From: Nanobdellota archaeon
GTDB taxonomy: Archaea; Nanobdellota; Nanobdellia; Parvarchaeales; Parvarchaeaceae
Assembly (NCBI GenBank): GCA_021810345.1
Contig: JAJZIX010000008.1
Span: forward strand, 1-32,921
Length of the DNA: 32,921 nucleotides
Direction of reading: 5' to 3'
Each line of letters starts with the position of its first letter. Positions within the stretch are counted from its first letter, which is position 1. A program made the position numbers and the translations under genes. Under the pieces are notes generated by a model, which was given only the letters and a program-made list of their open reading frames with translations, was not told the origin of the DNA and did no database searches. Shown here piece by piece: positions 1 through 32,921 of the stretch.

Positions 1-66
1 CCGCTGCCGAAGGAGATATCGCTGAGGTTCCCTCACATAACAAAAATAGCGTCTAAGATAGTATGA
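1..66 (+). CDS. rpl14: Ribosomal protein L14 (uL14), 3' end only
   Basis: The window opens inside a coding frame whose last 21 residues end in TKIASKIV and a TGA at 64-66. Archaeal L14 typically ends with a W/FP-x-IAS-x-x-x-IV tail, and L14 directly precedes L24 in archaeal spc operons, so this is very likely the C terminus of uL14, a 23S rRNA-binding protein at the subunit interface. The stop overlaps the start of the next gene as ATGA, which suggests translational coupling. Only the tail is visible, so the call rests mainly on position and the short terminal match. Confidence 0.75.
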   Translation, partial: PLPKEISLRFPHITKIASKIV

Positions 67-455
67 ATACCGAATTTAACATGAGCTGGTCGGGAAGCAA
101 AAGCCCAAAGAAACAGAGGGCCTACCACAGGAATGCGCCTCTGCACGTGAAAAGAAGGATGCTTTCTGCCCATCTGTCGAAGGAGCTCAGGTCAGTCTAC
201 AAGACAAGGAACGTCCCGATAAGGAAGGGCGACGTAGTGCTGATAATGCGCGGCAAGTTCAAGGGTAAGGAAGGTAAGGTGGACAAGGTATACACGAAGC
301 AGATGAAGATCTCTGTCGATTCAGCAAAGAACGTCACGAAAAAGGGCAATAAGGTTCCGTTCAAGCTGAGGCCCTCAGCAGTGCTTATAAAGGAGCTGAA
401 CCTATCAGACGTGAGGCGTGGCAATAAACTGAAAACATATGGCAAGACACGGTGA
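63..455 (+). CDS. rpl24: Ribosomal protein L24 (uL24, L26e family)
   Basis: This 130-residue basic protein is uL24, a large-subunit protein that binds the 5' region of 23S rRNA and starts assembly. Its N-terminal third is rich in Lys and Arg (SKSPKKQR, HVKRRM). The KOW motif sits at about residues 54-75 (IRKGDVVLIMRGKFKGKEG), as in archaeal L24/eukaryotic L26. The C-terminal tail ends DVRRGNKLKTYGKTR. Length is typical for archaea. The ATG overlaps the L14 stop by 4 nt, and the 3' end overlaps the S4e start by 17 nt. A start at ATG 81 (MSW) is conceivable, but the ATGA junction favours 63. Confidence 0.95.
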   Translation: MNTEFNMSWSGSKSPKKQRAYHRNAPLHVKRRMLSAHLSKELRSVYKTRNVPIRKGDVVLIMRGKFKGKEGKVDKVYTKQMKISVDSAKNVTKKGNKVPFKLRPSAVLIKELNLSDVRRGNKLKTYGKTR

Positions 456-1101
456 ATCGAAGCATTTCAAGAGAAGCGTTGTTACTGATCTGTTAGTCAT
501 ACCAAGGAAGAAGTACAAATACTACATCAGGCAGTACCCTGGAAAGCACAACAGAAAATACTCCATGTCTCTGCTTGCGTTCCTGAGGGATGTAGCAAAG
601 ATCGCCAAGAACGCTAAGGAGGCGAGATACTTAATAAAGGGTGGTTTCGTCAAGGTCGATGGCAAGCAGGTTAAAGAGGAGAAGTACTCAGTGGGGTTCA
701 ATGACATCATCCAGGTTAAGGATGATTACTTTACCATTTCATTCAGCAAGAAAGGGACTCTAGACGCTTCCAGGAGCGAAAAGGAGGTGCTATCAAAGAG
801 CCTCAAGGTCGTTTCAAAGATGTTCGTGAAAGGAGGCAAGGCCGTTCTGGGCTTGAGCGACGGCACGAATGTAACCGACCCGGATAACAAAGCACAGATA
901 GACGACTCGGTCATCCTGCAGCTAAAGGACAGGAAAATAGAGAAGGTCATACCATTCGAGCAGGGAAGGGAAGTCTTGATATTCATAGGAAAGAACGCAG
1001 GCAAAAAAGGAAAGGTCCTAGAAATAGAGGGGGACACGGCAATCGTAGAGACAGAGGATGGAAAGATTTCTGTAAAAGCGGGCTCGTGCATCTCGGTTTA
1101 A
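439..1101 (+). CDS. rps4e: Ribosomal protein S4e
   Basis: S4e is an archaeal/eukaryotic-specific small-subunit protein. The 220-residue product begins MARHGESKHFKR, the usual S4e opening. It has an S4-type RNA-binding segment at about residues 44-95 (LIKGGFVKVDGKQV), a central domain, and a C-terminal KOW-like segment at about 176-210 (IFIGKNAGKKGKVLEIEG). It starts inside the L24 gene (17-nt overlap) and ends 1 nt before the L5 ATG. The L24-S4e-L5 order is diagnostic of archaeal spc operons. Length is slightly short of the usual 230-245 residues but no domain is missing. Confidence 0.96.
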   Translation: MARHGESKHFKRSVVTDLLVIPRKKYKYYIRQYPGKHNRKYSMSLLAFLRDVAKIAKNAKEARYLIKGGFVKVDGKQVKEEKYSVGFNDIIQVKDDYFTISFSKKGTLDASRSEKEVLSKSLKVVSKMFVKGGKAVLGLSDGTNVTDPDNKAQIDDSVILQLKDRKIEKVIPFEQGREVLIFIGKNAGKKGKVLEIEGDTAIVETEDGKISVKAGSCISV

Positions 1102-1102
1102 T

Positions 1103-1615
1103 ATGGCAGACAATCCAATGCGTGAGGTCAGGCTTGCAAAGGTAACCCTAAACGTAGGAGTGGGCGAGCCAGGCGACAAGCTAGAAGGCATAAAGAAGCT
1201 ACTAGAAGGGATATCGGGCACAAAAGCCGTGAAGACAAAGACCAAGAAAAGGATACCTGAGTGGGAGATAAGGCCCGGCCTGGAGATAGGCGTCAAAACA
1301 ACAATAAGGGGCAAGGCAGCCGAAGAGATATTGAGCAGGATGCTGGCGGCTGTGGAGAAAAAGCTCAAGTCATCCAACTTCGACAGAAGGGGCAACTTTG
1401 CGTTTGGAGTTTCAGAATATGTTCACATTCCCGGCGCCAAGTATGATTATACTGTAGGGATAGTCGGCATATCTGTCAGCGTCACCCTTGAGAGAAGAGG
1501 ATTCAGCATATCGAGGAAACGCTTAAAAAGGGATATAGGCAAGAAGCATCTTATAACCAAAGAGGAGGCCATTGATTTCGTCAAAAGCAAGTACGGAGTC
1601 TCGGTTTCGAATTGA
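1103..1615 (+). CDS. rpl5: Ribosomal protein L5 (uL5)
   Basis: uL5 binds 5S rRNA in the central protuberance. The 170-residue protein shows the family hallmarks: KVTLNVGVGEPGDKL near the N terminus, a basic TKTKKRIPEWEIRPG stretch, and a C-terminal block containing GAKYDYTVGIVGISVSVTL. Size and order match archaeal L5. The ATG lies 1 nt after the S4e stop; there is no obvious Shine-Dalgarno site, so translation probably depends on reinitiation. It ends 1 nt before the S14 ATG. Confidence 0.96.
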   Translation: MADNPMREVRLAKVTLNVGVGEPGDKLEGIKKLLEGISGTKAVKTKTKKRIPEWEIRPGLEIGVKTTIRGKAAEEILSRMLAAVEKKLKSSNFDRRGNFAFGVSEYVHIPGAKYDYTVGIVGISVSVTLERRGFSISRKRLKRDIGKKHLITKEEAIDFVKSKYGVSVSN

Positions 1616-1616
1616 T

Positions 1617-1853
1617 ATGGAAAGCGCTTATGAGAGGATATTGAAGATACAGAAGCCCGGCACGGCAGGATACATTAGGTTCACAAAGTTCAACAAGCAT
1701 AAGGTCAGGTCTAGCGATGCAAGGTCAAGGGCATGCGTCAGGTGCAACAGGCCGGAGGCACACATAAAGGTGCACGGGCTGAGGTACTGCAGGCAGTGCT
1801 TCAGGGAAGTTGCAAAAGATCTGGGCTTCCACAAGTACGGAAAGGAGGCATAA
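1617..1853 (+). CDS. rps14: Ribosomal protein S14, zinc-binding type (uS14)
   Basis: I place the start at ATG 1617, not at the track's 1572, because the upstream extension lies wholly inside L5 and does not look like S14. The 78-residue product has the zinc-ribbon pattern CVRC...CRQC at about residues 40-62, followed by the conserved FREVAKDLGFHKYG tail. It sits in the head of the 30S subunit and contacts 16S rRNA. It is somewhat longer than the usual archaeal form of about 50-60 residues owing to an N-terminal extension (ESAYERILKIQKPG). It ends just before the S8 start. Confidence 0.94.
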   Translation: MESAYERILKIQKPGTAGYIRFTKFNKHKVRSSDARSRACVRCNRPEAHIKVHGLRYCRQCFREVAKDLGFHKYGKEA

Positions 1854-1855
1854 TC

Positions 1856-2242
1856 ATGGCAGATATACTATCCAATGTCTTGAATGTGATAGACGTGTCG
1901 AGGAGCGTGGGCCACAGGGAATGCGTCATCAACCCGACAAGCAAGCTGATAATCAACCTCCTTGAGATACTCAAACAAAACAAATACCTGGAGGGATACG
2001 AGCCGATAAATGACTCGAAAGGAGGGTTCATCAAGGTCACGATAAGCGAGAACCTTAACAAGTGCAAGGCGATAAGGCCGAGGGTACCGATAAAGGCGGA
2101 GGAGATAACCAAATATGAGAAGAGGTTCTTGCCGGCCTTCGGTTTTGGAATAATAATACTTTCAACCAATTCAGGTTTGATCACAAACGACGAGGCGAAG
2201 AAAAACAGGAAAGGAGGCAATCTTTTGGCTTATGTCTACTAA
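1856..2242 (+). CDS. rps8: Ribosomal protein S8 (uS8)
   Basis: The start is ATG 1856 (MADILSNVLNVIDV), not the track's 1733: a GGAGG Shine-Dalgarno motif lies at 1844-1848 and the extension reads an antisense-like frame through S14. At 128 residues it matches archaeal S8, which binds the central domain of 16S rRNA and often acts as a translational repressor of the spc operon. Visible hallmarks are NALNVID-like helix 1, the GGFIKVTISENLNKCKAIRPR middle and the C-terminal GGNLLAYVY. Its 3' end overlaps L6 by 11 nt. Confidence 0.95.
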   Translation: MADILSNVLNVIDVSRSVGHRECVINPTSKLIINLLEILKQNKYLEGYEPINDSKGGFIKVTISENLNKCKAIRPRVPIKAEEITKYEKRFLPAFGFGIIILSTNSGLITNDEAKKNRKGGNLLAYVY

Positions 2243-2753
2243 ATTCAAGGTCGATGTGTCAGGAGCGGAAGTCTCTTTTCAGGAAGATAAGATAACTGTG
2301 AAGGGGCCGAAGGGCGAGCTGCATGAGGACATCAAGCATCCATTCATACACCTTTCCAGAGAGGGAAACACGCTGCTTATACAGGTTGATAAGGACACTT
2401 CATACCAGAAAGCGATCGGCGGAACACTGGCCGCTGCGGTCAGGAACATGATCATCGGCGTAAACCAGGAGTACACAGCCGAGCTTGAGCTGATCTACAT
2501 GCACTTCCCCGCGTCGTTGAAGGCCTCGGGCAACAAGCTCATAGTCGAGAACTTCGTGGGCGAGAGGAAACCCAGGGAGCTGGCCATCCCGGAGGGCGTG
2601 AAGCTTAAGGTCAGCGGCACCAAGATTTACCTGTCGGGAACAGACAAATACCTGGTCGGCCAGGCCGCAGGCACAATAGAGGGCAAGATCCAGATAAAGA
2701 ACAAGGACCGCAGGATATTTAAGGACGGCATATTCATAACAAAGAAACCTTGA
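2232..2753 (+). CDS. rpl6: Ribosomal protein L6 (uL6)
   Basis: uL6 binds near the sarcin-ricin loop, at the GTPase-associated region. The 173-residue product has the two duplicated alpha/beta repeats of the family: the first has VKGPKGELHEDI at about residues 24-35, the second has NFVGERKPRELAIPEGVKLKV at about 107-127, and GQAAGTIEG follows near 143-151. Length is typical of archaea. The start lies inside S8 with a GGAGG motif about 14 nt upstream. The TGA at 2751-2753 is followed after 2 nt by the L32e ATG. Confidence 0.96.
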   Translation: MSTKFKVDVSGAEVSFQEDKITVKGPKGELHEDIKHPFIHLSREGNTLLIQVDKDTSYQKAIGGTLAAAVRNMIIGVNQEYTAELELIYMHFPASLKASGNKLIVENFVGERKPRELAIPEGVKLKVSGTKIYLSGTDKYLVGQAAGTIEGKIQIKNKDRRIFKDGIFITKKP

Positions 2754-2755
2754 AC

Positions 2756-3106
2756 ATGGAATTCATAAAGAAAGACGCGAAGAAACTGAAAAGAGTAGGG
2801 ATGTCATGGAGGAAACCGACCGGGAAGAAGAACAAGACAAAGGTTGGGAAGAAGGGCCACAGGCCGATGCCCTCGGAGGGATTCAGGGGCAGGAAATCCC
2901 AGAGACATATGATAGCAGGGCTGATTCCGGTGAGGGTTTTCACGCCGTCACAGGTCGATGGCCTGTCAGATAAGAACATAGCGATCATAGCATCCGCAGT
3001 GGGTGCAGTGAAAAGAAAACTTATAATAGAGAAATGCAACTCAAAAGGCATAAAGGTGAAAAACAATGGTAGCAGGGCTGACAACGCAGAGAAGGCTGGC
3101 AAGTAA
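2756..3106 (+). CDS. rpl32e: Ribosomal protein L32e
   Basis: The track starts at a TTG overlapping the L6 stop; the first ATG, at 2756, gives a natural MEFIKKDAKK start and is preferred. The 116-residue basic protein carries the L32e core KRVGMSWRKPTGKKNK followed by GHRPMPSEGFRG and the central IPVRVFTPSQVDGL. L32e is specific to archaeal and eukaryotic large subunits. Unusually, its last 41 nt overlap the L19e gene, so the tail NNGSRADNAEKAGK and the L19e N terminus are encoded in two frames. Confidence 0.93.
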   Translation: MEFIKKDAKKLKRVGMSWRKPTGKKNKTKVGKKGHRPMPSEGFRGRKSQRHMIAGLIPVRVFTPSQVDGLSDKNIAIIASAVGAVKRKLIIEKCNSKGIKVKNNGSRADNAEKAGK

Positions 3107-3515
3107 GTTCCTTGGCGTGGGAGAAGGCCGGGTATGGCTTGACCCTTCGAAGTTCAAGGAGATAAAGGAGGCCATAACCTCTGCAGACGTAGAGAACCTT
3201 GTCAAGAAGGGCTTCATAAAGAAGAAAGCGCTCGTAGGGCAGTCCAGAGGCAGGGCCAGGGCGGTGCACGTAAAGAAGAAGCATGGTCACAGGAAAGGCG
3301 TAGGGAGCCGAAAGGGAGAGAAGGGCTCGAGGACAAACATGAGCTGGGCACTGAAAGTCAGGGCGCTCAGGAATGAGCTTGTCAAGCAGAGGGTTGCGGG
3401 CAAGATAGACAAGAAGGAATTCAGGGACCTGTACTCGAGGGTCAAGGGCAACGCATTCCACAGCGTAAATCACATGAGAAATGTCATAGAAACGATGAAG
3501 AAGGAGAAAGCATGA
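3066..3515 (+). CDS. rpl19e: Ribosomal protein L19e
   Basis: L19e is an archaeal/eukaryotic large-subunit protein that helps form intersubunit bridges and lies near the tunnel exit. The 149-residue product opens with LTTQRRLASKFLGVGEGRVWLD, the family signature, so the ATG at 3066 is right despite lying 41 nt inside L32e. A GGTGA motif at 3054-3058 is well placed to direct initiation. A Lys/Arg-rich middle (RGRARAVHVKKKHGHRKGVGSRKG) precedes the helical C terminus. The gene ends in an ATGA overlap with L18. Confidence 0.96.
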   Translation: MVAGLTTQRRLASKFLGVGEGRVWLDPSKFKEIKEAITSADVENLVKKGFIKKKALVGQSRGRARAVHVKKKHGHRKGVGSRKGEKGSRTNMSWALKVRALRNELVKQRVAGKIDKKEFRDLYSRVKGNAFHSVNHMRNVIETMKKEKA

Positions 3516-4021
3516 ACAGAAAAGTAAACTACAGAAAAAGGCTGAAGCTGCTGAAGTCCAACCTACCAAGATTTGTCGTCAGGAAAACAAGCAGCAGGAT
3601 AATAATCCAGATTGTTGAGTACTCGCCGGAAGGCGACAAGACGATAAGCAGCGTCTGCAGCGATGAGCTGTTGGATTTCGGATGGGAGCTCGGCATAAAG
3701 AACATACCTGCCGCATACCTATCCGGCCTGCTGATAGGCAAAAAATCGCCAAAGAAAGAGGCGATACTGGACAGCGGATCCAGGACTCTCAAGAAGGACA
3801 GCTTTATCTATTACGCTGTTAAGGGCGCGCAGGAAGCGGGAATGAACCTCCACGCAAGCGAGCTGCCGGTGAGCCAGGAGAGGATGTTCGGGCAGCACAT
3901 AGCCGAGTACGCATCCAGCAAGAAGGGAAACCAGTTCTCCAAGATTGGAGTGGACAAAGTCAGGAATATAAAGGAATACATGGATAAGAGCATAGAAAAG
4001 ATTAACGCTTATGGAAAGTGA
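3512..4021 (+). CDS. rpl18: Ribosomal protein L18 (uL18)
   Basis: uL18 binds 5S rRNA together with L5. The 169-residue protein begins with the basic NYRKRLKLLKSNLPRFVVRKTSSRI block used for 5S rRNA contact. It continues with archaeal-type features LLIGKKSPKKEAILDSG and AVKGAQEAGMNLHASELPVSQERMFG. Archaeal/eukaryotic L18 is longer than the bacterial form because of the C-terminal extension, which is present here. The start has a GGAG motif about 6 nt upstream inside L19e, and the 3' end overlaps S5 by 11 nt. Confidence 0.95.
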   Translation: MNRKVNYRKRLKLLKSNLPRFVVRKTSSRIIIQIVEYSPEGDKTISSVCSDELLDFGWELGIKNIPAAYLSGLLIGKKSPKKEAILDSGSRTLKKDSFIYYAVKGAQEAGMNLHASELPVSQERMFGQHIAEYASSKKGNQFSKIGVDKVRNIKEYMDKSIEKINAYGK

Positions 4022-4769
4022 AGAGACCAAACAGGAAGCAAAGGAAGAGATCGCGGTGGAAGCCAGTTCGGCTCCGGAAGCAAAGGAGAACAAGGCCGCA
4101 GGCTATGCTTTCAAGACCGCGCTCGGTTTAGCAGTGCAGAAGGGCGAGATCACAAGCATAGACCAGGTGCTGGAGAACAACCTCAAGATGCTGGAGCCGC
4201 AGATAGTCGATTATCTTCTGCCGGGATTGCAGACAGAATTTCTGTACATAGGCCAGTCCAAGGGAAAGCTCGGCGGCGGAAAGAGAAGGATAGTAAGGAA
4301 CACACAGAAAGTCACAGCAAAGGCGAAGAGGCAGCACTTCTCCGCGATGGCCGTGGTCGGAGACGGCAACGGGCACATCGGCATAGGCAAGGGCCGCGGG
4401 CTCGAGTCTGTAACAGCAAAGGAAAAAGCGGAGAAGAAGGCAAAGCTCAGCCTAATAAGGATATCAACCGGATGCGGAAGCTGGGAGTGCGCATGCAAGG
4501 GCCACCATTCGATACCCACCAAGGTAACCGGGAAATCCGGTTCAGTCATAGTCACGCTTATACCTGCACCAAGAGGAATAGGGTTCTGCGTAGTAGACGA
4601 CATAAAATCAATATTGAGGCTAGCGGGGATAAAGGATGTTTGGTCTCTGGTAAGGGGACAGGCCAATACCAGGATAAACCTGGGCTACGCTACATTCGAG
4701 GCGCTTAAGAAGCTCAACTACTACAGGCTTACAGAAACCGAGAAAACTGCGCTAGGCGTGAAGGAGTGA
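4011..4769 (+). CDS. rps5: Ribosomal protein S5 (uS5)
   Basis: uS5 lies at the mRNA entry pore and influences decoding fidelity. The first 35 residues of this 252-residue protein are an acidic, Ala/Glu-rich extension (EEIAVEASSAPEAKENKA), longer than in many archaea. The S5 double-stranded RNA-binding domain follows (TQKVTAKAKRQHFSAMAVVGDGNGH at about 97-121), then the C-terminal domain with the archaeal CGSWECAC cysteine cluster at about 154-161 and TLIPAPRGIG. The start overlaps L18 by 11 nt. The stop TGA lies 2 nt before the L30 ATG. Confidence 0.96.
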   Translation: MESEETKQEAKEEIAVEASSAPEAKENKAAGYAFKTALGLAVQKGEITSIDQVLENNLKMLEPQIVDYLLPGLQTEFLYIGQSKGKLGGGKRRIVRNTQKVTAKAKRQHFSAMAVVGDGNGHIGIGKGRGLESVTAKEKAEKKAKLSLIRISTGCGSWECACKGHHSIPTKVTGKSGSVIVTLIPAPRGIGFCVVDDIKSILRLAGIKDVWSLVRGQANTRINLGYATFEALKKLNYYRLTETEKTALGVKE

Positions 4770-4771
4770 AT

Positions 4772-5221
4772 ATGGAAATGCTCTGCGCCATAAAGATAAG
4801 GTCATCGATAAAGAAGAGCTCCGAGATAAAGGCGGCGCTTGGTGCTTTAGGTCTCCGCAAGACTAACTCATGCGTGCTTTTATCCAAAAACAAGTCAAAC
4901 CAGGGGCTTATGAAGAAAGCCGAAAGTGTAATCGCTTACGGAGAAATAAACAAGGAGACGCTGACGGGCCTGCTCAAAAAGCGCGCAATGGCCAGCAAAT
5001 CAAAGAGGTTCGACTGGTCATCACAGGACACTGCGGCGGTTGCCCAGGAGCTTCTGGATGGGAAAAAGAACTTAAAAGAACAGGGCATAAGAAGAGTGTT
5101 CAACCTGCACCCACCAAGGAAGGGATTCGGCAGGATGGGCAAGAAAGCGCCCCACAATCTAAAGGGAGCATTCGGCTACTGGGGCAGCGATATAAACAAT
5201 CTAATCGAAAGGATGATATGA
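4772..5221 (+). CDS. rpl30: Ribosomal protein L30 (uL30)
   Basis: The track begins at a GTG overlapping the S5 stop; I prefer ATG 4772, which has GGAG at 4763-4766. The 149-residue product is archaeal L30/eukaryotic L7: it starts CAIKIRSSIKKSSEIKAALGALGLRKTNSCVLL, then has the archaeal extension ending in FNLHPPRKGFGRMGKKAPHNLKGAFGYWG, which stacks on 23S rRNA. A further in-frame ATG exists at 4778. The stop overlaps the L15 start as ATGA. Confidence 0.93.
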   Translation: MEMLCAIKIRSSIKKSSEIKAALGALGLRKTNSCVLLSKNKSNQGLMKKAESVIAYGEINKETLTGLLKKRAMASKSKRFDWSSQDTAAVAQELLDGKKNLKEQGIRRVFNLHPPRKGFGRMGKKAPHNLKGAFGYWGSDINNLIERMI

Positions 5222-5619
5222 AAAAGAAGCATTTGAGGGGCAGCTCGACCGCCGGGAGGGGATCTGGAAAAAGGACCCGAAAGGCGGGCAACCGGGGCGG
5301 CAGGGGAAGGGCTGGAGGAGGAAAGAGAGGACAGCAGAAGCAGGCATCGATAATGGCCAACAGGCACACCTATTCATTTTCAAGCGAGCGCAAGATACCA
5401 TTGAACCTGAGCCGCGTTGGATCGCTTATAAAATCACTGGAGAAGCAGGGAAAAGCCGAGAAAGATAATGACAAGTACGTTCTGAACCTGAAGGAGCTGG
5501 GCTATTCAAAGGCCTGCGGCAGGTTCGGCGGTGAAAAATTCAAGCTCGCTGTTTATGGTAAGGCGTCAAAGAAGGCACTTGACGAGATAAAATCCGCAGG
5601 CGGCGACGTTTATGAATGA
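5218..5619 (+). CDS. rpl15: Ribosomal protein L15 (uL15)
   Basis: I choose ATG 5218, which forms an ATGA overlap with L30; the track's 116-residue upstream extension is L30 read in the wrong frame. The 133-residue product opens MKKKHLRGSSTAGRGSGKRTRKAGNRGGRGRAGGGKRG, the Gly/Arg-rich uL15 tail that threads into 23S rRNA. The C-terminal globular part ends LAVYGKASKKALDEIKSAGGDVYE. It is slightly short for archaeal L15. It overlaps secY by 8 nt, the usual L15-SecY linkage. Confidence 0.94.
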   Translation: MKKKHLRGSSTAGRGSGKRTRKAGNRGGRGRAGGGKRGQQKQASIMANRHTYSFSSERKIPLNLSRVGSLIKSLEKQGKAEKDNDKYVLNLKELGYSKACGRFGGEKFKLAVYGKASKKALDEIKSAGGDVYE

Positions 5620-7009
5620 GAAACTGAAGAAAATACTATCAAACCTGCCGTCCGTGCCGGTGCCGGAAAGAAAGCTCGACCTGAGCACAAAGATGAAATG
5701 GACGCTGGCGATACTTCTACTGTTCATAGTGATGTCATTTGTGCCTGTATTTGGCGTAAGCAAGTCATACAGCCTGAGCTTTGAAATACTCCAGGTGCTT
5801 ATCGCATCCCACTTCGGATCGCTTCTTTCTTTGGGAATAGGCCCGATAGTGAGCGCCAGCATACTTATACAGATGTTGCAGGGTACTGATATAATCCACA
5901 TAGACACTTCGGAAAGAGAGGGCAGGGTCCTCTTCCAGGGGATACAGAAGGTCGCAGCCCTGTCGTTCATACTGATAGAGAATGGAGTCTACGTGTTCAG
6001 CGGGGCGCTCGTCCCTGCAGGCCCCGGGCTTTTCTTCCCGCTGGTAATGTTCATACAGCTGGTCGCGGCTGGGATAGTCCTGCTGTTCATGGACGAAGTG
6101 GTGAGCAAGTGGGGCATCGGCTCAGGCATAAGTCTTTTCATACTTGCCGGGATCTCCCTGCAGCTGATAAACACCACATTCAACCCGTTCATAACGCCCA
6201 TCGGCGCAATTCCATCGATAATCTCGTCATTTATAGCGGGCATACCTCTGAACGCTTTGTTCCCGATAATAACGATAATCTCGACCGTGGCGCTGTTTGC
6301 GGTGTCGATATGGCTCCAGGGAGTAAAGGTGGAGCTGCCCCTGTCGTTTGGAAGGCTCAAAGGATATTCTATAAGGTGGCCCGTATCCCTTTTCTACACC
6401 AGCATAATACCGATAGTCCTGATAGTGACGATGGTAGCAGGGGTGCAGTTCTTCGGGCTCACTCTGTTCAATGCGGGCAATCATCTTTTGGGTACCTACG
6501 TAACTGAGCACACACTTTTCGGAACGCAGCAGGTTGCAGTCTCTGGGATAGCTGCTCTGCTGACTCCTCCGACGATACAGCAGCTTTATGTCAGTGCAAC
6601 AACCACCGGTATAACCGCCCTGGAGCTCGAATCCATGGCTTTCTACACGCTTATACTGGTTGTAGGAGCGGCGGCTTTCTCCTACATCTGGATGTATCTT
6701 GGAGGCCAGGACCCCAAGTCAGTGGTGAAGCAGCTCATGGAATCCGGCCTGTCGATGCCCGGTTTCAGGAGAGATGAAAGGGTATTGGTGGACATATTCA
6801 AGCGGTACATAGTCCCGCTGGCAATACTTGGAGGCGCGCTTACTGGGCTGGTCGCAGCGCTGGCGACTTTCCTGAACACCCTGACGGCTGGAATAGGTAT
6901 ACTGCTTATAGTGATGATAATATACCAGTTCTACTTCTCGCTTCTACAGGAAAACGGCGATGAATTCAGGCCAATAAAGGATAAAATAGTAGGACAATCA
7001 ATGGAGTAG
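5612..7009 (+). CDS. secY: Protein translocase subunit SecY (Sec61 alpha)
   Basis: SecY forms the membrane channel through which unfolded proteins cross or enter the cytoplasmic membrane. The 465-residue protein has about ten hydrophobic segments. Family hallmarks include TKMKWTLAILLLFIV near TM1, the plug region after it, ASHFGSLLSLGIGPIVSASILIQML at about 71-95, the VSKWGIGSGISLFI segment at about 164-177, and GLSMPGFRRDERV in the large cytosolic loop that docks ribosome and SRP receptor. Length is normal. It overlaps L15 and is followed after 1 nt by the DUF106 insertase gene, so channel and insertase are co-expressed. Confidence 0.97.
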   Translation: MNEKLKKILSNLPSVPVPERKLDLSTKMKWTLAILLLFIVMSFVPVFGVSKSYSLSFEILQVLIASHFGSLLSLGIGPIVSASILIQMLQGTDIIHIDTSEREGRVLFQGIQKVAALSFILIENGVYVFSGALVPAGPGLFFPLVMFIQLVAAGIVLLFMDEVVSKWGIGSGISLFILAGISLQLINTTFNPFITPIGAIPSIISSFIAGIPLNALFPIITIISTVALFAVSIWLQGVKVELPLSFGRLKGYSIRWPVSLFYTSIIPIVLIVTMVAGVQFFGLTLFNAGNHLLGTYVTEHTLFGTQQVAVSGIAALLTPPTIQQLYVSATTTGITALELESMAFYTLILVVGAAAFSYIWMYLGGQDPKSVVKQLMESGLSMPGFRRDERVLVDIFKRYIVPLAILGGALTGLVAALATFLNTLTAGIGILLIVMIIYQFYFSLLQENGDEFRPIKDKIVGQSME

Positions 7010-7010
7010 C

Positions 7011-7727
7011 ATGGAACTAGAGTCTTTGATAATAATAATCGTTGCGATCCTTGTCGGCGTGTCAGGCCAGATAGCATATTTGTTTATAATAGACCATGAG
7101 ATGATGAAGGTCACCAAGGCAAAGATGAAGGAGCTGCAGGCGCAGCTGAAGCAGGTCAAGCCCGATGATCCAAGGTTCAAGGAGCTCTACAAGCAGGTGA
7201 TGGCCGAAAACTCGAAGATGATGAAGGAATCCTTCAAGCCGACATTCGTGACGTTCATACCTTTCCTGATAGTATTTTTCCTTATGTCCTACTTCTTCAA
7301 TTACGCGCCGGTCGCCGTCGGGGTCCCGATCCAGATGGCAGTGATAGGTCATGTCAACGGCACGCTGTTCTCTGCAGGAAACTGTGCAACGTTCAATAAG
7401 GCAGACAACATAACCCTGCTGTCCAGCAGCTCCATCACATCCCAAGTCTCCTTTTCGAATGCAAAATGTACGATGCTCCTGAAGCAAGGTACTGCAACTT
7501 ACAATACTTCTTTGTCTGGCCTTATTGGCGCAGCGTCGATCAAGACTTATCCTATAGATAACATATCGCTGAAGTTCACACCGAACACATACATCGTGAC
7601 ATCGATGCCTTTCAGCATTCCTTTCATAGGGAACAAGCTGAACTGGTTCTGGACGTACTTTATAGTGACTTTCCTGAGCTCAATTGCATTGAACAGGGTA
7701 TTTGCGCACTACAAGCTTATCTCTTAA
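7011..7727 (+). CDS. DUF106/archaeal YidC-like (EMC3/TMCO1 family) membrane insertase
   Basis: Archaeal DUF106 proteins belong to the YidC/Oxa1/EMC3/TMCO1 superfamily and insert or chaperone membrane proteins beside SecY. This 238-residue protein shows TM1 at about 5-25, a cytosolic charged helical pair at 28-75 (KMKELQAQLKQVKPDDPRFKELYKQV), TM2 at about 79-97 and TM3 at about 211-230. Between TM2 and TM3 lies an insertion of roughly 110 residues, rich in Ser, Thr and Asn, with Cys125 and Cys143; I expect it to be outside the cell. Position right after secY is the family's usual context. The stop overlaps the convergent SufT-like stop in a TTAA palindrome. Confidence 0.88.
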   Translation: MELESLIIIIVAILVGVSGQIAYLFIIDHEMMKVTKAKMKELQAQLKQVKPDDPRFKELYKQVMAENSKMMKESFKPTFVTFIPFLIVFFLMSYFFNYAPVAVGVPIQMAVIGHVNGTLFSAGNCATFNKADNITLLSSSSITSQVSFSNAKCTMLLKQGTATYNTSLSGLIGAASIKTYPIDNISLKFTPNTYIVTSMPFSIPFIGNKLNWFWTYFIVTFLSSIALNRVFAHYKLIS

Positions 7728-8029
7728 AGCCCCAACTGCGCTTTGCCTTCCTCTGATATTTTGTCCTGACTCCATGGCGGATCAAATGTGACTTCAACAT
7801 CGACCTTGGTAGCTCCGGCCATCTCCGCGACCTTGTTTTTCACATCTTCAACAAGATAATCCGTGACAGGGCAAAAGGGAGAAGTCATTGTCATGAGTAT
7901 CCTCACTTCTGTGTCAACTATGTCTATTTTGTAGACAAGGCCCAAATCATAGACATTGACGGGTATCTCCGGGTCGAAGCACTCCTTCAGTGCTTTTATC
8001 ACATCCTCCTCTTTGACCTTTATTTCCAT
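7724..8029 (-). CDS. MIP18/SufT-like (DUF59) Fe-S assembly protein
   Basis: This 101-residue cytosolic protein matches the MIP18 (DUF59) family, whose members (SufT, PaaD, MIP18/CIA2) help mature iron-sulfur proteins. Diagnostic segments are ALKECFDPEIPVNVYDLGLVY at 13-33 and MTMTSPFCPVTDYL at 46-59, with the conserved reactive Cys53; the protein ends VEVTFDPPWSQDKISEEGKAQLGL, as in the family. The gene lies 3 nt downstream of the presenilin-like protease, so the two are probably co-transcribed. A possible client, the XPD-like Fe-S helicase, is encoded at 29460. The precise partner is unknown. Confidence 0.92.
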   Translation of the reverse strand: MEIKVKEEDVIKALKECFDPEIPVNVYDLGLVYKIDIVDTEVRILMTMTSPFCPVTDYLVEDVKNKVAEMAGATKVDVEVTFDPPWSQDKISEEGKAQLGL

Positions 8030-8032
8030 GGT

Positions 8033-8890
8033 TCAGATGAGCAGCAGTCCAAGAAAAAGTAACTGCATCGGTGCTATCACAGCCATCGCTGGATAGGCCT
8101 TGTTCTTTTTACCCAAAAGCATGAGCACAAGCAGCCCTATTATCGCCCCGGCGCCGGCAGCAGCCGCGGCCAAAGCCATCCCATTGAGCATGAAAGCATC
8201 AAAAACGACCGCGGGGAACACCAGGTCTCCTCCTCCCAAGACGAATCTCATTTTCTCCTTCTTGGCCATGAACTCTATCCCGCTGAACATTGGGGATCCT
8301 GCCAGGGCCTTGGCGAGTGTCACCATGTGTTTCGTGACAAAGACCGCTATGTAATCGTAAATGGCTATGACTCCTATAAGTATCAGCGACGGGATCACTC
8401 CCAGCAGGCTGGCGATTATCTCCGCGATCGCTGAAAATATCAGTATGTTTATGATGTTGCGGCCGTAAATCCCCGCAAACCTAAAGTAGTATATCAGCAC
8501 AAGTATGGGCACTGCATACATGAGAAAACCAATGAAATACGAAGACGTCGAGGCCAGCAGGATGTTGATGTGGAACAGGTAAAATGAAGCTGCGCCCAAA
8601 GTCAATGTAGTTATCAGCAGCAGGACGAAGAAGTAGATCAGGGCAGACACTCCTACAATCACCTTGCCCAGCCTATACTTTATCAGCACAAGGAACACAG
8701 CGGTTATTATGATTATTCCAGAAACAATATAAGCCAGCTCATAGTAAGGAGGTATGGAAGGGGACGATGACACTGCAGAGCCGTAGGCGCTGTAAAAGTC
8801 AGCCTTCACTACTGCGAACAGGGCCGACAGTATCAGTACCGTGGCCATCACAATGAGCATCAATATGACTATCTTCGGGCTCCCTTTCAT
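8033..8890 (-). CDS. Presenilin-type intramembrane aspartyl protease
   Basis: The 285-residue product is an integral membrane protein with about nine hydrophobic segments. It carries both catalytic aspartate motifs of archaeal presenilin homologues: YD at 178-179 (IAIYDYIAVF) and GGGD at 219-222 (LGGGDLVFPAV), plus a C-terminal PAM at 267-269 where the family usually has PAL. Such proteases cut transmembrane helices within the bilayer, commonly removing signal peptides or releasing membrane-tethered proteins. ATG 8890 lies 26 nt from a TATA box, supporting the start. It is the first gene of a two-gene transcript with the SufT-like gene. Confidence 0.9.
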   Translation of the reverse strand: MKGSPKIVILMLIVMATVLILSALFAVVKADFYSAYGSAVSSSPSIPPYYELAYIVSGIIIITAVFLVLIKYRLGKVIVGVSALIYFFVLLLITTLTLGAASFYLFHINILLASTSSYFIGFLMYAVPILVLIYYFRFAGIYGRNIINILIFSAIAEIIASLLGVIPSLILIGVIAIYDYIAVFVTKHMVTLAKALAGSPMFSGIEFMAKKEKMRFVLGGGDLVFPAVVFDAFMLNGMALAAAAAGAGAIIGLLVLMLLGKKNKAYPAMAVIAPMQLLFLGLLLI

Positions 8891-8910
8891 GAATCTAATC
8901 TATGGACATT

Positions 8911-8920
8911 ATAATATAAA
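8911..8920 (-). promoter_or_regulatory. TATA box for presenilin-like gene
   Basis: On the minus strand the sequence reads TTTATATTAT, centred about 26 nt before ATG 8890. At this spacing transcription would begin at or next to the start codon. Confidence 0.65.
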
Positions 8921-9098
8921 TGTCTCATCGTTTCACCAGAGGCTGATAAAATCTTAAATATCATTGTATTGTGGCGCAGTATAAAATCCTAAAAGCATGG
9001 GCATTAGCTTAAGCGAAAAAGGGAATGGCTATTTGAGGTTTAAGTCGTGCCTTGATAAAAATAGCTATTTCTTATGACTTGCCGCTGCCTTGCAAAAA

Positions 9099-9108
9099 CT
9101 ATTTATTC
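9099..9108 (+). promoter_or_regulatory. TATA box for class III signal adhesin
   Basis: CTATTTATTC is centred 25 nt before ATG 9129. It lies downstream of the track's proposed start (9090), so that longer start would not be transcribed from this promoter. This fixes the start at 9129 with a leaderless mRNA. Confidence 0.65.
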
Positions 9109-9128
9109 ATTCTCTCTATCTCTATTGT

Positions 9129-11471
9129 ATGAGCTCCCCACGAAGATCCCAATCAGCATTGGAGTATATGATGACGTACGGCTGGGCTATACTAGTCATT
9201 GTGATAGTTGCAGGCGTGTTATACAGTCTAGGTATCTTCTCACCTTCATCAGCAATATCCTCTACAGTCACAGGTTTCTCAAACTTGGGCAGTGTAACAG
9301 CCCAATGCATAGGAAACCAGGGCCTTACGATACAGCTGGGAGACTCAGTAGGCTATACAATACAGATAACCAACATCTCAGTATCAGCAAGCGGAAAAAC
9401 AGTGAGCATGCCCGAGCAGGCGACTATAGCCCCAAGCGGAACCAAGGTCTTCTATATCTCAAATGTCTGTCCTTCTCCAAGTTCCAGATACTCATTAAGC
9501 GTAACTGTATACTACACCGAACCTGGCCAGATATTCCCCGGCCCTTATACATCAACAGGAACTATAACCGGATCCTCCTCAAAACAGCAGATTTCGTCAA
9601 CTCCTGCCTTTGATCAAGCGATTCCTCTAACAATAACAAACAGCCAGGATAATTCGACTCCAAATCCATACCAGCAGATGGTCATAGTCCCATCGTCAGT
9701 ATACGGCGGATACGCTGCCCCCAACTTTCAGAACGTTGAATTCTTCTACTCCAATGGGAGCATAGTCCCATCATGGCTTCAGAATTATACGAGCACAAAC
9801 GCCACTTGGTGGCTCAAGCTGTCCAGCATATCCGCATCGTCATCAAAGACGGTCTATATGGGATTCGTTCCCAAATCCACAAGCCTATTCAATACAGCGA
9901 ATGACGGTGAGGCCCCCCAGCTTTCCTCAACATATGCGGAATACGATGATGGGGCTAATGTATTTGTTCATTATTTTAATTTTGCAGGAACAGCACTCCC
10001 TTCAGGATTATCTGAAAGCGGTGTTACATACACTGTCTCAAACGGTCTGAACATCACAGCGTTCGCTTCAAATAGTGCATACATAGAAATATCTGGAACG
10101 ACCTTTTCTCCTCCTATAATATTTGAAGTATATGGAAATCCGTGGTATGCAGGCACGGCAGGAGGATATGAAATCGGCGGTATAATCAATCCCGGCACAA
10201 CAAACGTCAATGTAGCTAGTATTGTAAGTTATGGGGGAGATCCGGGAATATACGGTCAGCAGAGCAATTCAGCGGGCAGTTCAGTCATTACATCAAATCT
10301 CGTCACTTCCCAGACTACGGGGATTTGGTCTTCCAACATAATATCCTCCACTTCCTCTTCATACCAGCTAAATCATGGCTTTGCTTTATCACTTACTACG
10401 GACGCTCCAACTTATTCGCTCCCTGCGGGCTTCGGAGCGGGTGGGGCTTTATCAGGACTCACAGGTACTATTACTTGGTATCGTGTCCGTACCTATCCTC
10501 CAAATGGGATAATGCCATCAGTCTCATTCGGTTACCCATCAAACATAACCAAACCTGCTAATATCCAGTCTTATGCCCCTCTAACAATCTCAAACAACCA
10601 GAATGTCTCAGTATCAAACTTCCAGCAGATGGTTAACGTGCCTTCTTCTGTATTCACAGGATACGCAAATACTGCTTCTGGCGCAGCATTTCAAAACGTT
10701 GAATTTTTCTACGCCAATGGTACTGTGATACCTTCATGGCTTGAAAACTACACCTCATCTAACGCGTTATACTGGATAAAACTTCCTTCAGTTCCAGCAG
10801 CAACTTCATTTACAGTTTATCTTGGCTTCGCTCCAACATCGACCAATCTTTTCAACACAAATAACATCGGAGAGGCCCCTCAACTTTCATCAACATATGC
10901 AGAGTACGATGACGGTGCAAACGTATTCACCAACTACTGGAATTTTGCAGGGACAACTCTGCCAAGCGGATGGACACAAGTTGGAACTGGATATTCTATA
11001 AATAATGGGTTTGAGTTTCAAAGTCCTGGAACAGCCTCGAACAATAATTATATCGAAAGCACATCTACATTTTCACAAGGAATAATTACAGAAGCGTATA
11101 TCTATCCTACTAATTTAGGCTGGGTGGGGTTCTCTCAATTTGGAACATACTCTTCCGGCGGTGTACTATTTTATTATTACCCTGGCCAAAACGGTTGGGA
11201 AGTTTATAATGGAAACCAATTACATTATACGGGAAATGATGCTGAAAACACTTATTACATTCTAAGTGCTATTACTCCTGGTTCTAGATATGCTTACCTT
11301 GCAGTTAACTATCAAATTCTCATATTATCTTCTTCTGGTTATATTGCAAATTCAAACGGTAATTTATATGTTGGTGATGGCGGAGGAACTGGAACTATGT
11401 ACTGGCTTCGTGTTCGTGCCTATCCTCCAAACGGAGTTATGCCTTCTGTGAGTTTTGGAAGCGTAAGCTAA
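9129..11471 (+). CDS. Type IV pilin-signal adhesin with duplicated DUF2341/LamG-like module
   Basis: I start this 780-residue protein at ATG 9129 (MSSPRRSQSALEYMM). The N terminus is a class III (archaeal prepilin) signal: a basic stretch, Q-S-A-L-E with Glu at +5, then a hydrophobic segment of about 20 residues. Processing by a FlaK/PibD/EppA-type peptidase is expected. Residues about 49-149 form a small beta domain with two Cys. Two copies of a roughly 300-residue module follow (about 166-471 and 484-780). Each has a DUF2341-like front (FQNVEFFY, NAxxWxKL, EAPQLSSTYAEYDDGANVF), a concanavalin/LamG-like region, and an ending RVRxYPPNGxMPSVSFG. N-x-S/T sequons are frequent. I infer a cell-surface adhesin or pilus-associated protein; the ligand is unknown. 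Confidence 0.85.
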   Translation: MSSPRRSQSALEYMMTYGWAILVIVIVAGVLYSLGIFSPSSAISSTVTGFSNLGSVTAQCIGNQGLTIQLGDSVGYTIQITNISVSASGKTVSMPEQATIAPSGTKVFYISNVCPSPSSRYSLSVTVYYTEPGQIFPGPYTSTGTITGSSSKQQISSTPAFDQAIPLTITNSQDNSTPNPYQQMVIVPSSVYGGYAAPNFQNVEFFYSNGSIVPSWLQNYTSTNATWWLKLSSISASSSKTVYMGFVPKSTSLFNTANDGEAPQLSSTYAEYDDGANVFVHYFNFAGTALPSGLSESGVTYTVSNGLNITAFASNSAYIEISGTTFSPPIIFEVYGNPWYAGTAGGYEIGGIINPGTTNVNVASIVSYGGDPGIYGQQSNSAGSSVITSNLVTSQTTGIWSSNIISSTSSSYQLNHGFALSLTTDAPTYSLPAGFGAGGALSGLTGTITWYRVRTYPPNGIMPSVSFGYPSNITKPANIQSYAPLTISNNQNVSVSNFQQMVNVPSSVFTGYANTASGAAFQNVEFFYANGTVIPSWLENYTSSNALYWIKLPSVPAATSFTVYLGFAPTSTNLFNTNNIGEAPQLSSTYAEYDDGANVFTNYWNFAGTTLPSGWTQVGTGYSINNGFEFQSPGTASNNNYIESTSTFSQGIITEAYIYPTNLGWVGFSQFGTYSSGGVLFYYYPGQNGWEVYNGNQLHYTGNDAENTYYILSAITPGSRYAYLAVNYQILILSSSGYIANSNGNLYVGDGGGTGTMYWLRVRAYPPNGVMPSVSFGSVS
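9624..10541 (+). repeat. Adhesin module, copy 1 (protein-level repeat)
   Basis: Encodes about 306 residues from PLTITNSQDN to SVSFGYPS. It aligns with copy 2 at the start (QQMVxVPSSV, FQNVEFFY), in the middle (GEAPQLSSTYAEYDDGANVF) and at the end (RVRTYPPNGIMPSVSFG). The central LamG-like part has diverged strongly. Confidence 0.85.
10578..11468 (+). repeat. Adhesin module, copy 2 (protein-level repeat)
   Basis: Encodes about 297 residues from PLTISNNQNV to SVSFGSVS, parallel to copy 1. The nucleotide sequence from about 11030 to 11400 is visibly richer in A+T than copy 1, which suggests that the middle of the module was replaced or evolved separately. Confidence 0.85.
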
Positions 11472-11498
11472 GAAGCAAGAACACCGCCTTTTCTCTGT

Positions 11499-12161
11499 TT
11501 AGATAACAGACATCATCTTCTGGTCGTAAAGCGCAGAGCAAATCAGCAGGGCGATTCTTGGGTTTCCATTGGATTTCTTGTAAATCTTCTCGAATTCGCT
11601 CTCCGTGAATGGCTCGAGCCCGCTGTTAGGTTTAGTTGAGACCAGCGAGAGTCTGTTTATTATCATCTGCCTCATGTCATCCTTCTTGAGCCCGCCTAGG
11701 ACCATCTTCTCCGAGGTTTCCCCCAATTTCTCAAGGGAGGGCTGGACTCCCTCATCGCGGTTCTCTATTATGACTATGCCAAACTTCTTGGATATCGACC
11801 CGAGGAGCTGTATCACCTTGGCCTGGCTGCCCTTGTCGAGCATCTCCATATTGTTGAGGTCATCAATTATTATGAGCGTGCGAGTGTTTGTCTTTACGTT
11901 TAGGCTCCGTAGTGCGTTGTACACGCTGGGCGTGAAGTAATATTTTTGAATGTCCAGCTTCTGTGATTTCTGGAGGTCCTTGAGCACCAGGTTCATCAGG
12001 GTGCTTTTGCCTATGCCGGGTTTGCCTTCGAGTATGACTACTCCGCCTCCGTTGATCACGTCGTTTATGTACATCTGGAGCTGCACCTTCTCTTCGGTTC
12101 GGTCGACTACCTTATCATCCATTGATGATGTTATATTGACAAACGGGTTATTAGCTAGCAT
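11499..12161 (-). CDS. Small ORC/Cdc6-like AAA ATPase
   Basis: The track's start is a TTG at 12182; I prefer ATG 12161 (MLANNPFVN), giving 220 residues, although a TTG at a leaderless position is possible. Visible motifs are Walker A GKPGIGKST (about 46-54), Walker B TLIIIDDL (about 95-102), a sensor-like VIIENRDE, and SNGNPRIALLICSAL near the C terminus, resembling the sensor 2 helix of ORC/Cdc6 and STAND ATPases. The winged-helix DNA-binding domain of true Orc1/Cdc6 is missing, so an initiator role is not supported. It lies downstream of VKOR on the same strand but has its own TATA box. Confidence 0.7.
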   Translation of the reverse strand: MLANNPFVNITSSMDDKVVDRTEEKVQLQMYINDVINGGGVVILEGKPGIGKSTLMNLVLKDLQKSQKLDIQKYYFTPSVYNALRSLNVKTNTRTLIIIDDLNNMEMLDKGSQAKVIQLLGSISKKFGIVIIENRDEGVQPSLEKLGETSEKMVLGGLKKDDMRQMIINRLSLVSTKPNSGLEPFTESEFEKIYKKSNGNPRIALLICSALYDQKMMSVI

Positions 12162-12200
12162 AATGTGCGCCTTATTATTCAATAGTTAGGGATTTGTTGT

Positions 12201-12209
12201 TATTTATAT
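12201..12209 (-). promoter_or_regulatory. TATA box for the small AAA ATPase gene
   Basis: The minus strand reads ATATAAATA, placing transcription start near 12180. That is 18-20 nt before ATG 12161, or at the alternative TTG 12182. The element overlaps the end of the VKOR gene. Confidence 0.5.
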
Positions 12210-12211
12210 TT

Positions 12212-12667
12212 TCAGTGGGCGGATTTGATGCGTCTGTATTCGATGATCGCGACAAATAGGATCACAAGTATAGAGATGTGTCCCGCGGTGCACAGGATGC
12301 ATATGTGGTGCAGCACGAACAGCTCCGTGTAAACCAGATAGGCGACCAGGATGGCTGCGAGTCCGCTGACGAGCATAAGCAGCTTCAGAAGAAGAACCCT
12401 GCGTTTGCGGACGAATATGTAGAGATAGGACAGGACGGCTGTCACAATGAAGAACGCCAGGCCGTAGTAATACAGGTCTACGCCCCCGATTTTGGAGTAT
12501 TGGCTTGTGACAACTGCGCCGCAGTTGAGTGGCGATCCCGTGATAGTACAGGAATTCGGGGATATCACGTTGGCTGAGAATGATAGTATTAGGTAAAGCA
12601 TCGCTGCAAGCCCGATGATACTGAAAGCCAGCAAGAGGTACTGGAGCTTATTGTTTTTATGGTCCAT
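12212..12667 (-). CDS. VKOR-family disulfide-generating membrane protein
   Basis: Vitamin K epoxide reductase homologues in prokaryotes pass electrons from periplasmic or extracytoplasmic dithiol oxidases to membrane quinones. This 151-residue protein has four to five hydrophobic segments and the four family cysteines: Cys40 and Cys49 in the first loop (NSC...LNCG) and the active CILC at 123-126 (HHICILCTAGH). The loop GGVDLYYYGLAFF is also typical. It is the bare VKOR domain with no fused thioredoxin. It follows tbp after 3 nt. Its likely job is disulfide formation in surface proteins such as the Cys-containing adhesins here; the oxidase partner is not in the window. Confidence 0.92.
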   Translation of the reverse strand: MDHKNNKLQYLLLAFSIIGLAAMLYLILSFSANVISPNSCTITGSPLNCGAVVTSQYSKIGGVDLYYYGLAFFIVTAVLSYLYIFVRKRRVLLLKLLMLVSGLAAILVAYLVYTELFVLHHICILCTAGHISILVILFVAIIEYRRIKSAH

Positions 12668-12670
12668 AAC

Positions 12671-13204
12671 CTACGCGTTTTTCTTTATGGAAGTAAGAAG
12701 CGTCTTTATCGCATGATCTATTTCTTCCACGTTTTTCGCACCAGTGCAGACTATTTTTCCCGTGCCGAACAGCAGAAATGTTATCTTTGAGTTCGCTATC
12801 TTGTATACGAGTCCGGGGAACTGCTCCGGGTTGTATTCCGTTTCGTCTACGGCGTATGCTATCTTGTTTAAATCAAGGGTTCTATTTAGGTTTCCGCTGG
12901 CAACTATGTTCTGTATGTCGATCTTCCAGCCTGGCTTTACGGTGACTTTTATCTTTTTGAGTTCCTTGATCAGCCTGCCCATCGCCATCATTATATCCTC
13001 GCGCGACCTTCCGCCCGTGCATACCAGCTTACCGCTGCCGAAAACAAGGAATGTCACATGCATGTCCAGGAACCTGTAAACCAGTCCGGGGAACTGCTCC
13101 GGGTCGTACTGCGTGTTCTGCAGTTTCTTGAGCTTGTTTAGAGGCACCGGGGTCCTGAGCGATATGCTTGCAACTATATTCTCAACTTTGTATATCTTTG
13201 CCAT
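12671..13204 (-). CDS. tbp: TATA-binding protein (TBP)
   Basis: TBP binds TATA boxes and, with TFB, recruits archaeal RNA polymerase. I start at ATG 13204 (MAKIYKVENIVAS), not at the track's 13228, because the extension lies inside ileS. The 177-residue protein is an evident internal duplication: KVENIVASISL...YDPEQFPGLVYRF...KLVCTGGRS in the first half and DIQNIVASGNL...YNPEQFPGLVYKI...KIVCTGAKN in the second. There is no acidic C-terminal tail. The ATG lies 1 nt after the ileS stop, so expression appears tied to isoleucyl-tRNA synthetase. Confidence 0.97.
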   Translation of the reverse strand: MAKIYKVENIVASISLRTPVPLNKLKKLQNTQYDPEQFPGLVYRFLDMHVTFLVFGSGKLVCTGGRSREDIMMAMGRLIKELKKIKVTVKPGWKIDIQNIVASGNLNRTLDLNKIAYAVDETEYNPEQFPGLVYKIANSKITFLLFGTGKIVCTGAKNVEEIDHAIKTLLTSIKKNA

Positions 13205-13205
13205 T

Positions 13206-16200
13206 TTAAGAGTACACCGATACCACAACAGTGTTGTTCAATATATTTAAATCTTGTATTTTGAGCAGTTTTTGGCCCTTCCCTTCGCTTCCATTGACCC
13301 TTCTGAGGACATCGGAAAGCACGGCTTCCTTGAGCTGGCCGTTTTCTTCTCCGTTTACTGCAATGTCAACCTTTATCTTGTCGCCCCTGCTCAGGCCAAA
13401 TTCCTTCCTTATGCTCTGGATCGCCCTTGTAACCTCCCTGCGTAGCCACAGGACCTTCACTTCATCAGTGACCGTGGAATCAAGTGCAAGCTTGCAGGCC
13501 TGGCCTGAAAATGCGGATATTTCCTGCTTTTTTGGCTTCAGCACTATCTCAGATGGAAGAATCGTGTAATCCTTCCCATCGGTGTTGAGCTTGACACCGG
13601 ATGACAGGTTGCGCATGACTGTCTCATTGGTCAGCTCGATGAATTTGGTGGTTATCTGGGTCAGCTCCTGCGGGTTGTACTTTGGCTTCAGCAGCTGGTA
13701 GTCAAGACTGGCCTCAAAATCATCAGGGTTCATTCCATAATTCACGTGCAGCACGTTGCCCAGCTTCATAAGTATGTCATCAAACAGGCTGCCGCTGTCA
13801 AAACCCGTCAGGAACACGGATGTAATCGGCCTTTTCACCGGCAGCTTCATCTTCTCTCTGGCGGCAAGCACATCCTGCAGCACGTTTAGCGTGCTGTTCA
13901 TCTTCTGCTCGATCTCCGGCGATATCAGCTCCTCTTTGACCTGAGGGAAGGGTAGAAGCATCGCGCTGCCTTTCTTTTTCAGTGAGTGCAGCGAGTAGTC
14001 CGCTATGAACGGCATGAATATTGATACGACTGGGATAGTCTCCAGAAATATGGACTTAAGGACATCAGCAGCCGTTTCGTCGTAGTCGTCGAATATGCGG
14101 CTTTTTGCAAGCTTTATGTAGTTCCTGCTGAAATCGTTTGTGATGAAGTCCATGAGCGCGTTTACTGCATTGTCGGTCCTAAAGCCGTCCAGACTGTTTT
14201 GGATGGTCTTCTTCGCCGAATTCCACCTTGAAAGTATCCAAAGGTCCTCCTCAGCCAGCTTGCTGGAAGCATGCCTTGATTTTGCAGGCTTGGGCAGCGA
14301 TTCAACGAGCTTTGCGACGTTGTATATGAGGTTTATGGCCCTGCCGTCGTCCTTGAGGTCGTTGAGCGAGAATGTGACAACGTCGTCTATCCTGTGCTTA
14401 AGCAGGGTCAGCCTGAGCGCGTCCCGGCTGTACCCTTCCTTTATCAGCTCCGTGAGCGGCTTGTAGTTTCCCTCGCTTTTTGACAGCTTGTTCCCGTTCT
14501 CGCCCACAACAAACCTGTGCATAGCCACGTTATTGAACGGAAGCTTTCCTGTCATTATGTATCCCATAACCAGGAGCGAGTAGAACCAGCCCCTTATCTG
14601 GTCGTTTCCCTCGGTTATGAAATCCGCGGGGAACCATTCACCATACTCCTTTTTGCTTTCAGGATAGCCAAGGCATGCGAAAGATGCCGATCCGGAGTCC
14701 ATCCAGACATCCATGACATCCGGCACCCTTGACATCTCGCCCCCGCACTTGCTGCATTTTATCTTGATTTTGTCAAGGCTGCCCTTGTGCAGATCCTTCG
14801 GGGTGATTTTGCTCAGTTCAGCCAGCTCTTTCTTGCTGTCTATGAAAAGCTCGTTGCCGCATGAGCCGCATACCCAAACAGGCAGGGGTGTGTTCCAGTA
14901 CCTCTGCCTTGAAATCACCCAGTCCTGTGCGTTTGAAAGCCAGCTTGCGAACATATCATGGGATATCTGAGGCGTCCAGTTTATTCCCTTTGAGACCTCA
15001 ATTAGCTTTTCCTTTATCTTGTTTATGCTGAGGAACCACTGGTCGCTCGCTCTGGATATTAGGGGCGTCTTGCACCTCCAGCAGTGCGGGTAATCGTGCA
15101 GGATCTTCTCCTTGCCGACAAGAAGCCCGGCGTTTGACAGGAAGTCTATTATCTTTTCATTGACTTTTAGCACGTTTTCGCCCTCAAGCCAGCCCGCTTT
15201 GGGTGTGAATGCGCCGTTCTCATCTATCGGTGACATTATCGGCAGTCCGTTTGCCATCCCTATCTTGTAATCTGAATCTCCATGACCCGGAGCAACATGG
15301 ACTATGCCGCTTCCCTCACCGGTTTCAACAAACGGCTTGCCGTCGTCTGACACGTAGCTGGATCCGTCTATCACTATACTTATTTTGTCCAGGTTCTCCT
15401 TTATCTGGGGCAGGTCTGCGAACGGGTGTTTGTACCTCAATCCAAGCAGCTTCTCGCCGGAAAATTCGGTTCCTTCCTCATACTCGATTCCAAGCTTTTT
15501 CAGTGCTTCCTTCCTGTCCTTTGCGATTATGTACGTTTTGCCATTGATCTTTATCTCCTGATAGGTCATTTTTGGGTTTATCGCCAGCGCGGCATTCGAT
15601 GGCAGCGTCCATGGTGTCGTCGTCCAGGCTATAAGGTACCTGCCGTCCTCAAGCTCAAATCCGACGTACACGGATGTGTCTTCTTTCTCATAGTACTTGT
15701 CTCTGATCTCGTAGTTGGACATAGGTGTACCGCAGCGCACGCAGAACCAGGTGGACTTGAATCCCTTGTAGACCAGCCCGTCTTGGTAAGCCTTCTTGAC
15801 GGCGGACCAGACAGACTCTATGTAGCTGTCTTCATATGTCCTGTAGGGCTTGTTCTGGTACCACAGAACGCCATAGTCTAGTATAAGCTTCGTGTTTAGG
15901 GCGATGTACTCCTCGACAAGCTTCTTGCATTCATCTACAAACTTTTCCTCCCCAAATTCCTTTACCTCTTTTTTGTTTTTTATCCCAAGCTTTTTCTCAA
16001 CCACAACTTCTATCGGAAGGCCGTGGGTGTCCCATCCAGGCTGGGCCCTTACTTTGAATCCCTTGAGGATCTTGTAGCGTATGATTGCGTCCTTTATGAA
16101 TATACCGAGTACCGTGCCCTCATGCACCTCGTTTGTTACGAAAGGCGGCCCGTCCAAGAAGTAGAACTTTTCCCCTTTGAGGTTTTTCTCCGAGGCCTTG

Positions 16201-16274
16201 GAGAAGAGCTTCTTCTTGCCCCAGTCGGCAGAAAGCTTTTTCTCCACTTCAGAACTATTGTAAAAATCAGCCAT
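13206..16274 (-). CDS. ileS: Isoleucyl-tRNA synthetase
   Basis: This 1022-residue class I synthetase charges tRNA-Ile. The Rossmann core shows DGPPFVTNEVHEGT at 41-54 (the HIGH motif in the HxGT form also used by archaeal IleRS), GWDTHGLPIEV at 80-90, and KLSKS at 596-600 as the KMSKS motif. A CP1 editing domain (IAWTTTPWTLPSN at about 215-227) and metal-binding Cys pairs (CVRC, CGSC, CSKC) are present. It ends in an anticodon-binding helical region. A TATA box 28 nt before ATG 16274 separates it from nreA. tbp and VKOR follow in the same transcript. Confidence 0.97.
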   Translation of the reverse strand: MADFYNSSEVEKKLSADWGKKKLFSKASEKNLKGEKFYFLDGPPFVTNEVHEGTVLGIFIKDAIIRYKILKGFKVRAQPGWDTHGLPIEVVVEKKLGIKNKKEVKEFGEEKFVDECKKLVEEYIALNTKLILDYGVLWYQNKPYRTYEDSYIESVWSAVKKAYQDGLVYKGFKSTWFCVRCGTPMSNYEIRDKYYEKEDTSVYVGFELEDGRYLIAWTTTPWTLPSNAALAINPKMTYQEIKINGKTYIIAKDRKEALKKLGIEYEEGTEFSGEKLLGLRYKHPFADLPQIKENLDKISIVIDGSSYVSDDGKPFVETGEGSGIVHVAPGHGDSDYKIGMANGLPIMSPIDENGAFTPKAGWLEGENVLKVNEKIIDFLSNAGLLVGKEKILHDYPHCWRCKTPLISRASDQWFLSINKIKEKLIEVSKGINWTPQISHDMFASWLSNAQDWVISRQRYWNTPLPVWVCGSCGNELFIDSKKELAELSKITPKDLHKGSLDKIKIKCSKCGGEMSRVPDVMDVWMDSGSASFACLGYPESKKEYGEWFPADFITEGNDQIRGWFYSLLVMGYIMTGKLPFNNVAMHRFVVGENGNKLSKSEGNYKPLTELIKEGYSRDALRLTLLKHRIDDVVTFSLNDLKDDGRAINLIYNVAKLVESLPKPAKSRHASSKLAEEDLWILSRWNSAKKTIQNSLDGFRTDNAVNALMDFITNDFSRNYIKLAKSRIFDDYDETAADVLKSIFLETIPVVSIFMPFIADYSLHSLKKKGSAMLLPFPQVKEELISPEIEQKMNSTLNVLQDVLAAREKMKLPVKRPITSVFLTGFDSGSLFDDILMKLGNVLHVNYGMNPDDFEASLDYQLLKPKYNPQELTQITTKFIELTNETVMRNLSSGVKLNTDGKDYTILPSEIVLKPKKQEISAFSGQACKLALDSTVTDEVKVLWLRREVTRAIQSIRKEFGLSRGDKIKVDIAVNGEENGQLKEAVLSDVLRRVNGSEGKGQKLLKIQDLNILNNTVVVSVYS

Positions 16275-16297
16275 AATCAGAATATTAACTGCATTCG

Positions 16298-16305
16298 CTT
16301 AAATA
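16298..16305 (-). promoter_or_regulatory. TATA box for ileS-tbp-VKOR transcript
   Basis: The minus strand reads TATTTAAG in the 42-nt gap between nreA and ileS, centred 28 nt before the ileS ATG, which suggests a leaderless transcript. Confidence 0.6.
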
Positions 16306-16316
16306 GTTAGCAGTCC

Positions 16317-17477
16317 TCATACAAGCCTTGCCTGCGTAGTCTGCAGTTTCACCAGCTTGCTGCGCCTTTCTATCCCCTGCGGGAACAGCATCGATGATTT
16401 GGCAGATGACATGGCCGAGCCCAAGTCTTGAAAGCTCCTGAGCTCGTTCTTCAGCGCCTGCCTTGCACCTTCCCTGACGACCCACACCCCGAGCGGAGCA
16501 AAATACTCAGGGGTTATTTCCCTGACGCAGACAACTGAGAACTGGGAGCCGATCTCCTTGAGCTTCTCCAGGACTGCCAGCCTTATTGCGTAGTACGCCC
16601 CGGCTGTGTTCTTTACGTATTCTTTCCTCCCCTGGAACAGCTCATAGTCCCCCTCGCCGAACATGACCTCTCCAGGGTCCCGATTCCATGTCTCTAGCAG
16701 CTCGAAGGACCAGCATCCCTTTATGAATATAAATGTGTACCTGTTGCCAAGAAGCTCCCCGGATACGATTCTGTAATCCTCGCCGTATGGCAGGGCTTTT
16801 ATATCTCCAATCAGCTTCTTGCCGACAGTGTCGTCGACTGCGGTTATAGACCATTTGGTCGGCACAAGCCTTCTTTTGATGCCGATTCCGCCGACGCTGA
16901 GCATCCTGCTTATCTTGTTCTCGTCGACCTTATCAGAGTAGAGATACTGTATCCCCTCGGTTGCCTTTAGGTCTGTGTCATAGTAAATCTTCTCTATCCT
17001 TTTGTCTATCCTCACGTTGTCACTAACCTTTATCCTCTCTATCTGGGCGCCGATCGCGTGTGGATAGAATTCATTTATGTTAAGACTCGGGGTTGATACT
17101 CTGGAGACCTGGAGCTCAACCGGCACCTCGCTCTCGGACATCGTCGCAAGCGCCATCCTCTGCACGAAGTCGGCCTTTGGGTTGTTGACGCTGACTCTCT
17201 CCCTTGCGTTGATCAGCAGGGTTTTGGCGAGGAATATGCTCTTGACGTCGTACTTTTTCTCCACCCAATACCTCGGGGAGTCGTAGGCCTGCGCCCCGGA
17301 ATCATCCGTGAACAGTACTCCCAGCGAAACGTTAGGGTAATTGGCCTCGCCAACCAGCGTTGAAGGCGGCGTAAAGCCGCTGACCTCGCCCTGCTTTATG
17401 TACTTCACTATTCTCTCTATCCTAGGCTGGTTCTTTTTTATCTCCTCATATATCGACTTTACATTTACAGTTTTCAT
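16317..17477 (-). CDS. nreA: NreA/Nre-family DNA repair protein
   Basis: I recognise this 386-residue protein as a member of the archaeal Nre family (DUF650/DUF651), linked in haloarchaea to DNA repair and PCNA interaction. Family-like segments include SGFTPPSTLVGEANYPNVSLG at about 33-53, the DDSGAQAYDSPRYW block, and RDPGEVMFGEGDYELFQGRKEYVKNTAGAYYAIRLAVLEKL near 265-305. The zinc-finger Cys cluster found at the N terminus of some Nre proteins is not visible, and the C terminus (KLQTTQARLV) lacks the aromatic pair of a classical PIP box. The start ATG overlaps the nop10 stop by 4 nt. Confidence 0.82.
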   Translation of the reverse strand: MKTVNVKSIYEEIKKNQPRIERIVKYIKQGEVSGFTPPSTLVGEANYPNVSLGVLFTDDSGAQAYDSPRYWVEKKYDVKSIFLAKTLLINARERVSVNNPKADFVQRMALATMSESEVPVELQVSRVSTPSLNINEFYPHAIGAQIERIKVSDNVRIDKRIEKIYYDTDLKATEGIQYLYSDKVDENKISRMLSVGGIGIKRRLVPTKWSITAVDDTVGKKLIGDIKALPYGEDYRIVSGELLGNRYTFIFIKGCWSFELLETWNRDPGEVMFGEGDYELFQGRKEYVKNTAGAYYAIRLAVLEKLKEIGSQFSVVCVREITPEYFAPLGVWVVREGARQALKNELRSFQDLGSAMSSAKSSMLFPQGIERRSKLVKLQTTQARLV

Positions 17478-17641
17478 TTTTTGTCCAGCAGCGCCTTTTT
17501 GAGTTCCCTTCGGTAAAACGCAACGCTTTCATCGCTTGAGTACTTTAAGGGGGCATTGATTATAGTCTCGCCACCGCACACATCGCATACTGTTTTGAGT
17601 GTGTACCTATTGCACTTCTGGCAGTACCTTATTCTTTTCAT
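17474..17641 (-). CDS. nop10: H/ACA RNP protein Nop10
   Basis: This 55-residue gene is missing from the supplied ORF track. The minus strand reads MKRIRYCQKCNRYTLKTVCD... with a CxxC pair at 7/10 and a second at 19/22 forming a zinc ribbon, then GGETIINAPLKYSSDESVAFYRRELKKALLDKK. Archaeal Nop10 has this same layout (K-R/K-C-x-x-C-x-R-Y-T-L, P-x-K/R-F/Y-S-x-x-D). It is a core subunit of the H/ACA guide RNP that pseudouridylates rRNA, binding Cbf5 and L7Ae. It overlaps aIF2-alpha at its start (17638-17641) and nreA at its end. The aIF2-alpha-nop10 pairing is widespread in archaea. Confidence 0.93.
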   Translation of the reverse strand: MKRIRYCQKCNRYTLKTVCDVCGGETIINAPLKYSSDESVAFYRRELKKALLDKK

Positions 17642-18372
17642 TCTTTTATTTCCTTGTACTTGAACTCAAGCCCGAGTTCGTCGCTTTTCTTCTGCATTGC
17701 GTCTATGAGCTTCCTATTCTGTGTTAGCGTTTTCTTTGTGTCACCGGCATTTACCAGTAACATGTAATGAGGGGCCTTTATGTACTTTATCGAATATTCC
17801 TTTTTATTGATATACGGCGCTGTAAGGAACTCCTTTATCTTATCCACTCCGTAGCCGTCAAGGCTCATGACCTCTAATTCGGTTTTTATCGTTATTTTCT
17901 TCTTTGTTTTCTCGACGAAATCCAGAAGCGCATCAGCCGCCTCCTTCTTTAGCTTCAGCGGCTCAAGGGAGTTCTCCTTGCCCTCTGCCAGAAGCTCGTA
18001 CATCCCATACAGCGAGCCGTACTTGTCTATTATTGTCTTCTTGACGCTGTTTAGATCCTTCGGGTAAAAACCAGAAAGCAGCTTGGTTATCCTGCCCTCT
18101 ATCGACCATTCCTTCAAGATCTGCTTTCTTTCGTTGTCAGTGACCCTCTTGATCGATAATTCGGGAGACTGCTCATCGGCCTTTATTAGCTTGCATACGA
18201 GCTTGTCGCCTTCCTTTGCGACGTCCTTTATGTCCTTTACCCAGCGCTTGCTCAGCTCGGATATATGTATGAATCCGTCTATGTTGGTATCGCTTATGCT
18301 GACGATCACACCGTGCTGCAGGAGCTTCTTGACCGTGCACAGGTATATTTTTCCCTCTTTAAGCCCTTCCAT
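17638..18372 (-). CDS. eif2a: Translation initiation factor aIF2 alpha subunit
   Basis: I start at ATG 18372 (MEGLKEGKIYLCTVKK), not at the track's 18411, because a TATA box at 18395-18403 lies inside the proposed extension and sits 27 nt before this ATG. The resulting 244-residue protein begins with an S1 OB-fold (about 1-85, with HGVIVSISDTNIDGFIHISELSKRWV). A helical domain follows, then the alpha/beta domain that binds aIF2-gamma (KTELEVMSLDGYGVDKIKEFL, IKYIKAPHYMLLV). aIF2 carries initiator Met-tRNA to the 30S subunit. Its 3' end overlaps nop10 by 4 nt. Confidence 0.95.
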   Translation of the reverse strand: MEGLKEGKIYLCTVKKLLQHGVIVSISDTNIDGFIHISELSKRWVKDIKDVAKEGDKLVCKLIKADEQSPELSIKRVTDNERKQILKEWSIEGRITKLLSGFYPKDLNSVKKTIIDKYGSLYGMYELLAEGKENSLEPLKLKKEAADALLDFVEKTKKKITIKTELEVMSLDGYGVDKIKEFLTAPYINKKEYSIKYIKAPHYMLLVNAGDTKKTLTQNRKLIDAMQKKSDELGLEFKYKEIKE

Positions 18373-18394
18373 CACTATAGAAAAGCCGGTGTCG

Positions 18395-18403
18395 CTTAAA
18401 TAT
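18395..18403 (-). promoter_or_regulatory. TATA box for aIF2-alpha-nop10-nreA transcript
   Basis: The minus strand reads ATATTTAAG, centred 27 nt before ATG 18372. It forms a tight divergent promoter with the thioredoxin TATA box about 30 nt away. Confidence 0.65.
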
Positions 18404-18428
18404 CTTATCAAAGAAAAAAAGAGAAACC

Positions 18429-18436
18429 ATTAAATA
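18429..18436 (+). promoter_or_regulatory. TATA box for thioredoxin transcript
   Basis: ATTAAATA is centred about 25 nt before ATG 18458, which suggests a leaderless mRNA. Confidence 0.6.
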
Positions 18437-18457
18437 CGCGAACGGTGTCTCAATAAA

Positions 18458-18775
18458 ATGGCAGTCCACCTTACTAAGGAGAATTTTCTTACAGAGCTTA
18501 ACAAAGTGGATATGGCAGTTGTGGATTTTTGGGCTGAGTGGTGCAATCCATGCAGGGTCCTGTCTCCAATGCTCGATGAGATAGAGAAGAAATTGGGAAG
18601 CAAGATAAAGTTCTTCCGCCTCAACATCGACAATCATCCTGCCATCGCGACAGTGTACGGAATACAGAGCATACCGACACTCCTCATATTCAAGAACGGC
18701 AGGCCTTTGGCATCGTTCATAGGCCTTATGCAGCCAAAGGAGCTGGAGTCAAAGCTTTCCGCTTTTGTAAGCTGA
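18458..18775 (+). CDS. trx: Thioredoxin
   Basis: The 105-residue protein has a complete thioredoxin fold. The redox motif is WCNPC at 28-32 (Cys29, Cys32) in the FWAEWCNPCRVLSPML context, and the cis-proline segment is SIPTLLIF at about 72-79. CNPC replaces the common CGPC, which may shift the redox potential. No signal peptide is seen, so it acts in the cytosol as a protein disulfide reductase. The next gene, endA, starts 4 nt after its stop. Confidence 0.95.
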   Translation: MAVHLTKENFLTELNKVDMAVVDFWAEWCNPCRVLSPMLDEIEKKLGSKIKFFRLNIDNHPAIATVYGIQSIPTLLIFKNGRPLASFIGLMQPKELESKLSAFVS

Positions 18776-18779
18776 TAAT

Positions 18780-19301
18780 ATGGGCAAGGACGTGGTTCTG
18801 GTGAAGGGCAAAGTAGTAGTAGCTGACCAAGCGAAGGCCTCGAAGATATTCAATAAGGGCCAGTTCGGCGCCTTCAGCGATGGGAAGCTGGAGCTTTCTT
18901 TGGAAGAAGCATTATACCTGATGGAGAAGAAGGAACTGGATGTTTGGGACAGGGCCGGCAGGAAGCTGTCTTTGTCCGGCTTCATAAAGATCGCAGAGAA
19001 AAAGCAGAAAAGGTTCTGGGTCAGGTACTCGGTGTTCAAGAACCTGCGTTCATCCGGTTATATCCTGAAGACAGCGTTCAAATACGGCGGGGATTTCAGG
19101 GTGTATGAAAAGGGAGCCAAACCCGGGGAGGAGCACGCCACATGGATACTCTATGCAGTGGATGAGCACGAATCGATACCTTTTTTAACCTTCGCAGCCA
19201 TAAACAGAGTGGCTCATAGCGTCAAAAAGAAGCTGATGCTCGGAATCGTCGACGATGAGGGTTCCGTGACGTACTATGAGATAAATTGGGTGAAGTTTTG
19301 A
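18780..19301 (+). CDS. endA: tRNA-splicing endonuclease
   Basis: EndA cuts the bulge-helix-bulge at intron ends in pre-tRNA and pre-rRNA. The 173-residue size fits the homotetrameric (alpha4) class. The catalytic triad is recognisable: Tyr109 in KYGGDFRVY, His119 in EEHATW, and Lys150 in RVAHSVKKKL. The Tyr-His spacing (10) and His-Lys spacing (31) agree with the Methanocaldococcus enzyme as I recall it. The C-terminal beta strand region GSVTYYEINWVKF is also typical. The gene is in the trx operon, and its TGA overlaps a following small ORF as TGATG. A tRNA gene lies just downstream. Confidence 0.95.
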   Translation: MGKDVVLVKGKVVVADQAKASKIFNKGQFGAFSDGKLELSLEEALYLMEKKELDVWDRAGRKLSLSGFIKIAEKKQKRFWVRYSVFKNLRSSGYILKTAFKYGGDFRVYEKGAKPGEEHATWILYAVDEHESIPFLTFAAINRVAHSVKKKLMLGIVDDEGSVTYYEINWVKF

Positions 19302-19414
19302 TGGCAAAACTGATGTTCAAGCATTTGGCGCAGAAAAGGGTGCGCGTGAGGAGATTGGAGAAAGACAAGGAGAGAATAAGAAGGATCTCGGCCCAATACT
19401 CCCAGGCAAGCTGA
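19301..19414 (+). CDS. Small basic ORF (37 aa), unknown
   Basis: Not in the ORF track because of its length. The ATG overlaps the endA stop (TGATG), a common coupling arrangement. The product reads MAKLMFKHLAQKRVRVRRLEKDKERIRRI and onward, and is strongly basic and probably one helix, as expected for an RNA-binding peptide. I recognise no family. It could be a real small protein or a chance frame in the operon tail; the overlap and composition make real translation plausible. Confidence 0.45.
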   Translation: MAKLMFKHLAQKRVRVRRLEKDKERIRRISAQYSQAS

Positions 19415-19430
19415 TCCGGTCGGCAGAATC

Positions 19431-19440
19431 AAATATTAAA
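19431..19440 (+). promoter_or_regulatory. Probable TATA element for tRNA-Ser
   Basis: AAATATTAAA lies about 33 nt before the mature tRNA 5' end, a usual distance for an archaeal tRNA promoter. Confidence 0.45.
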
Positions 19441-19468
19441 GCAGGCTGTTCTTGATATTATTGTTAGA

Positions 19469-19551
19469 GCTGGGTTGGCTGAGTGGTTAAAGCGCCGGTC
19501 TCGAGAACCGGTTTCCGCAAGGATTCACAGGTTCGAATCCTGTACCCAGCG
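19469..19551 (+). tRNA. tRNA-Ser (anticodon CGA)
   Basis: The acceptor stem GCTGGGT pairs with ACCCAGC and is followed by discriminator G. The anticodon stem CCGGT/ACCGG encloses loop CTCGAGA, giving anticodon CGA for codon UCG. A long variable arm (TTTCCGCAAGGATT region) and the G discriminator are both serine features. The T loop is GTTCGAATC. The CCA end is not encoded and no intron is present. A run of five T follows the gene. Confidence 0.95.
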
Positions 19552-19556
19552 TTTTT
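19552..19556 (+). terminator. T-tract terminator after tRNA-Ser
   Basis: Five consecutive T directly follow the tRNA 3' end, which is enough for archaeal RNA polymerase termination. Confidence 0.45.
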
Positions 19557-19592
19557 GTTCATCAAACGCATTTATTAAGTTTAATGATTAAA

Positions 19593-19697
19593 CCCGTATC
19601 TCCGGCTTTGCTACTAAAGTCCTTTCTGCTAATAAAGTCTTAACTTTGCTCCTAAAGTCTGCTAATTAAATCAGTTTGTTAGCAAAGCCCGTATCTC
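19593..19697. repeat. Repeat-rich intergenic element between tRNA-Ser and CWB2-like gene
   Basis: A 10-nt direct repeat CCCGTATCTC (19593-19602 and 19688-19697) encloses a perfect 10-nt inverted repeat GGCTTTGCTA/TAGCAAAGCC (19604-19613 and 19680-19689; it overlaps the second direct repeat). Inside are four degenerate copies of TTTGCTAMTAAAGTC, at about 19607, 19625, 19645 and 19658. No coding frame is evident. It could be an operator array, a small non-autonomous element or a structured RNA. Confidence 0.7.
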
Positions 19698-19703
19698 GAA
19701 AGG

Positions 19704-19712
19704 TTTAAATAT
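19704..19712 (+). promoter_or_regulatory. TATA box for CWB2-like surface protein gene
   Basis: TTTAAATAT is centred 25 nt before ATG 19733, which suggests a leaderless mRNA and supports the first of the two tandem ATGs. Confidence 0.65.
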
Positions 19713-19732
19713 ATGACAATATAATTTATAAT

Positions 19733-22537
19733 ATGATGAAATCTACAAGGGTATTCATTGTGCTGTTTCTTTTGTCGCTGTTGATGGTGGGGGTCGTCTA
19801 CGGATTTCATGGCTCTTCTTCTCTGCCCGCGTCCGGGCAATATAATAAGACAGTCATTTTGACCACAGGTATAAACAGTATAGACAGCTTTTCGGCTTAT
19901 CCTATTTCCAGTTTAGAAGGCATACCTGTAATATCTATAAACGGCACGACTATCTCACAAGGTTTCGCCCAGAATCTCTCGTCTCAGGGCGTGAAGACCG
20001 CCATAGTATTGGGTGGCCCCGTCGTGATATCCAATTCCACTATTGCCTCGCTGCAGGCTGCGGGCTTGAATGTGATAAGGATATGGGGGGTCACAGCTTC
20101 GGATACGGCTCTGCAGTTCACACAATATTTCATGCCATCTTCTCCACTAAAATGCGCAGTCATAGTCTATTACAATGAGACGCCAGCTACTACATACAAT
20201 TACGAATTTGCTGCAAGTGTTTATGCTTCTAGAAACCACTGTTTGATGTTTCCAAGTTACTTTTCCGAGATTGCAATCCCGGTGTTAAATTACTTGAGAC
20301 AAAATTTGATAACCAATACCACTTATTTTGGGCCAGTGCATCTCTCTCCTCTAGCTACTGCTAACGTTTCTGGGCTCAGGTCCGTGGTCGGAAATGCATC
20401 CTTTATGTCAAGATTCATTCCATCAGTTAATCCTGTACATCCTGACAGATATATCATAGTCGGCGTAGACAGTGCTGCGTGGAATGCTTCTATGGTCCTA
20501 GGGTCGCTTCCTTCGGTCAATTCTTCGATAAGCTTAGTGAGCGATCCTCAAGTTCAGATGCCCGATATAATAGCTGCGATAAAATCAGAAGATATAACGG
20601 ACGTCAAGGTTATCGGGATACCTTCGATAGTTTCACAAATAGATTCCATATTAGCAGCCAATGGCATAACGCCAGTAACATATAGCGGCTCTGGCGAGGG
20701 CCTTATGGATAAAGTATTGAGCGCTTTTAAAGATAGGGTACACGGCGAGGGTGCAATCAGCGCAAATGCCCACTTAATAAATGAGTCATTCAATGTATCT
20801 GCTATAAGACTTTTGATACAAAACCTGTCACAGCAAGTCGAATCCTACAACGTTTCGCTTCGTTCGTCCATCTCTGCTAATACTAATATGACCCTCGAGG
20901 CAAGAACTGCTCTACAGGGCCTAATTGTAAAATTGACCGGAATAAATGGGCTATTGAGCGAGGCGAGTTCTTATCTTGCGAATGGCAATATATCCGGCGC
21001 AATGTCTCTAGTACAACAGGCGCGTTCTGGATTGAATGAGGCGCTGTACTTTTCCCCGGAAAGGTCATCATTAGTCGCGAGTGGACATGCCACTTTTGGC
21101 AACGTCAGCACCCTAGTAAATTATGTTCTATCTAAATTAAACAACATCGGGAACGTGAATGCACTGTATGCAATCAATACCTCCACTAGTATGCACTTTT
21201 CGAATAATTATCCCATATTTTCTCAAACACCGAGTTCGACGCCAGTAGAAGTCACGGGATTTGCTGGATTTAACATACTCAACCCACTTTTAGTAAATCA
21301 ATCAATATCTTTTCAACTTGTGAATGAGGTTGGTTATTCAGTAAAGTTGATCAGCATCGATGGTAAGAGTTATGGCACGGGCAATGGTTCTGCTGTCGTG
21401 GCCGTAAACGAATCACTGGACAATGCGTCTCTTCCCCCCAAAGGAACAATCAATGTAACTCTGCGATCTATATGTCAACATCCACAATGTAGCGCATTCA
21501 TTACTATAATTTACACTGAGCCATCCAGTGCTTTCCCGTCGCCTATGGAGACAGCAGGTATGATATCTTTTAATCCGGCGACCAATAATGGCATAAATAC
21601 TACCACAGAAGAAGCTGTGGTGAAGTTGTATAATATGTTGATGTCTAACATACACTCCTCATCGAGCATACGCTTCACTTCGAATGCAAATGTAGGCAAA
21701 GAGTTATACGCCACTGTGAATCTCGGGCAGTTTGCTCTGCGCACGTACTTCCTCTCATCATTACCATCTTCAAATTATACCGCTGCTGAGATACAGTCCA
21801 AATACGATGAGTACCCGGCTTTCTTAAGCAACCATAGTAATTTCAAGCTTTTCATAAGCGGTTACATTTTGAGTAATGATTCTAACTTATACACATGCAC
21901 CGCGGCGCCCCCAAACCTAAATTCACTTACTTCATCGGCTCCACAGGATAAAGCATATTACCCAACGCAGTCAAATTGTACGACATTAGTGAATGAGAGT
22001 GGTCTTTCTAGCATTTTACCGGCTTCACTCAGTCACACGGGCGTGATCAATTATATGTTGCTTTCTTCTATTGTAGGATTACCCCTAACTCCAACTGAAA
22101 CTTCCCAAATCCCCGTCTCATCAGTTAATCTTAATTACGTCGGAAACAGAATATACAGTGGTAGGAACTGCTCCTATTATTATATCACCGGCGAAGGTTC
22201 ATCGGGGGGTATTATAGGTGCTTATACTTCAAATTATACCTTAAATATATGCATAGACAATGCGCTAGGTATCCCTATAGAATCTAGGTACTCAATGCAG
22301 GTCAACATGTTGGAAAATGGCAGTAATGTGATGTCGCTTCTTTACTCACAGAATTCTCTTCTAACTGGAGTAAATACTTCATCAGCGCCAGTGATTGCAC
22401 TACCAGCCGGTTCCAGCTTTTTAGCTACGTCACAGTCTTATGGGCTGCCTTTCTTTTTACCATTTTTCCCCATGGCTTTAGAGGGGTTGGGTGTATTCGC
22501 TTCAGGTGGCAGCACGGCGCCTAGTGGCGGTAGCTAG
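19733..22537 (+). CDS. Large secreted surface protein with CWB2-like repeats and pilin-like domain
   Basis: The 934-residue protein starts with a signal-peptide-like segment (RVFIVLFLLSLLMVGVVYG). Residues about 39-135 resemble cell wall binding repeat 2 (CWB2): TVILTTG, DSFSAYPIS, GIPVISING, VKTAIVLGGPVVIS, GLNVIRIWGV. Residues about 236-320 look like a second, degenerate copy (DRYIIVGVDSAAW, VKVIGIPSIV). A helical stretch (about 350-440) and a beta domain like that of the 9129 adhesin (about 505-614, YTEPSSAFPSP) follow. Sequons are abundant and several Cys occur. The C terminus is hydrophobic (FFLPFFPMALEGLGVF), then Gly/Ser-rich. I infer a glycosylated cell-envelope protein. The number of sequons and the codon choice differ from neighbouring housekeeping genes. 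Confidence 0.75.
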   Translation: MMKSTRVFIVLFLLSLLMVGVVYGFHGSSSLPASGQYNKTVILTTGINSIDSFSAYPISSLEGIPVISINGTTISQGFAQNLSSQGVKTAIVLGGPVVISNSTIASLQAAGLNVIRIWGVTASDTALQFTQYFMPSSPLKCAVIVYYNETPATTYNYEFAASVYASRNHCLMFPSYFSEIAIPVLNYLRQNLITNTTYFGPVHLSPLATANVSGLRSVVGNASFMSRFIPSVNPVHPDRYIIVGVDSAAWNASMVLGSLPSVNSSISLVSDPQVQMPDIIAAIKSEDITDVKVIGIPSIVSQIDSILAANGITPVTYSGSGEGLMDKVLSAFKDRVHGEGAISANAHLINESFNVSAIRLLIQNLSQQVESYNVSLRSSISANTNMTLEARTALQGLIVKLTGINGLLSEASSYLANGNISGAMSLVQQARSGLNEALYFSPERSSLVASGHATFGNVSTLVNYVLSKLNNIGNVNALYAINTSTSMHFSNNYPIFSQTPSSTPVEVTGFAGFNILNPLLVNQSISFQLVNEVGYSVKLISIDGKSYGTGNGSAVVAVNESLDNASLPPKGTINVTLRSICQHPQCSAFITIIYTEPSSAFPSPMETAGMISFNPATNNGINTTTEEAVVKLYNMLMSNIHSSSSIRFTSNANVGKELYATVNLGQFALRTYFLSSLPSSNYTAAEIQSKYDEYPAFLSNHSNFKLFISGYILSNDSNLYTCTAAPPNLNSLTSSAPQDKAYYPTQSNCTTLVNESGLSSILPASLSHTGVINYMLLSSIVGLPLTPTETSQIPVSSVNLNYVGNRIYSGRNCSYYYITGEGSSGGIIGAYTSNYTLNICIDNALGIPIESRYSMQVNMLENGSNVMSLLYSQNSLLTGVNTSSAPVIALPAGSSFLATSQSYGLPFFLPFFPMALEGLGVFASGGSTAPSGGS

Positions 22538-22826
22538 TCAAGAGTACAGCACAACCCCTTAATATCTAAACTTCTTCTGTCCATACTCCCAAAAACACCT
22601 GCCTCATATCTTCCTTTTTGAGCCCGCTTTTATAGAATCCTCCCCAGAGTGGGCAGTTACGACTTGGATAGGAGGCCCCTTCAGCACAACGTTGGTCTCC
22701 CCAGGCATGACCCAATCAGGAGACACTTTTGTAAACACAGGAGAACTAAGTGGCAACTGGCCATGATTACCCTCATTTTTTAAGTCGCTTAATCTTTTAA
22801 TTTGAGCGGTGATAAGTCATCTGTAG
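22538..22826 (-). pseudogene. Possible decayed coding fragment between surface gene and argS
   Basis: This gap of 289 nt has no plus-strand gene. On the minus strand two frames look protein-like. One reads ...SSPVFTKVSPDWVMPG, then ETNVVLKGPPIQVVTA. The other ends ...WGGFYKSGLKKEDMRQ, then VFLGVWTEEV and a stop. SGLKKEDMRQ resembles GGLKKDDMRQ of the AAA ATPase at 11499. The first frame lacks a clear start codon, so a frameshifted remnant is the simplest reading. Chance similarity cannot be excluded. Confidence 0.3.
22794..22803 (+). promoter_or_regulatory. TATA box for argS
   Basis: CTTTTAATTT is centred about 28 nt before ATG 22827. Confidence 0.5.
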
Positions 22827-24671
22827 ATGGAAGATGAAATAATCAGGGACATATTCGGCAGATACACCAATATAGAGAGATTTTCCGAAAAGTATATCCA
22901 GAAGAATCCAGATCCGGCGCATGCGGATCTAGTACTGTTCATAGAGAGACTAATAAAGGAAACAGATTCCAAGGAGGAGGACATAATCAAGCAGGTGAGC
23001 TCATCCGAATTCGTGACCTCGGCAAAAAAGGAGGGGATCTACCTCAACATAAGATATAATTACAAAAAGCTGTCGCAGAGGGCATTGTCCTCAATATCAG
23101 ATGGGTATGGCCGCTCCGATTTCGGCAAGAACAGAAGGATAATGGTAGAGCATACCAGTGTGAACCCAAATAAGGCACTGCACATAGGTCACATAAGAAA
23201 TGCCTGCCTGGGCGATTCTTTGTCCAGGATAATGAGGTTCTCAGGATATGAGGTAGTAGTGGCAGACTACCTGGACGACACCGGCGCACAGGTTGCAGAC
23301 AACATAATAGGCATAATGCTTTTGGGTATGCCTGAGGAAAAGGCAGGCGTAAAAATAGATCATTACCTTGGCGATGAGGTATACGGCAGGGTGAACAAGC
23401 TGTACGAGTCGGATCGGGAGCTGCTTGAGAAGAGGCTTGATATCCTGAAGAAAATAGAGGAGGGCGGCAACGAATTCTCATCAAAGGCTGCGGAAATGGT
23501 CGTTAAGGTCCTGAAAGCGCAGCTGCAGACATTGGGCAGCCTTGATATCTCATTCGACGTGATAAACAGGGAATCCGACATAATAAAGCAGGGGTTCTGG
23601 AAGGAGGCCTTTGACGTCCTGAAGGAAAAGAAGATGGTAAAACTCCAGACAGAGGGCAAAAACGAAGGATGCTGGGTTTTCCCATCAAAGACTGAGGAGA
23701 AGGTGCTGGTCAGATCCAACAACACCGTTGTGTATGCAGGAAAAGACATAGCCTACGCAATGTGGAAGTTCGGGCTGCTAAAGAATGATTTCAATTATTC
23801 CCAGCTGGACGCTCCAGATGGCAGGAAACTTTGGATAACAGACAGCAACTCTCCAAACTCAAGCCATCCAGAGTTCAACGGCGTTGAAAAGGCGATAAGC
23901 GTGATAGACATAAGGCAGTCCTATGAGCAGAGCGTCGTGAAGGAGGCGATAGAGGCGCTTGCATCGATCTACGGCAAGGACATAGAGTACGTCCATTACC
24001 AGTATGAAGTGGTTTCTCTGTCTCCAAAGACAATGGAAAGGATAAGCCCGCAAAACTATGACGACAGCAAGAAAACATTCCACATGAGCGGCAGGAAGGG
24101 CATCTATGTCAATGCGGACAATCTCCTCAGCAAGCTTGAAGAAAGGATTTCGCAGGAGTCAAGGACCAGGAATCCGTCAATATCAGATGAAGAGCTGGAG
24201 AAGATATCAAGGGTAATGGCAGCCGCAATAATCAGATTTGAGATGATAAAAACGCCAGCATCAAAGATACTTACATTCGATATGGATGACACGCTGAAAC
24301 TGGAGAAGGGCAGGGCGCCATACCTTCTTTATACTTACGCAAGATGCAGGAACATAATGGGCAAAGCGGGAAGCCAAAAACCTTCAGCCGAGCCAAAAGA
24401 GGAAATAAACGAGTACGAAGCTGCACTGCTAAGAGACATAATAAGGTTTCCGCTCATTGTAAAGCATTCAGCCGCAGACATGAACCCGACCTACATCGCG
24501 AACTTTCTTTCGGATCTGGCGCTGGACACGAACTCGTTCTACGAGCACGTCAGAGTCATAGACAAAGGAGGATCAGTCGATGCGTACAGGCTTGGGCTAG
24601 TTGAAGCGGTCTCGGTCATCATGAAGACTGGCCTCGGGCTGCTGGGCATAGGAACTCTCGAGAGAATATAA
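22827..24671 (+). CDS. argS: Arginyl-tRNA synthetase
   Basis: The 614-residue class I synthetase charges tRNA-Arg. It shows the ArgRS signature VEHTSVNPNKALHIGHIRN, with HIGH at 119-122, preceded by an N-terminal Add-1-type domain that recognises the tRNA D loop. YLDDTGAQVADN and the FHMSGRKGIYVNADNLL region replace a canonical KMSKS, as usual in this enzyme. The C-terminal anticodon-binding domain ends in YRLGLVEAVSVIMKTGLGLLGI. It appears to be monocistronic, with a TATA box upstream and a separate promoter for the following gene. Confidence 0.97.
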   Translation: MEDEIIRDIFGRYTNIERFSEKYIQKNPDPAHADLVLFIERLIKETDSKEEDIIKQVSSSEFVTSAKKEGIYLNIRYNYKKLSQRALSSISDGYGRSDFGKNRRIMVEHTSVNPNKALHIGHIRNACLGDSLSRIMRFSGYEVVVADYLDDTGAQVADNIIGIMLLGMPEEKAGVKIDHYLGDEVYGRVNKLYESDRELLEKRLDILKKIEEGGNEFSSKAAEMVVKVLKAQLQTLGSLDISFDVINRESDIIKQGFWKEAFDVLKEKKMVKLQTEGKNEGCWVFPSKTEEKVLVRSNNTVVYAGKDIAYAMWKFGLLKNDFNYSQLDAPDGRKLWITDSNSPNSSHPEFNGVEKAISVIDIRQSYEQSVVKEAIEALASIYGKDIEYVHYQYEVVSLSPKTMERISPQNYDDSKKTFHMSGRKGIYVNADNLLSKLEERISQESRTRNPSISDEELEKISRVMAAAIIRFEMIKTPASKILTFDMDDTLKLEKGRAPYLLYTYARCRNIMGKAGSQKPSAEPKEEINEYEAALLRDIIRFPLIVKHSAADMNPTYIANFLSDLALDTNSFYEHVRVIDKGGSVDAYRLGLVEAVSVIMKTGLGLLGIGTLERI

Positions 24672-24684
24672 ATCCGTGGAAAAA

Positions 24685-24693
24685 GATATAAGC
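24685..24693 (+). promoter_or_regulatory. TATA box for MazG-like gene
   Basis: GATATAAGC is centred 25 nt before ATG 24714, which suggests a leaderless mRNA. Confidence 0.55.
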
Positions 24694-24713
24694 ATAAAAT
24701 CCCACCAAGAATC

Positions 24714-25079
24714 ATGGACATAAAAGAGTTGCAGGAAAAAGCGAAGAACTTCATAGATGAAAGGGACTGGAGGCAGTTCCAGACAGTAAAGGAGCTCGCC
24801 ATAAACACCTCCGTGGAGGCAAACGAGCTGCTCGAACTTTTCCAGTGGCGCGATGGAAAGGAAATCGATGCTTTGCTGAAATTCGGTAAGGACCCAGAGC
24901 TGTACAAGAAGATACAGAATGAGACGTCTGATGTTTTTTTCTCCGCACTTGCGATTGCAGACCACCTGAACTTCGATTTAGGCGAGGCGTTCCTGTCGAA
25001 GATGGATGCACTTGCGAAAAGGTACAAGACAGATGAAGTGAAGGGAAAGGTAATAAAGATACCCGAATACCAAGGCTGA
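24714..25079 (+). CDS. MazG-like nucleotide pyrophosphohydrolase
   Basis: The 121-residue all-alpha protein matches the MazG/RS21-C6 (dCTPase) superfamily. The metal-binding ExxE pair appears in SVEANELLELFQW (Glu-Ala-Asn-Glu) at about 34-46, and the downstream ExxD appears in NETSDVFFSALAIADHL at about 70-86. Such enzymes hydrolyse non-canonical or excess (d)NTPs to NMP and pyrophosphate, cleaning the nucleotide pool. It is expected to be cytosolic and dimeric or tetrameric. The substrate cannot be deduced from sequence. Confidence 0.88.
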   Translation: MDIKELQEKAKNFIDERDWRQFQTVKELAINTSVEANELLELFQWRDGKEIDALLKFGKDPELYKKIQNETSDVFFSALAIADHLNFDLGEAFLSKMDALAKRYKTDEVKGKVIKIPEYQG

Positions 25080-25096
25080 ATCAGAGCGCTTTAATG

Positions 25097-25129
25097 TTTT
25101 AATATCTAATGTCTTCTAATCATATTAGA
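25097..25129 (+). promoter_or_regulatory. TATA box plus palindromic operator-like site upstream of AAA gene
   Basis: TTTTAATATC (25097-25106) is a TATA candidate. It is followed by TCTAAT at 25105-25110 and by the palindrome TCTAAT-CAT-ATTAGA at 25115-25129. The palindrome covers the expected transcription start, a typical repressor position. Confidence 0.45.
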
Positions 25130-25139
25130 TGTAGCGCAG

Positions 25140-26549
25140 GTGGATATGACAGTTAGGGGGCTAAACAACATAATTTACGTAGAGTTCAAGGCAGTAAGCA
25201 CAAACATACGTCAGCAGATGATGGACATTGCAAGGACAAAGGGGCTTCTGAGCAAGAAAAGCCCGTACCAGCAGGATAGCCTGTCGAATCTTTTGGAACC
25301 AAAAGCCTTTGAGATAGAATCCAATAATAACAGCCTGCTCAGAATAGTCATGGACTGTAAGGCCGGCTATGACAAGCAGCTTGAGATACTTAGTAAGGTC
25401 GTTGAAGTTGTGTCAGGCAGCTATATGGGCATACTCAGGAGTCTTTACAGCGATGCTTCGCTGGAGATAAAGTCCTCCTCTAATAAGCACAATGTAACCA
25501 CAACTTTCTCCGCGTTCTCCTACGGCAAGACTGGAGAGAAGGAGAAGCTTTTTGATCTTTCCTACACAAGGAACACCGGTATGAAGTCTGGCACGATCTA
25601 TGCAGACATCTCAAAGACCCTTGCTTCCAATCCTCAGATTGCTTCCGGTCTTTTCGTCTCGACTTGGGAAACAGCGATAATTGGTCTGGCCGAGCAGGAC
25701 GCCGACAGCGCGCTCAGCTTATACTCGGGGATTATGAACACGGCCGACATAGGCGGCTATGAACAGGTGAAGGAGGCAGTAAGGAAAGAGGTCATAAATC
25801 CGTTCATCTACCAAGACAGGCTTGAATCGATACTCGAGAGGACACAGGAAAACCCAAAGATCAGCAGGCAGCACGCCGTGCTGTTTTATGGCCCGCCCGG
25901 GACTGGCAAAACTATGATGGCCCGCGCACTATCCAGCGAGGCCGGCGTGAACTTCATGTACATGAAGATGTCGCAGGTCTTCTCAAAGTTCTATTCTGAA
26001 TCACCCAAGATACTACAGGAAAACCTTGACAGGGCGGAGAAGTACGCCAAAGTAAACGGCAAAACGATCCTCTTCATCGACGAGATAGACTACTTTGGAT
26101 CGCGGGGCAAGGGAAGTTCCGCAGACGCGGAAGACTCCAGGGTCATAGACATCCTGCTTACGAAGCTCGACGGACTGAACAGCTCCAATAATTCCGACCT
26201 GCTGGTAATAGGCGCCACAAACAACTACGATCTTTTGGACCCGGCGATACTGTCCAGATTCAGGTCGAAGGTATTCTTTGATAAGCCTACTCTTGACGAC
26301 CGCTACAGCATCTTCAAGAAATACGCCAAAAACCTGCCTGATGAGGATCTCAGGGAGCTTGCCGCGGCCAGCGAAGGGCTTGTCGGCAGAGACATCAGCT
26401 CTATAGCCTACAATGCCGCTTCTGATTTCTTGTCAGATCTGATAGGGGGGAAGGCAAAAGGCGAGCTTCCAGATAAATCATACTACATGAGGCTGATAAA
26501 AACACAAAGAGTGCCAAGCAGCTCTGTAGACAAAGGCCTGTACAGCTGA
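25140..26549 (+). CDS. AAA ATPase with unfamiliar N-terminal domain
   Basis: The first in-frame start is GTG 25140; ATG 25146 is two codons later and equally possible. The 469-residue protein has an AAA module at about 205-440: Walker A GPPGTGKT (251-258), Walker B ILFIDEID (310-317), and a second region of homology NNYDLLDPAILSRFRS with arginine-finger candidates. This resembles the FtsH/Cdc48/PAN group, but no transmembrane segment and no HExxH protease motif are present. The first 200 residues match no domain I know. It might act as a remodelling ATPase on an unknown client. It appears to be a single-gene transcript. Confidence 0.85.
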   Translation: MDMTVRGLNNIIYVEFKAVSTNIRQQMMDIARTKGLLSKKSPYQQDSLSNLLEPKAFEIESNNNSLLRIVMDCKAGYDKQLEILSKVVEVVSGSYMGILRSLYSDASLEIKSSSNKHNVTTTFSAFSYGKTGEKEKLFDLSYTRNTGMKSGTIYADISKTLASNPQIASGLFVSTWETAIIGLAEQDADSALSLYSGIMNTADIGGYEQVKEAVRKEVINPFIYQDRLESILERTQENPKISRQHAVLFYGPPGTGKTMMARALSSEAGVNFMYMKMSQVFSKFYSESPKILQENLDRAEKYAKVNGKTILFIDEIDYFGSRGKGSSADAEDSRVIDILLTKLDGLNSSNNSDLLVIGATNNYDLLDPAILSRFRSKVFFDKPTLDDRYSIFKKYAKNLPDEDLRELAAASEGLVGRDISSIAYNAASDFLSDLIGGKAKGELPDKSYYMRLIKTQRVPSSSVDKGLYS

Positions 26550-26604
26550 TCGCCATTTCCACATTAAATACTACTCTTATCCAGTGAACAATAACAAGCA
26601 AAGC

Positions 26605-26612
26605 TTTATATA
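26605..26612 (+). promoter_or_regulatory. TATA box for stalk-propeller surface protein
   Basis: TTTATATA is centred about 30 nt before ATG 26638, giving a leader of a few nt at most. Confidence 0.6.
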
Positions 26613-26637
26613 GGATTGATACCATCAGAATTAAATT

Positions 26638-28086
26638 ATGCACATCAAACATCATTATGCTGCGACGACTTTAGCAGTCGTGTTCTTGGTTGCGATGGTC
26701 GTACTGGTCGCTTCGAAGTACCAGTTTGCAAACAATCAGGTTTCTTCTACTAACAGTGTATTAAGTACATATCAAAATGCACAGAACGCGCTTAGCAACA
26801 AGGCATCAACACTGGCACAGAGCGTTAGCACACTGTCCTCAAAATTAACTTCTTCGAACGCCACGATACAGACAGATGCGAATGAAATAGCAAGCTTACA
26901 GAGCGAGCTCAGCGCAGCCGAATCAAAAGTCAGCAGCTTATCCACTGACGCAGCCGCAATCTCATCCATGAACTCAAGCCTTCAGATGTACAAGTCTTTC
27001 TACACTTCACAGATTTCAACAATCTCCGCGCAGCTTACCCAGATTGCATCATTAAACAGCAAGATATCACAGTTAAGCATTTTAATCAATCATTTTACCC
27101 CCTTATTATTAACTAACTTAGATAATATCTTACCAGCCAGTTTTAATACCACCGGAGCGAGTAGCTGGACTAAATATTCTATGCTTAATTCAGTCTCATA
27201 TAATGGTTCTGATTTATTTATGATAGGAGGCAAGAATAATAGTGCCGCAGAGACACCAACGTCCATTGGCGCGCTATACAACCCCTCTTCAAATAAGTTT
27301 ACTGACTTGAGTTCTCTGTTTTCAGCTTACCCAGACATTTATCTTATGGCGACCGCATCTAATGGTGGTACATATTTAATTGCAGCTGCCACGCCAGCGA
27401 AGTCACCTTCTGGTTTTCATGCGGATTTACTTATGTATAATAATGGAGCGGTTTCTAATCTTACGTCTGCGCTGCCATCCGGCAGCGACTTTTTCCCGGA
27501 GGGCATGGCTTATGGGAATGGAACGTACTTAATCACAGGATTCTACCAGTCGAGTGGAAGCACTAACTTTTCACCGGTTTTATTCGCATACAGTACAGCT
27601 AAAGGATTAACCAATTTAACTTCGGAAATACCTTCATCCCTTAAGGGTACAGTGTTTCTAAGTGTAGCTTACGATGGATCGGATTATGGTATACTCGATG
27701 TAAATTTCAGCGGAGGCAATGTATGCGCGGCTCTGTATAATTGTAGTTGGAATAAAAATAACCCCTCCCCTAACAACGTTAACATCGTGATGTACAATCC
27801 GCTAGCAAAAACCTTTACTACATACAAGCAAAATCTAAGCAATTGGTTTAATGGCGGTATATCGTGGGATGGAGCAAAATTCTTAGTAGTAAATGCAGTA
27901 CCAGGTGGATTTACAACAGGCATGTTCAGCCCGGATACATTTAATTACACCCCAATAATTAATGCTGCGAATGAGTCTCCTGGTGTCCCAGGTCAAGGCA
28001 TTGCATGGAACGGATATGAGTTTTTCATACCTGGTTTAGGTCCAAATGGAAACGGTCAATCTCCCTTCTTGTTCTCATACTCATAA
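26638..28086 (+). CDS. Membrane-anchored coiled-coil stalk with probable beta-propeller head
   Basis: The 482-residue protein has a short basic N terminus and one transmembrane segment (about 9-26, TTLAVVFLVAMVVLVAS), which suggests an N-in, C-out anchor. Residues about 35-150 are Ser/Ala/Gln-rich heptad-like sequence (STLAQSVSTLSSKL, IASLQSELSAAESKV), so a coiled coil is likely. From about 170 onward, repeated motifs such as WTKYSMLNSVSYNGSDLFMIGG, AYGNGTYLITGF, VAYDGSDYGIL, ISWDGAKFLVV and IAWNGYEFFIPG recur at about 50-70 residues, consistent with propeller blades. Sequons are common. The base composition becomes more AT-rich from about nt 27080. The function is probably surface recognition; no enzyme motif is seen. 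Confidence 0.75.
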   Translation: MHIKHHYAATTLAVVFLVAMVVLVASKYQFANNQVSSTNSVLSTYQNAQNALSNKASTLAQSVSTLSSKLTSSNATIQTDANEIASLQSELSAAESKVSSLSTDAAAISSMNSSLQMYKSFYTSQISTISAQLTQIASLNSKISQLSILINHFTPLLLTNLDNILPASFNTTGASSWTKYSMLNSVSYNGSDLFMIGGKNNSAAETPTSIGALYNPSSNKFTDLSSLFSAYPDIYLMATASNGGTYLIAAATPAKSPSGFHADLLMYNNGAVSNLTSALPSGSDFFPEGMAYGNGTYLITGFYQSSGSTNFSPVLFAYSTAKGLTNLTSEIPSSLKGTVFLSVAYDGSDYGILDVNFSGGNVCAALYNCSWNKNNPSPNNVNIVMYNPLAKTFTTYKQNLSNWFNGGISWDGAKFLVVNAVPGGFTTGMFSPDTFNYTPIINAANESPGVPGQGIAWNGYEFFIPGLGPNGNGQSPFLFSYS

Positions 28087-28115
28087 TGATGTAATTAGCA
28101 CCTAAAACAATAAAG

Positions 28116-28123
28116 GATAAATT
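28116..28123 (+). promoter_or_regulatory. TATA-like element for herA-xpd transcript
   Basis: GATAAATT is centred 25 nt before ATG 28145. It fits the spacing seen at other leaderless genes in this window. Confidence 0.45.
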
Positions 28124-28144
28124 CTCAGCGAGCCAATCAAATCT

Positions 28145-29458
28145 ATGGCTTATAACGTAATAATAGGCAGGGACGAGCGTGATCTCAAAATCTATAGAGA
28201 TTCTGCTACAACTTTGATAGGAAAGCAGTACATAACGATGGGCAATGTTGTAAGCCTGGGCAACCAGATCCTGCTGGATGCTTTAAGACCACATGTCATC
28301 CTGATAGCAGGCAAAAGGGGTTCAGGCAAAAGCTACACGATGGGCGTGATAGCAGAGGGCTTGGCCTCTTTGGATCCAGACACAGCAAGCAACATCACCT
28401 CCTTGATAATAGACACAATGGGCATCTACTGGACGATGAAAACCCCAAATTACAGGGAGGCAAACATCTTGAAGGAGTGGGGCGAAGAGCCTAAGAACTT
28501 CCCAAATATCAAAGTTTTCATACCAAAAGGCTCATTTGAGCGGATAAAGGAGGAGAATGCTTCAATGGCCGACAGCCCGTTCTCAATATCCGTCTCTGAC
28601 CTGTCCTCGGGGGACTGGTGTGATATATTCGATTTCTCAATAAACGATGAATATGGGGTTCTGATAAATAAGGTAGTGGAAGACTTGAAGGAGGATAACA
28701 GGGCCTACAGCTTGGATGACATGATACAGCAGATCGACAGGGAAGCCGCGCAGTCTGACACTGTAAAGGATGCGATAAAGCAGCGCTTCCAGACCGCAAA
28801 GGACTGGGGCATCTTCGAAAAGGAAGGCACGAAGATAGAGGACATGCTCCAGCCGGGCTACATAAACATTTTAGACATAAGCCTGTACGCGCATGCCCTG
28901 GGCGCATTCAACCTGAGGGCGCTGGTAATAGGACTGCTTTCGCAGAAGCTGCTGGAGCTCAGAACGATCCAAAGAAGGGAGGAAGAGCTCAGCGAGATGT
29001 CCTCAACGATCTCCGTTGAGGCGTACGAGAAGAAAAAGAGGATCCCGATAGTCTGGCTTTTCATAGATGAGGTACACGAATTCCTGCCTGCGAACGGCCA
29101 GACAGCGGCTTCGCCGGCTCTATCAAGGGTAGTAAAGGAAGGCCGCCAGCCGGGCATAGGGCTCGTGATAGCGACCCAGCAGCCTGGAAAGCTCGACACT
29201 GACATAATAACACAATCTGACATCATAATATCCCACCATGTTACGGCAAAGCTGGACATAGACGCGCTGAACACAGTAATGCAGACATACATGGTCTCAG
29301 ACATAAAGAAGTACCTGATAGATCTGCCTAAACTCCCGGGCTCGTGCCTCGTGCTGGATGACAATTCTGAGAGAATCTATCCTGTTCAGATAAAGCCAAG
29401 GGAGACATGGCATGGGGGAGAGACTCCGAAGGCGATCCCTCCGCCAAAGAAACAATGA
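28145..29458 (+). CDS. herA: HerA-like (FtsK/HerA superfamily) ATPase
   Basis: The 437-residue protein has Walker A AGKRGSGKS (55-63), Walker B VWLFIDEVHEF (303-313) and the downstream VIATQQPGKLD segment. Together with KEGRQPGIG, these identify the HerA/DUF87 group. HerA forms hexameric rings that translocate dsDNA and usually act with NurA and Mre11-Rad50 in end resection. The N-terminal HAS-barrel is short or reduced here (about 45 residues before the P-loop). No NurA is encoded in the window. The TGA is followed after 1 nt by the XPD-like helicase, so a shared task is likely. A HerA-type role outside repair, for example in defence, is possible. Confidence 0.85.
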   Translation: MAYNVIIGRDERDLKIYRDSATTLIGKQYITMGNVVSLGNQILLDALRPHVILIAGKRGSGKSYTMGVIAEGLASLDPDTASNITSLIIDTMGIYWTMKTPNYREANILKEWGEEPKNFPNIKVFIPKGSFERIKEENASMADSPFSISVSDLSSGDWCDIFDFSINDEYGVLINKVVEDLKEDNRAYSLDDMIQQIDREAAQSDTVKDAIKQRFQTAKDWGIFEKEGTKIEDMLQPGYINILDISLYAHALGAFNLRALVIGLLSQKLLELRTIQRREEELSEMSSTISVEAYEKKKRIPIVWLFIDEVHEFLPANGQTAASPALSRVVKEGRQPGIGLVIATQQPGKLDTDIITQSDIIISHHVTAKLDIDALNTVMQTYMVSDIKKYLIDLPKLPGSCLVLDDNSERIYPVQIKPRETWHGGETPKAIPPPKKQ

Positions 29459-29459
29459 T

Positions 29460-31226
29460 ATGCTTTCCTTTCCTTTTTCAAGGCTTAGAGAGGGACAGCA
29501 GAAGATAATAGAATCCGTGCAAAGATCTATCTCAAACGGCAAAAACCTGATGATAAACGCGCCGACAGGCATGGGAAAGACTGCGGCTGTACTTTACGGT
29601 GCACTGAAGGCCATGGAGGGCAGCGACACTAGGCTTGTTTTTCTAACTGCAAAGCACACGCACCAGAACATAGTCTACGAGACGATGAACAAGATAAACT
29701 CCATTTCCGGCAGGAACATAAAATACACGGGAATAAACGGAAAGAGGTCCATGTGCCTCTTCGATAACCAGGTCGAGCCATCCGTTTTCATAGAATTCTG
29801 CCGCGCCGTCAGGGAGCAGGACATGTGCAATTTCTACTCAAACACCTTCTCAAGGAAGAGGGACGTAAAGCCCAGGGTCCTGGAAGCACTTGAGGAGGGC
29901 TTTACCGACCCGGCTTCAGCCATAGAAGTGGCAAGGAAGTACAGCCTGTGCCCTTACGAGCTTTCGCTCCTGAACGCGAAAAACTCGAAAGTGCTCGTTG
30001 CGAACTATTCCCATATATTCGATGATGAGATTTCAGCGAGCTTCATAGCGAAAGCCGGATTAGATCCAAAGAAGACGATACTGATAATAGATGAGGCGCA
30101 CAACCTCCCGGAGAAGGTTATAGAGATGAACTCCTTCTCCATATCTGTAAGGACCCTGGAGCGCGCCTACAAGGAGGCAACGGACTATGGTTTTCCCGGA
30201 TTAGCATCGAAGATACAGAAGATAATATCCGAGGCCAATTCAAGCGATGAGCCGAGGACCGTGGACTTCTCCCCGATTTTCAGTATCGGCGACCTGGATG
30301 ATGTGTCAGAGATCATAAAAGCGGCAGAAACTGCAAACAGGATACCGGCTTCGGTGACGCTGAAGAAGTTCATATCCGTTGCGCTGAAAGCCGACGAATC
30401 CTACATTCAATATATATTTACAGAAGACGGCCACAAGAAGATAAACATAAACGCGCTCGATCCCTCCGAGTACTCCAGGTCAACGTTCAGTTCGTTCATG
30501 TCATCGGTGCTGATAAGCGGGACACTGCACCCAATGGACATGTTCGCCAATCTGCTCGGGCTTGGGAACCTGGAGAAGCTTGATGTGGAATCCGGCTTCA
30601 GCGACGGCAACAGGCTCCTGCTGAATGAAACGGACGTCACATCAAAGTTCAGCAACAGATCGCTTCAGTACTCGAATATAGCATCACGAGTAGATGATCT
30701 TTTGGATAACCTGCCGTATAACATGATAATATTCTTTCCCTCATACTCCTTCATGGAGAGCGTTTTTGCGCTCCTCCCAAAGAAGGATCGCATAATAAAG
30801 GAGCGACCAAGGATAACCAGGGAGGAGAAGCTTGAGATACTGAAAGACCTGTCAAAGCCCGGCAAGGCCCTTTTTGCGGTCATAGGCGGGAATTTCTCGG
30901 AAAGCGTCGGCCTGAAAGACAATATCATAAAGCTCATCGCCGTCGTAGGGGTGCCGTATGAACCTCCCTCTATAAAGCTCAAAGCAATGCAGATTTACTA
31001 CGAGAAAAAATTCGGCAATGGCTTTGAGTATGCGCAAGTTTTGCCGTCTATGATAAAAGTGATGCAGGCAGCTGGCAGAGGCATAAGGTCGTCAAGCGAC
31101 AAGGCTGCCATAATCTTCATGGACTCGCGCTACAGGGACGAAATCCTTAGAAAATACCTCCCTCAAGGCATTTTGGAGGTGGACGGGAGCCCTATAGGCG
31201 TTATAAGGGAAAGAGGATTTGGCTAA
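29460..31226 (+). CDS. XPD/Rad3-like Fe-S DNA helicase
   Basis: I start at ATG 29460, 1 nt after herA; the track's extension lies inside herA. The 588-residue superfamily 2 helicase shows motif I APTGMGKT (34-41), DEAH (211-214) and motif VI QAAGRGIR near the C terminus. Four Cys at 99, 114, 123 and 164 (RSMC, EFC, QDMC, SLCPYE) match the 4Fe-4S cluster of XPD/DinG/Rad3 helicases. It should unwind DNA 5' to 3'. Archaeal XPD serves in repair, but its role here is unproven. It converges with the OB-fold gene with a 4-nt overlap. Confidence 0.92.
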   Translation: MLSFPFSRLREGQQKIIESVQRSISNGKNLMINAPTGMGKTAAVLYGALKAMEGSDTRLVFLTAKHTHQNIVYETMNKINSISGRNIKYTGINGKRSMCLFDNQVEPSVFIEFCRAVREQDMCNFYSNTFSRKRDVKPRVLEALEEGFTDPASAIEVARKYSLCPYELSLLNAKNSKVLVANYSHIFDDEISASFIAKAGLDPKKTILIIDEAHNLPEKVIEMNSFSISVRTLERAYKEATDYGFPGLASKIQKIISEANSSDEPRTVDFSPIFSIGDLDDVSEIIKAAETANRIPASVTLKKFISVALKADESYIQYIFTEDGHKKININALDPSEYSRSTFSSFMSSVLISGTLHPMDMFANLLGLGNLEKLDVESGFSDGNRLLLNETDVTSKFSNRSLQYSNIASRVDDLLDNLPYNMIIFFPSYSFMESVFALLPKKDRIIKERPRITREEKLEILKDLSKPGKALFAVIGGNFSESVGLKDNIIKLIAVVGVPYEPPSIKLKAMQIYYEKKFGNGFEYAQVLPSMIKVMQAAGRGIRSSSDKAAIIFMDSRYRDEILRKYLPQGILEVDGSPIGVIRERGFG

Positions 31227-31552
31227 GAAACCGAAGCTCCTTCATCCACATCCTTGTCTACAGTGAGCAGAGACAGGACTCCTTTTTCATCCTGCGCCGC
31301 AAGTACCATCCCTTCGGATTCAAGCCCCATCATTTTTGCATGCTTTAGGTTTGTTATAACTATGAGCTTTTTGTTCACAAGGCTTTCGGGCGCATAATGC
31401 TGGCTTATCCCGCTCAATATCGTTTTTTCAAATCCACCGAAGGATATCCTGAGCTTGAGCAGCTTGTTGCTCTTCTCCGCCTTTTCAGCCGAGATGACTC
31501 TGCCTACCTGTATTTTTATCTTCTTGAAGTCGTCTATGCCTATCTCTTCCAT
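31223..31552 (-). CDS. Stand-alone tRNA-binding OB-fold protein (MetRS C-terminal/Arc1p type)
   Basis: The track starts at TTG 31555; I prefer ATG 31552 (MEEIGIDDFKK). The 109-residue protein matches the EMAP-II/Arc1p/MetRS-beta tRNA-binding domain: DFKKIKIQVGRVISAEKAEKSNKLLKLRISFG, then ILSGISQHYAPESLVNKKLIVITNLKHAKMMGLESEGMVLAA. In many archaea this domain is a separate gene that supports methionyl-tRNA synthetase; no metG is in the window. It lies 3 nt downstream of the coiled-coil gene and is probably co-translated with it. Confidence 0.9.
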   Translation of the reverse strand: MEEIGIDDFKKIKIQVGRVISAEKAEKSNKLLKLRISFGGFEKTILSGISQHYAPESLVNKKLIVITNLKHAKMMGLESEGMVLAAQDEKGVLSLLTVDKDVDEGASVS

Positions 31553-31555
31553 CAA

Positions 31556-32026
31556 CTATTCCTGTATGTCAGATAGGGATGAGGAAATGCGGTCTATCAT
31601 CTTCTTTAGATCAGAATTCATCTCGTTGTATCTCCTTATGTAATCCTCCTGTTTTTTGAGGGTTGCAGAGAAAGCCTCCAAGTCCTCCCGGGACTGGGCA
31701 ATTCTTTTCTCCAGCGCTTTGATGTCGTCAAGTATGTCCTTGAAATCGCTCAGTTTAACGAAAGCAAACGATTTGGATCCCGCTTCAAGCCTCAGTGCAT
31801 CTATGGTGTTTATGCCGCCAAGCTTAATCGGCTGCAGGTCCCCGGACACGTCCTGTATCGGCGGGGGTATCGGTACCAAAGGTATAGTCGACGGAGCAGG
31901 CTGTGGATTCTGATGTACGACCTGCTGCGGCTGCTGATTTGCTTGTGGCGCAGGCCCGGCCTTTTCTTCGGCTTTTTCCTCATAGTAAGGATTCGCCGGA
32001 ACTTCCTTTTTCTTCTTGAATAGCAT
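31556..32026 (-). CDS. Pro/Gln-rich coiled-coil protein, unknown function
   Basis: I choose ATG 32026 (MLFKKKKEVPANPYY), not 32035, because the TATA box centre is about 26 nt from it. The 156-residue protein has a basic N terminus, a disordered Pro/Gln/Ala-rich segment (about 20-60), a short conserved-looking part (LQPIKLGGINTIDALRLEAGSKSFAFVKLSDFKDI) and a C-terminal coiled coil (about 95-155, EKRIAQSREDLEAFSATLKKQ). I recognise no family. Co-transcription with the tRNA-binding OB-fold gene hints at a scaffold role, which is speculation. Confidence 0.75.
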   Translation of the reverse strand: MLFKKKKEVPANPYYEEKAEEKAGPAPQANQQPQQVVHQNPQPAPSTIPLVPIPPPIQDVSGDLQPIKLGGINTIDALRLEAGSKSFAFVKLSDFKDILDDIKALEKRIAQSREDLEAFSATLKKQEDYIRRYNEMNSDLKKMIDRISSSLSDIQE

Positions 32027-32047
32027 ATTTATCATTGCAGTTTTAGA

Positions 32048-32055
32048 TATAAATA
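32048..32055 (-). promoter_or_regulatory. TATA box for coiled-coil/OB-fold transcript
   Basis: The minus strand reads TATTTATA, centred 26 nt before ATG 32026 but only about 17 nt before ATG 32035. It therefore favours the shorter start. Confidence 0.6.
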
Positions 32056-32080
32056 TGTTAGTTGTGAGTATTGAATCGGA

Positions 32081-32151
32081 GCGCTAGTAGTCTAGTGGGA
32101 GAACAGCAGCTTCCCAAGCTGTTGACCCGGGTTCAAATCCCGGCTGGCGCA
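32081..32151 (+). tRNA. tRNA-Gly (anticodon CCC)
   Basis: Acceptor stem GCGCTAG pairs with CTGGCGC (one G-T pair), with discriminator A. The anticodon arm GCAGC-TTCCCAA-GCTGT gives anticodon CCC for codon GGG. The T arm is CCGGG-TTCAAAT-CCCGG. The variable loop is short, there is no intron, and CCA is not encoded. Confidence 0.95.
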
Positions 32152-32160
32152 TTTCGAGTT

Positions 32161-32208
32161 ATATAAAGTCGGGCAGAAAGCACATGAACCTATTCGTGAT
32201 ATAAAGTC
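32161..32208 (+). repeat. Direct repeat ATATAAAGTC downstream of tRNA-Gly
   Basis: ATATAAAGTC occurs at 32161-32170 and 32199-32208. The same TAAAGTC core occurs three times after tRNA-Ser (19615, 19633, 19653). It lies upstream of the TATA box for the 32246 gene. Confidence 0.6.
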
Positions 32209-32214
32209 AAAGCA

Positions 32215-32224
32215 GTTAAATATT
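32215..32224 (+). promoter_or_regulatory. TATA box for the 32246 gene
   Basis: GTTAAATATT is centred 26 nt before ATG 32246, which suggests a leaderless mRNA. Confidence 0.6.
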
Positions 32225-32245
32225 GACGCGTACTAAGAAATAACC

Positions 32246-32683
32246 ATGGACGACGAACTTGAATTGAAGTGCACAATAGAGCTGATGGCCAAGCCAAAGG
32301 AAGTGGCCGTCGACGCGGCAAAGAAGATAATCTCAAACATAGAAGAGGGCGGCAGGCATCTCGACGTAAGCAACGTTGAATACGCAGAGCCAAAACTGAT
32401 AAAAGACGATTTCTATTCGACTTATGCTGTTTTTAACATAAAAGGCACGATACCCGAGATATTCGGCTTCGTAATGGATTATGCTCCTACCAGCATAGAG
32501 CTGATAAAGACAAAAGAGATAAAAGTCTCCCCTCCGGATCTGCAGGCGCTGCTCAATGATCTTGCTGGAAGGCTCAACGACATGGACCAGAAGATAAAGA
32601 TATTCTCTGGCCAGACGATCCTCCTGTCAAGGGAAAACGAGGAGCTTAAGAAGAAACTTGATAAACAGGAAAATCATCATTAA
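32246..32683 (+). CDS. Conserved-looking protein of unknown function (145 aa)
   Basis: The 145-residue acidic protein has a predicted alpha/beta N-terminal part: LELKCTIELMAKPKEVAVDAAKKIIS, then YSTYAVFNIKGTIPEIFGFVMDYAPTSIELI. It ends in a C-terminal coiled coil (about 100-142, LLNDLAGRLNDMDQKIKIFSG, SRENEELKKKLDKQ). No membrane segment or signal peptide is present. The IPEIFGFVMDYAPTSIE segment looks conserved enough to be a family signature, but I cannot name it. It has its own leaderless promoter and precedes the S-layer-like gene, which has a separate promoter. Confidence 0.75.
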   Translation: MDDELELKCTIELMAKPKEVAVDAAKKIISNIEEGGRHLDVSNVEYAEPKLIKDDFYSTYAVFNIKGTIPEIFGFVMDYAPTSIELIKTKEIKVSPPDLQALLNDLAGRLNDMDQKIKIFSGQTILLSRENEELKKKLDKQENHH

Positions 32684-32711
32684 ACGATGATAAAACCGGA
32701 AAAAAGAAAGC

Positions 32712-32720
32712 TTTATAAAT
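32712..32720 (+). promoter_or_regulatory. Strong TATA box for S-layer-like gene
   Basis: TTTATAAAT is near the archaeal consensus and is preceded by a purine-rich BRE-like stretch (AAAAAGAAAGC). Transcription is expected to start near 32741. Confidence 0.7.
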
Positions 32721-32738
32721 AGGCAATTTGTTTATTTG

Positions 32739-32756
32739 TTAGGCTTAAACGCCTAA
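32739..32756 (+). promoter_or_regulatory. 5' leader stem-loop of S-layer-like mRNA
   Basis: TTAGGC-TTAAAC-GCCTAA forms a perfect 6-bp stem with a 6-nt loop, almost exactly at the predicted mRNA 5' end. Such hairpins can stabilise abundant mRNAs. An AGGTGA Shine-Dalgarno site follows at 32785-32790, 8 nt before the ATG. Confidence 0.6.
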
Positions 32757-32798
32757 AATAAAAAACAATTAAAAGAGTCCGAGTAGGTGAGGTAAAAC

Positions 32799-32921
32799 AT
32801 GAAAGCGAAATTAGTGAGAAGTGTAAAGAAAGTAGCAGCTGTTGCAACAGGTGCATTATTCATAGGCGCGACCATGGGTATGGCCAGCGTATTTGCTCAG
32901 GGATTGAGCAGTCTTCCAGGC
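32799..32921 (+). CDS. Probable S-layer/secreted surface protein, 5' part only
   Basis: The frame runs off the window after 41 codons. It begins MKAKLVRSVKKVAAVATGAL, then FIGATMGMASVFAQGLSSLPG. This is a basic n-region, a hydrophobic core and an A-x-A-like end (VFAQ), so a Sec signal peptide with cleavage near residue 33-35 is likely. The near-consensus promoter, stem-loop leader and strong Shine-Dalgarno site all suggest high expression, as for an S-layer protein. The same kind of N terminus is familiar from DPANN S-layer proteins, but the mature domain is out of view. Confidence 0.7.
   Translation, partial: MKAKLVRSVKKVAAVATGALFIGATMGMASVFAQGLSSLPG

Follow-up and report, generated by a model that had tools for sequence, protein, structure and literature searches.

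An archaeal type IV pilin head domain shared by modular pilins and a CWB2-like surface protein in a Parvarchaeaceae archaeon

Two otherwise unrelated surface proteins of a Nanobdellota archaeon (Parvarchaeaceae) carry the same extracellular domain, identified as the globular beta-sandwich that forms the head of archaeal type IV pilins. Both are encoded in a 32,921-nucleotide stretch of contig JAJZIX010000008.1 (assembly GCA_021810345.1), the whole of which we call the window. It is very probable, in our judgment, that a helix-head unit with varied tails serves this lineage as a platform for pilin assembly and adhesins, and that the head has been reused as an extracellular beta-sandwich in other proteins.

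One domain in two surface proteins

The two proteins, named here by their first nucleotides (9129 and 19733), have the following parts.

9129..11471, + strand: modular pilin/adhesin, 780 residues (translation; DUF2341 match at 3.2e-11; modelled helix and beta-sandwich)
9129..9236, + strand: class III signal and N-terminal helix, MSSPRRS/QSALEYMMTYGWAILVIVIVAGVLYSLGIF (sequence; helix in the model)
9237..9575, + strand: pilin head, the modular-pilin copy, residues 37-149, with Cys 60 and Cys 114 (genome search, BLASTP, profiles, model)
19733..22537, + strand: secreted CWB2-like surface protein, 934 residues, which carries the second head (translation; CWB2 profile matches)
19820..20737, + strand: CWB2-like region, residues 30-335 (48-52% identity to three orthologs)
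21230..21574, + strand: pilin head without a prepilin signal, residues 500-614, with Cys 581 and Cys 586 (search, BLASTP, profiles, model)
21581..22534, + strand: stretch that follows the head copy (apparent counterpart of residues 431-676 in the ortholog L221)

In the 9129 protein, a class III (prepilin) signal is followed by a hydrophobic helix, the beta-sandwich head and a tail with DUF2341-type and jelly-roll-like parts. It is a modular pilin in that a pilin module precedes a non-pilin module, which within the family is a DUF2341, Laminin_G_3 or propeller tail. The signal (RRS/QSALE) has Glu at +5 counted from the inferred cleavage point and runs into the hydrophobic helix, and the Q, S, E, Y and G of the class III motif are invariant across 36 relatives. 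The class III signal of 9129-type proteins had no Pfam match, and the family matched none of the Pfam pilin models. The 19733 protein begins instead with a Sec-type signal, which is followed by the CWB2-like region; the hosts are otherwise unrelated, as a sequence-only reading of this DNA had proposed.

In a single BLASTP comparison the two segments (47-147 in the 9129 protein, 507-612 in the 19733 protein) were 29% identical (E=4e-9). With the 9129 segment as query, a six-frame search through all 670 kb of the genome returned 15 matches, one of them the 19733 copy (E=2.6e-9). This copy was given 39.7 bits by an HMM from which it had been left out, whereas the best of 2000 shuffled sequences reached 12.6 bits. 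The profile-profile comparison that had been proposed as a check was highly significant: hhalign of a pilin-only against a non-pilin-only profile, which have no sequence in common, gave a probability of 99.5% and E=5e-23 over 113 columns. By these sequence comparisons the homology of the two copies is confirmed, as is the earlier claim of one domain on two proteins. The motifs on which that claim was built (NQxIxFQL..VGY, P-x-GT and YTEPxxxFPxP) are present and in register in both proteins. The domain lies where it had been placed but is slightly longer than was thought, at about 9237-9575 and 21230-21574. Nor is it confined to these two proteins, with about 20 head copies in this genome and at least one in each of the 28 genomes of the genus.

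Both sequences are extracellular and skewed in composition, and two unrelated beta-rich surface domains rich in Ser, Thr and Asn might have converged on a similar appearance. We regard such convergence as extremely improbable: it is opposed by the shuffled controls, the held-out HMM and the independent profile comparison, as well as by a further non-pilin copy (contig C8, DUF4382 protein), which shares 58% identity with the head of a short pilin of this genome. Convergence or a composition artefact was accordingly ruled out by the shuffles, the held-out HMM and the independent profiles.

Structure prediction, the other proposed check, agreed with the sequence comparisons in that both AlphaFold2 models are beta-sandwiches whose strands follow largely the same order and whose Foldseek neighbours overlap. 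The 9129 model, built with 36 pilin relatives, has a helix and eight strands (pLDDT 78), and that of the 19733 copy, built with only six other non-pilin copies, has seven strands (pLDDT 79.6, pTM 0.74); the two underlying alignments were disjoint. When the strand lists were compared by eye, the order agreed except for one strand, located in a low-confidence loop of the 19733-copy model. Foldseek neighbours common to both models were a TRAP subunit, an ApaG-type domain and the Wzt C-terminal domain. Archaeal pili were also found, 8fk7 for both models and 6w8u and 8q30 for one each; for the 9129 model the archaeal type IV pili 6w8u and 8fk7 stood at ranks 4 and 6 with low TM-scores. TM-scores to solved pilins were low (0.33-0.45), and general Ig/FN3-like folds scored equally high. 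The predicted fold is an Ig-like sandwich compatible with archaeal pilins, in line with the pilin-like beta domain first proposed.

The cysteines required a revision. In the alignment C60/C114 of the 9129 protein and C581/C586 of the 19733 protein are non-equivalent, and just the second 9129 Cys has a counterpart; a single Cys pair common to both proteins, as had been described, was thereby ruled out. A disulfide shared by the two proteins is thus not supported in the form proposed, although two Cys are a feature of the family: exactly two occur in 98 of 118 pilin heads, and those of the non-pilin copies other than 19733 lie at about domain positions 21 and 80, but the 19733 copy is exceptional, with Cys at positions 82 and 87. 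Disulfide formation in the heads would be plausible at this cell surface because the window encodes a thioredoxin and the following protein.

12212..12667, - strand: VKOR-family membrane protein (PF07884, E=1.4e-19)

The VKOR-family protein is a possible source of extracytoplasmic disulfides for Cys-paired heads. A separate gene of the window (26638-28086, + strand) encodes a secreted product whose N-terminal part resembles a coiled coil and which weakly matches a Kelch-type propeller; it is likely another surface protein.

Identity as a pilin head

We identify the domain as a pilin head because of its class III signal context, its matches to short pilins, a pilus locus in the same genome and sub-threshold matches to UpsA and BasC. 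Pilins of Parvarchaeales have been noted before (PMC10134863). Pfam contains no model of this head, and no solved structure matched it by sequence. Of 279 genomes in a phylum-wide profile search, 46 had head matches. Most of those from beyond the genus lay in ORFs of about 150-170 residues, and in most of the extra-genus ORFs that were read a class III-type signal precedes the head. A 144-residue pilin of our genome is similarly little more than signal, helix and head. This pilin belongs to the following locus.

L204:821-5597: type IV pilus locus; besides the T2SSE ATPase and the FlaJ-like protein it encodes an opposite-strand 144-residue pilin carrying the head

The T2SSE ATPase at the pilin locus was matched at 7.8e-21. 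T2SSF was over the cut-off at C13 and sub-threshold at the C20 pilin locus, and a prepilin-type peptidase (Peptidase_A24) was over the cut-off. Thus, assembly ATPase, platform protein and prepilin peptidase are all present in this genome. Pilins are cleaved and then assembled via the N-terminal helix, with heads facing outward. 9129-type proteins would likewise assemble into pili and display adhesive tails. The pilins plausibly have a role in shared assembly, which the sequence-only reading also raised; for the 19733 protein such a role is a possibility.

Sub-threshold NCBIfam matches linked 9 of 36 members to UpsA and 7 of 36 to BasC (best BasC 5.9e-5), all below the NCBIfam cut-offs wherever bits were listed. 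The BasC matches, together with LamG-type lectin-like tails, would fit export of the 9129 family by a system like the bindosome, its class III proteins being binding proteins embedded in the envelope rather than pilus subunits. However, UpsA-like matches are about equal in strength to those of BasC, the one BasC match with bits listed reached 16 bits against a curated cut-off of 260, and known bindosome substrates are transporter-linked sugar-binding proteins (PMC4187195). We consider this alternative improbable and retain the assignment to pilins.

Pilin paralogs and head copies in other proteins

The head has spread mainly by expansion of variable-tail pilins and has only occasionally been placed in other proteins. 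It occurs in all 28 genomes of the genus with 1-32 matches each, and our genome contains 13 long or truncated ORFs with signal and head in addition to short pilins. The tails of the pilin fusions are DUF2341, LamG (Laminin_G_3), beta-propeller or unknown. Paralogous fusions (L002-L007, L010, L011) are mosaics of near-identical heads and very different lectin-like tails, and some of them also have near-identical DUF2341 parts.

In four paralog pairs the heads are 94-100% identical, whereas the tails are 33-59% identical. Synonymous divergence in the same pairs was 0.25-0.49 for the heads versus 0.78-1.84 for the adjacent helix (Fisher p 0.0006, 0.005, 0.047 and 0.17), a comparison in which the helix segment is short (32 codons) and the evidence from two of the pairs, at 0.047 and 0.167, is weak. 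The heads show purifying selection as well as synonymous divergence below that of the helix. This pattern suggests constraint on the heads together with some exchange of them between paralogs; recent gene conversion of whole heads may not be the only cause of their near-identity.

Besides the 19733 copy and the C8 copy already mentioned, heads without a prepilin signal were detected twice in a 430-residue protein on contig C7 and once in a 451-residue protein of another genome. In a tree of 125 rows and 115 columns, non-pilin copies grouped with pilins (19733, 99/93; C8, 100/93; the first C7 copy, 100/89) and were scattered among pilin heads, where well-supported branches require four or more changes of label. 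The finding of heads in CWB2-like, DUF4382 and two other backbones, and at positions that shift between the CWB2-like orthologs, fits the mobile extracellular module envisaged earlier. In another genome of the same class, a putative lipoprotein (LSGC signal) has a weak pilin-head-like domain (L176:1459-1791).

The backbone of the 19733 protein could be followed through its orthologs, one of which (in G088) is partial as it ends at a contig end. A profile of the CWB2-like region from four orthologs matched Cwp6 at 5e-8 and, weakly, S-layer proteins in the PDB. PF04122 matched all four orthologs (best 1.8e-6), although the 19733 protein scored 17.7 bits against a gathering score of 24.9, which L221 reaches; profiles reported a single CWB2 unit in the 19733 protein. 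The 19733 protein has its head inside the chain, whereas L221 lacks one at that place and has two C-terminal copies, the last ending YTEPGQSFPGPYTSSG. The region after the 19733 head scored 88 against residues 431-676 of L221 (300 shuffles: mean 47, SD 7.8, maximum 80). As far as these alignments indicate, the different head positions represent domain shuffling on one backbone. Because a single origin of the 19733 and L221 copies, placed together in one clade, was not rejected by the AU test (p=0.113), independent capture of heads by the two proteins is only suggested. The 704-residue orthologs L222 and L223 have at most a degenerate C-terminal head (L222:2680-3114, 11.5 bits), and since L222 holds at most such a copy, the head is not essential to the CWB2-like surface protein.

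Roles of the head and comparison with known systems

In the explanation that we favour, the pilin unit of class III signal, helix and head would be a platform in this Ca. Parvarchaeum-like lineage, copies of which would carry different C-terminal modules of ligand-binding type (DUF2341, LamG, beta-propeller). Type IV pilus machinery would assemble these modular pilins and so display the tails. The head would also have been copied, as a domain by itself, into proteins that are secreted or anchored in the membrane and lack a pilin signal, such as the 19733 protein, and outside pilins it may work as an extracellular, usually disulfide-braced beta-sandwich.

What the head does in the 19733 protein is a separate question. 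There is about an even chance that it is a generic Ig-like spacer, derived from pilins but keeping no pilin-related binding. The variable position and number of heads between orthologs, the shifted Cys pair and the long terminal branch of the 19733 copy are consistent with a spacer; nevertheless, this copy retains the N-terminal TGF strand, VGY and YTEPxxxFPxP segments, and an ortholog head copy has YTEPGQSFPGPYTSSG, points that count against it. Tentatively, and by analogy with ArlF, the copy may be a docking domain: pili or modular pilins would pack against the presented pilin head, whose head-to-head surface would hold them or other surface proteins at the envelope. We think this rather unlikely, though precedents exist in the archaellin-fold duplicates ArlF/ArlG, which anchor to the S-layer (PMC8667602), and in bindosome proteins with class III signals, which associate with the S-layer (PMC4187195), and a common packing surface would fit the conserved heads and diverged tails of the pilins. 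On the other hand, the 19733 protein was matched in just five of the 28 genus genomes, in one of them by the head region only. Doubtful, too, is a wider version in which homotypic head-head packing of pili and modular pilins on a surface-layer-type protein is combined with cassette exchange of heads between pilin adhesins and proteins of the envelope, in a DPANN archaeon that depends on a host.

Cultivated DPANN archaea require host contact, and to our knowledge the surface proteins that make it are largely unknown. Here one traceable module, absent from Pfam, marks many candidate adhesins and provides a handle to list and test them. The head in a CWB2-like protein also makes the hypothesis of pilus-to-envelope anchoring testable. 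It seems that a tiny acid-dwelling archaeon uses the same building block repeatedly in constructing its outer structures, and perhaps also in linking them. The openly licensed literature that we searched yielded no account of the shared head, of the lack of a Pfam model for it or of its move into CWB2-like or other envelope proteins.

Several known systems are similar in part. Modular pilins display grafted modules (PMC8179133), and in PilB and PilC of Streptococcus sanguinis (PMC8179133), as here, an adhesive module stands behind a pilin module, with ConA/LamG-type modules in both cases. Our family differs in being archaeal, in its unannotated beta-sandwich head, in having more than 12 paralogs in a genome of about 0.7 Mb, and in that the head is also found outside the pilin context. 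In the ARMAN archaeon Mia14, LamG surface proteins are expanded, and some are tied to type IV pilus loci and proposed for host contact (PMC5498576). What is alike is the expansion of LamG surface proteins in a DPANN archaeon that is acidophilic; the passages that we read mention neither a common pilin head nor its move into CWB2-like proteins. The Sulfolobus bindosome/Bas system (PMC4187195) also combines class III signals on ligand-binding proteins with assembly genes similar to those of type IV pili and with envelope association, but the tails here are LamG, DUF2341 or propeller modules rather than transporter-linked sugar-binding proteins, and the similarity to BasC is weak.

For the 19733 protein, sequence similarity to the CWB2 proteins Cwp6 and SlpA of Clostridioides difficile extends over about 90 residues, whereas it has one clear CWB2 unit and belongs to a DPANN archaeon. 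With ArlF/ArlG (PMC8667602) it shares the reuse of a filament-subunit beta-sandwich at the surface layer. Those proteins arose by whole-gene duplication and kept the N-terminal helix; the 19733 protein has a Sec-type signal, a CWB2-like region and an internal head instead of an N-terminal helix and archaellin-type domain, and no archaellum genes were recognised around it within the window. If true, transfer of the head into a multidomain CWB2-like protein without the helix would represent a second route, besides the whole-gene duplication of ArlF/ArlG, by which filament subunits enter the envelope.
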